A stretch of 64,000 nucleotides of DNA, taken from assembly GCA_029056055.1 (NCBI GenBank), contig JAIDCC010000098.1, positions 20,321 to 84,320 on the forward strand. The letters are read 5' to 3'. The notes beneath the pieces are model-generated. The model was given only the letters and a program-made list of their open reading frames with translations, did not search any database and was not told the DNA's origin. The translations under genes and the position numbers were made by a program. How positions within the stretch are numbered: the stretch's first letter is position 1; every line of letters begins with the position of its first letter. The stretch is from Duncaniella sp. (lineage in GTDB: Bacteria; Bacteroidota; Bacteroidia; Bacteroidales; Muribaculaceae). Below are positions 1-64,000 of this stretch, piece by piece.

Positions 1-1830
1 TGGTATCCTACAATCGCAAATCAGACAGTTCCGCAGGGCGAAAACGCAATGTGGCTGAACGTCCGTAACGGCGACTTGACCGTGCGCGGCAGGTTCATTA
101 AGAACGGCGGCACGTCCTCGCAAGTCCTCATGGCCGACGGAAGCGTCAAAGCGGCGCATACGCTCAGCACCGTTGCCAACCTCGGATGGGGTGGCACGAG
201 CGGACAACTCGCCACAATCAACACCATCGCATATTGGAACGGCTGCTACAGCGGCACGACAAGCAACCTCCAATACTGCGACCGCGGACGATTTGGAACG
301 ATGGTCACGACCGAGACCAACACCTATCAGACGGTGGGATGGTACTCGCTGACAACATACATCTACGATGCCACCAACGGCACACGCTACTATTGGCACA
401 AGATAGCTTCAATAGCCACGGGCGCAGGAAGCGGCCACGCCATGCTTGAGATAATCGCGCAGGACGATAGCAACTTCCCGAGCATCCACAACCTCAAACT
501 CTCGCTTTCGTGCTACAACAACGGCACGACCAAGAGCGCGGCACTTTCGGGTATGCCCCGACTCCGAGGCGACGTGGACGTGATGATGACGACCGGCGGC
601 GACGTGTGGATAAGGTTCCGCAACATCACATGGACATCTTACGCCAAGTTCCGCCTCATTTCGGGAGCGTTCTCGGGTAACGGCATAACGATTTACACCG
701 CCCCTACGAAGCAAGAGGCAAAGCCCGCAGGTTCGACGGAAATCACAGATGGGGGCGGCATAAAGCTGTCGGGGACGTCGTTTGAGTATTATCCAACCTC
801 CATTCAGGCAAACGCCTCGTCGGCAACGAAGCTTAACGCCACGCGCAAACTCTGGGGGCAGAACTTCAATGGAGAGGCTGACGTCAGCGGCAACATGACG
901 GGGGTGGGGAGTATACAACTCGCCACAAACGGCCTCGGCCTCATTGGGACACGCACAGATGGTACGCGCGGGTCAATTCTTTATTTTTCGTCGGCTAATA
1001 CACTGCGCCTTAATTACGATTTCCGCGCCCAAGATTGGATAACGTATTATGGCGGGGCACACGTTTGGTACAAGGGCGACACAGAGATAATGCGCGTTCA
1101 TACCGACGGCAACGTCGGCATCGGCACGACCTCTCCCGCATACAAGCTCGACGTGTCAGGCTCGGCGCGAGCAACAACATCACTCATCACGCCGCTGCTT
1201 TCGGGCGCAGGAAACCTCACTATCAGAGGCGGCAACGAGATTTACCTCCAATACGGTAACACCGAGGCAAAGAGCCTCCGCCTCGTTGACGGGTTATTTG
1301 CCCCCTACGCATCAGGCAACAACAAGATTTCCCTCGGTGTAGCGTCGGCAAGATGGAGCAATGTCTACTCCGTCCTCGGCAACTTCTCGGGACTCATCAC
1401 CGCGACGGCAGGTATCAAGATAGGCGAGGCAACCCTCTCGTGGGACGCTTCACACAACGCCCTCAAATGCGACAAGAATTTCTACTCAACAGCCAACGTC
1501 GCAGCTCTCGGTGCTGACACAACCACCGCAGCGACAACCTCCTCGTCGGCTTCGGGGTCGTATGTCAAGAAATCTACCATGTTCACGGGAACGTCTGTCA
1601 CGACCGAGGAGCTACGCAAGCGCATCGCCGCAGACGGTTGGTATGTCAACGGCAACGTAACACTGACGCTGCCCATCAACGAGGCTATCGAGATTTGGAT
1701 TTGGAACAACTCAAACGACGGCGCGAAGCTGACGGTCAACGGCCAAGCCCGCACGCTCACAGACGAGTCGTATATCAAGCTCGCTATCTCCAACTACGAC
1801 GGCTCACTCTATTTCAAAACTTTGGTATAA
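1..1830 (+). CDS. Phage tail-fibre-like structural protein (5' end probably outside the window; first in-window ATG at 49)
   Basis: Long ORF open from the window edge; contains the fibre-type motif GNVGIGTTSPAYKLDVSGSA and Gly/Ser/Thr-rich repeats. Confidence 0.7.
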   Translation, partial: WYPTIANQTVPQGENAMWLNVRNGDLTVRGRFIKNGGTSSQVLMADGSVKAAHTLSTVANLGWGGTSGQLATINTIAYWNGCYSGTTSNLQYCDRGRFGTMVTTETNTYQTVGWYSLTTYIYDATNGTRYYWHKIASIATGAGSGHAMLEIIAQDDSNFPSIHNLKLSLSCYNNGTTKSAALSGMPRLRGDVDVMMTTGGDVWIRFRNITWTSYAKFRLISGAFSGNGITIYTAPTKQEAKPAGSTEITDGGGIKLSGTSFEYYPTSIQANASSATKLNATRKLWGQNFNGEADVSGNMTGVGSIQLATNGLGLIGTRTDGTRGSILYFSSANTLRLNYDFRAQDWITYYGGAHVWYKGDTEIMRVHTDGNVGIGTTSPAYKLDVSGSARATTSLITPLLSGAGNLTIRGGNEIYLQYGNTEAKSLRLVDGLFAPYASGNNKISLGVASARWSNVYSVLGNFSGLITATAGIKIGEATLSWDASHNALKCDKNFYSTANVAALGADTTTAATTSSSASGSYVKKSTMFTGTSVTTEELRKRIAADGWYVNGNVTLTLPINEAIEIWIWNNSNDGAKLTVNGQARTLTDESYIKLAISNYDGSLYFKTLV

Positions 1831-1832
1831 TT

Positions 1833-3341
1833 ATGGCAAACATCAACGGAATAATTCAGCGCGACAAGCCCGTGGACGTAGCGGGTGACATCTACAAGGT
1901 GCTCTGCCTCGCCCCGCGACTCATCGCCGGCACAAACCTCGTGTGCTATCCCATCTCCTATGCGGCAGGTAACGCCCACGGCAAAATCAACAAGTGGAGC
2001 AAAATCAAGCCCGTGGAGATTGAAAACGGCATCGCTACGAGGATTGCTAAGGACACGCTGGCGTACACGGCGAGCGATTTAATCCCTGGCATGATTACGG
2101 GCTACACGGGCAACGTTCCCGCTTATTTAGGGAAAGTATTCCACGAGGTGCGTTCCGTAGGCGGTACAAGCATGGTTCTGTTTCATGCGTATGGAATGAC
2201 GATACCTTGTGCCACCAACCTGCAAAATCCCGCAAACGACCATCTCGCAAGAACCATGCGCACGCTCATCCTCAATGCCAACGCGCAAAACGTTAATTGG
2301 GAATACGCGAACGTCAGCGGCGGCATAAAAGCTCCGTTCCGCGTGCTTGATTTTGAGGGATATTGTCACACAGCGGTGTGCCCTATCAGCTACCAAACAA
2401 AAGACGTTTACAACAATGAGAAAGCGGTCTTTTCATGCTTCCGCAACCCCGAGGACTACGATACGCAGATTGACCTCACCGAGCTTGACCGATTATTCAA
2501 AGACTTCAAAATCTACGTCGCTTACTTCAAAAAAGACTCTGACATTTTCCAAGGCGACGACTCTATTCTGGAAATCGGCGACCTCAAAGACAACCGCGAC
2601 ACAACGGTGACGACATCTGGCTCGCTTGGCTCGGTTTCTGCATCGGGACAAGACATGGAAGCTTACTTCTTCGCGGGCAGCAAAAAAACGGGTATCTTTA
2701 TCGCTCTCCCGTCGCTGCCCGACTACCCTAACCCCATGCCGTTCCGCCACAACTACGGCAACTCTCCCGACACGCCTATCAAGCAACTCACATGGAAAGA
2801 GTTCGGCTTCTCGCTTGACCGCACCGACCCATTCTTCGAGTCGTTCGATAACGTGAACGAGGGTCTTTACACGGTGCTTTTCTCCCCCGAGGGTTGGGCT
2901 TGCATACGCGCAAGGGTACAAAACAACACCGACTCCGCGCAGAACATAGAACTCGCTAAACTAACCGTCACTTCGACAAACACTAACCGCAACCTCGGTC
3001 GCGTAATCTACAAGCAACCAATCAGCGGAGGCACAATGACGATACAAAACGGCACATACCTCACCCTCGCAAAAGGAGAAGAGTGCTACTTGTATTTCCA
3101 AATCAATGGAAACCTCTTCGACGGTGAGGGTGTCACGAAAGCGGAAAGCGCGAATAAGGCTCTTGAAAATTACGAAAAGCATCGTCTGAACACATATATT
3201 GAGATACGTTACAGCTCGATTGTTGAGCTTTCCAACGAACTTGAAGCCTACTACTCACCGTTAAATGACGGCAAGCACTTCTACGCACAGCCGCCTATTG
3301 ACAAGTGGTACACCCGCCGTAGCGGCAACACGTTCAGCTAA
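1833..3341 (+). CDS. Phage structural/hypothetical protein
   Basis: ORF follows the fibre gene directly; start moved to ATG 1833 (MANINGIIQRDKPVDV) rather than the track start at 1638, which overlaps the fibre gene. Confidence 0.6.
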   Translation: MANINGIIQRDKPVDVAGDIYKVLCLAPRLIAGTNLVCYPISYAAGNAHGKINKWSKIKPVEIENGIATRIAKDTLAYTASDLIPGMITGYTGNVPAYLGKVFHEVRSVGGTSMVLFHAYGMTIPCATNLQNPANDHLARTMRTLILNANAQNVNWEYANVSGGIKAPFRVLDFEGYCHTAVCPISYQTKDVYNNEKAVFSCFRNPEDYDTQIDLTELDRLFKDFKIYVAYFKKDSDIFQGDDSILEIGDLKDNRDTTVTTSGSLGSVSASGQDMEAYFFAGSKKTGIFIALPSLPDYPNPMPFRHNYGNSPDTPIKQLTWKEFGFSLDRTDPFFESFDNVNEGLYTVLFSPEGWACIRARVQNNTDSAQNIELAKLTVTSTNTNRNLGRVIYKQPISGGTMTIQNGTYLTLAKGEECYLYFQINGNLFDGEGVTKAESANKALENYEKHRLNTYIEIRYSSIVELSNELEAYYSPLNDGKHFYAQPPIDKWYTRRSGNTFS

Positions 3342-3396
3342 ACCCCACAACAACTAATCAACTATTCACAATAATCACCATCAAACCCCAAGACAC

Positions 3397-3669
3397 ATGG
3401 AAACAATCTCAATCACGCGCCGCTGCCGTCTCGTCACCGGCAACTTCTCTCTCGAGGCCAACATCAGCACCAGCACGGAAGCCCCCGACACCGTATCAAT
3501 CACCGACGGGCAAGTCCTGACCACCGACGGCCTCTATCAGGGCAACTTCTCCTGCGCGCCTGAAGGAGGGTTCAGTTCCAGCATCCCTGCAGGCTCCGAC
3601 CGCGTAGCCGTCATGGCCGCAATCGAGGAGTTCATCAGCGAAGCCACGACTCCAGCCGAAGAAGAGTAA
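3397..3669 (+). CDS. Phage hypothetical protein (90 aa)
   Basis: Co-directional ORF inside the phage late operon. Confidence 0.5.
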   Translation: METISITRRCRLVTGNFSLEANISTSTEAPDTVSITDGQVLTTDGLYQGNFSCAPEGGFSSSIPAGSDRVAVMAAIEEFISEATTPAEEE

Positions 3670-3746
3670 ACTCCACCCGCCAACTCATTCTCCTCGCTCC
3701 TCACTAATACATCATCATCAGCAACCCATAACCCCAACAACCTAAA

Positions 3747-4223
3747 ATGAAAAAGAACATCACCATCGAAACAGCAGTAATCGCATCAACCCTCCTCTCA
3801 GGCAACCAGAGCCTCTCGGCAGCAAAGCTCTCACGTCTCGAAGGAACAGAGAAGTTTGCGGTGGTTCGTGCCGCCACAGCCCTGCGCCCCATCCGCGAAG
3901 GCTATCTCTCTGCCGAGCAGACCGCGCAGGAAAGCCTGCGCCCCGACAACTGGAACGAGCTCCTGGCACAGACCGAAAAATGGGACTCGCTGACCGCCGA
4001 CGAGAAGGCAGCGCACAACGCCGCCGCAGCGAAGTATAACGCCGAGGTCGGCAAATACCTCGCCGAAGAGCGAGCCAAGACCGCCGAGGTCGAAATCACG
4101 CCCCTCGACGAAGCCGCCCTCGGACGCTTCCTCGACTCCAACCCCGACTGGGACGTGGAGCAGGCCTCGCTCATGCTCGAACTTTTCACTGACACCGACA
4201 CCAATCAGAAAACAGAAGAATAA
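3747..4223 (+). CDS. Phage hypothetical protein (158 aa)
   Basis: Co-directional ORF whose TAA overlaps the next ATG (TAATG). Confidence 0.5.
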   Translation: MKKNITIETAVIASTLLSGNQSLSAAKLSRLEGTEKFAVVRAATALRPIREGYLSAEQTAQESLRPDNWNELLAQTEKWDSLTADEKAAHNAAAAKYNAEVGKYLAEERAKTAEVEITPLDEAALGRFLDSNPDWDVEQASLMLELFTDTDTNQKTEE

Positions 4224-4660
4224 TGGAGCAAGCCGCTACATGGTGGCAGATACTCATCACAATCCTCGGCGCATGTGGCGGTCTGGAAGCAATCAAGTGG
4301 TTTGCTAACCGCAAGACCAACTTCCGCATCGCCATCGCCGAGGCAGAGAGTGCCGAGTTTCAACACCTCAAGGAGACCAACGAATGGCTGCAAAAACAAC
4401 TGCACGCCAAGGAGGAGAGATTTGCCGAACAGACGCAGCTCGTCAGAAAGCAAAATCTCGAAATCCTCGACCTCACCACGCAGTTAGCCCGGAAGGAAGT
4501 GGAGCACGTCAAAGCGATAGCAGCTCTTGAAATCGAGCTCGCCTCAGTGAGATGTAACGACGAGGAATGTCCTTTCCGACTGCCCCCGACAGCCAAGACT
4601 AAACCTCGTCCCGGACTGACCAAAGAACAATATCATCAAAACAAATCAACAGAGCAATGA
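4223..4660 (+). CDS. Small phage membrane protein with N-terminal TM segment and coiled coil (holin-like candidate)
   Basis: Hydrophobic N-terminus WWQILITILGACGGLEAIKWF followed by a charged coiled coil; overlaps the downstream amidase start. Confidence 0.45.
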   Translation: MEQAATWWQILITILGACGGLEAIKWFANRKTNFRIAIAEAESAEFQHLKETNEWLQKQLHAKEERFAEQTQLVRKQNLEILDLTTQLARKEVEHVKAIAALEIELASVRCNDEECPFRLPPTAKTKPRPGLTKEQYHQNKSTEQ

Positions 4661-5259
4661 TTATCCTAATTGACAACGGACACGGATTGGGCGACCCTAA
4701 CGGTAGCCCCGACGGAATATACAAAGAATGGGCATGGGCGCGCGAAATGGCAGGGCTCATCCGCCGCGAACTCATAGCCCTCGGGCAGGACGCACGTCTG
4801 CTTGTGGAGGAGATGGAAAACATCCCCCTCGGCGAGCGGGTGCGCAGAGTCAACGCCGTGGTGAGAAGCTACGGACGAGACAACGTCATCGTGGTGTCGA
4901 TACACAGCAATGCCGGCCCCGTGAGTGACGGGCAGTGGCACGACGGACGCTGGAGCGGTTTTGTCGCAGAAGTGTCGCAGAACGCCTCGGCAGAGTCTAA
5001 ACAGCTCGCCGACGCCATCTGGGCGCGCGCCATCGAGGCAGGGCTGAAAGGTAACCGCTCGGTGGTAGAGAAGCCCGGTCAGCGCTACCTGACAGCCAAC
5101 CTCGCCATTTGTCGCGACGCATTATGTCCGGCAGTGCTGACCGAGAGCGCCTTCCACGACACCCGCGAAGGCGTGCGCCTCCTCACTACCGAAAAGCCCC
5201 GCATCGCCCTCGCGCATGTAAACGGGATTATGGACTACATTCGAAGCCGGAAAGCATGA
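4657..5259 (+). CDS. N-acetylmuramoyl-L-alanine amidase (endolysin, Amidase_3-like)
   Basis: IILIDNGHGLGDPNG N-terminus, VVSIHSNAG and LTESAFHD motifs. Confidence 0.85.
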   Translation: MIILIDNGHGLGDPNGSPDGIYKEWAWAREMAGLIRRELIALGQDARLLVEEMENIPLGERVRRVNAVVRSYGRDNVIVVSIHSNAGPVSDGQWHDGRWSGFVAEVSQNASAESKQLADAIWARAIEAGLKGNRSVVEKPGQRYLTANLAICRDALCPAVLTESAFHDTREGVRLLTTEKPRIALAHVNGIMDYIRSRKA

Positions 5260-5798
5260 GGACAGCACTGACATTCCTCCTCGCGCTGTCACTCCTCACA
5301 GCGTGCAGGACAACAACGACGACAACCTCGCCGCCTCTTCCTGTCGTGCTTGAGACGAACACCATCACGAAGATAGTCCATACGGAGACCATCGACACTG
5401 TGTACGTCGAAATCCCGCCGCAGAGCGCGGAGCGCACCACACAAGAAAAGACCTCGCATCTTGAGACAGACTACGCCGAGAGCGACGCGAGCATCAACGA
5501 GGATGGCACTCTCAGCCACACACTCCACAACAAGCCGTCCAAGCACCCCGTCCCGGTCAATCATTCGACCGACACAATCTACATCGACAAGACGGCAGAA
5601 ATACCCGTTCCGGTCAAAGTCCCGGTGCAGGTAGAGCGACAACTGACCCGATGGGAGAAGACACGCCTCGGCACATGGTGGTATTTGGCAGCTTGCGCAC
5701 TGGCTATGGGCATTTGGCTTGTCAAACCCAAATTCAAGCATATCGCCTCAGCAGCAAGTCTGATGTGCAAATCCATCAGGCGAGTATTTGGAGATTAA
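5256..5798 (+). CDS. Lipoprotein with C-terminal TM segment; candidate unimolecular spanin
   Basis: ATGA overlap with the amidase; lipobox LSLLTAC near the N-terminus; hydrophobic TWWYLAACALAMGIWLV near the C-terminus; start moved to ATG 5256. Confidence 0.5.
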   Translation: MRTALTFLLALSLLTACRTTTTTTSPPLPVVLETNTITKIVHTETIDTVYVEIPPQSAERTTQEKTSHLETDYAESDASINEDGTLSHTLHNKPSKHPVPVNHSTDTIYIDKTAEIPVPVKVPVQVERQLTRWEKTRLGTWWYLAACALAMGIWLVKPKFKHIASAASLMCKSIRRVFGD

Positions 5799-5861
5799 CA
5801 ATATATTCACTAAATTTGCACCGTTGTTGTGGAGTTGGGCGCACGCCCCTCCCGAGTTTGG

Positions 5862-5883
5862 CGCCCGGATTGGTCTCCGGGCG
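5862..5883 (+). terminator. Rho-independent terminator of the phage late operon
   Basis: CGCCCGGA-TTGGTC-TCCGGGCG followed by TCTTTTCGTTTT. Confidence 0.7.
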
Positions 5884-5991
5884 TCTTTTCGTTTTGGGCA
5901 CTCTCATTGCGCTCAACGTGCGCAGGTTTTTCGGTTGCACAGTTTCACACCGACGACGCACAATTGCCGTCAGCGTGAAATTTGCAGAAAA

Positions 5992-7185
5992 TTACTCCGA
6001 TTTTCCGTAGAGTACCCAATCGAGCACCCGACGGTTGGCACGGTCAATCTTTGAACGGTCAAAGTCGATATAGATGTCAGTGACGGTCGAGCCTCCATGC
6101 CCGAGTGCGGCCGCAATCGTCTCCTTGGGAATGTCGAGCGATGCCGCGATGGTTGCCCATGAGTGACGTGCCCAATAAGAGGACAGCCCCGGCAAGCCGA
6201 AACGCACCTTGAAGTCACGGAGAGTCTTGCAGAACCGAGAATAAAACGACCGATAATTCGCGCAGGTGTCGAGGTAAGATAGCAGCCACGATTGTCCCTG
6301 ATAACGGGCAAGTATTTCGGCGCACTCAGGCTCGACCTTGATTGAATACGGGCGGTGAGTCTTAGCACGGGAGTACTCGACCCGACCTTCGGCCGACAAA
6401 GAGCGCAGTCGACATAGGTCAACTACATTAATGCCGCAGAGCATAAAGATAAGTTTAAAGCAGTCGAGGTAACGTTGCTCGTGAGGGGCGACCTTAGCCG
6501 AAAACAACTCACGGAGTTGCTCGACGGTTAGCGCACGCTTGCGGGTGCGCTCAGGTGAGATTTTGAACTTGCGGAACGGGTAGCAGGTAATAAGTTCCTC
6601 CGTGATGGCATCGTTGAATACAGCGCGGATATTTCGGAAGTGGATATTTCGGGCATTGCGAGAGGGGGAGGTCTTGGCAAGGAACGCATCAAAGCCACGC
6701 AGCCATGCAACATCCATTTCCTCGAACGTCAGCGTGTCTGCTTTTTTAGGGAGGTACGCGCGCAGACGCGCGAGGGTGGAATTGTAGACTCGTTGAGTGC
6801 CCGGTGAGCGGCGAGCCACGAAGTCAGAGAAGCGAGCCACGAAAGAAAGTCTGACCGCATCCTTGTCCTCATCATCCGGGTAGAGCTCAGAGAGGACACG
6901 TTGCTTGACGTCGCAGGAGCGCAGACCTGACAACTCGCCGGAGGACTCCAAACGAAAGAGAATAGCATCAACAGCCAATTTGCGCTCTGCAATCAGCGTA
7001 TTGAATTGTTGTTTCCGGGGATGACCGATAACCGTTTGGCGGCCGGCATCCCATTGGGAGGGCAGTAATGAAAGATTCAGGGAGATAAGAGCGCGGACAC
7101 CTTTCTTGGTAATGACAAGTTTAAGGGGTGCAGGATTGCCGGCGGTGCAGTCTCGGCAATCAAGGTAGAAGCGAGTGGTTACCAT
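5992..7185 (-). CDS. int: Tyrosine site-specific recombinase (phage integrase)
   Basis: SYWARHSWATIA, ALGHGGSTVTDIYI active-site motifs; start set at MVTTRFYLDC (7185). Confidence 0.9.
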   Translation of the reverse strand: MVTTRFYLDCRDCTAGNPAPLKLVITKKGVRALISLNLSLLPSQWDAGRQTVIGHPRKQQFNTLIAERKLAVDAILFRLESSGELSGLRSCDVKQRVLSELYPDDEDKDAVRLSFVARFSDFVARRSPGTQRVYNSTLARLRAYLPKKADTLTFEEMDVAWLRGFDAFLAKTSPSRNARNIHFRNIRAVFNDAITEELITCYPFRKFKISPERTRKRALTVEQLRELFSAKVAPHEQRYLDCFKLIFMLCGINVVDLCRLRSLSAEGRVEYSRAKTHRPYSIKVEPECAEILARYQGQSWLLSYLDTCANYRSFYSRFCKTLRDFKVRFGLPGLSSYWARHSWATIAASLDIPKETIAAALGHGGSTVTDIYIDFDRSKIDRANRRVLDWVLYGKSE

Positions 7186-7319
7186 AAGCCTAAAAATCGT
7201 CCGCTTGTGTTCCGCTTGTGAGCCGCTTGTCAAATGAAACTTATTGAACCGCTTCGAAACATTTTGGAACATTTACGGGCTTTTTTTTAAGACCACGAGG
7301 GCGCCCATAATAAGAAAAA

Positions 7320-7360
7320 CACGCTGAATATCAAATTTGCAAGTATTGATAATCAGCGTG
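7320..7360 (-). terminator. Hairpin/terminator downstream of tRNA-Ser
   Basis: CACGCTGAATATCAA...TTGATAATCAGCGTG, 14/15 paired; on the minus strand followed by TTTTTCTT. Confidence 0.7.
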
Positions 7361-7368
7361 TTATAAGC

Positions 7369-7455
7369 GGAGTGAGGGGGATTCGAACCCCCGAAGCGCT
7401 TTTGACGCTTACACGCTTTCCAGGCGTGCCTCTTCAACCACTCGAGCACCACTCC
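7369..7455 (-). tRNA. tRNA-Ser(GGA)
   Basis: Reverse complement GGAGTGGTGCTCGAGTGGTTGAAGAGGCACGCCTGGAAAGCGTG...GGGGGTTCGAATCCCCCTCACTCC; 7-bp acceptor stem, long variable arm, anticodon GGA. Confidence 0.95.
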
Positions 7456-7502
7456 TTGGTTGAATTGCGGGACTTGGGGAGGCCAATCCGCTTTTTGCAG
7501 TG

Positions 7503-7510
7503 CAAAGTTA
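7503..7510 (-). promoter_or_regulatory. Bacteroidota -7 box (TAACTTTG) upstream of tRNA-Ser
   Basis: caaagtta on + strand = TAACTTTG on - strand, matching TAnnTTTG. Confidence 0.5.
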
Positions 7511-7703
7511 GTGATATTTTTTCAAATGACACGAGAATAAATGTTAATAAATGCAAACCTTTTGTTGATGGCCGAAATTTACTTGTTTTTGAGGCGAAAT
7601 CTTTAGGGGCGGGGGAGAAGGGTTGTGAAAATTCTTTTAGAAAAAAATTTGGAGTCTGTGAAGTTTTTTGTAAATTCGCGCTAAATTGTATAAATGTATC
7701 TGT

Positions 7704-9575
7704 ATGGAGAATTACGATAAACTGATTGAGGAGCGTGCGCAGGAGGTGTTTGACCTGATGCGCCCTCGTGTCACCGACTCTGAAATGGAGGCGATGCGCC
7801 GCGCGTTTGCTTTGGCTCGCGAGAAACATGCTTCGCAGAAACGTAAGACCGGTGAGCCTTACATTCTCCATCCGATAGCGGTGGCGCGTATTGCAGCCGA
7901 TGAGTTGCAGCTTGGGGCTGAGGCCGTGATGGCCGCATTCCTGCATGATGTCGTGGAGGATACCGATACGACGATTGATGACATCCGGAAGGCATTCGGC
8001 GAGGACGTGGCGTTTCTGGTGAGGGTTGTGACCAAAGAGAAGAAGGAACGCTACGAGGAGTCGAAACAGGTAGACAACTACCGCCAGATGCTGGGGGCAG
8101 TGGAATATGATATCCGAGCGCTTCTCGTGAAGCTTGCCGACCGTCTCCACAACATGCGTACACTTTCGTCGATGCGTCCCGACAAGCAGATGAAGATAGC
8201 GGGAGAGACGGATTATTTCTATGCGCCGTTGGCAAACAGGCTGGGTCTTTACCACGTTAAGACGGAGTTGGAAAATCTGAGTCTGCGTTTCCGCTGTCCG
8301 CACGAATACGCTGAAATTGACGAAGCGATAAAGCGCGACGAAGCTGCTCAGCATGACCGTCTGGCGCGTTTTTGCAAACAGATTAAGGAGACTCTTTCCG
8401 AGGCTGGAATTGATGTGACGGTATACGTGGAATACCGCAAGCCTTATAGCGTGTGGCGCAAGATGCGCAAGTATGGCGACGATTTCAACCACCTTAAGTA
8501 CCGTCATTTCACGGAGGTGATTTTCACGTGTCCTCCCGGAGTGAGCGAGAAGGACATGGCACTGCGCTGCTATTCGGTACTCACCAATCGGTTCAAGGAG
8601 AAACCGGGGGGAATTGTCAACTACATTGATTCGCCTAAGGAAAACGGCTATCAGAGTTTCCACGTCAAGTTGCTGGCCGACTTCGGACGCTGGCAGGAGG
8701 TGCATCTCAGCAGCAAGCGAATGATACGCGCCTCGCAACTCGGGTGTGTGGCCGAGCAGGAAGAGGACAATATCCATCGTTGGATTGAAAAGTTCAAGGG
8801 GGTGTTGCGCGACGTGGCGCAGCAGGGTAAAGACGGCACGAGTTTCATTGACAATGTCGTGGCAGCATTTTACAATGACGACATTATGACTTTCACACCA
8901 AAGGGAAAGCCTGTGGTTTTGCCGCAACGTTCGACCGTGCTCGACTTTGCCTACGAGGTGCATTCGCGTCTGGGCGAGAAGGCGAAGTATGCGCGCGTCA
9001 ACGGCTACCTGTCGTCGGTCAAAGCACCGCTGCACAGAGGCGACGTCGTGGAAATTTTCACCGACGAGTCGGTGCATCCTCAGAAAGACTGGCTCGACAG
9101 CGTGGTGAGCTACAAGGCACGCAAAGCCATTCGCAACTATCTCGCGCGACAGCCCAAGAAACCTTACAAGAGATGTGACTGCTGCCATCCTATTCCTTCG
9201 GAGGAGGTGATAGGTTTCCGTGAGCGTACGGGCGAAATCATGCTCCACAAGCGCGATTGTCCTATCGTGATACGCCTGGCCTCGCAGTGGGGCGATTCGA
9301 TTGAGTCGGTGGAATTTCTGCCTGATGAGACGCTTTATCCCGTAACGATAGTGGTGAAGGCGGTCGACCGCTATCATCTGTTTATCGACCTCGTAGATTG
9401 CATTACAAACCGCTTGCATCTCACCATCAATAGTTTTAACACCGACACCGTAGACAGCATCGTGACATGCCGAATTTCGCTCGGTGTGCATTCGGCGGCC
9501 GAACTCGACACCATCATTCAAAACATTTCGTCTATCGAGGGCGTCGACGAAGTGAAGAGGATCGTTGCGGGGTGA
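7704..9575 (+). CDS. RelA/SpoT-family protein (HD hydrolase, synthetase-like, TGS, ACT)
   Basis: ILHPIAVA, LHDVVEDT, KLADRLHNMRT hydrolase motifs; TGS FTPKGKPVVLPQRSTVLDFAYEVHSRLG; ATG at 7704. Confidence 0.9.
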   Translation: MENYDKLIEERAQEVFDLMRPRVTDSEMEAMRRAFALAREKHASQKRKTGEPYILHPIAVARIAADELQLGAEAVMAAFLHDVVEDTDTTIDDIRKAFGEDVAFLVRVVTKEKKERYEESKQVDNYRQMLGAVEYDIRALLVKLADRLHNMRTLSSMRPDKQMKIAGETDYFYAPLANRLGLYHVKTELENLSLRFRCPHEYAEIDEAIKRDEAAQHDRLARFCKQIKETLSEAGIDVTVYVEYRKPYSVWRKMRKYGDDFNHLKYRHFTEVIFTCPPGVSEKDMALRCYSVLTNRFKEKPGGIVNYIDSPKENGYQSFHVKLLADFGRWQEVHLSSKRMIRASQLGCVAEQEEDNIHRWIEKFKGVLRDVAQQGKDGTSFIDNVVAAFYNDDIMTFTPKGKPVVLPQRSTVLDFAYEVHSRLGEKAKYARVNGYLSSVKAPLHRGDVVEIFTDESVHPQKDWLDSVVSYKARKAIRNYLARQPKKPYKRCDCCHPIPSEEVIGFRERTGEIMLHKRDCPIVIRLASQWGDSIESVEFLPDETLYPVTIVVKAVDRYHLFIDLVDCITNRLHLTINSFNTDTVDSIVTCRISLGVHSAAELDTIIQNISSIEGVDEVKRIVAG

Positions 9576-9579
9576 TTTG

Positions 9580-10872
9580 TCAGAGAGGGGAGTGGCGTTT
9601 CCACAGCAAGTGGAGTATGACTCCGCGGACGGCAAGGTAGAGGGCGAAGGCGAGCCACAGCCCATGATTTTCTAAGCGTGGCGACAGAAAGAAGTATGCC
9701 GCGAAGAAGACTATCATTGCACCGCCCACTGAGAAAAGCATGTCACGGGTGCGCGTCGCGCCGATAAAGATGCCGTCCCATGTAAACGCCATAAACCCGG
9801 CCATGGGAATGACGGCAGCCCAATAGACGTAGTCTGACGCCGCATCCCGTATGCCTGCATCATCGGTCATGAAATTAAGAAGGAAGTCGCCTGCGAAAAG
9901 GTATATGACAGAAAACACCAGGGCAGTAACTGTGCCGATGCGCAGGAGCGCCCGGACGTTCTCAGACAGAGCCGCGGCATCTCGGCGACCTATGCAATTT
10001 CCGGCAATAGACTCGCCGGCGAAAGCGAAACCGTCCATGAAATAAGAAAACATGCTGAAAAACTGCATCAGAAGCAGATTGACCGCAAGAATGGCACTTC
10101 CCTGCGAGGCACCGGCACGTGTGAACCACACCGTGACACAAATCAGGCAAAGCGTGCGCAGAAGGATATTTATGTTGACCGTCGCGTAGCTGCGAAGCCC
10201 TGCGCGTTGCAGCACATTGCGGAGCGACACACGGCGCGGTTGATAGCGAAACACAATCACCAACACTCCTGCGACAGCGCCAATCCACTGGGCTGAGAGC
10301 GTGCCGTAAGCAACCCCCTCGATTTTGAGCCCGAGCCCGTAGACCAGGAAAAGACTTATCAGAATGTTGGAAACATTGATGAGTGTGGAAATCCACATCG
10401 GCGACCGAGCATCCGACTGACCGAGAAACCATCCGGTGAACGTGTAGTTGAGAAGCACGGCGGGAGCGCCCCAGATGAGAATGTAGAAATAGCGTGCGGC
10501 GTAAAGGTCGGTGCCGGAAGGGACATCCATTACGGAGAGACCCAGTCGGCAAACGATTCCCTGAAGTAAAATGAGAATAGCCGAAGCTGCCAGACTGACC
10601 GTCACCCCTCGCCAGAGCACCTGTGCCACGGCTTCGTGGTCGGAGGCTCCGTTAGCCTGCGCCGTGAGTCCGGAAGCGCCCATGCGCAGGAATGCGAATA
10701 GCCAGTAAATCATGTTGAACATCGACCCGCCTACCGCAATGGCGGCAATGAAGAGTTGGTCCCCCAAATGACCAACAATCACCACGTCGAGCAGCGAGAG
10801 CAGCGGCGTGGTGATGTTGGTGATGATTGAAGGGACAGCTATGCGGATAATATCGCGATAGATGCCTTTCAC
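9580..10872 (-). CDS. MATE family efflux transporter
   Basis: AVPSIITNITTPLLSLLDVVIVGHLG N-terminus, 12-TM-like hydrophobicity. Confidence 0.9.
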   Translation of the reverse strand: MKGIYRDIIRIAVPSIITNITTPLLSLLDVVIVGHLGDQLFIAAIAVGGSMFNMIYWLFAFLRMGASGLTAQANGASDHEAVAQVLWRGVTVSLAASAILILLQGIVCRLGLSVMDVPSGTDLYAARYFYILIWGAPAVLLNYTFTGWFLGQSDARSPMWISTLINVSNILISLFLVYGLGLKIEGVAYGTLSAQWIGAVAGVLVIVFRYQPRRVSLRNVLQRAGLRSYATVNINILLRTLCLICVTVWFTRAGASQGSAILAVNLLLMQFFSMFSYFMDGFAFAGESIAGNCIGRRDAAALSENVRALLRIGTVTALVFSVIYLFAGDFLLNFMTDDAGIRDAASDYVYWAAVIPMAGFMAFTWDGIFIGATRTRDMLFSVGGAMIVFFAAYFFLSPRLENHGLWLAFALYLAVRGVILHLLWKRHSPL

Positions 10873-10879
10873 GAATATT

Positions 10880-12865
10880 TTATTTTTTAGCTTTCATCGA
10901 CTCCCGGATGAGATAGCCGATAAGAAGGAGGTAAACGACGACGGCACGCCACTGCAGAGCTACGGGCGATGCAGACGATTCAAATTCGAAACCGGCAAAT
11001 TTTGTGAGTGCCGCAAAGACACCGAAGAGCGCGCCGCCGGCTATGAGACCCGACGAGATGAGCGTACCGCGGTCGCGACGGGCAGCATTGACAGCTTCGT
11101 TGTCGGAACGCGAACCGACATACCAAGCAATGGCACCGCCGACGAGCAGAGGAGTATTGAGGCCGAGGGGAATGAACATTCCGAGGCAGAAAGCGAGCGC
11201 GGGCACACCGAGCCAGTTGAGAAGCAGTGCGAGAATAGCACCTGCCATGTAGAGAATCCACGGAGTATCACCACCCATCATGAGCGGTTCGATAACCTTA
11301 GCCATAGCATTAGCCTGCGGTGCTACGAGAGCGTTGTCGCCGGTAAAACCGTAGACATCGTTGAGAAGCATGATGACACCGCCGACAGTAGCGGCCGACA
11401 CAAGCGTGCCGAGAAATTTCCACTGCTCCTGCTTCTTAGGGGTAGAGCCGAGCCAATAACCGATTTTCAGGTCGGTGACAAAACCGCCCGCCATGGAGAG
11501 AGCCGTACAAACCACGCCACCGATTACCATAGAGGCAACGATGCCCGACGTGCCGCTCAAACCGATAGCCACGAAAATGGCCGAAGCAATGATTAGGGTC
11601 ATAAGAGTCATGCCCGAGACCGGGTTGGAGCCGACGATTGCGATGGCATTGGCTGCCACGGTGGTAAAGAGGAACGCAATGACGGTGACAACCACCCAGG
11701 CCACGAGAGCCTGCCAGAGAGTGTTGATGACGCCAAACCAGAAGAAGAGGAGAGTGGCAACGAGAGCGATGGCCACAAAGAACACTATGTGCTTCATCGA
11801 AATGTCCTGCTGCCAACGCACCGAAGTTTCCACAGCGGCTTTACCGCCCAATTCGCGACTCGCGAGACCGACGGCACCGCGAATGATGGGCCACGACTTG
11901 ACAATACCGATGATGCCGGCCATTGCGATGCCACCGATGCCTATCAGGCGGGCGTAGTCGCTAAAGATGACCTGCGGGTCAAGCGCGGCGATTTCAGCAG
12001 AGCCATACGTGCCCATGATGGGAATAAGCACCCACCAAACGAAAAGCGAGCCGGCGGTGATGATGAACGCATACTTAAGGCCGATGATGTAACCGAGACC
12101 GAGCACGGCAGCTCCGGTGTTGCACGTCAGCATCAACTTGGTTTTCGCAGCCAGAGAAGTTCCCCATTCAGTTGCCATGGTCGACAACGTGCCGGCCCAG
12201 GCGCCGAAAGTCTCTACAACGTAATCATAGATACCGCCGATGAGCGAGGCGATGACGAGCGTTTTGGCCTGACCTTCGGTGGCCGAAGCATCCTTGCCTT
12301 TCGAAAGACCGCTTGCGAGCACCTGAGTGGTGGCGGTCGCTTCGGGGAAAGGATACTTTCCGTGCATATCCTTTACGAAATACTTACGGAACGGAATGAA
12401 GAAGAGAATGCCGAGGACACCTCCGAGGAGGGAACTGAGAAATATTTGCAGGAAGTTGACCGTGATTTCCGGATACTTGGCCTGAAGGATGTAGAGCGCG
12501 GGAAGCGTGAAAATAGCGCCGGCTACGATGACGCCCGAGCATGCGCCGATAGATTGAATCATGACATTCTGACCGAGAGCATTCTTCTTGCCGAGCGCGC
12601 CCGAAAAACCAACTGCAATAATAGCGATAGGAATAGCGGCTTCGAACACCTGACCCACCTTAAGACCGAGGTAAGCGGCGGCTGCCGAGAAAATCACTGC
12701 AAGAATCAGTCCCATGCCGACGGAGTAGGGGGTCACCTCCGGATAGTCGTGGGCAGGATGCATAATCGGCCGATAATCTTCGTCGGCCGCGAGTTCGCGG
12801 AAAGCATTTTCCGGAAGCTCCACAGGGTCAACATCGTTGTCGACGTTTACTTTGTCTTTAGACAT
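10880..12865 (-). CDS. OPT family oligopeptide transporter
   Basis: Polytopic protein; SNPVSGMTLMTLI and KYPFPEATATTQVL motifs. Confidence 0.85.
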   Translation of the reverse strand: MSKDKVNVDNDVDPVELPENAFRELAADEDYRPIMHPAHDYPEVTPYSVGMGLILAVIFSAAAAYLGLKVGQVFEAAIPIAIIAVGFSGALGKKNALGQNVMIQSIGACSGVIVAGAIFTLPALYILQAKYPEITVNFLQIFLSSLLGGVLGILFFIPFRKYFVKDMHGKYPFPEATATTQVLASGLSKGKDASATEGQAKTLVIASLIGGIYDYVVETFGAWAGTLSTMATEWGTSLAAKTKLMLTCNTGAAVLGLGYIIGLKYAFIITAGSLFVWWVLIPIMGTYGSAEIAALDPQVIFSDYARLIGIGGIAMAGIIGIVKSWPIIRGAVGLASRELGGKAAVETSVRWQQDISMKHIVFFVAIALVATLLFFWFGVINTLWQALVAWVVVTVIAFLFTTVAANAIAIVGSNPVSGMTLMTLIIASAIFVAIGLSGTSGIVASMVIGGVVCTALSMAGGFVTDLKIGYWLGSTPKKQEQWKFLGTLVSAATVGGVIMLLNDVYGFTGDNALVAPQANAMAKVIEPLMMGGDTPWILYMAGAILALLLNWLGVPALAFCLGMFIPLGLNTPLLVGGAIAWYVGSRSDNEAVNAARRDRGTLISSGLIAGGALFGVFAALTKFAGFEFESSASPVALQWRAVVVYLLLIGYLIRESMKAKK

Positions 12866-12954
12866 AATGATTGGATGATGGTAAGTAAGTTAGCAGGTCG
12901 GAAAGCGAGTCTGAAAAAATCCTCCCGTTTCCAACCTGCCTGATTGAAATTTTT

Positions 12955-14106
12955 TTACATATCGGAGAAAAATGAAGCGGGAAGCTGACGGCAATTATAC
13001 CCTGAAGCCATAGCCTCGCCATAAGCGCCGGCGGAACGCAGACAAAGGAAATCACCGCGCCTGATGTAAGGCAACAGCTCACCCTTCCCAAACACATCAG
13101 ACGACTCGCACACCGGACCTACAACGTCGTAGTGGTGCAGTTCTCCATGCGGGTCAGAGATGTTTTCAATCTTGTGGTGGGCATTGTAAAGCGCCGGGCG
13201 TATGAGGTCGGTCATTCCTGCGTCGACAATAGCGAAACGCTTGGTCTCACCCTCTTTGACGTAGATGACTCTCGTCACCAACGAGCCGCACTGCGCCACG
13301 ACAGCGCGCCCCAATTCGAAATGCAGCTTCTGACCCTGGCGCAGATGCAGATGGTTGCGGAACGTCTTGAAGTAGCCCTCGAAATCGGGAATCGGACGGC
13401 GGTCGGGATCGGAATAGTCAATACCGAGACCTCCGCCGACATTGATATCTGCAAACTTGAAACCTTTCGTCTCGAGCTCGTCCTGAAGGTCGTTGATGCG
13501 CTGGCAAAGCATAATGAACGGCTCGTGCTCGGTGATTTGCGAACCGATGTGGAAGTGGAGTCCGGTGAGATTAATGTTGTTTAAATCTCGTGCACGCTCA
13601 AGCACTTTGTCGAGCATTTTCAGCGACACGCCGAATTTGTTTTCGGCCAGTCCCGTTGTGATGTACTCGTGAGTGTGGGCATCAATGTCGGGATTAACGC
13701 GGATCGCCACACGGGCGGTCACGCCCATCGAAGAAGCGATTTGATCGATTATCTCCAGCTCTGCAAGCGATTCGACGTTGAACCAGCCGATGTGCTTTTC
13801 GAGGGCGAGCCGTATTTCTTTGTCGGTCTTTCCGACACCGGCGTAGACGATTTTGTCCGGGCGGAAACCTGCCTCGATGGCAGCCGAAATTTCGCCTCCG
13901 CTCACGGCGTCAATTCCTAATCCCGATGCCTGGATTTTGCGGAGAATAACGGGATTGGCATTAGCTTTGACGGCATAGTGAACCACGAAATTCTCATCAC
14001 GAGCCGAACGCTTGATTTCCGCCAAGGTGCGGTCAAGAAGGTTGAGGTCGTAATAATAGAACGGCGTGTCTAAATTTTTAAATTCTTCTACCGGAAATCG
14101 TGTCAT
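12955..14106 (-). CDS. lysA: Diaminopimelate decarboxylase
   Basis: PFYYYDLNLL, HYAVKANANP, GLHFHIGSQI, NVGGGLGIDY motifs. Confidence 0.95.
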   Translation of the reverse strand: MTRFPVEEFKNLDTPFYYYDLNLLDRTLAEIKRSARDENFVVHYAVKANANPVILRKIQASGLGIDAVSGGEISAAIEAGFRPDKIVYAGVGKTDKEIRLALEKHIGWFNVESLAELEIIDQIASSMGVTARVAIRVNPDIDAHTHEYITTGLAENKFGVSLKMLDKVLERARDLNNINLTGLHFHIGSQITEHEPFIMLCQRINDLQDELETKGFKFADINVGGGLGIDYSDPDRRPIPDFEGYFKTFRNHLHLRQGQKLHFELGRAVVAQCGSLVTRVIYVKEGETKRFAIVDAGMTDLIRPALYNAHHKIENISDPHGELHHYDVVGPVCESSDVFGKGELLPYIRRGDFLCLRSAGAYGEAMASGYNCRQLPASFFSDM

Positions 14107-14139
14107 TGTTGTTCCTTTTCGAAATCAGATGATACGTGG

Positions 14140-15456
14140 TTATGTGAAAAGATATTCGCTCAGGCGGTTGAGAGCCTCCACCTTATCCTCCTTACGGATG
14201 AGGAAGGAGATGTTGTAGTTGGAACCGCCGTAGCTAATCATTCTGACCGGGAGGTCTTTGAGAGCCTCCATCGCGCGGGCCTCATATCCTGTGTTGGTCC
14301 AGTCCATGTTGCCCACGACGCAGATGATTACCATGTCGCGGTCTACGGTCACAGTACCATACTGCTTGAGGTCGGCCACGATTTCAGGAAGGAAACGTTC
14401 CGAGTCGATAGTAAGCGACACACCAACCTCGCTCGTCGCAATCATATCGATAGGAGTCTTGTATTTCTCGAACGTCTCGAAGACGCGGGTGAGGAAGCCA
14501 TAGGCGAGGAGCATTCGCGAGCTCTTGATTTTGATGGCTATGACATTGTCTTTTGCAGCCACGGCCTTGATGGCGGGCTCAGTCACGTTGTTATAGATGA
14601 GCGTGCCGTGAGCCTCGGGATCCATCGTGTTTAGCAGTCTGACGGGAATGTTGTTGACCTTCGCGGGCAGCACACACGTCGGGTGAAGGATTTTCGCACC
14701 GAAGTAGGCGAGCTCGGCAGCCTCTTCAAAATGAAGTTCCGAAACGGGACGGGTGTTTTCAACGAAACGGGGGTCGTTGTTGTGCATACCGTCGATATCG
14801 GTCCAGATTTCAATCTCGTCGGCCTCAATAGCGGCTCCAATGAGCGACGCCGTGTAGTCCGACCCTCCGCGCTGAAGGTTGTCAATCTCTCCGCGGTCGT
14901 TGCGGCAGATGAAGCCCTGAGTGACGTAGATTTCCGCGTCGGCATATTTGTCGAGTAGGGGCTTGATGTTCAGACGGATATGCTTTGTATCCGGCTCTCC
15001 GTTCTGGCCTGTCTTCATGAATTCGAGAGCCGGAAGCTGTTCGGCATAGATGCCGCGCTCGTTGAGCAGGAGAACCATCATCATCACGCTCATCATTTCG
15101 CCCTGCGCGAGGATGATTTTTTCCTCGACAGGTGTGAAGGAGTCGCGTGTAGTAAACGAACGGATATAGTTAAACGTCGCCTTGATTTCTTTCAAAGCGC
15201 GTTCACGGGTTTCGTGTTTATCGTAGAGTGCCGGGATGGTCTTGAGATATTTCGACTCAAGCAGATTGATAGTCTCTTTAGCACCGTTGGGATTACCCTT
15301 ATACAGATAATCGGCAATCTCGACGAGAGCGTTGGTAGTGCCCGACATGGCCGAAAGCACTATGATGTTTTTTCCGCGGGGTGCGACAAGGTCGGCTACG
15401 TGGCGAATACGTTCGGCCGATCCGACCGATGTTCCTCCGAATTTAAGAACTTTCAT
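14140..15456 (-). CDS. lysC: Aspartate kinase
   Basis: MKVLKFGGTSVG, GGSDYTASLIGAA, ACT region. Confidence 0.92.
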   Translation of the reverse strand: MKVLKFGGTSVGSAERIRHVADLVAPRGKNIIVLSAMSGTTNALVEIADYLYKGNPNGAKETINLLESKYLKTIPALYDKHETRERALKEIKATFNYIRSFTTRDSFTPVEEKIILAQGEMMSVMMMVLLLNERGIYAEQLPALEFMKTGQNGEPDTKHIRLNIKPLLDKYADAEIYVTQGFICRNDRGEIDNLQRGGSDYTASLIGAAIEADEIEIWTDIDGMHNNDPRFVENTRPVSELHFEEAAELAYFGAKILHPTCVLPAKVNNIPVRLLNTMDPEAHGTLIYNNVTEPAIKAVAAKDNVIAIKIKSSRMLLAYGFLTRVFETFEKYKTPIDMIATSEVGVSLTIDSERFLPEIVADLKQYGTVTVDRDMVIICVVGNMDWTNTGYEARAMEALKDLPVRMISYGGSNYNISFLIRKEDKVEALNRLSEYLFT

Positions 15457-15675
15457 ACGTTGATGATTTAGGCGCTTTCACGCAATTTCGCTACAAAATT
15501 ACGAAAAAAAATCCAATCACCATACGAAAGAGTTAAATCTTTTTACAAAAAGACAACCAAAAGCCCGATTTAGGTAGATTAATGCTCTCACGAGCAAGCA
15601 ATGAGAATAAAAATGCTTGGTTTTGAGTCGGAAATCAAAAATTAGCACCATGGAAGAGGTTCCCTCTCCCGCAGC

Positions 15676-16596
15676 CTACAACAGGTCCATTCTCAAGCCT
15701 TCGTTTGCAAGAACGGTATTCGGAAAGATTTCTTTCGCCTGGTCGAGAAGCAACAGCTCTCCCTCGACATAGCGTTTTGAGAAATGACCGATAATCAATT
15801 GTTTCGCACCGGCATCGCGAGCTGTCTCGGCAGCCTGAACTGAAGTGGAGTGTCCGCGTTCGCGGGCCAGCGCAGCCAGTGAGTGGTCGTAGGTCGCCTC
15901 ATGGTAAACGGTATTGACACCGGAGATATCTTCAGCAATTTTAGCGTTCGGCATGGTGTCAGAGCAATAGGCGTAGCTCATCTGTGGGTCGGGTGCGGTC
16001 GTCAGCGCAGCGTTCGGGATGACGACACCGTTCTCCGTGACGAAGTCGGCACCATTCTTTATGTCGTTAAGTCGGGCGACAGGGATATTATGAAATTTCA
16101 CCATATCGCCGATGAGATGACGCGGTTTCGGCTTTTCCTCAAACACGAATCCTGTGCAGTCAATTCTGTGATAGAGCGGGAAGGTCCTGACAGTAATGCC
16201 ATTGTCTTCGTAAATCACTCTACGCTCACCGGGCGTCAGTTCGTCATAGATGATTTCGAAAGGCGACTGGCGGCAAAAGTAGTCTGTCACCTGCTTCAGA
16301 ATTTTCGCTCCTTCCTTAAAGACATGTATCGTGACAGCTCCACCCGTCTGGTGCAAGCCCATAGTGGAAAGCAGACCGGGCAACCCGAACACATGGTCGC
16401 CGTGTAGATGAGAAATGAAAATGTGGCTGAGACGGTTGAATTTAAGTCCCATTTTCCTGAAGGAAGTCTGCGCCCCTTCGCCGCAGTCAATCATAAAGAG
16501 TTTGTCGCGGAAATCAATCACCTGACACGACGGCTGGTGTCGTGCCGAGGGAGTTGCCGAGCCGCAACCGAGGATATTTACTCTGAATTTTGCCAT
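15676..16596 (-). CDS. rnz: Ribonuclease Z
   Basis: FISHLHGDHVFGLPG, LIGDMVKF, GHFSKRY motifs. Confidence 0.93.
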   Translation of the reverse strand: MAKFRVNILGCGSATPSARHQPSCQVIDFRDKLFMIDCGEGAQTSFRKMGLKFNRLSHIFISHLHGDHVFGLPGLLSTMGLHQTGGAVTIHVFKEGAKILKQVTDYFCRQSPFEIIYDELTPGERRVIYEDNGITVRTFPLYHRIDCTGFVFEEKPKPRHLIGDMVKFHNIPVARLNDIKNGADFVTENGVVIPNAALTTAPDPQMSYAYCSDTMPNAKIAEDISGVNTVYHEATYDHSLAALARERGHSTSVQAAETARDAGAKQLIIGHFSKRYVEGELLLLDQAKEIFPNTVLANEGLRMDLL

Positions 16597-16621
16597 GAAG
16601 ACAGAAGGAAAAGGGGAAAGT

Positions 16622-16649
16622 GTGAGGCGGACGCGATTGTCCGCCTCAC
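16622..16649 (-). terminator. Hairpin between galK and rnz
   Basis: GTGAGGCGGAC-GCGATT-GTCCGCCTCAC perfect 11-bp stem; weak T tract. Confidence 0.4.
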
Positions 16650-16681
16650 TGATTAGGTCTTTTGTGCCGGTCTGACGGGGA

Positions 16682-17824
16682 TTATTCCTCTATGCGGCGA
16701 GCGCCGTCTGAAACGACCACATCATAGATTTTGGGAGCGTGGCCATATTTTTCGGCAAACTTGGCGGTCACGGTCTCGATAAATTTCGGATAGACCTCGT
16801 CGCTGACAAGGTTGATGGTGCAGCCGCCGAAGCCGCCGCCCATGATGCGAGAACCGGTGACACCACATTCGCGGGCGATGTCGTTGAGATAGTCGAGTTC
16901 CTCGCAGCTCACCTCATAGTCCTTCGAGAGACCATTGTGAGTGGCATACATCATTTTGCCGACGGTCTCAATGTCGCCGCGACCGAGTGCGTCGCAGACG
17001 TCGAGCACGCGCTCCTTCTCTTCAATGACGAATTTCGCACGCGAATAGTCCTCGGCCGAGATGTCGCTCTTGGCTGCATCGAGCATCTCCATTGTGGCGT
17101 CACGGAGGGTTTCGAGACCGAGACGCTTGGCCACGCGTTCGCACGATTCGCGACGCTTGTTGTAGGGAGAGTCAACGAGCTCATGTTTCACTACAGAGTC
17201 GACGAGCACGAGCTTGTAGCCGTTGAGCACGATAGGGAAGTACTCATACTCGAGCGAACGGCAGTCGAGGCGAATCAGATGGTCTTTCTTACCGAAAACG
17301 CTTGCGAACTGGTCCATGATACCGCAGTTTACGCCGCAGTAGTTGTGTTCGGTCGACTGGCCGATTTTGGCAAGCTCAAACTTCTCGATAGTGTTGTTGT
17401 TGAAGAGGTCGTTGAGCGCGAAAGCGAAGCACGACTCAAGAGCTGCCGACGAAGAGAGGCCTGCGCCAAGAGGCACATTGCCGTCGAAAACGGCATCGAA
17501 GCCTTTCACTACAAACCCGCGCTTGATTGTCTCGCGGCATACACCGAACACGTAGCGCGCCCACTGCTGCGAGGGTGCGTCTTCTTCGTTGAGACCGAAG
17601 GTTACTTCCTCGTCGAAGCCGATAGAGTAGAGGCGCACCTTGTCGGTGCCGTTGGGACGGATTTCGGCCATGATGACCTTGTCGATTGCACCGGGAAACA
17701 CGAAGCCACCGTTGTAGTCAGTGTGCTCGCCGATAAGGTTGATGCGGCCGGCCGAAGCATAGAATATGCCGTCGCCTCCGAAATGCTTTTCAAAGGCGCT
17801 GTGGATAGTAGATTTAAGAGACAT
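16682..17824 (-). CDS. galK: Galactokinase
   Basis: GRINLIGEHTDYNGG, GAGLSSSAALE, MGGGFGGC motifs. Confidence 0.95.
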   Translation of the reverse strand: MSLKSTIHSAFEKHFGGDGIFYASAGRINLIGEHTDYNGGFVFPGAIDKVIMAEIRPNGTDKVRLYSIGFDEEVTFGLNEEDAPSQQWARYVFGVCRETIKRGFVVKGFDAVFDGNVPLGAGLSSSAALESCFAFALNDLFNNNTIEKFELAKIGQSTEHNYCGVNCGIMDQFASVFGKKDHLIRLDCRSLEYEYFPIVLNGYKLVLVDSVVKHELVDSPYNKRRESCERVAKRLGLETLRDATMEMLDAAKSDISAEDYSRAKFVIEEKERVLDVCDALGRGDIETVGKMMYATHNGLSKDYEVSCEELDYLNDIARECGVTGSRIMGGGFGGCTINLVSDEVYPKFIETVTAKFAEKYGHAPKIYDVVVSDGARRIEE

Positions 17825-17856
17825 TTTGCGTATGGGGTGTTAAGTGAAAAACTGTT

Positions 17857-18762
17857 TTAGAACATCTTGTCGGGATAGGTGCCGTCGGCATGGAGAGCTG
17901 CAAGCTTCTCGACAACGCCGGGGCGGTCTGCCGAGTAGGTCACGCCAAACCACTTCGAATCGGTGTCGAGCACCTTGACAGTTGCCTCGCCGTTCTTGAT
18001 GAGCGTGTCGATGACGAGGGGAATGAAAAATTCGCTCTTGGGCACAGAAATCTTCTCGTCGAGGAAGTGACGGAACTCGCGGTCGGAGTAGTCGAAATAG
18101 TCGGGTGTGAAACCCCAGAGATTCATCGACACGGGGGTGTTGGGCTCGAGCTTCTGCTCCTTGCCCTCCTCGTCGGTAAAGACGATTGAGCCGTCGGGAG
18201 CGTAGGAGATAGCTGTGCGCTCGACTACACCGGTGAGAAGGCCGTCGTCAGAGGTGGAGCAAACGCCGCGCGAAACAGAGCCGTTCTCGGTCATGGTGTT
18301 GCCTACGCGGAAACCTACCATAGAGTAGTCGCCCTTGCGGTCGCGGGGACGCATGAGGTCTTCGGCAATGACGCGGAAAGCGTCACGGCCGTAGAAATCG
18401 TCGGCATTGATGACGGCAAAGGGTTCTTTTATCACCTCGCTGCCCATCAGTACGGCATGGTTTGTGCCCCAGGGTTTCGTGCGGTCAGCCGGACAAGTGT
18501 AGCCTTCGGGGAGCTTGTCGGTGCTCTGGAATACTACTTCTACGGGGATGTGACCTTCATACTTCGAAAGAATTTTGTCGCGGAAGTCCTGCTCGAAATC
18601 CTTGCGGATGACGAACACTACCTTGCCGAATCCGGCCTGAATTGCATCATAGATTGAATAATCCATAATGGTCTGACCCTGAGGGCCCAGGGGGTCGAGT
18701 TGCTTAAGACCGCCGTAACGGCTGCCCATACCGGCTGCGAGCACAAAAAGAGTGGGTTTCAT
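17857..18762 (-). CDS. Sugar nucleotidyltransferase (NTP_transferase)
   Basis: LFVLAAGMGSRYGGLKQLDPLGPQGQTIMDYSIYDA. Confidence 0.85.
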   Translation of the reverse strand: MKPTLFVLAAGMGSRYGGLKQLDPLGPQGQTIMDYSIYDAIQAGFGKVVFVIRKDFEQDFRDKILSKYEGHIPVEVVFQSTDKLPEGYTCPADRTKPWGTNHAVLMGSEVIKEPFAVINADDFYGRDAFRVIAEDLMRPRDRKGDYSMVGFRVGNTMTENGSVSRGVCSTSDDGLLTGVVERTAISYAPDGSIVFTDEEGKEQKLEPNTPVSMNLWGFTPDYFDYSDREFRHFLDEKISVPKSEFFIPLVIDTLIKNGEATVKVLDTDSKWFGVTYSADRPGVVEKLAALHADGTYPDKMF

Positions 18763-18829
18763 TTACGTTTGAGCTATTCGTTTTATCTGATTTTTACTTT
18801 CGAGGAGAAGAGGCCGGAAAATTGCTTTG

Positions 18830-19867
18830 TCAAGCAAATTTGAATACTATAGTTTCGTCATAGTGTTCGCCGGGACGAAGCAGCGATGACGGAAATTCCG
18901 CGTGATTGGGGGCGTCGGGGAAACCCTGACATTCTATCGCCACGCCATCATAATCGTGATAGGCGTAGCCGTCGGGAGCCTGGGGACAACCCTCAAGCCA
19001 GTTGCCGGTGTAGACCTGCATACCGGGCTGCGTGGTGAGTACTTCCATCTTGATGCCCGAATCGACACCTTCGAGGAGTGCCACACTCTGAAGTTTGCCT
19101 TTCTGGTAGTCGTCTATCACCCAGCAGTGGTCGTAACCTTTGCCCACCTTGAGCGGGTGGAAATCTGCATGGATGTCTTTACCTATTTCTTTGGCTTTGG
19201 TGAAATCCATCGGCGTTCCTTCTACTGGGGCGATTTCGCCGGTGGGAATCTGGGTGTCGTCGGTAGGGAGATAGTGCGAGGCCTTGAGCGTCAGCTTATG
19301 ATTGAGCACCGTTCCCGATGTCGCGCCGTCGAGATTGAAGTAAGCGTGATTGGTGAGATTGACCACGGTGGCAGCATCTGACGTTGCTTCAAGGTGCAGA
19401 CGCAGTTCGCAGTCATCAGTCCATGTGTACGTGGCTTTGACGTAAAGCTTTCCGGGATAACCCTCCTCACCGTCCTCGGGAGAATAGCTGAACACCACAG
19501 CGTTGTCGCCCTCGGTCTTGGCTTCCCAGATGCGATTTTGAAAACCTGTCGGGCCTCCGTGAAGTGCATTCGGGCCGTTGTTGATGGCGAGCTGGTATTC
19601 CGTGCCGTCTATCGAAAATTTGCCCTTGGCAATTCGATTGGCGAAACGTCCGGGAATTTTGCCCATGCAGGGACCATCCTGAAAATAGTCGCCGGCGTTC
19701 TTATAACCGAGTGCCACCTCGGTGAGCTTCCCGTCTTTGTCGGGCACGGCAATCGAAACGATACCGGCGCCGAGTGTGGAGAGCACCACGCGCGCGCCGC
19801 GCGAATTGGTGATGGTATGGAACAGAGCTTCGCCTATCGGGGTGGAGTGGGCTGTAATGTCAATCAT
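18830..19867 (-). CDS. galM: Aldose 1-epimerase (mutarotase)
   Basis: NGPNALHGGPTGFQ, VVNLTNHAYFNLDG, VYTGNWL. Confidence 0.92.
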   Translation of the reverse strand: MIDITAHSTPIGEALFHTITNSRGARVVLSTLGAGIVSIAVPDKDGKLTEVALGYKNAGDYFQDGPCMGKIPGRFANRIAKGKFSIDGTEYQLAINNGPNALHGGPTGFQNRIWEAKTEGDNAVVFSYSPEDGEEGYPGKLYVKATYTWTDDCELRLHLEATSDAATVVNLTNHAYFNLDGATSGTVLNHKLTLKASHYLPTDDTQIPTGEIAPVEGTPMDFTKAKEIGKDIHADFHPLKVGKGYDHCWVIDDYQKGKLQSVALLEGVDSGIKMEVLTTQPGMQVYTGNWLEGCPQAPDGYAYHDYDGVAIECQGFPDAPNHAEFPSSLLRPGEHYDETIVFKFA

Positions 19868-19910
19868 GGCTGATTCTGATTTTGAGCGTTTGAGTGAGGG
19901 AAAGATTGAA

Positions 19911-20465
19911 TTAATCGAAGGTCATTTCGTCGAAGCCTGCCACGTCCAGTTCGTCTTCGTTGTAGGAATCCGAACCATAGAGTTCGTCGTCGTCAAACTC
20001 CGAATCGGCTGCCGCGCGGGCTGCCTTGGCATCTATCTCGGCGTCGAAGTCGTCAAGGTTGGTGAGCTGCTTGGGAGCATTGCCCATCTTGACCGTACAC
20101 AATGGTTCCGAAAGGTGCTTGCCGGGGTGCATCTTCTTCATTTCTATAAAGAAACTCCGGTCGGTGAAATAGTCGAACACCCAGACCAGACGCTGGCCTT
20201 CGTCTTCAATGAAATCGGAAATGGGGGTGTCGTCCATCAGATAGACGTCCTGCGAAGAATCACTTCCCATATCTTCGAGCGAAATTTCCTGCTCGCGTTC
20301 CCAATCGTCATCGCATATAAAAAACGAGCTGAGGAGATTTTTGTCGTAATCCACGCTCTCGCATATCACGTCGCGAAGCTCGCGAAACGAAGCGTCGGCA
20401 TCAATCTCTATCTCTCGTCTGAAATTGTCTACCTCGTCAGAGACGAGACGGAAAGTATATACCAT
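19911..20465 (-). CDS. pRiA4b ORF-3-like domain protein
   Basis: MVYTFRLVSDEVDNFRREIEIDADASFRELRDVI and LVWVFDYFTDRSFFIE resemble the family. Confidence 0.6.
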   Translation of the reverse strand: MVYTFRLVSDEVDNFRREIEIDADASFRELRDVICESVDYDKNLLSSFFICDDDWEREQEISLEDMGSDSSQDVYLMDDTPISDFIEDEGQRLVWVFDYFTDRSFFIEMKKMHPGKHLSEPLCTVKMGNAPKQLTNLDDFDAEIDAKAARAAADSEFDDDELYGSDSYNEDELDVAGFDEMTFD

Positions 20466-20525
20466 AATAGTGTTGAGTTTTTATCTGTGCGAAAGTAGTG
20501 ATAACTTTTCAAACTTCAAAACGAA

Positions 20526-21044
20526 TTAACCAAAATTATCCTTTTTAGCGAAAAACTTTAGAAATTCCTGTTCGAAATTGGGCGTGAACACTCCGCCTCC
20601 TATCGAGGCGCGGATATCGTCAAGCGTAAAGAAACGCCCTCCGTCGAGTTCTTCCGAGGGCCGGGGCGGTGTGTCGGTGACTGCCGTAAAGACATTCACA
20701 AGTTCGCGCTCCACCTGCGACTCGAATACGTAGCTGCCGAGAAAACAGGGGTCGAATCCTTCAAGTCCGAGCTCTTCGCGTGCCTCGCGGCGCAACGCCG
20801 CACCGACCTCCTCGCCGTAATCTACATGACCTCCCACCGAGGTGTCCCATTTGCCGGGCTGAATGTCTTTCCACTCCGGACGTTTCTGAAGAAACATCCG
20901 ACCCTCGCGGTCGAAAACGTGCAGATGCACCACGGGGTGAAGCAATTTCGCCCCCGAGTGGCATTCGGCTCGTGTGGCTTTCCCTATAGTGACACCTTCG
21001 GGGGTCACTACCGGAAACAATTCGCTGCTGTTGTCGGTCTTCAT
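20526..21044 (-). CDS. NUDIX hydrolase
   Basis: GGHVDYGEEVGAALRREAREELG Nudix box; start 21044 gives ATGA overlap with the upstream phosphatase stop. Confidence 0.9.
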   Translation of the reverse strand: MKTDNSSELFPVVTPEGVTIGKATRAECHSGAKLLHPVVHLHVFDREGRMFLQKRPEWKDIQPGKWDTSVGGHVDYGEEVGAALRREAREELGLEGFDPCFLGSYVFESQVERELVNVFTAVTDTPPRPSEELDGGRFFTLDDIRASIGGGVFTPNFEQEFLKFFAKKDNFG

Positions 21045-22303
21045 AGCTGATACTCGATAGGAAGGCATTTGTTCATATACTCGAGCGCGTCGGCAAGAGG
21101 GGTATAGATAGTGGTGCGACCGGGAATCAACGTTGTGGGCACTTCGTTGAAATCAACCCTGACATACATTCTGCCCGAATTGGCTCGGAGGAGAATCATT
21201 CGGAGGTTTGAAGCCATAGGAATGACGTAGAAATCGCGCCAGTGCTGTTCTACCGTATCAAAATAGTTGGTCATGTAGTAGCAGCCCGGAATGTGGAGCT
21301 GCGCCAGCAAGGGCATCATGGTTTCCGCATGGCCGAAACGCAGCATCACGGTGTAGGGGTTCTTTCCCGAGGCTGCCTCTTCGAGTGTCTTAATCAGATT
21401 GCTGACAAGCGCCGAGGTCATCTGCGGCGCAGCTTGCGAAAGGGTAGAGGCTGAATGAGTCAGATAATGCTCGAGGTTGGAAACCGACCACATCAGGGCG
21501 AGCTCCTGCTTCGAAAGATAGCGGGTCATGTCGATGTTCATCCCCATCGCACCGCACGCGCTCACGATTTTAAATACATCTCGCGAGAAGTCGCGGTCTT
21601 CTTTATCCGTGCCTGTCGCAACGCCCATCGCTTTGGCCACTGTTGTCGGAACGGTTGTGGCCGCGTAGTCGTCGAGCACCTTTCGCCATTCGCCGGCATT
21701 GATGTAGTCTTGGTAGTATGTGTCGCTCTCCCACGGACGGACGAGCGGCGAGTTCTGCGGACCTGAGGAAGTGTAGATTTCTACATTATTGTTAAGACGT
21801 GTCAGCTGATGGGTGAATTCATCCATCGAGGCCACGCATCGGGGCACCCTCGAGGCGATGGCATTGACTTTAGTCCCGTTAAAAAGGTCGGGGCAGAGTT
21901 TGTGCATCCTCGACGCTATGGCACGCTGCTCGGCCATTCCGAGCGAATCGAGCGCGCCCCAACGCTGCGCCGTGGCTGTTCTCACGCTCTCGCAGAGTTT
22001 GAGCATCTGGCGCCCTTTGTCGGTCAACGTTCCGTCTGTCTCGGCTTTGCGGAGATGCTTTTCCACTTTGTCTACCGTCTTGGCCGATGACATGAAGCGC
22101 GCGCCGTGGCGTCCGACATGATTGATGAACACCGGAGTGAGCGAGTCGGGTATAGCGGCGAGCAAGGGGTCGACTGTCGGGTAGGGCATGGCGCTCCCTT
22201 CGCACTGCTCGACGGTGATTTTCACCTCGGCAGCCGTCGCAGCGTTATGTCCTGCGGCTCCTGCAAGGACTATTGCGGCAAGAATTATCCTAAACCTTTT
22301 CAT
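21041..22303 (-). CDS. Secreted histidine-type phosphatase (histidine acid phosphatase/MINPP-like)
   Basis: Signal peptide; NHVGRHGARFMSS; FGHAETMMPLLA. Confidence 0.8.
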   Translation of the reverse strand: MKRFRIILAAIVLAGAAGHNAATAAEVKITVEQCEGSAMPYPTVDPLLAAIPDSLTPVFINHVGRHGARFMSSAKTVDKVEKHLRKAETDGTLTDKGRQMLKLCESVRTATAQRWGALDSLGMAEQRAIASRMHKLCPDLFNGTKVNAIASRVPRCVASMDEFTHQLTRLNNNVEIYTSSGPQNSPLVRPWESDTYYQDYINAGEWRKVLDDYAATTVPTTVAKAMGVATGTDKEDRDFSRDVFKIVSACGAMGMNIDMTRYLSKQELALMWSVSNLEHYLTHSASTLSQAAPQMTSALVSNLIKTLEEAASGKNPYTVMLRFGHAETMMPLLAQLHIPGCYYMTNYFDTVEQHWRDFYVIPMASNLRMILLRANSGRMYVRVDFNEVPTTLIPGRTTIYTPLADALEYMNKCLPIEYQL

Positions 22304-22321
22304 AAGACGGGATTTTTTTCG

Positions 22322-22329
22322 TAAATTTG
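22322..22329 (+). promoter_or_regulatory. -7 box TAAATTTG upstream of TPR/MerR genes
   Basis: TAnnTTTG match 18 bp before ATG 22348. Confidence 0.4.
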
Positions 22330-22347
22330 CACAAACTTACAAAAGAA

Positions 22348-22620
22348 ATGGCGAATATACAAACAATCGACCGTTTAATTAACGATGGTGAATACGAAAA
22401 AGCGATTGACGCACTATCAGAGGCGATAACCGCTTCGCCCGACGATGACTCGCTACATTTTCGTCTCGGCAAGTTGCTCTGGCGACTCGACCGCCGCGCT
22501 GAAGCGACATCCGAATTTCTCAAGGCCATCGCGATTAATCCTGACTCCCCGGCCAATATCGCTTTGAGAGCCGCTCGCGATGTGGCCGACTTCTTCAACC
22601 CCGACCTCTACAATCCCTGA
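22348..22620 (+). CDS. TPR-repeat protein
   Basis: GEYEKAIDALSEAITASPDDDSLHFRLGKLLWRLDRRAEATSEFLKAIAINPDSP. Confidence 0.75.
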   Translation: MANIQTIDRLINDGEYEKAIDALSEAITASPDDDSLHFRLGKLLWRLDRRAEATSEFLKAIAINPDSPANIALRAARDVADFFNPDLYNP

Positions 22621-22628
22621 CTTCATTC

Positions 22629-22970
22629 ATGCGAAACTCCTCATCAAAGCTGTATTACAAAATCTCGGAAGCGTCTGAAATTCTCGGTGTCCCTCCGTCG
22701 ACCCTGCGGTTTTGGGAACGTGAATTTCACGGCACTATCTGTCCGCACCGCTCTGACAGAGGCACGCGCTACTACACCGACGACGACCTCGAAGCGTTTC
22801 GCATGATAAAATTTCTCATCAAGGACCGAGGCCTTAAGGTCGAGGCGGCCCGTCAGGAAATTCGCCTCAACCGCGACGGCGTGGCCAAGAAAGCTGAGGC
22901 CATCCGCACTCTCGGGAGCGTGAGAGACCGCTTGCAGGGCATAATTGATGCGATGCACCAGTTCAGATAG
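22629..22970 (+). CDS. MerR-family transcriptional regulator
   Basis: YKISEASEILGVPPSTLRFWEREF...TRYYTDDDLEAF. Confidence 0.9.
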   Translation: MRNSSSKLYYKISEASEILGVPPSTLRFWEREFHGTICPHRSDRGTRYYTDDDLEAFRMIKFLIKDRGLKVEAARQEIRLNRDGVAKKAEAIRTLGSVRDRLQGIIDAMHQFR

Positions 22971-23006
22971 ACACTAATCGATTCAGCAATCAATACGAAA
23001 TACGAG

Positions 23007-24110
23007 ATGACAAATTCAGGCAAGGCCCCGACCTCGTCCGGCAAACGGAAAACGTCCGGAGGCGCAAAAGGCCGCTCGCGCAAAAAACAGGAGTCGTGGG
23101 CATCCCGCAATTCGCTCGCCATTATGATTACGGCGCTCAGTGTGGCCGCCGTCGTCGGAGCAATTCTCCTCTTTGCTTTCATTCCATATTCAGGCGACGA
23201 AAAGCCATGGATATACGTTCCCGAGGGGGCAACCAACGCGCAGCTGAAAGATTCGCTCAAGACCCGGCTCGGCTCCGGCATGGGTATGCGCGTCTATGCT
23301 CTTTGGCGTTTGGAGGGTGGCAACCCCACCGCGTCAAACGGTGCCTATCAGGTTGTGCCGGGACAGACGGCGCTCAAGATTGCTCATCGCATCAAGACCG
23401 GACGCCAAACCCCTGTCACGGTCACCTTCAAGGGTGCGAGGACTATGCCGATGGTGGCGCGACGCATCGCTTCCCAGATGCAATTTGACGAGGCCGATTT
23501 TCTCGAAGCTTGCGCCGAGGTGCTTCCCGAGCAGGGTTTCAAGGAAGCGCAATTCCCCGCTGCATTCCTCCCCGATTCCTATGAATTTTATTGGAGCGCG
23601 CATCCTCGCAAGGTTGTGAAACGTCTGCTTGACTACCGTAATGATTTCTGGACTCCCGAGCGTGTGGCCAAGGCCGAGGCTCTCGGTCTGAGCAAAGTCG
23701 AGGTTGCAACGGTGGCTTCGATTGTCGAGGAAGAGACGGCCAAATCCGACGAACGCCCGCGCGTGGCACGCCTTTACCTAAACCGTCTGAAAAAGGGTAT
23801 GAAACTCCAGGCAGACCCCACGGTGAAATTTGCCGTCGGAGATTTCTCTCTGCGTCGCATACTCGGCTCTCATCTTAAAGTCAACAGCCCTTACAATACC
23901 TATCAGGTGAAAGGCCTTCCTCCGGGGCCAATCCGTATGCCAGAGGCCGCCACGCTCGACGCGGTGCTCAATGCGCCCTCGCATCCCTACATCTATATGT
24001 GTGCCAAGGAAGACTTCTCCGGTTATCACAATTTCGCTGAAGACTACGCCACTCACCTGGCCAACGCACGCCGCTATCAGGCCGCTCTCAATGCCAGAGG
24101 CATAAAATAA
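23007..24110 (+). CDS. mltG: Endolytic murein transglycosylase MltG
   Basis: VEEETAKSDERPRVARLYLNRLKKGMKLQADPTV, SPYNTY..KGLPPGPI. Confidence 0.92.
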   Translation: MTNSGKAPTSSGKRKTSGGAKGRSRKKQESWASRNSLAIMITALSVAAVVGAILLFAFIPYSGDEKPWIYVPEGATNAQLKDSLKTRLGSGMGMRVYALWRLEGGNPTASNGAYQVVPGQTALKIAHRIKTGRQTPVTVTFKGARTMPMVARRIASQMQFDEADFLEACAEVLPEQGFKEAQFPAAFLPDSYEFYWSAHPRKVVKRLLDYRNDFWTPERVAKAEALGLSKVEVATVASIVEEETAKSDERPRVARLYLNRLKKGMKLQADPTVKFAVGDFSLRRILGSHLKVNSPYNTYQVKGLPPGPIRMPEAATLDAVLNAPSHPYIYMCAKEDFSGYHNFAEDYATHLANARRYQAALNARGIK

Positions 24111-24131
24111 AAAGCCCATCATCACACAACA

Positions 24132-24171
24132 CGTGGAGGGATGAACATCATCGTGCGTTCATCCCTCCACG
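24132..24171. terminator. Bidirectional terminator between mltG and ABC permease
   Basis: 15-bp perfect stem CGTGGAGGGATGAAC/GTTCATCCCTCCACG followed by CTTTTTATTT. Confidence 0.85.
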
Positions 24172-24188
24172 CTTTTTATTTGCTTTTC

Positions 24189-25289
24189 TCAGTTGCGTTT
24201 CCTATACGTTATTGCCGAGAGCAGACATGTCAGCGTTGCAAATCCCGCAAGTGCCGCGAATTGCAGCCAAAGGTCGGCCACGGTGGCTCCTTTCAGATAG
24301 ATGCCGCGCATGATTTCTATGTAGTAGCGCGGCGGGATGGCGTAGGTGAGAAACTGCGCCCAGTCGGGCATTGACCTGATTGGTGTGAACAATCCCCCCA
24401 TGAGTTGAAAGATGATGATGAACGCAAACATCACGAAGATGCTTTGAAGCATCGTTGACGAACCGTTGGCTATCGCAACTCCGAGGCCCGACATCACGAG
24501 GCTGAAAAGTATCGTGGCGAGGTAGATTGCGCCAATGTTTCCTTCGGGGCTGAGACCGTAGACGAGACGCCCTATCAACATCCCGATTGTCACGACGAGA
24601 AGTCCGACTATCCAGAACGGAATGAGTTTCGAGAGTACGAACGTAAATCTGCTCACAGGCGTCACGTTCATAGCGTCGATGGTGCCGCTCTCTTTCTCGC
24701 TCACGAGATTCAACGCGGGGAGAAAACCGCATATTATGATGAAGAGCACCACCATCAGAGCCGGAATCATGTAATTGCGAAAATTCAGAGTGGGGTTGTA
24801 TCGGTTGATGACACTTATCTGTGGAGCCGTCTGCGTCACACCGGTCTCTTTCATCCATTGCGAAAGCGTGGCCACCACCGACTCCGATACGTATCTGACT
24901 CCGAGCATACCTTTTGTGGCATTGACTCCATTGGCCTCCACATCCACAGGGATTGTCTCGCGATATTTCGAATAGTCCCGTGGAATCGTGAGGATTACGT
25001 CACTTTCGCCGTTTTCTATCGTGAGGATAGCTTCGTTGTAAGTGTCGCACACCGACGCAACGGTGAGCACGCTCGAAGCATCCACATCGGCGACAATGCG
25101 TCGCGAAAGCTCGCTGCGGTCATTGTCTACCACCGTCACATTTACGTTCTTAACGTCAAGATTTGCCACGAGCGGGATTATCAGCATCACCATTACAGGC
25201 ATCGCGAAAATAATCCTCGGAATGAGAGGATTGCTTGCCAGCAGGCGAAGCTCTTTACGGAGCAGTGCTTTCAGTATTCTAAGTTTCAT
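24189..25289 (-). CDS. ABC transporter permease (ABC-2 type)
   Basis: ESGTIDAMNVTPVSRFTFVLSKLIPFWIVG; operon context. Confidence 0.85.
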   Translation of the reverse strand: MKLRILKALLRKELRLLASNPLIPRIIFAMPVMVMLIIPLVANLDVKNVNVTVVDNDRSELSRRIVADVDASSVLTVASVCDTYNEAILTIENGESDVILTIPRDYSKYRETIPVDVEANGVNATKGMLGVRYVSESVVATLSQWMKETGVTQTAPQISVINRYNPTLNFRNYMIPALMVVLFIIICGFLPALNLVSEKESGTIDAMNVTPVSRFTFVLSKLIPFWIVGLLVVTIGMLIGRLVYGLSPEGNIGAIYLATILFSLVMSGLGVAIANGSSTMLQSIFVMFAFIIIFQLMGGLFTPIRSMPDWAQFLTYAIPPRYYIEIMRGIYLKGATVADLWLQFAALAGFATLTCLLSAITYRKRN

Positions 25290-26338
25290 TTTCTTTGACG
25301 GATAAATATTGTTACAGCAAGCACGAGTAGAGATATGGTCATCAGGGAGAGGACTATGAGTTCGTGCATCACGTAGCGCAGTCCGAGCTGTTCTATCATA
25401 AGTTTGCGCATCGCCTCTGTATACCAGCGTGCCGGCACGATGCCCGACACATATTGCAGTGGCAGGGGCATGTTGTCAATCGGGAAAATCATCCCCGACA
25501 GCATGATTACCGGAATCATCAGCACCACTGCCGAGGCTATCAGCGCCGTTATCTGCGAAGTTGCTATCGTCGAGACGAGCAGTCCGATTGAAAGTGACAG
25601 AACGATGTAGACCATCGACACGAATATCACACTGAACACGCTCCCCGAGAGTGGAAGCCCAAGCACCGTGTAGGATATCAGAAGCATAATGGCGAGAATC
25701 ACGCACGACAGCAGGAAGTAGGGCACGAGTTTCCCGAGAATAATCGTATAAGGTTTCGCGGGCGAGACGAGCAGCAGGTCCATTGTTCCGCTTTCCTTTT
25801 CCCTCACGATAGAGACCGATGTCATTATGGCGCAGATGAGAATGAAAATCATTCCCATAATGCCCGGCACGAAGTTGTAGGCGCTTTTCATCTGCGGGTT
25901 GTAAAGGGTGTGGGTGAGAACAGGTGAAAAATTCGGTGTCCCGCCTACCACTCCTTGTATGTAGGCGGTGACGGCCTGGGCGGTCGTGGTGTTGGAGGCG
26001 TCTACGATTAGCTGCGACTCTGTCTGTCCTTCCGCGCTGCGAAGCATCAGCGCCGCATCTATCTTTCCTGTGCGCAGGAGTGTTTCGACCTCGGCGGGAG
26101 AAACAAGCCCCCGGAAATCGAAGTATTCGTTGACACTGAGCCGTTGCAGGATGTCGCGCGTCTCATCTGTGTGCATGTCAACGGTCGCTACCACCCTGAT
26201 GTCGTTGACCTCGGTAGAAATGGCAAATCCGAAAAGCAGCAACAGCATGAGAGGCATCAGCAAAGTGATTATCATCGTGCGTGTGTCTCTCACTACGTAG
26301 AGTGCTTCCTTTTTTACAAGCGAATGAAATATGCTCAT
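25286..26338 (-). CDS. ABC transporter permease (ABC-2 type)
   Basis: VREKESGTMDLLLVSPAKPYTIILGKLVPYF. Confidence 0.85.
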   Translation of the reverse strand: MSIFHSLVKKEALYVVRDTRTMIITLLMPLMLLLLFGFAISTEVNDIRVVATVDMHTDETRDILQRLSVNEYFDFRGLVSPAEVETLLRTGKIDAALMLRSAEGQTESQLIVDASNTTTAQAVTAYIQGVVGGTPNFSPVLTHTLYNPQMKSAYNFVPGIMGMIFILICAIMTSVSIVREKESGTMDLLLVSPAKPYTIILGKLVPYFLLSCVILAIMLLISYTVLGLPLSGSVFSVIFVSMVYIVLSLSIGLLVSTIATSQITALIASAVVLMIPVIMLSGMIFPIDNMPLPLQYVSGIVPARWYTEAMRKLMIEQLGLRYVMHELIVLSLMTISLLVLAVTIFIRQRK

Positions 26339-26341
26339 GTT

Positions 26342-27088
26342 TCAGTCTCCTCTGACAGCATCTTTGGCTACGATGCGAAACACTTCGTCCATCGTTGTGA
26401 CGTTATACTTTTTCTTGAGCGCGGCGGGTGAGTCGAGGGCGCTGATGCGTCCGTCCACCATAATCGACACGCGGTTGCAATACTCGGCTTCATCCAGATA
26501 GTGAGTGGTCACGAAGACCGTCATCCCTTCCGACGAGGCCTTGTAAATCATCTCCCAGAATCTGCGCCGTGTGACGGGGTCCACTCCGCCTGTGGGTTCA
26601 TCGAGAAAGACCACCTGTGGCCTATGGATTGTCGCGGTGGCAAACGCGAGCTTCTGTTTCCACCCTACGGGCAAATCCTTGACGCGGGTGTTGCGCATTC
26701 CTTCCATTTCGAGACTCCTGAACAGGTTGTCCGAAGCCCGACGGATATCCTCGTCACTCATCCCGTAGATTGTGGCGAAGAGGCGGAGGTTTTCTATCAC
26801 CGACAGGTCTTCGTAGAGCGAAAATTTCTGGCTCATGTAGCCGATGCGGCGTTTGATTTCTTCCGATGATTTATTGATGTCGAAACCGGCCACCGAGCCA
26901 TCGCCCGATGTCGGGAAACTCAGTCCGCACAACATTCGCATCGCCGTGGTCTTCCCGGCTCCGTTGGCTCCGAGAAAGCCGAATATCTCTCCTTTCTTAA
27001 CGTCAAACGAGATGTGGTCGACAGCTGTGAACGTGCCGAATTTCTTCGTGAGATTTCTGACCGTTATTACGTTTTCGTTACTTGTCAT
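26342..27088 (-). CDS. ABC transporter ATP-binding protein
   Basis: GANGAGKTTAMRML Walker A, VVFLDEPTGGVDPVTRRRFW Walker B. Confidence 0.9.
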   Translation of the reverse strand: MTSNENVITVRNLTKKFGTFTAVDHISFDVKKGEIFGFLGANGAGKTTAMRMLCGLSFPTSGDGSVAGFDINKSSEEIKRRIGYMSQKFSLYEDLSVIENLRLFATIYGMSDEDIRRASDNLFRSLEMEGMRNTRVKDLPVGWKQKLAFATATIHRPQVVFLDEPTGGVDPVTRRRFWEMIYKASSEGMTVFVTTHYLDEAEYCNRVSIMVDGRISALDSPAALKKKYNVTTMDEVFRIVAKDAVRGD

Positions 27089-27992
27089 CGCGTGTCAGTT
27101 TAATGAATAGGTCTTCGATATCGCCCTGTGCAGGATAGATTTTCACGTCATTCAGGCCCTGCTCGCGCAGTTTGTCAGTTGCTCTCGCCGGGTCGAAGTC
27201 CGGAGCGCCGACAACGTGGAGCGTGGCGCCGAAGGTGTAGCAGTCGCTCACTTCGGGCAGTTCCCGAAGATGTTTGAGAAGCGTAAACATATCGGCCGAC
27301 ACGGCGTTGTAGAGGTTCTCGCCAATTCCGGCTATGAGTCGCGCGGGCGTGTCGATGTCGAGAATCCGCCCTTCGTTAATCATGGCTATCCGTTCGCAGC
27401 GTGTGGCTTCGTCCATATAGGAGGTCGAGACGAGAATGGTTATCTCTTTCTCACGGAGGGTGGCGAGCATGTCCCAAAACTCACTTCTCGACACGGCATC
27501 TACGCCTGTGGTCGGTTCGTCGAGCAGCAGAATTTCAGGGCGATGTATCAGGGCGCAGCTGAGGGCGAGTTTCTGTTTCATTCCTCCCGACAAGGCTCCC
27601 GCGCGACGGTTGGGAAATCGTTTGAGCTGCCCGAAAATCGGGGCTATCAAATCATAGTTTTCCTTGATTGAGACCCCGAAGAGCGATGCAAAAAACTTCA
27701 GGTTTTCTTCTACCGTCAAATCTTGATAGAGCGAAAATTTTTCAGGCATATATCCTATGCGGGTGCGGATGTCGCGAAAGTGCCTCACCGTGTCGAGGCC
27801 GCAGACAGTCGCGCTGCCGGAATCAGGCGTCAACAGGGTGGCCAGAATTTTATACATCGTGCTTTTTCCGGCACCATCCGGCCCGATGAGACCGAACATT
27901 TCCCCCTTTCCGACCGACAGACTGACATGTTCGAGGGCCACGGTCGTGCCGTAACTCTTCGTGAGGTCGGTTATCTCAACAGCGCAGCTCAT
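27078..27992 (-). CDS. ABC transporter ATP-binding protein
   Basis: GPDGAGKSTMYKIL, ALSGGMKQKLALSCALIHRPEILLLDEPTTGVD. Confidence 0.9.
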   Translation of the reverse strand: MSCAVEITDLTKSYGTTVALEHVSLSVGKGEMFGLIGPDGAGKSTMYKILATLLTPDSGSATVCGLDTVRHFRDIRTRIGYMPEKFSLYQDLTVEENLKFFASLFGVSIKENYDLIAPIFGQLKRFPNRRAGALSGGMKQKLALSCALIHRPEILLLDEPTTGVDAVSRSEFWDMLATLREKEITILVSTSYMDEATRCERIAMINEGRILDIDTPARLIAGIGENLYNAVSADMFTLLKHLRELPEVSDCYTFGATLHVVGAPDFDPARATDKLREQGLNDVKIYPAQGDIEDLFIKLTRDDK

Positions 27993-28876
27993 AATCTCAC
28001 CTCGCCATATTGCCCGAGCTTAAGACGTCCGTCGTTTTCAACGGCCACTTTCACCGCATACACAAGGTTTGCGCGACTGTCTTTCGTCTGGATTGATTTG
28101 GGCGTAAATTCGCTTTCTTCCGCTATCCAGGTGATAGTGCCGGGATACTCGTTTTGATTGTCTCCTCCGAAATCGGCGATGACGGTGACTTTCTGCCCGA
28201 GTTTGATGTCGGCAAGTTGCGCGACCGTGAAATATGAGCGAAGGTAGATTTTGTTAAGGTCGGCAATCTTTACAAGGGGCTTTCCGGGGGTGGCAAACTC
28301 ACCCGGTTCGGCATACTTGACGAGCACCGTGCCTGAAAGGGGCGAGGCAATCTCGCTTTTGGCGATTTGCTCGGCTATCTGTTCCGATTGATAATGTATC
28401 GCCACGGCATTGTCTGAAATCGAACTTCTGTTTTTGCCGAGGGTCGAAAGGAGAGCGGTGAGTTGTCCGCGCAAAGCCGCGAGTTCGGCCTGCGCATCGT
28501 CATATTGTTTTTGGGTCGTGGCACCGTCGGCCAGAAGACGGCTTAGACGCTCGCACTCGTGCTGCTGATGTGCAATCCGCGTCCGGAGCGACGAGGCCTG
28601 CGCTGCAATGTCGGGCGATGTCGTTTCGGCCGAAAGGCGTTGGCTCTGGAGTTGTTTCTGTTGTAGCGAGAGGAGAGTGGTGTCAATAAGCGCGATGTTT
28701 GCACCGCGGAAAACGGTGTCGCCCTCGGCGATATCAAGTTTGAGGATGCGCCCTGAAGTTTCTGCCGAAACCGTAACCGTGGTGGCCTCAAAAATGCCTG
28801 TTGCGTCATAATCTGGTGTGTTATGGCACGCGGTGAATGTCAGGCCTGCAAGAGCAAGGTAGTGTATTTTTTTCAT
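27989..28876 (-). CDS. HlyD-family periplasmic adaptor
   Basis: Lipobox-like N-terminus LTFTAC; SPLSGTVLVKYAEPGEFATPGKPLVKIADL. Confidence 0.87.
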   Translation of the reverse strand: MKKIHYLALAGLTFTACHNTPDYDATGIFEATTVTVSAETSGRILKLDIAEGDTVFRGANIALIDTTLLSLQQKQLQSQRLSAETTSPDIAAQASSLRTRIAHQQHECERLSRLLADGATTQKQYDDAQAELAALRGQLTALLSTLGKNRSSISDNAVAIHYQSEQIAEQIAKSEIASPLSGTVLVKYAEPGEFATPGKPLVKIADLNKIYLRSYFTVAQLADIKLGQKVTVIADFGGDNQNEYPGTITWIAEESEFTPKSIQTKDSRANLVYAVKVAVENDGRLKLGQYGEVRL

Positions 28877-30156
28877 CTGTTGAGAGTGTATTTCAAAATG
28901 TAGATTTCCTTGAGGAGTTGAGTTTCGTGAAACTGAGCCGTGAGACGGGCAAGGTTTTCGTCAGAAATTTTCGTGAGCAGAGCGGTTGCGTCAATCACTC
29001 CGTTGGCCAGTTGCGACTCGGCGGCCTTGCGCACGTTCGCGCGTAGCTCGATGATGCGGGCGTCGTCGTTCATCACGTCTCGCAATCCGCTTATTGTCGA
29101 ACGCTGCGAAGATGTCTGCAATCCGGTGTTGAAGAGAAACAGCTGCAGGTCAGTGGCAATGTTCTGCGCGTTGAGTTGTGTGCGACGCGTCGAGTTTTTG
29201 CGAGTGTAGAACGCATCGACGTTCCATGACACTTTCACCCCGGCGAGAAGATTAAAAGAGAGGTCACGGCTCACCATGCTTTTGAAGTAATCAATTCCGG
29301 GATAACCGTAGTAGGCCTGTGCGAAAAATCCTACTTTCGGCATTAATTCGTTTTTGGTCAGACGGTCTGAAAGAGCGTTGAATCTGCGCTGACTTTCGAA
29401 AAGCCCAATCTCGGGACGGAGCGATTCGTCAGACACCGGCTCGTCGGCCGAAGGCCTGAGAAGGGTCTCATTCTTAAGGTCTTCTCCCGCGAACAGACTG
29501 AGCAGTTCTCTGTAGCCCTCTACCGCGTGACGTGCAAGGCTGATGTTTTGTTTCAAGGTCAGGGTCTGGGCCTCTACCATGTCGACATCGCTCTGCATGG
29601 CCGTACCGTTTCGGTGCATCGCTCTCAGTCTTTCGAGATTACTCTCAAGAAGCGTTTCGGTGACCATGTTTTGCGCAATCTGTTCGTCTGTGAGAAGTAT
29701 GGCGAAATAGAGATTTTCCACTCTTTCCCTCACAGCATACATTTCGACATCGTTAGAAGCCTTCTGAGCCTCTTCACGAGAGCGTGAGAGCTCTCGGCGA
29801 GTACTCGAAACGCCTCCATCCCAAATCGTCTGCGACACGTCAACCCCGACCTTGTACTGAATTTTTCCGAGGCCTTTCATATCGCTCCCCATCTGTGTCA
29901 AGACAGATTTGAGCGCACCCGGGAAAGAGGGCACTACGTTCTGGCCTGTCACCTGTCCGTAGACACCGATGCGGGGCAGCCAGCTTTTGTTGATATCCGA
30001 AAGTTCAATCTGCGTCGTGGCCGACAGAAGTTCATACTTCTTGATGAGCGGATAGTTTGCCTCAGCTTTTCTCACACATTCCTCAATCGTTATGTCGGCG
30101 TGTGCCGCGAGGGCTCCGATCGCCGTCAGGAAAATTCCTGCAAAAATATTTTTCAT
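28873..30156 (-). CDS. TolC-family outer membrane protein
   Basis: Signal peptide; ITIEECVRKAEANYPLIKKYELL; helical repeats; operon context. Confidence 0.87.
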   Translation of the reverse strand: MKNIFAGIFLTAIGALAAHADITIEECVRKAEANYPLIKKYELLSATTQIELSDINKSWLPRIGVYGQVTGQNVVPSFPGALKSVLTQMGSDMKGLGKIQYKVGVDVSQTIWDGGVSSTRRELSRSREEAQKASNDVEMYAVRERVENLYFAILLTDEQIAQNMVTETLLESNLERLRAMHRNGTAMQSDVDMVEAQTLTLKQNISLARHAVEGYRELLSLFAGEDLKNETLLRPSADEPVSDESLRPEIGLFESQRRFNALSDRLTKNELMPKVGFFAQAYYGYPGIDYFKSMVSRDLSFNLLAGVKVSWNVDAFYTRKNSTRRTQLNAQNIATDLQLFLFNTGLQTSSQRSTISGLRDVMNDDARIIELRANVRKAAESQLANGVIDATALLTKISDENLARLTAQFHETQLLKEIYILKYTLNR

Positions 30157-30173
30157 ACTCTCTTACTCGGGGT

Positions 30174-30824
30174 TTATGCAGTTTGCACTCTTAGATTCAG
30201 TTTCCTTACAATGGTTTCGAAATTCTCTTTCTTGCGCTTTTCGATAAAATCGGCTGTGTTGTCCATGCAGCCGCCAAAGATGCGGTTCATCAATGGCGCG
30301 GCGACGAATGGAAACACATTGAGAGAGACGATATCGAGCAGCAGCATCCGGGCATCGACTCTTTTGCACTGTCCTGCATCGGCGAGGTCGTCGATTTTCG
30401 TCTGCAATTTCGACATCACATCCGGCGCGACCCTCATGATTTTGAGATAGAAATTCTCAATACGCTCGTCGTCACCGAAAATCTCATTGGTGATGAAACG
30501 TGGCAAGTCCGGATTGTTCGCGATAAAATCGAGATGCTCGTTTATCAGATTTTTTATCAGCTCTTCGAGAGGAAGATTCATCTCGATGAACGAGCGAGAA
30601 ATCAACTGATGCAGTGCGTCCAACTTTTCAGATATGATGCGCTCGAAAAGTTTCTCCTTCGTTCGGAAATAGTAATGAAGCATGGCGTGGTTCACTCCCG
30701 CGGCCTCTGCTATCGCGGAAGTTCGCGCCCCTTTCAAGCCTTTCGTAAGAAACTCGCGCTCGGCCGCCTGAAGGATGCGTCGCTCAGTGTCGTTAATTGC
30801 TTTGTGTTCAGTCGAATTACTCAT
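30174..30824 (-). CDS. TetR/AcrR-family regulator
   Basis: ERRILQAAEREFLTKGLKGARTSAIAEAAGVNHAMLHYYFRTKEKLFERI. Confidence 0.92.
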   Translation of the reverse strand: MSNSTEHKAINDTERRILQAAEREFLTKGLKGARTSAIAEAAGVNHAMLHYYFRTKEKLFERIISEKLDALHQLISRSFIEMNLPLEELIKNLINEHLDFIANNPDLPRFITNEIFGDDERIENFYLKIMRVAPDVMSKLQTKIDDLADAGQCKRVDARMLLLDIVSLNVFPFVAAPLMNRIFGGCMDNTADFIEKRKKENFETIVRKLNLRVQTA

Positions 30825-30994
30825 AACATTTATGTTTATCTGTTTTGATTAACAATTTTGTTAGCGCAAAATTACTTGAATAATTGCAAAATTACAAATC
30901 TATTCGGCGAAAAAAGTGCGGTAACGTCTGAAGTCCTAAATTTTCCCCGACTCTCCGTCTACAACTGGTTATCTCTCGCAACGGCATAGAAAAA

Positions 30995-31047
30995 GCCCCG
31001 GCGCACGTCACACACACGGGAAATGATGCATGACTTTGCGCCGAGGC
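30995..31047 (-). terminator. Long-loop terminator downstream of clpC
   Basis: Minus-strand GCCTCGGCGCA...TGCGCCGGGGC followed by TTTTTC. Confidence 0.55.
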
Positions 31048-31142
31048 GTAGATTCTTAATAAGGTGATGAGAAGTTTGGTCTTCTCGGGTTACGTGGGAA
31101 AAAATAAGTGTATCGAAAAGAAATCCCTTTTCAGACAACGTT

Positions 31143-33701
31143 TTATTTTTCCGCTTCGACCACCTCAATTTTGAGTTCGGTAGCCTCAGGTTCAGCCGTG
31201 ACGTTGATGGTGTCGCCGGGGTTGACCTTGCCGTCGATGAGCAATTCGGCCAGAGGGTCCTCGAGATACTTCTGTATGGCTCGCTTGAGGGGACGGGCTC
31301 CGAAGCGGGAGTCGTAACCCTTTTCGGCCACGAAGTCTTTCGCCTCATTGGTGAGCGAAAGTTTGAATCCGAGGTCTTTGACGCGCGAATAGAATCCGGC
31401 AAGCTCGATGTCGATGATGCTGAAAATAGCTTCTTTCGAGAGGGGCTCAAACATTATCACATCGTCGATACGGTTAAGGAACTCCGGTGCGAAGGCCTTG
31501 TTGAGTGCCTTCTGGAGCACCGCCGAAGAGACTTCCTTATCATCAGCCGACGGTGCGTTGAAGCCAATGCCGCCACCGAAGTCCTTGAGCTGGCGCGTGC
31601 CGACGTTTGAGGTCATTATGATAATGGTGTTCTTGAAATCGACGCGGCGACCGAGCGAGTCGGTGAGTCGTCCTTCGTCCATCACCTGAAGAAGCAGGTT
31701 GAACACGTCGGGATGCGCTTTCTCAATCTCGTCGAGAAGAACGATGGAGTAGGGGTGACGGCGCACCTTTTCGGTGAGCTGACCGCCCTCCTCGTAACCT
31801 ACGTAGCCGGGAGGCGCTCCGACGAGTCGCGACACGGTAAACTTCTCCATGTATTCGCTCATGTCGATACGGATTAACGCATCGGCCGAGTCAAACATGT
31901 ATTCCGAAAGTTTCTTGGCAAGATGTGTCTTGCCTACGCCGGTCGGGCCGAGGAACAGGAACGTGCCGATAGGTTTGCCGGGGTCTTTGAGTCCGAGACG
32001 ATTGCGCTGAATAGCCTTTACAACCTTTTCAATCGCTCCGTCCTGACCGATGATTTTGCTCTTCAGCGTGGGAGTCATCTCTTTCAGACGGCTACCCTCG
32101 GCCTGTGCGATTCGCTGCACAGGCACTCCGGTCATCATGGCCACAACCTCGGCCACTTTCTCTTCGTCAACTGTTTCGCGTTCGCCCTCGAGTGCTTTCT
32201 CCCAACGCGATTTCTCAGCGTCGAGTTCGGCCTTGAGCTTCTGCTCCTTGTCGCGGAAAGAGGCGGCTTTCTCGAAATTCTGCGACTGGGCTGCGCTCAG
32301 CTTCTGGGCGGCTGTCTCGCGGATTTCGTTTTCGAGTTGCTCGATGCGAGGAGGCACGGAGATATTTGTCACGTGTACACGCGAGCCGGCTTCATCCATC
32401 GCGTCGATAGCCTTGTCGGGGAAATTGCGGTCGGAGATGTAGCGTTCGGTGAGACGCACACATGCATCAAGTGCCTCGGGGGTGTAGTTGACGTTGTGGT
32501 GTTTCTCGTATTTTTCCTTGATGTTGTCAAGAATGACACGGGTTTCCTGCGCGGTGGTAGGCTCGACCATCACTTTCTGGAAGCGGCGCTCGAGAGCTCC
32601 GTCGTTTTCTATGTTCTTGCGATACTCATCAAGGGTGGTCGCACCGATGCACTGGATTTCTCCGCGTGCCAGCGCAGGTTTGAGCAGGTTGGCGGCATCC
32701 ATCGAGCCGGCTGCGTTGCCTGCACCGACTATCGTGTGGAGCTCGTCTATAAAGAGGATGATATCCTTGTTTTTCGACAGCTCGTTGAGGATTCCCTTGA
32801 TGCGCTCCTCAAACTGACCGCGATATTTCGTGCCGGCCACGAGCGAAGCCATGTCGAGCGATATGACGCGCTTGCCGAACAGGATGCGCGAGACCTTGCG
32901 CTGCACGATGCGAAGGGCGAGACCTTCGACTATCGCACTTTTGCCCACGCCTGGTTCACCGATGAGCACGGGGTTGTTTTTCTTACGGCGAGAGAGAATC
33001 TGGGCGAGACGCTCGATTTCTACGTCGCGACCCACGACGGGGTCAAGTCGTTCCTCTTCGGCGGCAAGGGTCATGTCGTTGCCATACTTGTCGAGCATAG
33101 GAGTGTCCGTCCCGGTGGCCTTGCGCGATTGTGCGGAACGCGCCTGACTGCGTCGGTCGTCGTCGCCGGGTGCAGCGCCCTCTTCCTCTTCGTCAGGTTC
33201 GTCGTAGGCTGCGTCGTCGCTCATGATAGGGGTCGAACCGGCCGAGCCGACAAGACGTGCGAGGGTATTGTAGTTGACACCCGCCTTTTGAAACGGCTGC
33301 ATGAATTCGGAAGCCTGGGCATCGGAGTTGTGAAAAATAGCCAGAAGAAGGTGAAGTGCATCAACGGTGCTGCTCTTGAGCAGACGCGCCTCGAGCACAC
33401 TGAGTTTGATGATACGTCCGGTAAGGTCGCTCACCGTCACATCTTCCATCGACACGTTACCCTTGAAGGCTCCTTCCGAAGCCGCATTAAAGAGCGCATT
33501 GTCGAGAGCCTCGCGCAACTGATAGACGGATGCACCCTTGGCAGCACGCTCGACGAGCCGGGCAGGCTCGGAGTCGACATCCTTGAGGAGCGACAGAAGC
33601 AGGTGCTCCGGGGTCACATAATGCGAATTGTGACGAACTGCCTGACTCGGAGCTTCATTGACTACTTCTTTAAATTTCTGTGAATATAATGTCTCCATCA
33701 A
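31143..33701 (-). CDS. clpC: ATP-dependent Clp protease ATP-binding subunit ClpC
   Basis: Two AAA modules [15 protein letters not shown] and [19 protein letters not shown]; Clp_N; UVR-like middle region. Confidence 0.92.
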
Positions 33702-33883
33702 TTGGAATATCCTTTCTTCTTTCAGCGATGGTGATTAATCGCTTTGATTAGTAAATATGGTTTTGTCTACACTTACAACAAAAACCGTGCCAAAACTATC
33801 GGGCGGTCTCCGTTATTTAATGTTAAAAACCGTAAGGGCAAGCCACGCCTTTCGTTTCAAAACGGAGCAGCGCGGCGACTTGC

Positions 33884-34549
33884 TCATTTGTTTCTCACCT
33901 TCACCGACCCGCCCGACGACTTGTTGGCAGAGACTTTGCCGCTCACTTTAAGGCCTGAGGTGTCGACGCTACCGCCGCTCGTCGCGTTGGCCGAAAGTTC
34001 GGTGGCTGTGCCCGAGAGCTCCACATCGCCGCCTGAGGTAGCTGTAGCCGTGGCGTGACCGGTCACGAGGTTTTCAATCTCTATCTCTCCGCCCGACGTA
34101 GCGGTAGCATTGAGCGAGCTGACGTGGAGGAATTGGAGTTTCACCTCCGCGCCCGACGACACGTTGATTGTGCCCTGCTCGGTGCCGGCGGCAATCGGAG
34201 AGGTCGACTTGACCTCCGCACCCGACGACGCTTCGATGCGAGTCACGGCATTTCCTCTAAGGCGTATTGTCACGCCCTTGATTGTGTCGCCGTTGCGACC
34301 GCGGTTGTTCGACTTTTTAGGTGCGATAAAAAGAGTGCCGTGTGAAATTTTCACTTCAACGTTGTTGATTTTGTCGTCCGGACCGGAAATGGTGACACTT
34401 CCGGCAGAACCATCGGCCACGTAGACCACGTTTGCTCCGGCGCTGACGGTAAGCGAATTGAAATGAGAGTCAAGTGACACGATGCGTTCAGCCGCGAAGA
34501 GCGACATCGAAGCCATCGAAAGACAGAGGGTCAGAAAGAATTTACGCAT
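33884..34549 (-). CDS. DUF2807/GIN-domain secreted protein
   Basis: Signal peptide; repetitive TATSGGEIEIENL/ATSGGDVELSG. Confidence 0.75.
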   Translation of the reverse strand: MRKFFLTLCLSMASMSLFAAERIVSLDSHFNSLTVSAGANVVYVADGSAGSVTISGPDDKINNVEVKISHGTLFIAPKKSNNRGRNGDTIKGVTIRLRGNAVTRIEASSGAEVKSTSPIAAGTEQGTINVSSGAEVKLQFLHVSSLNATATSGGEIEIENLVTGHATATATSGGDVELSGTATELSANATSGGSVDTSGLKVSGKVSANKSSGGSVKVRNK

Positions 34550-34550
34550 T

Positions 34551-35723
34551 TTAGCTAAGGTTTTGTGTCTTTTCAGCCGGGAAAAGACGGTTAATGATTG
34601 CAGCGAGCGCGCCGTCGCCGGTCACGTTGCAGGCGGTGCCGAAAGAGTCCATGGCGATGTAGAGGGCTATCATCATGGCCACTGTCGTTTCGTCAAATCC
34701 GAGTATGCTTCTGAGAAGTCCGAGCGACGCCATGATGGCTCCGCCGGGAATACCCGGGGCGGCGATAATCGTGACACCGAGCATCGCTATGAAGTGGCAG
34801 AACATTCCGAGTTCATGCGGCTGGTCATAAATGATGGTCAGCGCGAGCGCACACGCCACGATTTTCAGAGCCGAGCCGCTCATGTGAATCGTGGCGCAAA
34901 GGGGCACCACGAAACCCGCAATGTCCTCGCGCACGCCCATCGCGACGGTCTGCTTGAGTGTCACGGGTATCGTGGCGGCCGACGATTGGGTGCCGAGTGC
35001 GGTGAAATAGGCCGGCATCATGGTCTTCAGCATCCAAAACGGATTTTTCTTGGCGAAGAGGGCGGCGACGCAATACTGTATCACAAGAATAAGAATGTGG
35101 AGTATGAATATTACCACTATTATCTTTGCGAAACATTTCAGAATCACGCCCACTTGCCCCTCGACGGTCATGTTGAGAAAAATTCCGAATATGTAGAGCG
35201 GAAGCAGGGGGATTACCGCCACTCCGATTGTCTTGGCCACGATGGTGCGAAATTCCTGCGCGCCTTTCCTGAGCACGTCGCCTTTGAGGAAAGCTATTCC
35301 GAGCCCGAGAACGAAGGAAAGAACCAGGGCCGAAACGACATCCATCAACGGGGGCATCGCCACCTCGAAGTAGGGGGCTATCGTCGGCCCCGCACTCTCG
35401 GCGAGTTCAACGCCCTCCTCTCCGCTGATGAGCGAAGGAAAAGTCAGAGTGCCGGCGGTGTAGCTGAGAAGTCCGGCGAGAAATGTCGCGCCATAGGCCA
35501 GCAAAGCTGTCACCACAAGCAGTTTGCCTGCGCGCGACCCTATGTCGGCAATCGCCGGAATGACAAATCCGAGGATAATCATCGGAATCATGAACCCGAG
35601 GAATTGCGAGAAGATGCCGTTGAACGTGACGAACACCTGTGTGAGCCACATCGGAGAGACAAATCCTATCCCGATGCCGGCTACGATAGCTATGCCGATT
35701 TTTGGCAGAAGTCCTAATTTCAT
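34551..35723 (-). CDS. Dicarboxylate/amino acid:cation symporter
   Basis: ALGTQSSAATIPVTL and GSALKIVACALAL motifs; start set to ATG 35723 (MKLGLLPKIG). Confidence 0.9.
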   Translation of the reverse strand: MKLGLLPKIGIAIVAGIGIGFVSPMWLTQVFVTFNGIFSQFLGFMIPMIILGFVIPAIADIGSRAGKLLVVTALLAYGATFLAGLLSYTAGTLTFPSLISGEEGVELAESAGPTIAPYFEVAMPPLMDVVSALVLSFVLGLGIAFLKGDVLRKGAQEFRTIVAKTIGVAVIPLLPLYIFGIFLNMTVEGQVGVILKCFAKIIVVIFILHILILVIQYCVAALFAKKNPFWMLKTMMPAYFTALGTQSSAATIPVTLKQTVAMGVREDIAGFVVPLCATIHMSGSALKIVACALALTIIYDQPHELGMFCHFIAMLGVTIIAAPGIPGGAIMASLGLLRSILGFDETTVAMMIALYIAMDSFGTACNVTGDGALAAIINRLFPAEKTQNLS

Positions 35724-35743
35724 TTGGTGGCGTGCAAAAAGGG

Positions 35744-37669
35744 TCAGAATTTTCTCCAGAGGGCCGACGAGGCGTCGGAGGGCATGCGCCAGTCGCCGCG
35801 GGGCGAAAGACATACCGACCCGACTTTCGGCCCGTCAGGCAGACACGAGCGTTTGAATTGCTGCGCGAAAAATCTTCGCTCGAATGTGTCGAGCCATTTC
35901 CTGATTACCTCCTCCGGATAGACTGCGGAGTCGAAGGCCTGCAAAGCGAGGTAGAGTATACGCTCGGGAGTGAAGCCATAGCGGAGGGTGTAATAGAGGA
36001 AGAAATCATGCAGCTCGTAGGGGCCGACAAGGTCTTCGGTCTTTTGCTTGATGGTGCCGTCGGGGGCGGCGGGAATCAATTCCGGACTGATGGGGGTGTC
36101 AATGATGTCTTCGAGCAGCCGCGAGATTAGAGAGTCTTTCCCATGTTCTACGGCAAACGCATTCACGAGATACTTCACAAGCGTTTTCGGGACACTCGCG
36201 TTGACGCCGTACATCGACATGTGGTCGCCGTTGTACGTTGCCCAGCCGAGGGCAAGCTCCGAGAGGTCGCCTGTGCCGAGCACGATGCCTCCGGTTTGAT
36301 TTGCCACATCCATCAGAATCTGCGTGCGCTCTCTCGCCTGCGAATTTTCATAGGTGACGTCATGGACAGCGGGGTCGTGACCGATGTCTTTGAAATGCTG
36401 GTTGACGGCGTCGGCGATTGGTATCTCGCGCGACGTGACTCCGAGGGCTTCCATGAGAGCGACGGCATTGTCGTGAGTGCGGTCGGTGGTGCCGAATCCG
36501 GGCATGGTCACACCGATGATACCCTTTCGGTCGAGGCCGAGGCGGTCGAAGGTCTTGACGGCCACGAGGAGCGCGAGCGTCGAGTCGAGACCGCCGGAAA
36601 TACCTACGGTCAGCGTCCGGCATCGGATTGCATCGAGTCGGCGCGCCAGTCCGGCAGCCTGAATGTTGAGTATCTCGTCGCAACGCTCTTCCATCTCGGC
36701 GTTGTCGGAAGGCACGAAGGGCAGAGGGTCGATGCGGCGCAGCAGGCGGTGGTGAATGTCGGTGACTCGGTCGGAGGGATTGAAATTCTCCGCTTCGGGT
36801 CGCACGGCCATTTCGGCGGCGCAGTCGGCAAACGTAGTAGTGTGCAGACGGTCACGCTCGAGCGCCTCGATGTCGATGTCAGAGATGGCGGTGTTGTCGT
36901 CAGGCGTCCAGCGGCGGTTTGCTGCGAGGATGCGCCCGTTGTCGGCTATGATGGCTTTGCCGTCAAACACGAGGTCGGTGGACGATTCGCCCCAACCCGC
37001 GCCGGCATACACGTAGCCGCACAGACATCGCGCCGACTGCTGTTGTATAAGCGAACGCAGATAGTTATACTTTCCAATGAGGTCGTCGGAAGCCGAGAGA
37101 TTGAAGATTACGGTGGCACCGGCCATGGCGAGCGCGCACGACGGCGGAACGGGCACCCAAAGGTCCTCGCAGATTTCAATTCCTAAGAGGGCGCCGTGCG
37201 ATTCAAAAACTTTCGCGCCTGAAATCACCGCATCCTCTCCGGCAATCTTAACAACCGTTTTCGTCTGCGGCTCGATGGGGCGCCACCAACGGCGTTCGTA
37301 AAACTCGTTGTAATTCGGAATATATCGTTTAGCCGTCACATCGACACGACCGTTTCGGAAGAGAACGGCGCAATTATAGAGTGCGCCCGAAACCTCTAAC
37401 GGAGCACCGACGATGAAGTGGACATCAACCGTTTTTGAAAATTCCTTCAGTTCGGCCAGCGCGTCGGCACTGGCTGCGAGAAGGGTGCGATTGTGAAAAA
37501 GGTCGGCACACGTGTAGCCGGTCACCGACATTTCGGGAAAGACCGCCACCTCAACGCCTTTGTCGGCGAGCGCAACGAGAGAGTTCTTGATTTGTATGAC
37601 GTTGAAATCTACGTCAGCCGGGCTGACGCGGGGCGCCACGGAGGCCACCCTCAGGAAACCTTGTTTCAT
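35744..37669 (-). CDS. nadE: Glutamine-dependent NAD+ synthetase
   Basis: Nitrilase N-terminus [44 protein letters not shown]; start at 37669. Confidence 0.93.
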
Positions 37670-37818
37670 AAGAATAGGCGATAGGTTATGAAATAGCTCC
37701 GGAGGCGCAGCTGCGAAATGCCTACAGACCCGACACCTCTCCTCAAGCATGATGCAAATTTAGGCATTTTTTGGCAAATTGCAAAAAAATGAGTAATTTC
37801 GCGGTAAACTGCTTTGAC

Positions 37819-39261
37819 ATGACAGTCCACACCGCCATATTCTACACTCTTGTAGCCGCCTACGTCCTTTTGGTGGCGTGGCTCGTCGTGGCTGTACTCA
37901 GCGAGTCGCGCAATCCTCTCAAGACCATCGCGTGGGTCATGGCGCTGATACTTTTCCCGGTCGGCGGCATCGTGCTCTATTTCTTTTTCGGGCGTTCGTT
38001 GCGCGGCACCCGCATGATTTCGCGCCGCAACCGCAAGAGACTCATGGCCGCTTCGTGGGCTCCCGGCGCACCTGCCAAGCTCCCGGGCAAGATGACGTCG
38101 GAGACGCGCAAACTCGTGCGCCTCGCCTCCGTAGTGTCTGACACTCCCTACTCCGACAACAACGCCGTGACCATCTATCAGGACGGTAAATCTCATTTCA
38201 AAGCACTTTTCAACGACCTCGCCAACGCACGCCACTCAATCAATCTGCAATATTACATAATCGCCAACGACAAGTTGGGCCGGAGGCTGCGCGACCTCCT
38301 TATCGAGAAAGCCAAACAGGGTGTGAAGGTAAGAGTAATCTACGACTACATCGGGTCGTTTGACGCGCGACGCCGCAATTTCTTTATGACCATGAAGGAA
38401 CACGGCATCGAGGTGCATGCTTTCTTCAAAATCAACTTCGCCTCGAAACTCTCGCGCGTCAACTGGCGCAATCATCGCAAGGTGGTGGTGATTGACGATG
38501 AAGTGGGCTACATCGGAGGCATGAACATAGCCGACCGCTACGTAGACGGAGGCAAACAGTTTGCTCTCTGGCGCGACACCATGGTGCGCATCACCGGCCC
38601 GGGGGTCGCGGCCCTGAAGTATAACTTCGCGGTCGACTGGAAGTTTATGGGTCAGAGTCTGCTGAGCGACGACCCTCACGGCCCGGCCGACCATGCAGCG
38701 TCGCTCACGGAGGGTGTCGGCGTGCAGTTCGTCACGTCCGGTCCCACCGAGCGTTGGCAGAACATGTCGCTCCTGATTCAGAAAGCCATCGGCGTGGCCA
38801 AGAAACGCATCTGGATTCAGACGCCCTATTTCCTTCCCTCCGACTCGCTCCTGTCCTCCCTTCAGGCAGCCGCACTCGCCGGGGTAGACGTCAGGGTGAT
38901 GATGCCGCGCAGGTGCGACTCGGCGCTCCTCACCTACGCCTCGCGTTCGTTTGTCGAAGAGTGTCTTCTCGCGGGCATAAAGGTGTTGTTTTTCCTGCCC
39001 GGAATGCACCATGCGAAGGTTCTGATTGTCGACGACGAATTTTCCACCATCGGCTCGACAAATTTCGACTTCCGTTCGTTTGAACACAATTTCGAAGAAA
39101 ACATACTTTTGTATTCTCCTCAGACCAACCGCCAGCTTGCGAAACAATTTCTGCGCGATGCCTCACACAGTCAGCGTGTCACCATGTCTGAATGGTCGCA
39201 CCGCTCGCGCTCGTCACGCATCAAGGAATCGCTTTCGCGTCTGCTTAGCCCGGTCCTTTAA
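37819..39261 (+). CDS. cls: Cardiolipin synthase (PLD family; start could be 37771 or 37789)
   Basis: Two HKD motifs NHRKVVVIDDEVGYIGGMN and HAKVLIVDDEFSTIGSTNFD. Confidence 0.92.
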   Translation: MTVHTAIFYTLVAAYVLLVAWLVVAVLSESRNPLKTIAWVMALILFPVGGIVLYFFFGRSLRGTRMISRRNRKRLMAASWAPGAPAKLPGKMTSETRKLVRLASVVSDTPYSDNNAVTIYQDGKSHFKALFNDLANARHSINLQYYIIANDKLGRRLRDLLIEKAKQGVKVRVIYDYIGSFDARRRNFFMTMKEHGIEVHAFFKINFASKLSRVNWRNHRKVVVIDDEVGYIGGMNIADRYVDGGKQFALWRDTMVRITGPGVAALKYNFAVDWKFMGQSLLSDDPHGPADHAASLTEGVGVQFVTSGPTERWQNMSLLIQKAIGVAKKRIWIQTPYFLPSDSLLSSLQAAALAGVDVRVMMPRRCDSALLTYASRSFVEECLLAGIKVLFFLPGMHHAKVLIVDDEFSTIGSTNFDFRSFEHNFEENILLYSPQTNRQLAKQFLRDASHSQRVTMSEWSHRSRSSRIKESLSRLLSPVL

Positions 39262-39276
39262 TCACGATGATACTCC

Positions 39277-41478
39277 ATGTCTGAAATTTCAAATATCCCC
39301 GCTTCTCTCAAACGCTTGCGCTTCACGCCGCTCGGCAAATACACCAAAGTCGTGATTGACCCCTCGGTGGAAATCACGTCAAACGGGCGTCCCGACTTTT
39401 CGTGTGACTTTGATGCACCCCTCGTTTACGCCGACCACGTCAGGGACGGCGGCAGGGTAGAGCTGATAGCTTGTCAGGACGGTGCGTTGCGCGACGACTT
39501 CGATTTCGGCCCCGTGGTCTGGGTGCGCACCGACCTCCTCAGGCATCTGCTCGCGAAAGGGTTGCCCGAGTATGACTTTGCGGGTTGGTATGATTTGCGC
39601 CTGCGTCTGTCGGAGTTCGGACATTTCCGTCATATTGCCGAGCCGATTTACGAAGTAACCGCCCGACAGGACGAAACGACGGCAGGTGAGAAACAGTTTG
39701 ACTACGTCGACCCTCGCAACCGAAACGTTCAAATCGAGATGGAGCGAGCTGTCACAGACTATCTCAATCGCATCGGCGCGGCGGTGAAAAGTGAAGAAGT
39801 CGGCCCTTTCAATGCAGATGGTGATTTTCCGGTGGAAGCCTCTGTCATCATCCCCGTTCTCAACCGAGCCCGCACCATCCGCGACGCCGTCTCGTCGGCT
39901 CTCGCGCAGCAGACCGACTTTACTTACAATATTATTGTGGTAGACAACCGCTCCACAGACGGCACCTCGGAAATCCTTGCCGAGATGTCTGCCGCCGACC
40001 CGCGCATTGTCGTGATTGACACAGCTGCCTTTCCCGACCGGACCTTCGGCATCGGTGGCTGCTGGAATCTCGCGCTCCAATCGGAATTTTGCGGACGCTA
40101 TGCCGTGCAGCTCGACAGTGACGACGTCTATTCGTCTGCCGACGTATTGCAGCGCATTGTCGACAAATTCCGTTCTGAAAATTGCGGGATGGTAATCGGC
40201 TCATACACCCTGACCGATTTTGACGGAAACATCCTCCCTCCCGGCCTCATCGACCACCGCGAATGGACCGACGAAAACGGCCCCAACAACGCCCTGCGCA
40301 TCAACGGCCTGGGCGCACCGCGAGCTTTTGCTACGGCGGCCGCGCGCGCCATCGGTTTTCCTAACGTCAGCTACGGCGAGGACTACGCCATGGGGCTCGC
40401 CATGAGCCGCAATTTCCGTATCGGGCGCATCTACGAATCGCTCTACAACTGCCGGCGTTGGGAAGACAACACCGACCACTCGTTGACACCTGCGAAAATC
40501 AACGCGAACAATCTCTACAAAGACTCGGTGCGAACCGCAGAGCTTGTCGCTCGACGCAGCAGGGCAGCGCGAAGTCTGCGCAGCCGGATTGACGCCCTCG
40601 TTGATTCGCAACTGCGTTCCTGGCCACTTGCCGAAGCCAACTTCGCCCGTCAGGCCGAAGCCTTTGAAAGTGCGGCAGAGATGACTCTGCCTGATTTTCC
40701 GGAAATGAAAGTTGTGAAAATCCTTGCCTCCCACCGACGTCGCTCCGCCATTGCCGATGTCACTATTCAGGCGATACGCGAACGCGGATGTTTCCTTTGC
40801 CGCGAGTCGCGGCCGCCTGAGCAGACGCGCATCGAGACTGCCGGCTACGACGTGCTCGTCAATCCTTATCCCGTCACTCCGCGTCATCTCACCATTCCCT
40901 CCGTGGAGCACACTCCGCAGAGACTTGCGCGGCGAATAGAGGATATGGTTTTCTTCGCCCGCGTCATGCAGGGGCAGGTGGTATTCTACAACGGCGGCAA
41001 GTGCGGGGCTTCGGCTCCCGACCATTTCCACTTTCAGGTGGTCACGCTTCCCTCGAAGCTCATGTTCAAAACTGCGCCGGGGCTCTCGTTTTCCAACCCT
41101 GCCGAGACGTGTGTGCCTTATGTCGCGCTCGGCGAGACGGACGCCCTGACCCTCATCGAAAAGGCTGAGAAATTGCTCGAAAGTCTTCCTCACGCCGAGG
41201 GCGAGGAAGCCATGGTCAACGTCGCGCTCACATTCGACGGCGAGCAATTCAGCATGAAATTCTTCCTGCGTCGCGCTCATCGCCCCCGTTGCTTCGGCGA
41301 AGGGGAGGGGCACCTGTCGATAAGTCCGGCATCGGTGGAAATGATGGGGCTGTTCGTCACTTCTTCCGAAGAAGATTTCGAGGCTCTGACGCCTGAAAAG
41401 GTCGAGGAAATTTACCGTGACGTGTGTGTCACCGAAGAGCAATTCCTCCACATCCGCAAAATCATCGCAGGCTTATGA
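39277..41478 (+). CDS. Fusion protein: GT2 glycosyltransferase plus DUF4922/GalT-HIT-like nucleotidyl phosphorylase domain
   Basis: GT2: [35 protein letters not shown]-terminal [20 protein letters not shown] and [12 protein letters not shown] (HxHxQ). Confidence 0.8.
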
Positions 41479-42779
41479 AAACTCCAACGGTCACAGTAGG
41501 CATTCTGTCGAGCACCCGCCCGATTCACGTCAACCTGTCGGGCATCTTTTCGGGCGACGGTGACGCCGTCGTCACCGGACAGATTGATTTCGCGCTCTCC
41601 GAAGGAGGCTGCCGCGTAGTCATGTCCGGACGAGAGACGGATGCTGTCGAACTTTACCCGACATCGCCCGAGGGGGACAGCTTCGAGATTGAAGGTGTCA
41701 CCATCGGCGTAGATTTCCATTGGGAGCGTAAGGAAAACCAGCGCTTCCGCGGAGGGCTGAAAGTGGTTGCCGACGGGGGACGGCTCTGGTTAATCAATAT
41801 CGTTGATGTAGAAGAATACCTCAAATCGGTCATTTCAAGCGAAATGGCCGCGACGGCCTCTTCAAATCTCCTTAAAGCCCATGCCGTGATTTCACGCTCA
41901 TGGCTCATAGCGCAGATGCAACGCAAGCAAAGCAACTTCCGTCGCACTACGCCGTCAGGCATGATTGACACGCCTGAAGAAATCGTGCGTTGGTGGGACC
42001 ACGAAGACCATACTCTCTTCGATGTGTGCGCCGACGACCATTGCCAGCGCTATCAGGGCATCTCGCGCATTGTCTCCGAGAAAGCTGCGGATGCTGTCGA
42101 AGCCACGCGAGGCGAAGTTCTCAAGGCCGAAGGCGAGTTGTGCGACGCTCGTTTCTCGAAGTGTTGCGGAGGTGTGTTCGAACGTTTTGAAAACTGTTGG
42201 GAAAATTCCCCGAAGAGCTATCTCGCGGCGCGCCGCGACGGGGTAGACCCCACAGACTTCCCCAATCTCTCGATTGAAGAAAACGCGGCCGAATGGATTC
42301 TCGGAATTCCGGCGGCTTTCTGCAACACCCGCGATGAGAAAGTGCTTGCCCAGGTGCTCAACAACTACGACCGCGAGACCCCCGATTTCTATCGCTGGGA
42401 GGTGAGGTACACCCCCGACGAACTCGGAAAAATCGTGGCCTCGCGCCTTGGCTCAGACCTCGGCGACATCACCGATTTGCGCCCTCTTGCCCGCGGCACC
42501 TCGGGACGCATCTTCCGTCTCGAAATCGTCGGCACCCTCGGCTCGCGCATCATCGGCAAGGAACTGATGATAAGGCGCACGCTCTCACATTCGCACCTCC
42601 TCAGTTCGGCTTTCGTGGTCGAGCGGCCTGACGGCGACTTCCTGCTACGCGGAGCGGGGTGGGGGCACGGCGTCGGGCTCTGTCAGATTGGAGCGGCGGT
42701 GATGGGCGAACGCGGCTATTCTTATAACGAAATCCTAAAACACTATTATCCCGGTGGACAAATCGAACGCCTCTACTAA
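41475..42779 (+). CDS. SpoIID/LytB-domain protein
   Basis: [67 protein letters not shown]; start 41475 overlaps upstream stop (ATGA). Confidence 0.9.
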
Positions 42780-44046
42780 ACACCGCTCGCCGTGGCTCTG
42801 GATTCCCACGCTCTACTTCGCGCAGGGACTTCCCTACGTGGCCGTGATGACCCTTTCGGTCATCATGTACAAGCGTCTCGGCATCAGCAATACCGATATA
42901 GCATTTTTCACAGGCTGGCTCTACCTGCCCTGGGTGATTAAACCTCTCTGGAGTCCGTTCGTCGACATTTTCTCTACGAAACGCCGCTGGATTGTGGCGA
43001 TGCAGGCTGTGGTAGCGCTCGCGCTCGCCTCGCTGGCGTTCTGTCTGCCCGGACCGATGTTTTTCCGCCTTTCCCTCGCGGCGTTCTGGCTCACGGGGTT
43101 TGCTTCGGCCACCCACGACATCGCCGCCGACGGCTTCTACATTCTCGCCCTTTCCGAACACGAACAGTCGTTCTACGTCGGCATACGCTCGACGTTCTAC
43201 AGAATTGCCTCTGTTGCGGGTCAGGGGCTTCTCGTGGTTCTGGCCGGTTACTGCGAGGAACACACCGGCGACATCCCTTTCTCGTGGGCCATCGTCTTCG
43301 GGCTTCTTTCAACCCTTTTCGTAGGATTTGCGGCCTATCATGCCTTCATCCTGCCGCGAGTTGAAGCCTCTCGGACTGAGACCGTTTCAGGCACTGCCGT
43401 GTGGCGAGACTTCGCAACGGTGTGGAAAGAGTTCTTCCGGAAACCGGGTGTTGTGACGGCCATCATCTTCATGCTTCTCTACCGCCTGCCTGAGGCGCAA
43501 CTTGTCAAACTCATTCAGCCCTTTCTCCTTGACACACCTGCCAACGGCGGACTCGGGCTATCCACTTCAAACGTCGGACTCGTTTACGGCACCGTCGGCG
43601 TAATCGGCCTGACCCTCGGCGGCATCATCGGGGGCTTGTGCGCGGCACGCGGCGGCCTCGCGAAATGGCTCAAACCTATGGCCTGGAGCATGTCGCTCAC
43701 CTGCCTGACGTTTGTCTACCTCAGTCTCGTCCCTTCGGCCTCGCTCCCCGAAATCTATTCTTGCGTCTTCATCGAACAATTCGGCTATGGTTTCGGTTTT
43801 ACAGCTTATATGCTCTACCTGATTTACTTCTCGGAAGGAAAGTATGCCACGTCGCATTACAGCATCTGCACCGGCTTCATGGCCTTGTCGATGATGCTCC
43901 CCGGCATGGCTGCCGGATGGATTGCCGACAGCTTCGGCTACCCGGCGTTTTTCATCTGGACTATGGTGTGCTGCGTCGCCACCATCGCCACCGCGTCGCT
44001 AATCAAGGTCAATCCTGAATTCGGCCGCAAGACCAACAAAAATTAA
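42754..44046 (+). CDS. ampG: AmpG-like MFS transporter (muropeptide permease family)
   Basis: WIPTLYFAQGLPYVAVMTLSVIMYKRLGISNTDIAFFTGWLYLPWVIKPLWSPFVD. Confidence 0.85.
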   Translation: MDKSNASTKHRSPWLWIPTLYFAQGLPYVAVMTLSVIMYKRLGISNTDIAFFTGWLYLPWVIKPLWSPFVDIFSTKRRWIVAMQAVVALALASLAFCLPGPMFFRLSLAAFWLTGFASATHDIAADGFYILALSEHEQSFYVGIRSTFYRIASVAGQGLLVVLAGYCEEHTGDIPFSWAIVFGLLSTLFVGFAAYHAFILPRVEASRTETVSGTAVWRDFATVWKEFFRKPGVVTAIIFMLLYRLPEAQLVKLIQPFLLDTPANGGLGLSTSNVGLVYGTVGVIGLTLGGIIGGLCAARGGLAKWLKPMAWSMSLTCLTFVYLSLVPSASLPEIYSCVFIEQFGYGFGFTAYMLYLIYFSEGKYATSHYSICTGFMALSMMLPGMAAGWIADSFGYPAFFIWTMVCCVATIATASLIKVNPEFGRKTNKN

Positions 44047-44069
44047 ACAACATCCTCAATCCCGAAAAT

Positions 44070-45353
44070 ATGAAAACTTCTCTGCTCTCTCTCTGTTTCG
44101 CGGCTCTCGCATTGGGCGCGTGCGGTTCGCCCGTCAACGACCGGGAGACCGTTGAAACCGAAGCATCCTATACCATCGAACAGGGTTCGGTCGAAACCGG
44201 TATCGAAGTGCTCAAAGACAACCATTTCGATATTCTTAAAGGCAAAAGGGTAGGACTCATCACCAATCCTACCGGTGTCGATGCTCAATTGAAATCTACG
44301 ATTGACATTCTCAACGAGGCCGAGGGGGTCACCCTGGCCGCTCTTTTCGCACCCGAGCATGGTGTGAGAGGTGACTACGTTGCGGGTGCCACCGTCAAGT
44401 CGAACGTCGACGCCAAGACAGGCGTAAAAGTCTACTCGCTCTACGGCAGCAGCCACAAGCCTTCGCAGGAGATGCTCAAAGGACTCGACGTGCTCGTCTA
44501 CGACATTCAGGACATCGGCTGCCGCTCGTTCACCTTTATCTCCACTATGGGGCTCGCCATGCAGGCTGCCGCGCAGGCCGGCATTGAGTTTGTGGTGTTA
44601 GACCGCCCGAATCCGCTCGGTGGCGAAAGGGTAGAGGGCCCCGGCGTTGACGCGGATTGCTTCTCGTTTGTCAGCCAATTTGACATTCCATACGTCTATG
44701 GTCTCACCCCCGGCGAACTCGCCTCCTACTTCGTCGGCGAAGGCATTGTACCGTCGAGTCTGAAACTAACCGTGGTGCCTCTGAGCGGATGGAGCCGCGA
44801 CATGACCTACGATGCTACCGGTCTGCCCTGGGTGCTTCCGTCGCCCCACATTCCTCAGCCTGTTACCGCCTTGTTCTATCCCGCCACAGGCATCATGGGC
44901 GAGCTTGAATACGTCAACATCGGTGTGGGCTACACACTCCCGTTCCAACTTGCCACGGCCCCGTGGATAGACGGTCACAAACTCTGCGACGCCATGCGCG
45001 AGGCGAAGGTGCCCGGCATGGAATGGCGCCCCGTGTTCTACAAACCTTTCTACAGCCAGTTCAAAGGAGAAGCCGTTTCGGGAGTACAGCCTTACTTTGC
45101 CGACCCCGACAAGGCGGTGATTTCGCTCACCCAATTCTACATCATGGAACAACTCGCACGCCTTTACCCGGTGCATAAGCCTTTCGCCTCAGCCTCGCAA
45201 ACGCGTCTGGCTATGTTCGACAAAGTCTGCGGCTCTAAAAAGATTCGTCAGGCATTCTCGAAAAACTATCGTGTGGCCGACATCTACGACCTCTGGATGG
45301 GTGGCTGCGACGCTTTCCGCGAAAAGACACGCAAGTATCGCCTTTATGAATAA
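44070..45353 (+). CDS. DUF1343 exo-beta-N-acetylmuramidase NamZ-like lipoprotein
   Basis: Lipobox ALGAC; GKRVGLITNPTGVD, LFAPEHGVRGD, VLDRPNPLGG. Confidence 0.88.
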   Translation: MKTSLLSLCFAALALGACGSPVNDRETVETEASYTIEQGSVETGIEVLKDNHFDILKGKRVGLITNPTGVDAQLKSTIDILNEAEGVTLAALFAPEHGVRGDYVAGATVKSNVDAKTGVKVYSLYGSSHKPSQEMLKGLDVLVYDIQDIGCRSFTFISTMGLAMQAAAQAGIEFVVLDRPNPLGGERVEGPGVDADCFSFVSQFDIPYVYGLTPGELASYFVGEGIVPSSLKLTVVPLSGWSRDMTYDATGLPWVLPSPHIPQPVTALFYPATGIMGELEYVNIGVGYTLPFQLATAPWIDGHKLCDAMREAKVPGMEWRPVFYKPFYSQFKGEAVSGVQPYFADPDKAVISLTQFYIMEQLARLYPVHKPFASASQTRLAMFDKVCGSKKIRQAFSKNYRVADIYDLWMGGCDAFREKTRKYRLYE

Positions 45354-46149
45354 CCGAATCATAGCCGACTGCGGTGCCACGAAAATCATCTGGGCGGGAG
45401 CGGTCAATGCCGTGACGCACGGTTTTAACGCTGTCTGCGATGACGCGTCGGTGCTTGAGGATGCCCTCGCGTCTGTGGCCGATTGCCGCACGGACATCTC
45501 GCAGGTGTGTTTCTATGGGGCAGGGATTACCGATGACTCCCGTCGCGCCGTGGTGAGAGAGGTTTTGCACCGCCATTTCCCTTCGGCTCAGTTTGAGATT
45601 GAGAGCGACATGGTGGGGACGGCCAAAGCTCTTTGCGGTGACGCTCCCGGAGTGGCGTGCATTCTCGGCACAGGGTCAAATTCATGCCTGTGGGACGGGA
45701 CGCGCATCGTGGCAAACACTCCGTCGCTCGGCTATCTGCTCGGCGACGAGGGAAGCGGCGCGGTGATGGGACGAAATTTCGTCACCCGATTGCTCAAACA
45801 CCGCTTTTCGAAAGAGGTGGAAGACGAGGTGTCGCTCACTCCGTCGCAAGCCGTCGAAGCGGTCTACCGCGGGACGGCGCCCAAACAGTTTCTGAGCAGA
45901 TTTGCCCCTGTCATCCTGCGCCTCGCACGGCGTCACTCCGACGTGGCCGAATTTGTCATATCGCAGTTTGAAGACTTCTTCATCTTCAACATCACTCCCT
46001 ATGCCATCGACGCCTCAACACCGGTAAACTTCACCGGCGGCGTGGCTCACAACTTCAAGGAATTCCTCGCTGAAGCCGCCCGGCGGCGTGGCTATACTAT
46101 CGGCCGCATCATCAACGACCCGATAAGCGAACTTCTGAAAAACTTTTAA
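45346..46149 (+). CDS. BadF/BadG-type sugar kinase (GlcNAc/MurNAc kinase-like)
   Basis: IIADCGATK, GTGSNSCLWDG, LLGDEGSGAVMGR, FTGGVAHNF; start 45346. Confidence 0.8.
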   Translation: MNNRIIADCGATKIIWAGAVNAVTHGFNAVCDDASVLEDALASVADCRTDISQVCFYGAGITDDSRRAVVREVLHRHFPSAQFEIESDMVGTAKALCGDAPGVACILGTGSNSCLWDGTRIVANTPSLGYLLGDEGSGAVMGRNFVTRLLKHRFSKEVEDEVSLTPSQAVEAVYRGTAPKQFLSRFAPVILRLARRHSDVAEFVISQFEDFFIFNITPYAIDASTPVNFTGGVAHNFKEFLAEAARRRGYTIGRIINDPISELLKNF

Positions 46150-46167
46150 TCCCCCATTACTCATATC

Positions 46168-48093
46168 ATGAAAAAACTCTTTTTTCCGGCGTTGCTTATG
46201 GCCGCGCTGACCGCGCAAGGCGTGACTCTCGATGTCGATGCATCGCGTCTGAAAAAGGCTGTCAAAGTGTCTCCCACGATGTATGGCATCTTTTTCGAAG
46301 ACATTAATTTCGGTGCCGACGGAGGTCTGTATGCCGAAAAAATCAAAAACCGGTCTTTCGAGTTTCCGCAGGCCTTCATGGGCTGGGACACCTATGGCAA
46401 TGTGGCTCTTCGCGAAGACGGCCCGTTCGAACGCAATCCTCACTACGTCAGACTCTCTCCTTCGGGGCACGCCCACAAACGCACCGGCCTGCAGAACGAA
46501 GGCTTCTTCGGTGTGTCATGGCACGCAGGCGAGCAACTCCGTTTCAGCGTCTGGGCCCGTGGAAAGGGTGGTCGGATTGATGTGCAGCTGGTCAATCCCG
46601 CAGCTTCGGGCGAAACGCAGGTGATGGCTTCGCAGACGCTCGACATCACTTCTGACAACTGGGAACGTTACACCCTTACTCTTACACCCGAGGAAGGACT
46701 CTCGAAGGGAATGCTCCGCATCAACTTGCGAGGCGACCGCAGCGTTGACCTCGAACACATCTCTCTCTTTCCGGCCGACACATGGAAGGGGCGCGAGGGG
46801 GGTATGCGCAAAGACCTCGCCGCCAAGCTCGATTCGCTCAATCCCGGTGTGTTCCGTTTCCCCGGTGGTTGCATCGTAGAGGGCACCGACCTCGCTACAC
46901 GCTACCAATGGAAAAACACTGTCGGCCCGGTTGAAAATCGCCCGCTCAACGAAAACCGCTGGCACTACACGTTCCCCCATCGTCTCTACCCCGACTACTA
47001 CCAGACCGGCGGTCTCGGGTTCTTCGAATACTTCCAGCTCTCAGAGGACTTCGGGGCCGAGCCGCTGCCTGTTCTCAGCGTAGGCCTCGCTTGCCAGTAT
47101 CAGAATTCCGACCCCGAGGCTCACGTCGCGCTCGACGACCTTCAGCCCTACATCGACGATGCCGTCGACCTCGTGGAATTTGCCCTCGGTGACTCCACTA
47201 CGACGTGGGGGCGCGTGCGTGCTCAGATGGGACATCCCGAACCCTTCACCCTAAACTACATCGCCATCGGCAACGAGCAGTGGGATTCGCTCTACACGCA
47301 GCGCCTCGCGCTCTTCATCGACAGAATGCGTAAGGAGTGTCCCGACATCAAAATCATCGGCTCGTCGGGTCCCGACTCCGAGGGTGCCAAGTACGACTAT
47401 CTCTGGCCCGAAATGCGTCGCCTCGGGGTTGACCTTGTCGACGAGCATTTCTACCGCCCGGCTGAATGGTTCATCAACGGCGCCACACGTTACGACAAGT
47501 TCCCCCGCAAAGGCCCGAAAGTCTTTGCCGGCGAATACGCATGCCATCTGAAAGGCCACAAGCAAAACCATTTCAAGGCTTCATTGCTCGAAGCCGCCTT
47601 CATGACCGGCCTCGAACGCAACGCCGATGTGGTCACCATGGCCACCTACGCCCCCCTCTTCGCTCACGTCGACGGTTGGCAGTGGCGTCCCGACCTCATT
47701 TGGTTTGACAATCTCAATTCGGTGGCGTCGGCTTCCTACTACGTTCAGCAGATTTATGGAACCAACCCCGGAACCCACGTGCTGCCCGCCACCACGAATG
47801 GCGAACCCCTCACAGGGCAGGATGGTCTTTATGCTTCCGCCGTCTACGACCAGCCCACGGGCGAATACATCGTCAAGGTGGTCAACATCAACGACGAGCC
47901 CCGGCCCTTCGCCATAAATCTCAAAGGCGCCAAGCCCGAAAGCCTCACGACCATCACTCTCTCCTCGACGGACCTCATGGCCGACAACACCCTCGAATCA
48001 CCCCGCGCAGTCGTCCCCGTGACGGAAAATATGCCGTTGGCCGACTCCTACACCATTCCGGCCAACAGCTTCGTGACTTTCAAAATGAAGTAA
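46168..48093 (+). CDS. GH51 alpha-L-arabinofuranosidase, secreted
   Basis: Signal peptide; YGIFFEDINFGADGGLYAEKIKNRSFEF; FPGGCIVEG; AIGNEQWD. Confidence 0.88.
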   Translation: MKKLFFPALLMAALTAQGVTLDVDASRLKKAVKVSPTMYGIFFEDINFGADGGLYAEKIKNRSFEFPQAFMGWDTYGNVALREDGPFERNPHYVRLSPSGHAHKRTGLQNEGFFGVSWHAGEQLRFSVWARGKGGRIDVQLVNPAASGETQVMASQTLDITSDNWERYTLTLTPEEGLSKGMLRINLRGDRSVDLEHISLFPADTWKGREGGMRKDLAAKLDSLNPGVFRFPGGCIVEGTDLATRYQWKNTVGPVENRPLNENRWHYTFPHRLYPDYYQTGGLGFFEYFQLSEDFGAEPLPVLSVGLACQYQNSDPEAHVALDDLQPYIDDAVDLVEFALGDSTTTWGRVRAQMGHPEPFTLNYIAIGNEQWDSLYTQRLALFIDRMRKECPDIKIIGSSGPDSEGAKYDYLWPEMRRLGVDLVDEHFYRPAEWFINGATRYDKFPRKGPKVFAGEYACHLKGHKQNHFKASLLEAAFMTGLERNADVVTMATYAPLFAHVDGWQWRPDLIWFDNLNSVASASYYVQQIYGTNPGTHVLPATTNGEPLTGQDGLYASAVYDQPTGEYIVKVVNINDEPRPFAINLKGAKPESLTTITLSSTDLMADNTLESPRAVVPVTENMPLADSYTIPANSFVTFKMK

Positions 48094-48136
48094 TCCTCCC
48101 CCGCCGATTTGGTAGGAAATTCAATTAGGATGTAAA

Positions 48137-48167
48137 AAGAAGGCGCACCCTCGGGATGCGCCTTCTT
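48137..48167. terminator. Bidirectional terminator
   Basis: AAGAAGGCGCA/TGCGCCTTCTT perfect 11-bp stem between convergent genes. Confidence 0.85.
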
Positions 48168-48188
48168 CTGTTGAGTATGTTTTCTCGT

Positions 48189-48542
48189 TCACACACCGAG
48201 AACGATAGCCGGGTCAATATTGAGTTTTTGACTGATTGTCCGCGCTTGATTGAGAGTAGGCTCTCTTTTCCCTGAGAGATACTCACATACTCTCGCGGGA
48301 TTAATTCCAAGTAATTTTGATAGAGCAGCCTGAGTCAGACCCATTTCATACATGCGCAACTTTATGACATCTATCAGCGCCGGCTTGCCGATGGGATAAT
48401 GCTGCTCATCGTAATCAGCCACCAAATTACCGAGGAGGGTCAATTCTACCATCTCCGGGTCATCTTCAGGGAGTCGTAGCATCAGTTCCTCTACTCTCTT
48501 GAGAGCTACCTGATACTGCATTTCATTTTCTATCTTAGTCAT
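48189..48542 (-). CDS. HigA-like antitoxin / XRE HTH protein
   Basis: IKLRMYEMGLTQAALSKLLGINPARVCEYLSGKREPTLNQARTISQKLNIDPAIVLG. Confidence 0.75.
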   Translation of the reverse strand: MTKIENEMQYQVALKRVEELMLRLPEDDPEMVELTLLGNLVADYDEQHYPIGKPALIDVIKLRMYEMGLTQAALSKLLGINPARVCEYLSGKREPTLNQARTISQKLNIDPAIVLGV

Positions 48543-48606
48543 ATTCGCTGATAATTAGATTGCAGACCACTCAAGACGCTCTATTTGTATTACGCGGAGT
48601 GGTAAT

Positions 48607-49830
48607 TTATTCTATCCCATACTCTTTGATTTTGCGATAGAGGGTGCGCTCCGAGATGTTGAGCTCTTTGGCCGTAGCCTTTCGGCGGCCGCCGTTTCGC
48701 TCGAGCGAGCGCATGATGGTTTCCTTCTCGGTGTCTTCGAGTGTGCGGGGTTCAGAGACCACCACAGGCCTAACCGAGGTGAGAGGCGAAGCATACGGTT
48801 CGTATTTCACCAGTGATTTCACCATGGGCGTTTCTTCTTCCGCCGGGTCGAACTTCTCAATCACGGGATGACATGTCAGCGCCCTGACCGAACGCCCTTC
48901 GAGGGCATCGATGCGCGAAGCGAGACGCGCCACTTCGTTTCTCAGATTGAGAATCATTCCGACGAGTACCTCGCGGTCGGCACTTGTTGTCGTGCTGCAT
49001 GAATCGTCCGGGTCATGCGTGGAGACGAGCGACGTTGTCTCTCTCGGCAAGTATCTGTCGAGCATGCTTTCCCCGATGGTTTCTCCCGCCTCAAAAAGCG
49101 CGATTTGCTCCACGACATTTTTGAGTTGACGCACATTGCCGGGCCAACGGTAGTGCTGAAGCTCCATGAGAGCATCAGGCGAGAATTCAATGCGTGGCAT
49201 ATGGTAACGCTCGGCGAAGTCGGCCGCAAACTTTCGGGCCAAAAGAGAAATGTCGGCGCCGCGGTCGCGCAGGGGAGGCACCGGAATGGTGACCGTCGAA
49301 AGCCTGTAATACAGGTCTTCCCTGAATTTCCCCTCGGCCACGGCCTTGGCCATGTCAACGTTGGTTGCGGCGACGATGCGCACGTTGGCTTTGCTCACCT
49401 GCGAAGAACCTACGCGGATGAACTCCCCGGTTTCGAGCACGCGCAGCAGACGCGCCTGCGTGGTGAGCGGCAGTTCAGCCACTTCGTCAAGAAAAATCGT
49501 TCCTCCGTCGGCCTCCTCGAAGTAACCCTTTCGGTCGCTGACCGCGCCGGTGAAAGCTCCTTTCTCATGGCCGAACAGTTCCGAGTCAATCGTGCCTTCA
49601 GGGATAGCTCCGCAGTTGACAGCGATATACTTGGCATGTTTTCGAGGCGAGTAGGCGTGGATGATTTTCGGGAAAAACTCTTTGCCCGTGCCACTCTCGC
49701 CGTTGACGAGCACCGAGAGGTCGATGGGAGCCACACGCAACGCGCGCCCCACAGCCTCGATGAGCGGTTCGGAATGTCCGATTATCCCAAACCGCTGCAT
49801 CGCCTGACGTATGTCCGTAGCTTCACTCAT
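48607..49830 (-). CDS. Sigma-54-interacting transcriptional regulator
   Basis: GESGTGKE, ELFGHEKGAFTGA, GGTIFLDEVAEL, C-terminal Fis-type HTH; ATG at 49830. Confidence 0.93.
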   Translation of the reverse strand: MSEATDIRQAMQRFGIIGHSEPLIEAVGRALRVAPIDLSVLVNGESGTGKEFFPKIIHAYSPRKHAKYIAVNCGAIPEGTIDSELFGHEKGAFTGAVSDRKGYFEEADGGTIFLDEVAELPLTTQARLLRVLETGEFIRVGSSQVSKANVRIVAATNVDMAKAVAEGKFREDLYYRLSTVTIPVPPLRDRGADISLLARKFAADFAERYHMPRIEFSPDALMELQHYRWPGNVRQLKNVVEQIALFEAGETIGESMLDRYLPRETTSLVSTHDPDDSCSTTTSADREVLVGMILNLRNEVARLASRIDALEGRSVRALTCHPVIEKFDPAEEETPMVKSLVKYEPYASPLTSVRPVVVSEPRTLEDTEKETIMRSLERNGGRRKATAKELNISERTLYRKIKEYGIE

Positions 49831-50684
49831 CACTTATACTTTTCGCCAAGTGAGAGCGTCAGGTCGCGAAGCCATTCGCCCAGCGCCTCAGGCGTCTCGG
49901 CGTGTGCCTTGATTTCCTCAACCGACAGGGGGTCGCCTATAGATATGTGAAGGGTGTCGCCCTTGCGGCGGAAGACTTCTGCCGGGAGACGCAACGTGCG
50001 GAGCTGCCAGCTCACGAGCCCGATGGCCTTGAAAATCCACGAGTTTGTGCCATGAAAGAAAATGGGAATCACAGGCACTTTCAACTGCATGATGAGACGC
50101 ATTATCGATTCCTTCCACGGATTTTCGGTGAATTTGAGGTGCTTGTTGTAGTTGCCTACCGAGCCGGCCGGGAAGAAGCCTATCGGTTTGCCCTGACGCA
50201 CCTGCATGATTGCTTCCTTGATGCCCGCCATAGAAACAGCTTTCTTGGCAGGGTCGTCGGAAGCCGACTGGTCGACGGCGATGAAGTTGGGACGCATCGC
50301 CGTGATATGATTCAGAATCATGTTGACCATCACCTTGTAGTCCGGGCGTCGCGAGCCTACCAAATCTATAAGCGTAATGCCGTCGAGCGCACCGAAGGGG
50401 TGATTGGAGACAGTGATGAAAGCTCCCTCGGGCAGATTGTCGAGCACCTGCTCGTTGTCAATCTTCAATTTTATGTCTAGGTCTGAGAGCAGGCCGCGAC
50501 AGAATTGGGGCCCGGGAGTGTCGAAATTGTGGTCGTGAATCCAGTTGACTTTATCCACGTCGAGAAACTTCATCAGCGCGTTCACGAGCTTGGGATGCCC
50601 TTTGAGCGCGGGCACCATATTTGAGATGTCCTCGTAGTCAAGCACCGTGCGCTTCACCGGGACATTGTTTTCTGTGGTTTCCAT
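49830..50684 (-). CDS. Lysophospholipid/O-acyltransferase (PlsC/hemolysin-type)
   Basis: TVSNHPFGALDGI and GFFPAGSVGNY; start 50684 (METTENNV). Confidence 0.8.
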   Translation of the reverse strand: METTENNVPVKRTVLDYEDISNMVPALKGHPKLVNALMKFLDVDKVNWIHDHNFDTPGPQFCRGLLSDLDIKLKIDNEQVLDNLPEGAFITVSNHPFGALDGITLIDLVGSRRPDYKVMVNMILNHITAMRPNFIAVDQSASDDPAKKAVSMAGIKEAIMQVRQGKPIGFFPAGSVGNYNKHLKFTENPWKESIMRLIMQLKVPVIPIFFHGTNSWIFKAIGLVSWQLRTLRLPAEVFRRKGDTLHISIGDPLSVEEIKAHAETPEALGEWLRDLTLSLGEKYK

Positions 50685-50848
50685 ATTACAAAGTCGAGTA
50701 ATTGAAATAAGTACAAAATTACGAAATTTTTTTGAGTCTGACCCTCCTTTGTGGCTTTTCAATCCATAAAATGTCCTATTTTGACAAATCTACGACTCCC
50801 ATTTGAAAAAAATTGCGCAAAATCTATCAAAGTGTGAATAAAATTTCG

Positions 50849-50856
50849 TAACTTTG
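50849..50856 (+). promoter_or_regulatory. -7 box TAACTTTG upstream of serine palmitoyltransferase
   Basis: TAnnTTTG match in the divergent intergenic region. Confidence 0.5.
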
Positions 50857-50952
50857 CAAAGAATTAAAGCGACCGCTCTCTTTCGGCCGCACTAAATGAA
50901 CATTGTGCAATCTTAAACGTCATCACATTACCGACGTAAGAACTCATTTCAA

Positions 50953-52140
50953 ATGACACTTTTACAAGAGAAACTCAGTCGCTACACGGCGCCTCAGCAG
51001 GCTAAGGCTGCCGGTGTGTATCCCTACTTCCGAGCTATTTCGAGCGAACAGGATCCGGAAGTCATCATTGATGGCAAGAAGGTGCTGATGTTCGGTTCAA
51101 ACTGCTACACCGGCCTTGTCAACGACCCCCGAATCAAAGAGGCTGCTGTCGAAGCTACTCGCAAATACGGCACCGGATGCGCCGGTTCGCCGTTCCTCAA
51201 CGGCACGCTCGACCTTCACAAGAAGCTTGAGGCGAGATTGGCCGAATACATGGGAAAAGAAGACGTGATGGTCTATTCCACCGGTTTCGGTGTAAACCTC
51301 GGTGTTGTCTCGGCTCTCACCGGCCGCGAAGACTACATCCTCTGGGACGAACAAGACCACGCTTCGATTATCGAAGGCCGTCGTCTCTCGTTCAGCCAGC
51401 AGCTCAAATACAAGCACAATAATATGGAGTCGCTTGAAAAGCAGCTCCGCAAGTGCGACCCCGAACGCGTGAAGCTCATCGTCAGCGACAGTGTCTTCTC
51501 GATGGAAGGCGACGTGGCCAATGTCAAGGAGATGGTAAAGCTCGCCAAGCAGTACAATGCCTCGATTATGATTGACGAGGCTCACGGTATCGGCGTGTTC
51601 GGCCCCGGCGGCCGCGGTGTCTGCCACGCTCAGGGCGTTGCCGACGATGTCGAGCTCATCATGGGCACTTTCTCGAAGTCGTTTGCTTCGCTGGGCGGCT
51701 TCATCGCAACAAACAAGGAAATCACAAACTTCCTGCGTCACCACTCGCGTTCGTATATCTTCACCGCTTCAATCACCCCGGCTTCGACCGCAGCCGCTCT
51801 CGCTGCCCTCGACATCATGATTAACGAGCCCGAACGTCAGGAAAACCTCTGGAAGCTCACGAACCATGCGCTCGAAGGTTTCCGTCAGGCCGGATTTGAG
51901 ATTGGCCACACTTCCACGCCCATCATCCCCCTCTACATCCGCGACGACTTCAAGACCTTCACCATCACCCGCGACCTCCTCGAAGAGGGTATTTTCGTCA
52001 ACCCCGTGGTTTCGCCCGCCGTGGCTCCCACCGACACCCTCATCCGTTTCTCGCTGATGGCCACCCATACCATGGAGCAGGTGGACCGCGCTCTCGAAAC
52101 AATCACCCGTGTATTCAAGCGTCACGGCGTCATCGCCTGA
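50953..52140 (+). CDS. spt: Serine palmitoyltransferase / alpha-oxoamine synthase
   Basis: GVYPYFRAI, MFGSNCYTGL, GTGCAGSPFLNGTLDLH, DEAHGIGVFG, GTFSKSFASLGGF. Confidence 0.88.
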   Translation: MTLLQEKLSRYTAPQQAKAAGVYPYFRAISSEQDPEVIIDGKKVLMFGSNCYTGLVNDPRIKEAAVEATRKYGTGCAGSPFLNGTLDLHKKLEARLAEYMGKEDVMVYSTGFGVNLGVVSALTGREDYILWDEQDHASIIEGRRLSFSQQLKYKHNNMESLEKQLRKCDPERVKLIVSDSVFSMEGDVANVKEMVKLAKQYNASIMIDEAHGIGVFGPGGRGVCHAQGVADDVELIMGTFSKSFASLGGFIATNKEITNFLRHHSRSYIFTASITPASTAAALAALDIMINEPERQENLWKLTNHALEGFRQAGFEIGHTSTPIIPLYIRDDFKTFTITRDLLEEGIFVNPVVSPAVAPTDTLIRFSLMATHTMEQVDRALETITRVFKRHGVIA

Positions 52141-52165
52141 TTGCTTCAAGGAATAGCATAATTGC

Positions 52166-52203
52166 AATCAGCCCCGGCGAAATCTCTTTCGTCGGGGCTG
52201 ATT
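52166..52203. terminator. Terminator between spt and aspD
   Basis: AATCAGCCCCGGCGAAA/TTTCGTCGGGGCTGATT (16/17) followed by TTAATTATTTT. Confidence 0.85.
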
Positions 52204-52237
52204 TTAATTATTTTCTGGCCTATTTTTCAAGAAGCCT

Positions 52238-53884
52238 CTACTTCCCGGCTTTGTCGGCCTCGTAACGGGCGTGATATTCATCGAATATGTTTCTGATGGC
52301 TTTGCCAATCTTGAGGTAATCCTCTTCGTTGAGGTTGGCGAGCGAAGCTCTTACCGACCACGCCGGGCCGTCGAAACCATCACCGTTGAGGAGTACTACG
52401 GCTGTCTCGCGGGCCAGACGGAGCACGAAGTCGAGCGGCACGTAGTTCTTCTGCAGATAGTCGGCGAAGTCGTCGCCATAAAACTTCTTGGCCCAGACCA
52501 TGAGGTCGATTTCGGAATAGTAGCCTGCACGCAGCGGGTCGACGAGCAGTGTAAACCCGGTGGTCTGCCAAAGTGCCTCCAGACGCGATTTGATGAGATT
52601 TATCATAAACGTCTGATATGTGTTCTCCTTGTCGAGATTGCAGAACGCAGCGAAGAGCAGCATCTGCATCTGCTGAGGTGTCGAGAGGCCGGCGGTGTGA
52701 TTGAGTGCCACCATGCGGCTGTCGGCCACCATGCGGTCAATGAATTTCAGTTTCGAGGGGTCGAGCGACAGCGTGCCGTAGCGTTCGGCGAGTCGTTTCT
52801 TCTTCGATTCCGGAAGCGCTGCAATCATGTCGTCGAAGACATTGCGCTCGTTGATGGCCGTCGTGGCGAGACGCCAGCCGGTAGCTCCGAAATACTTCGA
52901 GAACGAGTAGACCGTCATCGTGTTGTATGGCAGCTCATACATCAGCGAACGGAAGTTCTTTACAAACGTCCCGTAGACGTCGTCGGTGATAATCATCAGA
53001 TTGGGGTTGTCTTTCGAAACCACGTCAATCAGACGGCGGCGAACATCTTCGGCCAGAGTGTAGGATGGCGGATTTGAAGGATTGATGATGCAGAGAAGTT
53101 TCACCGCCGGGTCGCGCAACTTGTCAATTTCCGAGTCGGGATACTGCCAGGTGTGATACCCGTCGTGCTGCACCTTGTCGGCATGGATTTCCACGACGTC
53201 AAACGAGAACCGCTCCAGTCGCGGAATTTCTATGTAGGGGGTGAACGCAGGCACCATAAGTGCAATCTTGTCGCCCTTGTTCAACAGGAAATTTTCCTGA
53301 AGCGAATCAAAAGCGTAACACATGCCGGCCGTTCCGCCTTCGGTAGCGAAGAGGTCGTAGACACTCGTGTCGTCACCGCCACCCATTTCCCGGCGCAGAT
53401 AGTCGCGCACGGTTGCCTCGACGCTCGAAAGGATGCGGTCGGGAGTAGGGTATTGGTCGCCGAGCACTGCCTCGGCCCATTCGTGAGCCAAATCGTCGCG
53501 GTCGAAGTGATGCTTTTCCACGAGATAGTCGAAAGCTCCCCGCAACAGCGAAGCACCATTTTCCTTGCGATGCTTTTCAAGGAATTTGTCGAAGCGGTCG
53601 GCTATTCCCTCATGTCCCGGAATTCCTGCCACACCGACCTCATTATCGGCCACGAGGCGACATTCTTCAAGAGCCCACGTCCCTAAAAGGAAAAATGCTT
53701 CGCGGGGGTAGGTTGCCACCCAGTTGGGGTTTCCACGGCCGGCATTAAGAAATGTCGAGGTGCTCTTGCGGGCATCCTTTTGCGCGAGGTCTATGAGTTC
53801 GTTTTTGATTTCAAACGGACTCATCTTCGACAGCCGTTCCTCGTAGGTGCGGGAATCGGCAGACGGTGTTACGTTCTGTTTCAT
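52238..53884 (-). CDS. aspD: Bifunctional aspartate transaminase/aspartate 4-decarboxylase
   Basis: LNAGRGNPNW, LLCIINPSNPPSYTL, VYSFSKYFGATGWRLA; about 548 aa. Confidence 0.88.
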   Translation of the reverse strand: MKQNVTPSADSRTYEERLSKMSPFEIKNELIDLAQKDARKSTSTFLNAGRGNPNWVATYPREAFFLLGTWALEECRLVADNEVGVAGIPGHEGIADRFDKFLEKHRKENGASLLRGAFDYLVEKHHFDRDDLAHEWAEAVLGDQYPTPDRILSSVEATVRDYLRREMGGGDDTSVYDLFATEGGTAGMCYAFDSLQENFLLNKGDKIALMVPAFTPYIEIPRLERFSFDVVEIHADKVQHDGYHTWQYPDSEIDKLRDPAVKLLCIINPSNPPSYTLAEDVRRRLIDVVSKDNPNLMIITDDVYGTFVKNFRSLMYELPYNTMTVYSFSKYFGATGWRLATTAINERNVFDDMIAALPESKKKRLAERYGTLSLDPSKLKFIDRMVADSRMVALNHTAGLSTPQQMQMLLFAAFCNLDKENTYQTFMINLIKSRLEALWQTTGFTLLVDPLRAGYYSEIDLMVWAKKFYGDDFADYLQKNYVPLDFVLRLARETAVVLLNGDGFDGPAWSVRASLANLNEEDYLKIGKAIRNIFDEYHARYEADKAGK

Positions 53885-53921
53885 ATTAGGAGAAGAGTTT
53901 GAGTTTGTTTTTTGAAGATTC

Positions 53922-55643
53922 TTATGCCATCATCAGCACTATCACCACACCCCAGAGTATGAGCAGCGTATTGCCGATAGCATAGGTGACGGTGTAGCCC
54001 ATGGCGGGGATTGACGAGCCTATCGCATCCTGCACAGCGCCGAGGGCGGCGGTGGTGGTGCGGGCGCCGGCACAGCAGCCGAGATTGATGGCCGGACGGA
54101 ATTTGAATAGTTTCGACCCTATGATTACGCCGAGAATCAGCGGTATCGAGGTGACGGCTATACCTACAAGGAACATCGAGAAGCCCACCTGATGAATGCC
54201 GCTTACAAACGACGGGCCCGACGTAATGCCAATCACTGCGATAAACGTGTTGAGGCCGAGATTGTTGAACACCCATATGGCTTGCGACGGTATCGCGCCG
54301 ATAGAGGGGCGCCGCGAGCGGAGCCATCCGCACACCAGACCCGAAATCAGTGCGCCGCCGCTCGTCGACAGGCTAATCGAAACATTGCCAATCTTGACGG
54401 CAAGCACTCCGATGAGACATCCTAACGTGATGCCTATCCCAAGCAGAATGAGATTGGTGGCGTTCGACGGGCGGTCAACGTAGCCGATGTTGGGAGCGGC
54501 GGCATTGACCTCCTGCGGCAGTCCGACCAGCGTAATGGTGTCGCCCCCTTCGAGGGTAGTCTTGGCAAGCACGGGGATTTCCACCTCGGCGCGGGTCAGA
54601 CTCTTGATAGCCACGCCCTGCATGTAGGGTTTCGAACGAAGTGTCTCGATGGTCATGCCCGACGCACCCTTCGACGAGACGAGCACTTTCAGTTGCTCCA
54701 CGGGGAAACTCAGAAGTTGGGGGTCATTGACCTCTCGTCCTATCCAACTTTCGTCGCCCACGATAAATTCGCGACGTCCCGAAAGCACTATCTCGTAGCC
54801 TTTCTTGATTTGAAGGTCGGGAGTCGGGTCGACAATCTTGCCGTCAATCCTGACGCGCTCCACAAAGATACGTCGTCCTTTGTCGGCGAAGCTTTTCTCC
54901 ACGTCGGCCACGGTCATCGGCGTGTCGAAGGTGTCGCTCTCCACATTGTAGGCACGGAACGCCACCGGGCGAAGGGCATTGAAATAGGCGGGGTCTGACG
55001 CTGTCGAGCTACTGTTCATCTCGGCCTCGAGGGCGCGTGTGTCTTCACGCACTTTTTTTAAGCCGCCGAGCAGCCACGGGCCTAACGACGAGAGGATGTA
55101 AGCCGAGCCGATTGTGCCGAAAATGTATGTCACGGCGTAGGCCACCGGAATGATGTCCACCATGGCCTGACGCTTCGATTCATCTAATCCGAGCGAGCTC
55201 ATCGTGTCGGTGCCCACACCGATAGCAGCCGAAATTGTAGCGCTGCCCGAGAAGAGACCTATGGCTTCTCCGATATTGTAGCCCATGAGTTTTGCCGCGC
55301 CCACGGTGGTGAGAAGCACAATGACGCACATCACCACTGCAAACCCGACTTCCTTCAGCCCCGAACCTCTGAGCGAACGGAAGAACTGCGGGCCTACGCT
55401 ATAGCCGATGGCAAACAGAAACATCAGGAAGAATACGTTTTTCACCGGACCGCCTATCTGTATGTCGAGCTGTCCGACAAGCACACCCACCAGCAGCACA
55501 GATGTCACGTTGCCGAGCGAAAAAGTCTTGTACTTGAATTTTCCTATCCAAAAACCGATGCCTATCGTCAGAAAAATAGCTATTGACGGATTTGCCCGCA
55601 AGGTTTCTACAAACCATTGCCAAAGGTGGGAGAGCCATTCCAT
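53922..55643 (-). CDS. aspT: Aspartate:alanine exchanger family transporter (two TrkA-C-like domains)
   Basis: Polytopic halves flanking a soluble TrkA-C-type region; adjacent to aspD. Confidence 0.85.
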   Translation of the reverse strand: MEWLSHLWQWFVETLRANPSIAIFLTIGIGFWIGKFKYKTFSLGNVTSVLLVGVLVGQLDIQIGGPVKNVFFLMFLFAIGYSVGPQFFRSLRGSGLKEVGFAVVMCVIVLLTTVGAAKLMGYNIGEAIGLFSGSATISAAIGVGTDTMSSLGLDESKRQAMVDIIPVAYAVTYIFGTIGSAYILSSLGPWLLGGLKKVREDTRALEAEMNSSSTASDPAYFNALRPVAFRAYNVESDTFDTPMTVADVEKSFADKGRRIFVERVRIDGKIVDPTPDLQIKKGYEIVLSGRREFIVGDESWIGREVNDPQLLSFPVEQLKVLVSSKGASGMTIETLRSKPYMQGVAIKSLTRAEVEIPVLAKTTLEGGDTITLVGLPQEVNAAAPNIGYVDRPSNATNLILLGIGITLGCLIGVLAVKIGNVSISLSTSGGALISGLVCGWLRSRRPSIGAIPSQAIWVFNNLGLNTFIAVIGITSGPSFVSGIHQVGFSMFLVGIAVTSIPLILGVIIGSKLFKFRPAINLGCCAGARTTTAALGAVQDAIGSSIPAMGYTVTYAIGNTLLILWGVVIVLMMA

Positions 55644-55812
55644 AAATGTTGAATTTTGTGAGTGAGTATAATAAGAGCCTCTTCGAGACCATAAACTTTG
55701 GCATTATAACATTAGCAGGTCGCGAAATGTTTAGAGCCCTTCTCACAGACGCCGACAACTCATGCAAGACTGCAAAAGCACCCTCTCCTAAAGAGGTGGC
55801 ATATATAAAAGA

Positions 55813-55841
55813 ATAGCCGCCCGAAATCACCGGGCGGCTAT
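55813..55841 (-). terminator. Terminator downstream of glnN
   Basis: ATAGCCGCCCG/CGGGCGGCTAT perfect 11-bp stem plus T-rich minus-strand tail. Confidence 0.8.
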
Positions 55842-55903
55842 CTTTATTAAGCGCTGACTGTCGTAGGAGTTGTCTCACCCCCTCCGGCAGCCGATGTCAG
55901 CTC

Positions 55904-58093
55904 TTAGCGGATGAAAAGCAGTTCGCGATACTTGGGCAGAGGCCACATTTCGTTGTCTACCATCAGCTCGAGCTTGTCAATGTGGTAGCGGATAATCTCC
56001 ATGCAGGGAGCTACGGTCTCCGAGTAAGCCAAAGCCTTCTCGCGCTCGCTTTCGATGCGGTTGGCCGCCTTGCGGGCATTGACCATCTTGGCCACTTCTT
56101 CCTTGATGAGAGAGCAATGGTGCATGATTTTCTCTACCGTTGCGGCATCCTGCTCGGAGAGCTTCTCGCCCTTTTCGCCGGGGAAGAGGGTGCGGATTTT
56201 CACCATGTTGTCGAGGAGTATCGAGAGATAGCGGGTGGCCACGGGGATGATGTGGTTGATGGCGAGGTCGCCGAGCACACGGGCCTCAATCTGGATTTTC
56301 TTGGTATACATCTCCCATTTCACCTCGTTGCGTGCCTCAAGCTCGACGTGACTCATCACGCCTGTCTTGCGGAACATGTCGATAGTCGACGGGCGGAGGT
56401 AGGCGTCGAAAATCAGCACCGGATTGGTCTCGCAGTCGAGGCCACGGCGGGCTGCCTCTTCTTTCCATTCGTCAGAGTAGCCGTTGCCGTCGAAGTGGAT
56501 GGCCTCCGAGTAGAGCAGGAGCTGTTTGATTTCGGCGAGAAGGGCGTGCTGGAGGTCTTCGCCGCTTTCAAGACGCGAGTCGATTTTCTGCTTGAAGTCG
56601 GCAAGCTGTTCGGCCACTGCCGAGTTGAGTGCAATCATGGCCGAGGCGCAGTTGGCGCTCGAACCTACGGCACGGAATTCGAAGCGATTGCCGGTGAACG
56701 CAAAGGGCGACGTGCGGTTGCGGTCGGTGGCGTCAATCATCAGTTCCGGTATCTGGGCTACGCCGAGGTTGAGTTCCTCCTTGCCCGAGATGGCTATGAG
56801 TTCATCTTTGTCGGAGCTCTTGATTTTGTTGAGGATTTCGGCGAGCTGGCTGCCGGTGAATATCGAGATGATGGCAGGGGGCGCCTCGTTGGCTCCGAGA
56901 CGGTGTGAGTTGGTGGCCGACATGATGGATGCCTTGAGCAGCGCGTTGTGACGGTGGACGGCGGCCATGACGTTTGCCACGAAGGTGATAAACTGGAGGT
57001 TGTCTTTGGGGGTCTTGCCGGGTGCGAAGAGCAGTGTGCCGGTGTCGGTGCCGAGGCTCCAGTTGTTGTGTTTGCCCGAGCCGTTTACTCCGGCGAACGG
57101 TTTTTCGTGGAGGAGCACACGGAAGTTGTGACGGCGTGCCACTTCGTGCATCACACTCATCAGGAGCATGTTGTGGTCGTTGGCCAGGTTGGTCTCCTCG
57201 AAGATGGGGGCGAGCTCAAACTGGTTGGGAGCCACCTCGTTGTGGCGTGTCTTGGCGGGAATGCCGAGTTTGTGGCATTCGATTTCGAGGTCGAGCATGA
57301 ACGCTTCGACGCGCTTGGGGATTGCGCCGAAGTAGTGGTCTTCGAGCTGCTGGTTCTTTGCCGATTCGTGACCCATGAGTGTGCGTCCGGTCATCACGAG
57401 GTCGGGACGGGCGGCATAGAGCGCTTCGTCTACGAGGAAGTATTCCTGCTCCCAGCCGAGGTTTGAGATGACGTGCTTCACGTTGGGGTCGAAGAAGCGG
57501 GCCACTGCCGTTCCGGCCTTGTCGACGGCCGAGAGTGCGCGGAGCAGAGGGGTCTTGTAGTCGAGTGCCTCGCCGGTGTAGGAGATGAAGATGGTGGGGA
57601 TACAGAGCGTATTGTCGATGATGAATGCGGGCGACGAGATGTCCCAGGCCGAGTAGCCGCGGGCCTCAAAGGTGTTGCGGATGCCGCCGTTGGGGAAGCT
57701 CGACGCGTCGGGTTCCTGCTGCACGAGGAGTTTTCCCGAAAACTCTTCTACCATACCACCCTTGCCGTCATGCTCGATAAATCCGTCATGCTTTTCGGCT
57801 GTGGTCTCGGTCAGAGGCTGGAACCAGTGGGTGTAGTGACGCGCACCGTTGTCGATGGCCCAGCGTTTCATGCCGTCGGCCACGCTGTCGGCCACTTTGC
57901 GCGAGATGGGCTCCTTGTTGTCGATGGCGTTGATGAGCGCTTTGTAGGTGTCGACGGGGAGATACTCAAACATCTTGGCGCGGTTGAACACCTTGGATGC
58001 ATAGTACTGCTGCGGACGCTCCTTGGGGATGTCCACTGCCACCGGCTTACGGTTGGAAGCCTCTTCAACTACTTTGAATCTAAGACTTGACAT
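55904..58093 (-). CDS. glnN: Glutamine synthetase type III
   Basis: 729 aa; NGSGKHNNWSLGTD; EVAPNQFELAP. Confidence 0.95.
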   Translation of the reverse strand: MSSLRFKVVEEASNRKPVAVDIPKERPQQYYASKVFNRAKMFEYLPVDTYKALINAIDNKEPISRKVADSVADGMKRWAIDNGARHYTHWFQPLTETTAEKHDGFIEHDGKGGMVEEFSGKLLVQQEPDASSFPNGGIRNTFEARGYSAWDISSPAFIIDNTLCIPTIFISYTGEALDYKTPLLRALSAVDKAGTAVARFFDPNVKHVISNLGWEQEYFLVDEALYAARPDLVMTGRTLMGHESAKNQQLEDHYFGAIPKRVEAFMLDLEIECHKLGIPAKTRHNEVAPNQFELAPIFEETNLANDHNMLLMSVMHEVARRHNFRVLLHEKPFAGVNGSGKHNNWSLGTDTGTLLFAPGKTPKDNLQFITFVANVMAAVHRHNALLKASIMSATNSHRLGANEAPPAIISIFTGSQLAEILNKIKSSDKDELIAISGKEELNLGVAQIPELMIDATDRNRTSPFAFTGNRFEFRAVGSSANCASAMIALNSAVAEQLADFKQKIDSRLESGEDLQHALLAEIKQLLLYSEAIHFDGNGYSDEWKEEAARRGLDCETNPVLIFDAYLRPSTIDMFRKTGVMSHVELEARNEVKWEMYTKKIQIEARVLGDLAINHIIPVATRYLSILLDNMVKIRTLFPGEKGEKLSEQDAATVEKIMHHCSLIKEEVAKMVNARKAANRIESEREKALAYSETVAPCMEIIRYHIDKLELMVDNEMWPLPKYRELLFIR

Positions 58094-58114
58094 AGTAGTG
58101 TGTAGAATGAATGG

Positions 58115-59347
58115 TTATAAAGAGTGTGATTTTAGACGTTTGATGGCCTCGGCCACTCGTTCGGCCGAGTTGAATGCGGTGAGTCTCACATATCCCTCGC
58201 CGGCTTTTCCGAAGCCGCTGCCGGGGGTGCAGACTATATGATATTTTTCAAGAAGGAGGTTGAAGAATTCCCACGAGGTCATACCCTCGGGGGAATTCAC
58301 CCAGATGTAGGGGGAGTCGGAGCCTCCCACGTGGCGAAGCCCGATGGCGTCGAGCCCTTCGCGGATTGTCGCCGCGTTCGAGAGATAGAAGTCAATGCCT
58401 TCTTTCACCTGCTGCTGTCCTTCGGGCGAGTAGAGCGCTTCGCCGGCGCGTTGGGTCAGGAACGATGCTCCGTTAAACTTCGTGGTCTGGCGACGTTTCC
58501 AGAGTCCGTGCAGTCCCACTTTGTTGCCGCACGCATCCACTCCTGTCAATTCCTTCGGCACAACAGTATATCCGAGGCGGATTCCGGTAAATCCGGCCGT
58601 CTTCGAAAACGAGCGAAATTCTATCGCCGTTTCGCGCGCGCCCTCAATTTCGTAGATTGAGCGGGGCACGCCGGGTGTTCGCACGAATGCTTCGTAGGCG
58701 GCATCGAAGAGCAGCAGCACGCCCTCGCGACGGCAGTAGTCTACCCACTTCGTCAGCTCCTCGCGCGACAACACCGTGCCTGTCGGATTGTTGGGATAGC
58801 AGAGATAGACCACGTCGGGGCGCGTTGCGGGAAGTGCGGGGCAAAAACCGTTTTCCTCCGTGCAGGGAAGGTAGGTGATACGACTCCAGCGTCCGTCGGC
58901 GTTGAGCATTCCTCCGCGGCCGCCCATCACGTTTGTGTCTACATACACGGGGTAGACAGGGTCGGTGACAGCTATTTTCGAATCGGCTGCCAAAATGTCA
59001 GTGATGTTTCCGGTGTCGCTCTTGGCGCCGTCGCTCACGAAAATTTCGTCGGCGTCGATGTCGATGCCGCGCTCGCGGTAATCTGTCCGGGCTATGAGCG
59101 TGCGCAGTTCGGGATAACCCTGCTCGGGTCCGTAGCCGCAAAACGTCTCGGCCGCCGCTTCTTCTTCGACAGCTTGGTGGAGCGCGTCTACGACAGCGGG
59201 GCAGAGGGGGCGCGTCACGTCGCCTATGCCCATCTTGATGATTTCGGCCTCGGGATGAGCCGCTTGAAAATCGGCCACCCTGCGTGCTATCTCGCTGAAA
59301 AGATAGCTGCCGGGGAGAAGTGTGTAATTATGATTGATTCTGAACAT
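58115..59347 (-). CDS. dapL: LL-diaminopimelate aminotransferase
   Basis: MFRINHNYTLLPGSYLFSEIARRV, IKMGIGDVTRPL, YPNNPTGTVL, FRSFSKTAGFTGIRLGYTVVP; start 59347. Confidence 0.95.
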   Translation of the reverse strand: MFRINHNYTLLPGSYLFSEIARRVADFQAAHPEAEIIKMGIGDVTRPLCPAVVDALHQAVEEEAAAETFCGYGPEQGYPELRTLIARTDYRERGIDIDADEIFVSDGAKSDTGNITDILAADSKIAVTDPVYPVYVDTNVMGGRGGMLNADGRWSRITYLPCTEENGFCPALPATRPDVVYLCYPNNPTGTVLSREELTKWVDYCRREGVLLLFDAAYEAFVRTPGVPRSIYEIEGARETAIEFRSFSKTAGFTGIRLGYTVVPKELTGVDACGNKVGLHGLWKRRQTTKFNGASFLTQRAGEALYSPEGQQQVKEGIDFYLSNAATIREGLDAIGLRHVGGSDSPYIWVNSPEGMTSWEFFNLLLEKYHIVCTPGSGFGKAGEGYVRLTAFNSAERVAEAIKRLKSHSL

Positions 59348-59352
59348 CTTTC

Positions 59353-60234
59353 TTAATGTTTGCGGTGATAGACTCCCGAGAATACTTCTTCGGCGGGGCC
59401 GGTCATGAGCACGTGGCCTGTCGCGGGGTCGATGGCTATCGAGAGGTCGCCTCCGCGCAGCGACACTTTCACGTTGTCTCCGGTGCGCTCTGTGAGGTTG
59501 CCCGCCACTGCCACCGCACAAGCGCCGGTGCCGCAGGCCAATGTCTCGCCAGAGCCACGTTCCCAGACTCTCACCTTCACGTGGTCGCGGTCGACGACCT
59601 CGACAAATTCCACGTTGGCTCTCTCGGGAAATGCTTCGTGGGTCTCGAGCATCGGGCCGAGACGGAAGAAATCTACATCCTCAAGCCTGTCGACAAACAC
59701 GACGCAATGAGGATTGCCCATGGATACCGCCGTCACGCTGAGCGTCACGCCGTCGACACACAAAGGGTAATCTATCATTTGCTCGGTCTGCGCTTTAGCA
59801 GGCACAAGCGACGCCGTCGTTTCGGGCTTTCCCATGTCGACGGTCACGTCGCGAATTGTCCCGTCGGCATTCCTATTAATAAGTAAAACCTTGACGCCCG
59901 AAAGGGTCTCAAGGTTTATTGTGTCGGAGTCTGCCAGACCGTGGTTGGCGGCGTAAAGGGCGATGCATCGCGATGCATTACCACACATTTTGCCTTCCGA
60001 ACCATCGGAATTAAACATTCGCATTTTCAGGTCAGCCACTTCGGAGGGGCAAATCAGCACTATGCCGTCTCCTCCTACTCCGAAATGGCGGGAGGCCATT
60101 TCGACGGCAAGCTCTTCAGGCCTGTCGGGCATTGACTGCGTGCAGTCAATATAAATGTAGTCGTTGCCTGCGCCGTGCATTTTTGTAAATACAATCGCCG
60201 ACCGGGCCGTTGCTTCGTCAAATAGAGCTGTCAT
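59353..60234 (-). CDS. dapF: Diaminopimelate epimerase
   Basis: FTKMHGAGNDYIYID, MCGNASRCIALYA, ACGTGACAVAV; start 60234. Confidence 0.95.
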   Translation of the reverse strand: MTALFDEATARSAIVFTKMHGAGNDYIYIDCTQSMPDRPEELAVEMASRHFGVGGDGIVLICPSEVADLKMRMFNSDGSEGKMCGNASRCIALYAANHGLADSDTINLETLSGVKVLLINRNADGTIRDVTVDMGKPETTASLVPAKAQTEQMIDYPLCVDGVTLSVTAVSMGNPHCVVFVDRLEDVDFFRLGPMLETHEAFPERANVEFVEVVDRDHVKVRVWERGSGETLACGTGACAVAVAGNLTERTGDNVKVSLRGGDLSIAIDPATGHVLMTGPAEEVFSGVYHRKH

Positions 60235-60457
60235 AAATGTGACGTTTTCTAAATACTCCGCAAAGGTAGCAATTTGCCAAAATATCACCAAATTTTCAGC
60301 CCATTTTTTTCAAAAATTCTGAAATTCGTCACGTTTTACGTCATTTTGCCAAATTTTTGGCTACTTTCGGCCTTTTATGATTTACGCGATTATCGAAATT
60401 TTTCCGTATTTCCGCGCTTTTGCCGGGGCTTTTCTTGCAGAGTTCCGCAATTATTAT

Positions 60458-60465
60458 TATCTTTG
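60458..60465 (+). promoter_or_regulatory. -7 box TATCTTTG
   Basis: TAnnTTTG match about 23 bp before ATG 60488. Confidence 0.45.
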
Positions 60466-60487
60466 CGTAAATTTTACACACAACATT

Positions 60488-61306
60488 ATGTTAGGAGCAA
60501 TCATCGGCGACATCGCAGGCTCGGCCTACGAGTTTAATCCCACCAACGACTACAACTTCGAAATGTTTCCCCCCGAAGCAAGTTTCACCGACGACACCAT
60601 CTGCACCATGGCTGTGGCCGACGCCATAGTCTCCGGCTCCGATTTCGGCCGGACTCTCCAGGATTGGTGTCTCCGCTACCCGTCGCCAATGGGCGGCTAC
60701 GGAGGCCGTTTCCGCGAGTGGATTTTCAGTCCCGAGCCCCGTCCCTACGGCTCGTTTGGCAACGGCTCTGCCATGCGTGTGAGCGCGGCAGGGGAGTGGG
60801 CACAGTCTCTTGAAGAGGCGCAGGACTTGGCTCTTCGCTCAGCCCTTCCCACCCACAATCACCCCGACGGCATCGCGGGTGCTGTGGCTGTGGCAACTGC
60901 CATTTTCGATTGCCGCGCCCTGGCCGAATCCGCCCTCCCTCTCACCCGCGAAAACATTCTGCACAAAGGTCTCGGCCGAGCCATCACATCAGGCCGCTAC
61001 GCCTCCTGTCCAGAAGACTTTTCTGTCGACCTCACAGCGGCGCGCAACCGCTTCGACGAAACCTGTCAAGGCACTGTCCCCGTAGCCTTCGCCATCATTC
61101 TCGAAAGCAGCTCGTTTGAAGACGCCATCCGCCGTGCCGTAAGCCTCGGAGCCGATGCCGACACCCTCGCAGCCATCGTTGGAAGCATCGCCGAACACCT
61201 CTGGCCCATCCCGCCCTCCATCCAGGCAGCCGCCCTCTCGCGCCTCCCCGCCGAATTCCGCACCCTCCTCACCCGCTTCGCCACACTATCCGTCAATCAC
61301 CTCTAA
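60488..61306 (+). CDS. ADP-ribosylglycohydrolase-family (DraG-like) protein
   Basis: MLGAIIGDIAGSAYEFNPTND, FTDDTICTMAVADAI, GADADTLAAIVGSIAE. Confidence 0.9.
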   Translation: MLGAIIGDIAGSAYEFNPTNDYNFEMFPPEASFTDDTICTMAVADAIVSGSDFGRTLQDWCLRYPSPMGGYGGRFREWIFSPEPRPYGSFGNGSAMRVSAAGEWAQSLEEAQDLALRSALPTHNHPDGIAGAVAVATAIFDCRALAESALPLTRENILHKGLGRAITSGRYASCPEDFSVDLTAARNRFDETCQGTVPVAFAIILESSSFEDAIRRAVSLGADADTLAAIVGSIAEHLWPIPPSIQAAALSRLPAEFRTLLTRFATLSVNHL

Positions 61307-61324
61307 TCCCATCAAAAGGGTATA

Positions 61325-61354
61325 TAGATTTTGCACACGCGTGTGCAAAATCTA
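61325..61354. repeat. 30-bp perfect palindrome TAGATTTTGCACACGCGTGTGCAAAATCTA
   Basis: Every position pairs with its mirror; no loop. Confidence 0.95.
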
Positions 61355-61504
61355 ACATGGACTCATAATAAGAAGAATATTGTCAATAGAAGTGAAGCAG
61401 TCATAAAGACTCTTAAAGTCGGGCGTGTCAGGAAAGTATTAAATTCGTCTGCAGATGGAATAATTTCCATTCGTCGCAATTGCGCACTCTCCAAAATTTT
61501 TTAT

Positions 61505-61512
61505 TAATTTTG
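61505..61512 (+). promoter_or_regulatory. -7 box TAATTTTG
   Basis: TAnnTTTG match 21 bp before ATG 61533. Confidence 0.45.
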
Positions 61513-61532
61513 CACCGTGCCAATCAAAACGA

Positions 61533-61811
61533 ATGAAAATCGACAACATAAACATGACGCTTAAAGAGGATATGATTGCCACCTTGCGCTCCGGCTCAAA
61601 GGTGTCTATCGCTGCGTCGAGTTTTTCAGTCTATGCTTTCCAGAAGCTAAAAGAGCGGTTGATTGATATTTCGAAACTGCGTTTTATCCTCACCTTCCCT
61701 TCTTTCATAACTGAAAATGCCGCCAAGCAAAAGTGTGAGTTCTACATTCCGAGGCTCAACCGTGAGCATTTCTTAGAACTACAACAATTGAAAGGAGGGC
61801 TCAATGGCTGA
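61533..61811 (+). pseudogene. Truncated ORF resembling the N-terminus of PLD/SNF2-type helicases found near DNA methyltransferases
   Basis: MTLKEDMIATLRSGSKVSIAASSFSVYAFQKLKERLIDISKLRFILTFPSF...EFYIPRLNRE resembles the start of a much longer helicase family, then ends after FLELQQLKGGLNG. Assigned from memory of the family. Confidence 0.5.
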
Positions 61812-61902
61812 CCGGCATCAATTCCGCGCCAAATGGCATGACTACAATACAGGATTGTATTTCGTCACGATATGCACGCACGAAAAACGCCACCTTTTCG
61901 GA

Positions 61903-61923
61903 CGGATTGTGTCCGACAATCCG
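61903..61923. repeat. Hairpin inside RAYT coding sequence
   Basis: CGGATTGT-GTCCG-ACAATCCG, 8-bp stem. Confidence 0.7.
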
Positions 61924-61927
61924 GAAG

Positions 61928-61947
61928 GGACGCGATTCATCGCGTCC
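61928..61947. repeat. REP-like palindrome in RAYT coding sequence
   Basis: GGACGCGAT-TC-ATCGCGTCC, 9-bp arms and 2-nt centre. Confidence 0.8.
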
Positions 61948-62058
61948 GCATTAGGCGAGATTGTGGACGGATGTATCAAAAAGATACCCGACATTCATCC
62001 GGATGTGGAAGTTTGTAATTACGTCGTCATGCCCAATCACATCCACATGGTGTTATCG

Positions 62059-62085
62059 GTAGGGGCGCAATACATTGCGCCCGCG
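62059..62085. repeat. REP-like element, arm 1 of a 27-bp inverted repeat
   Basis: GTAGGGGCGCAATACATTGCGCCCGCG; reverse complement found exactly at 62219-62245. Confidence 0.9.
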
Positions 62086-62218
62086 GCGACGGAAGGTATT
62101 TTTCGTAACACAGGCTGTCTGAAACCGCCAATGCGCGGTGACCCTGTCGAAGATAATCATTTCAATTCGCGTCTTGCAGTAGTAATTCGGACGTTCAAAG
62201 CCGCTGTCACAAGAGAGG

Positions 62219-62245
62219 CGCGGGCGCAATGTATTGCGCCCCTAC
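62219..62245. repeat. REP-like element, arm 2 of a 27-bp inverted repeat
   Basis: CGCGGGCGCAATGTATTGCGCCCCTAC, exact reverse complement of 62059-62085. Confidence 0.9.
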
Positions 62246-62456
62246 AGGTTTGGCAACGTAGCTTTCACGAACATATCATTCGTGAGCAACATGCGTTTGA
62301 AAACATCATGAACTACGTCGATACTAACGCTGAAAATTGGAACATGGATTGTTTTTTAATCAGTAAGTGAGAAAATAAAAGAACAAGTTTTATTGTTCAA
62401 GAATTTTTCATCACATATATCGTTTTATTTTTAGAACATACTGAAACTTTTTAATA

Positions 62457-64000
62457 ATGGATAAACTCAAAATGTCATCCCGCGATGCTGTTGAGAGTAA
62501 TGTGGCGAAGATTGCCGCGTTGTTTCCCCACTGCGTCACGGAATGTAAACCCAAGTTAATCGGGGGGGGGAGTAATTCGCTGACTATCAGGATAGATTGG
62601 GATAAATTGCGAGCTGAGCTCGACCCCGACCTCATCCTCGAGGGTGAAGAACGCTATCAGTTCACATGGCCCGACAAACGCGAGGCGTCGCGTCTCGCCA
62701 ATACCCCGACCGACAAGACCCTTCGCCCGGATGTCGATGCATCAAAAGATTTCTGGAACACAGAAAATCTCTACATCGAAGGAGATAACCTTGACGTGCT
62801 GAAAGTTCTCCGCGAGAACTATCTCGGCAAAATCAAGATGATTTACATTGACCCGCCTTACAACACCGGCAATGACTTTGTCTACAGTGACAAGTTTGCA
62901 ATGAGTAGTGAGGAGTGGTGTGAGCAGAGTGGAGCTTTCGACGAGGATGGCAACCAAGTTGTCGACCCCATGCAGCGCAACACCGAAAGCAACGGTCGTT
63001 TCCACACCGACTGGCTCAATATGATATACCCTCGTCTGAAAGTGGCCCGCGAGTTGCTCACCAACGATGGTGTTATATTCATTTCAATGGACGATAATGA
63101 AGCCAAAAATCTTAAGGCAGTCTGCGATGAAATTTTTGGGATTCAAAACTTCCTTGCTCAGGTTGTTTGGGAACGTTCTTTTTCTCCAATAAACTTAATG
63201 AAACACTTTTCGCCATCACATGATTATATTCTTGTGTATGCTAAAAATCAAGAAGTTGCAAAGTGTTTTGGCATTCCACGTTCAGAAGAAGCAGATAATC
63301 GCTACTCCAATCCAGACAATGATCCTCGTGGGCCATGGATGTCAAGCGATATTTCAGTAGGCCCTGCAATTGATGCGAATATTTATCCTATAACTACGCC
63401 CTCCGGGCGAATAGTAGAGCCTCCAGCTGCGCGCAGCTGGAGTCTCTCGCGGAACGCGTTCCGCGAGAGACTCCAAGACAATCGTATTTGGTTCGGCCCA
63501 AACGGCGATGGAGTGCCTCGCATAAAACGTTTTCGTTCAGAACTTCGTAAGACAGGTATTACTCCAATGACTATTTGGAAATATACCGAAGTTGACCACT
63601 CTCAAGCTGCTACTCAAAAGTTGGCAAAACTTTTTGATGGAAAAAAATACTTCGACTATCCTAAGCCGGTTGAACTTCTGAAACGCTGTCTCGCTCTTTA
63701 TACTGCACCTGAGGACTGCATCGTTCTTGACTTCTTTAGTGGTAGTGGCACATTCGCACAGGCAGTAATGGAGCTTAACGCGGCCGATGGTGGAACACGA
63801 AAATATATCTTGGTGCAAGCACCAGAGAAGATGGAAAATCCTGCAAATGTAGAATTGACCTTTGAAACAATCCCTCAATTTGCTGAAGAACGCATCCGTC
63901 GTGCCGGGGAGCAAATTTGTAGGGAGGGTGTTGCAGAACTACCCTTAATGAAGGCCTCTGAGAATTGCATATTTTGGCCCAAAATTAGATTTTTTAGTTT
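62457..64000 (+). CDS. mod: Beta-class DNA methyltransferase, type III Mod-like; 3' end beyond the window
   Basis: Hand translation from ATG 62457 is open to the window end; MIYIDPPYNTGNDF (DPPY) precedes LDFFSGSGTFAQAVMELN (FxGxG). Missing from the ORF track because no stop lies in the window. Confidence 0.9.
   Translation, partial: MDKLKMSSRDAVESNVAKIAALFPHCVTECKPKLIGGGSNSLTIRIDWDKLRAELDPDLILEGEERYQFTWPDKREASRLANTPTDKTLRPDVDASKDFWNTENLYIEGDNLDVLKVLRENYLGKIKMIYIDPPYNTGNDFVYSDKFAMSSEEWCEQSGAFDEDGNQVVDPMQRNTESNGRFHTDWLNMIYPRLKVARELLTNDGVIFISMDDNEAKNLKAVCDEIFGIQNFLAQVVWERSFSPINLMKHFSPSHDYILVYAKNQEVAKCFGIPRSEEADNRYSNPDNDPRGPWMSSDISVGPAIDANIYPITTPSGRIVEPPAARSWSLSRNAFRERLQDNRIWFGPNGDGVPRIKRFRSELRKTGITPMTIWKYTEVDHSQAATQKLAKLFDGKKYFDYPKPVELLKRCLALYTAPEDCIVLDFFSGSGTFAQAVMELNAADGGTRKYILVQAPEKMENPANVELTFETIPQFAEERIRRAGEQICREGVAELPLMKASENCIFWPKIRFFS
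62562..62570 (+). repeat. Homopolymeric G9 tract in the 5' part of mod
   Basis: ...TTA ATC GGG GGG GGG AGT AAT..., in frame as Gly-Gly-Gly. Confidence 0.95.
63421..63442. repeat. 22-bp perfect palindrome in mod coding sequence
   Basis: CTCCAGCTGCGCGCAGCTGGAG. Confidence 0.95.
63438..63475. repeat. 38-bp perfect palindrome in mod coding sequence
   Basis: TGGAGTCTCTCGCGGAACGCGTTCCGCGAGAGACTCCA. Confidence 0.95.

Follow-up and report, generated by a model that had tools for sequence, protein, structure and literature searches.

Does a run of nine guanines, lying shortly past the start codon of a DNA methyltransferase gene in a Duncaniella genome, act as a switch that turns a restriction-modification (R-M) system on and off? 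The gene sits at the end of contig C128 (positions 20321-84320 of 84320) in a genome of 2.88 Mb and 129 contigs (G000), and the whole 64,000-nucleotide stretch that was analysed is called the window below. The features on which the question turns are these.

62457..63925, plus strand: 5' part of the gene for a type III Mod N6-adenine methyltransferase, ~490 codons, with the rest on contig C12
62562..62570, plus strand: G9 tract, 105 nt past the ATG (62457) of mod; G6, G9 and G12 are ON lengths, other lengths OFF
62571..62583, plus strand: stop codons in both alternative frames (GAG TAA; GTA ATT CGC TGA), by direct reading
62850..62861, plus strand: DPPY catalytic motif, downstream of the G9 tract, from sequence and translation
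63735..63749, plus strand: FSGSG AdoMet-binding motif, from sequence and from alignment to 6k0w and EcoP15I Mod

A sequence-only reading had described the gene as a type III Mod-like methyltransferase, and this was borne out by matches to Pfam N6_N4_Mtase (8.5e-38) and PADLOC MTase_III (7.9e-178), as well as to the PDB structures of Mod 6k0w (3.8e-77) and EcoP15I Mod (8.7e-53). The motif order, DPPY before FSGSG, is that of type III Mod proteins (FxGxG). Contig C12 is tied to the window mod because its first 74 bp are identical to window positions 63852-63925, and the joined frame gives a Mod of 655 aa. Downstream of mod, a 1024-aa open reading frame (C12 845-3916) encodes Res with ResIII and RE_endonuc domains (REase_III 4.3e-288), and the mod-res order is kept in the related genomes G020, G021, G041 and G389. 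Read from these sequences, the locus is a complete type III R-M system, in which mod is split over the window contig and C12 while res is intact. Two adjoining near-perfect palindromes were also seen within mod at 63416-63475; their core, GAGTCTCTCGCGGAACGCGTTCCGCGAGAGACTC, codes for the conserved Mod stretch WSLSRNAFRERL and is base-identical in G256 and G229 though nearby third positions vary.

The tract reads in frame as ATC GGG GGG GGG AGT, exactly as had been claimed, and the earlier hand translations of the G8 and G10 forms proved correct, with translation ending at 41 and 39 aa, well short of DPPY. By frame analysis the frame stays open with G6, G9 and G12, while G7, G8, G10 and G11 yield products of 38-42 aa. 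The stops in both alternative frames make for a tight OFF state, and since DPPY starts at 62850, beyond every OFF stop, the OFF products are without the catalytic domain. What was found is a simple sequence repeat (SSR) in the 5' coding region that sets the reading frame. The frame had furthermore been described as open to the window end with G9; literally it is, but mod sequence stops at about 63925 and the remainder, where the contig also ends, belongs to another element.

63924..64000, plus strand: IS-like repeat end of 77 bp (GAGGGTGTTGCAG...), interrupting mod in C128 and not itself mod sequence

The last ~25 codons of the window frame are this repeat, and 76-77 bp identical to it also terminate contigs C15 and C129. 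It interrupts mod beside the palindrome GGACGCGATTAATCGCGTCC; the uninterrupted junction of mod is on C12. By its sequence the repeat resembles an insertion-sequence end that has landed in mod near codon 490. Interrupted and uninterrupted forms of mod both occur in the assembly, and it appears that part of the population, or the whole strain, carries the interruption. A plasmid search with the IS-like end gave no match, and other genomes hold partial copies of it only. On the other side of mod, two further elements lie before the start codon.

61804..62370, plus strand: RAYT-like (REP-associated Y1) transposase gene (NCBIfam REP_Tyr_transpos 1.7e-12, under the curated cut-off)
62377..62442, plus strand: 66-bp dispersed repeat, 14 nt upstream of the mod ATG, with ~40 genome copies, mostly at 90-97% identity

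The 66-bp repeat is AT-rich and has an inverted repeat, GAACAAGTTTTATTGTTC. Several of its copies directly precede start codons, as does the copy before mod, and the repeat may act as a mobile element that brings along a promoter or leader, perhaps that of mod. In G389, too, a RAYT-like gene is found directly upstream of mod. The RAYT-like gene of the window contains perfect 27-nt inverted repeats, GTAGGGGCGCAATACATTGCGCCCGCG, inside its own reading frame, and palindromes resembling them occur elsewhere in the genome, on C12 and C129.

Could a run of this length be a matter of chance? Among the G and C runs of the 64-kb window none is 7 or 8 long, and the G9 tract is the sole one above 6; runs of at least 9 are expected at ~0.05-0.2 per 64 kb, the author's own estimate extrapolated from run-length counts in the window. 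GGG is rare among the glycine codons here (9.8%), so that codon usage gives GGG-GGG-GGG a probability of ~0.001. The length of the tract by itself is only mildly surprising, and it is the comparison with homologues that carries the non-chance case. In G000 as a whole there are ~16 sites with runs of G9 or longer, and a reading of this genome as a general poly-G contingency genome is not clear, most of these sites being intergenic or at contig ends rich in GC. A second intragenic G9, a further switch candidate, was observed at C15:25193-25201 (L048:3194-3202), where it splits a gene with membrane and sulfatase domains (phosphoethanolamine-transferase-like); the two halves do not share a frame, as would be expected of an OFF phase, and for this sulfatase-type gene no homologue was found in the genus at the threshold used.

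Relatives were compared in two sets with one genome per species, 27 genomes for the genus and 397 for the family. Three other genomes of the genus carry a mod homologue: in G020 (G9, ON) and G021 (G10, OFF) the tract stands at the window's site, and the more distant homologue of G007 (46%) is without it. In the Muribaculaceae a homologue is present in 66 of the 397 genomes, and 53 homologues were read at sequence level. A run of at least seven G (G7-G10) lies within the first 150 nt of seven of the 53 (7.95 kb), the other 46 being without a tract, versus no G or C run of seven or more over the 83.8 kb of mod sequence beyond that point. The Poisson P of this 5' enrichment is ~1e-11, or 3e-6 when only 4 tracts are counted, and because of this distribution the tract is judged not to be due to chance. 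Beyond the genus, G041 (G9), G372 (G8) and G120 (G8) are ON, while G377 (G7; G8 would be ON) and Prevotella sp. 885 (G7) join G021 as OFF, these OFF alleles being read from MAG or draft consensus with a one-base error possible. When 85,462 species genomes were scanned for the pattern, the Prevotella gene was the one additional Bacteroidales mod from beyond the family, and Duncaniella, bank-vole-MAG and roe-deer Muribaculaceae cases were matched as well. With the window included, five of the eight tract-bearing alleles are ON and three OFF, and each has an early stop in both off-frames. Between species the tract is thus polymorphic in length, as G7, G8, G9 and G10, and relatives carry both ON and OFF alleles. 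A phage origin of the tract was considered and is unsupported: none of 35 Mod relatives on viral contigs of IMG/VR has a G tract at this position, and the lone viral pattern match is not a mod.

It could be argued that the lengths are consensus errors, or that the OFF alleles are pseudogenes in ordinary decay, since homopolymers are error-prone, MAG or draft assemblies are the source of the OFF alleles, and the window mod has also been struck by the IS-like element. However, the tract occupies one site across several independent assemblies and has counterparts in at least six other genomes, so that sequencing error, whose exclusion the sequence-only reading had called for, is an unlikely source of it. 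Both G021 and G377 remain open for more than 600 codons past the tract with no other sign of decay, and the lack of G or C runs in the 84 kb of downstream mod sequence also speaks against error or decay, which we consider quite improbable.

The surroundings of the tract bear on another reading, that the G run is an invariant codon choice for Gly-Gly-Gly in a fixed linker. In its favour, Gly-Gly-Gly is encoded at the tract in every ON allele of the G000/G020/G041 type, in a linker that precedes the catalytic domain. A special linker (..EC...G tract...IDWDKL) replaces the usual VTERLNKDGKPELAIDFDKLRAEL in G000, G020, G021, G041 and G377. Against an invariant linker, GGG is a rare choice of glycine codon; most homologues have ERLNKDGKPELA at this site and are without a Gly run; and G389 keeps the special linker without the G tract, with ACGGGGACTACC in its place. 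Furthermore, out-of-frame lengths occur in three species, and the run of G120 sits elsewhere, as a G8 tract 32 nt into mod, in frame, where nearby lengths stop at 32 aa or fewer. The G120 tract is taken to be independent of the others, and in G372 the tract is found in a gene of the IDFDKL type. The fixed linker is largely refuted and seems exceedingly improbable. Homopolymer runs can also promote slippage, and Mod dosage might be tuned at the G run by programmed frameshifting or by transcriptional slippage, in place of genetic switching, in which case some Mod would be made from OFF alleles. The window allele, however, is in frame and needs no frameshift, and in-frame and out-of-frame lengths are found among species instead of a single conserved frameshifted arrangement; such tuning is accordingly held to be very improbable.

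Weighing these readings, we regard a phase-variable type III R-M system, turned ON and OFF by the length of its poly-G tract, as very probable from the sequences compared. Weighing against it are the 46 of 53 homologues that have no tract, a run of nine bases that is rather short, the genes for MutS and MutL, which would be expected to slow slippage, the MAG or draft origin of the OFF alleles, and the IS-like interruption of mod. Slippage in the G tract is the simplest account of how full Mod would be switched on and off. In the proposed mechanism, slipped-strand errors in the 5' G tract of mod would alter its length by one base or more; lengths divisible by three would give the full 655-aa Mod (ON), and other lengths a product of ~40 aa that ends before the catalytic motifs (OFF). 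In the ON state Mod would methylate adenine at its own site, and together with the Res encoded downstream it would allow unmodified DNA to be restricted. In the OFF state methylation would be lost and Res would be idle, a loss that should not be lethal because Res in known type III systems needs Mod. This dependence, which makes the OFF state harmless, is established for EcoP15I-type enzymes. A clone would then be a mix of cells that differ in methylation and restriction. The genome has genes for MutS and MutL and the tract is short, at nine bases, and therefore switching is perhaps slow; it may be modest rather than very fast. The earlier claim of an epigenetic switch in a Bacteroidales commensal stands in part: the type III Mod, the lineage and a poly-G tract of contingency type, ON in some species and OFF in others, are borne out, and the claim is largely right as far as a phase-variable type III Mod, while switching inside one clone, phage protection and altered gene expression are what we infer.

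Does the switch travel with one specificity? Tract-bearing homologues share mostly 70-97% identity with the window Mod in the N- and C-terminal bins, versus 10-35% in the central recognition region, so that multiple recognition-domain alleles are carried on a conserved scaffold. G256, which is without the tract, is 80-100% identical to the window's recognition region; tract and recognition domain therefore assort independently, and this assortment, as seen in the sequences, points to recombination. The Mod core tree has little resolution, 22 of its 55 inner branches being open, and its well-supported part requires five or more changes in tract state, so that the tract may go back to a single origin or to repeated gain or recombination. 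A wider proposal, which is offered tentatively and is on balance rather doubtful, is that type III mods of the Muribaculaceae share an epigenetic switch, a poly-G cassette at their N-terminal linker that has been gained or transferred again and again and moves across differing recognition domains; clonal gut populations would then vary in their methylation and phage sensitivity despite intact mismatch repair.

Known systems offer several likenesses. The design of modH in Helicobacter pylori is the same: a poly-G tract in the coding sequence of a type III mod, at lengths of roughly 8-15, gives ON or OFF among strains, with many recognition-domain alleles and a res partner (PMC3230613). In contrast, the tract of the Muribaculaceae is shorter (7-10), MutS and MutL are present, and switching and a regulon are putative. 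H. pylori is not known to have a MutS1/MutL system. Haemophilus and Neisseria modA, Moraxella modM and Streptococcus suis modS are likewise SSR-driven ON/OFF type III mods with differing recognition-domain alleles, but they are other genes, in unrelated bacteria, and not driven by a mononucleotide G run. Their repeats have mostly longer repeat units. Across REBASE, 17.4% of type III mods carry SSRs, and variable DNA methylation is already known in Bacteroidales from the invertible type I hsdS genes of Bacteroides fragilis and others (PMC7394358); the hsdS systems, however, invert the DNA of the specificity gene, whereas here slippage would act in a type III mod. The precedent of type III modA, modH and modS (PMC3230613, PMC8125046), and a pattern of variable recognition-domain alleles that matches known phasevarion mods, would suit a true phasevarion, in which ON and OFF cells differ through methylation in the expression of many host genes and selection acts on that regulation. 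Yet a 2025 review finds the link from methylation to regulation generally not clearly demonstrated, with phage resistance perhaps the driver (PMC11868660), and res is intact at this locus, so restriction alone could account for selection; regulation as the selected trait is a possibility to which we give somewhat less than an even chance.

A literature search with incomplete journal coverage returned no report of such a switch in Duncaniella or Muribaculaceae. The kind of system is already known; new, as far as the search reached, are the lineage and the conservation of the tract across Muribaculaceae species. Pathogens have been the main subject of work on SSR-driven methyltransferase switching, which here would concern abundant gut commensals, the Muribaculaceae being a dominant family of the mouse gut. 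In this family, mod genes annotated as pseudogenes may be OFF phases. With a conserved frame-switching tract one could ask, using mouse models and mouse metagenomes already available, whether ON or OFF states are selected by phage pressure or by host niche.
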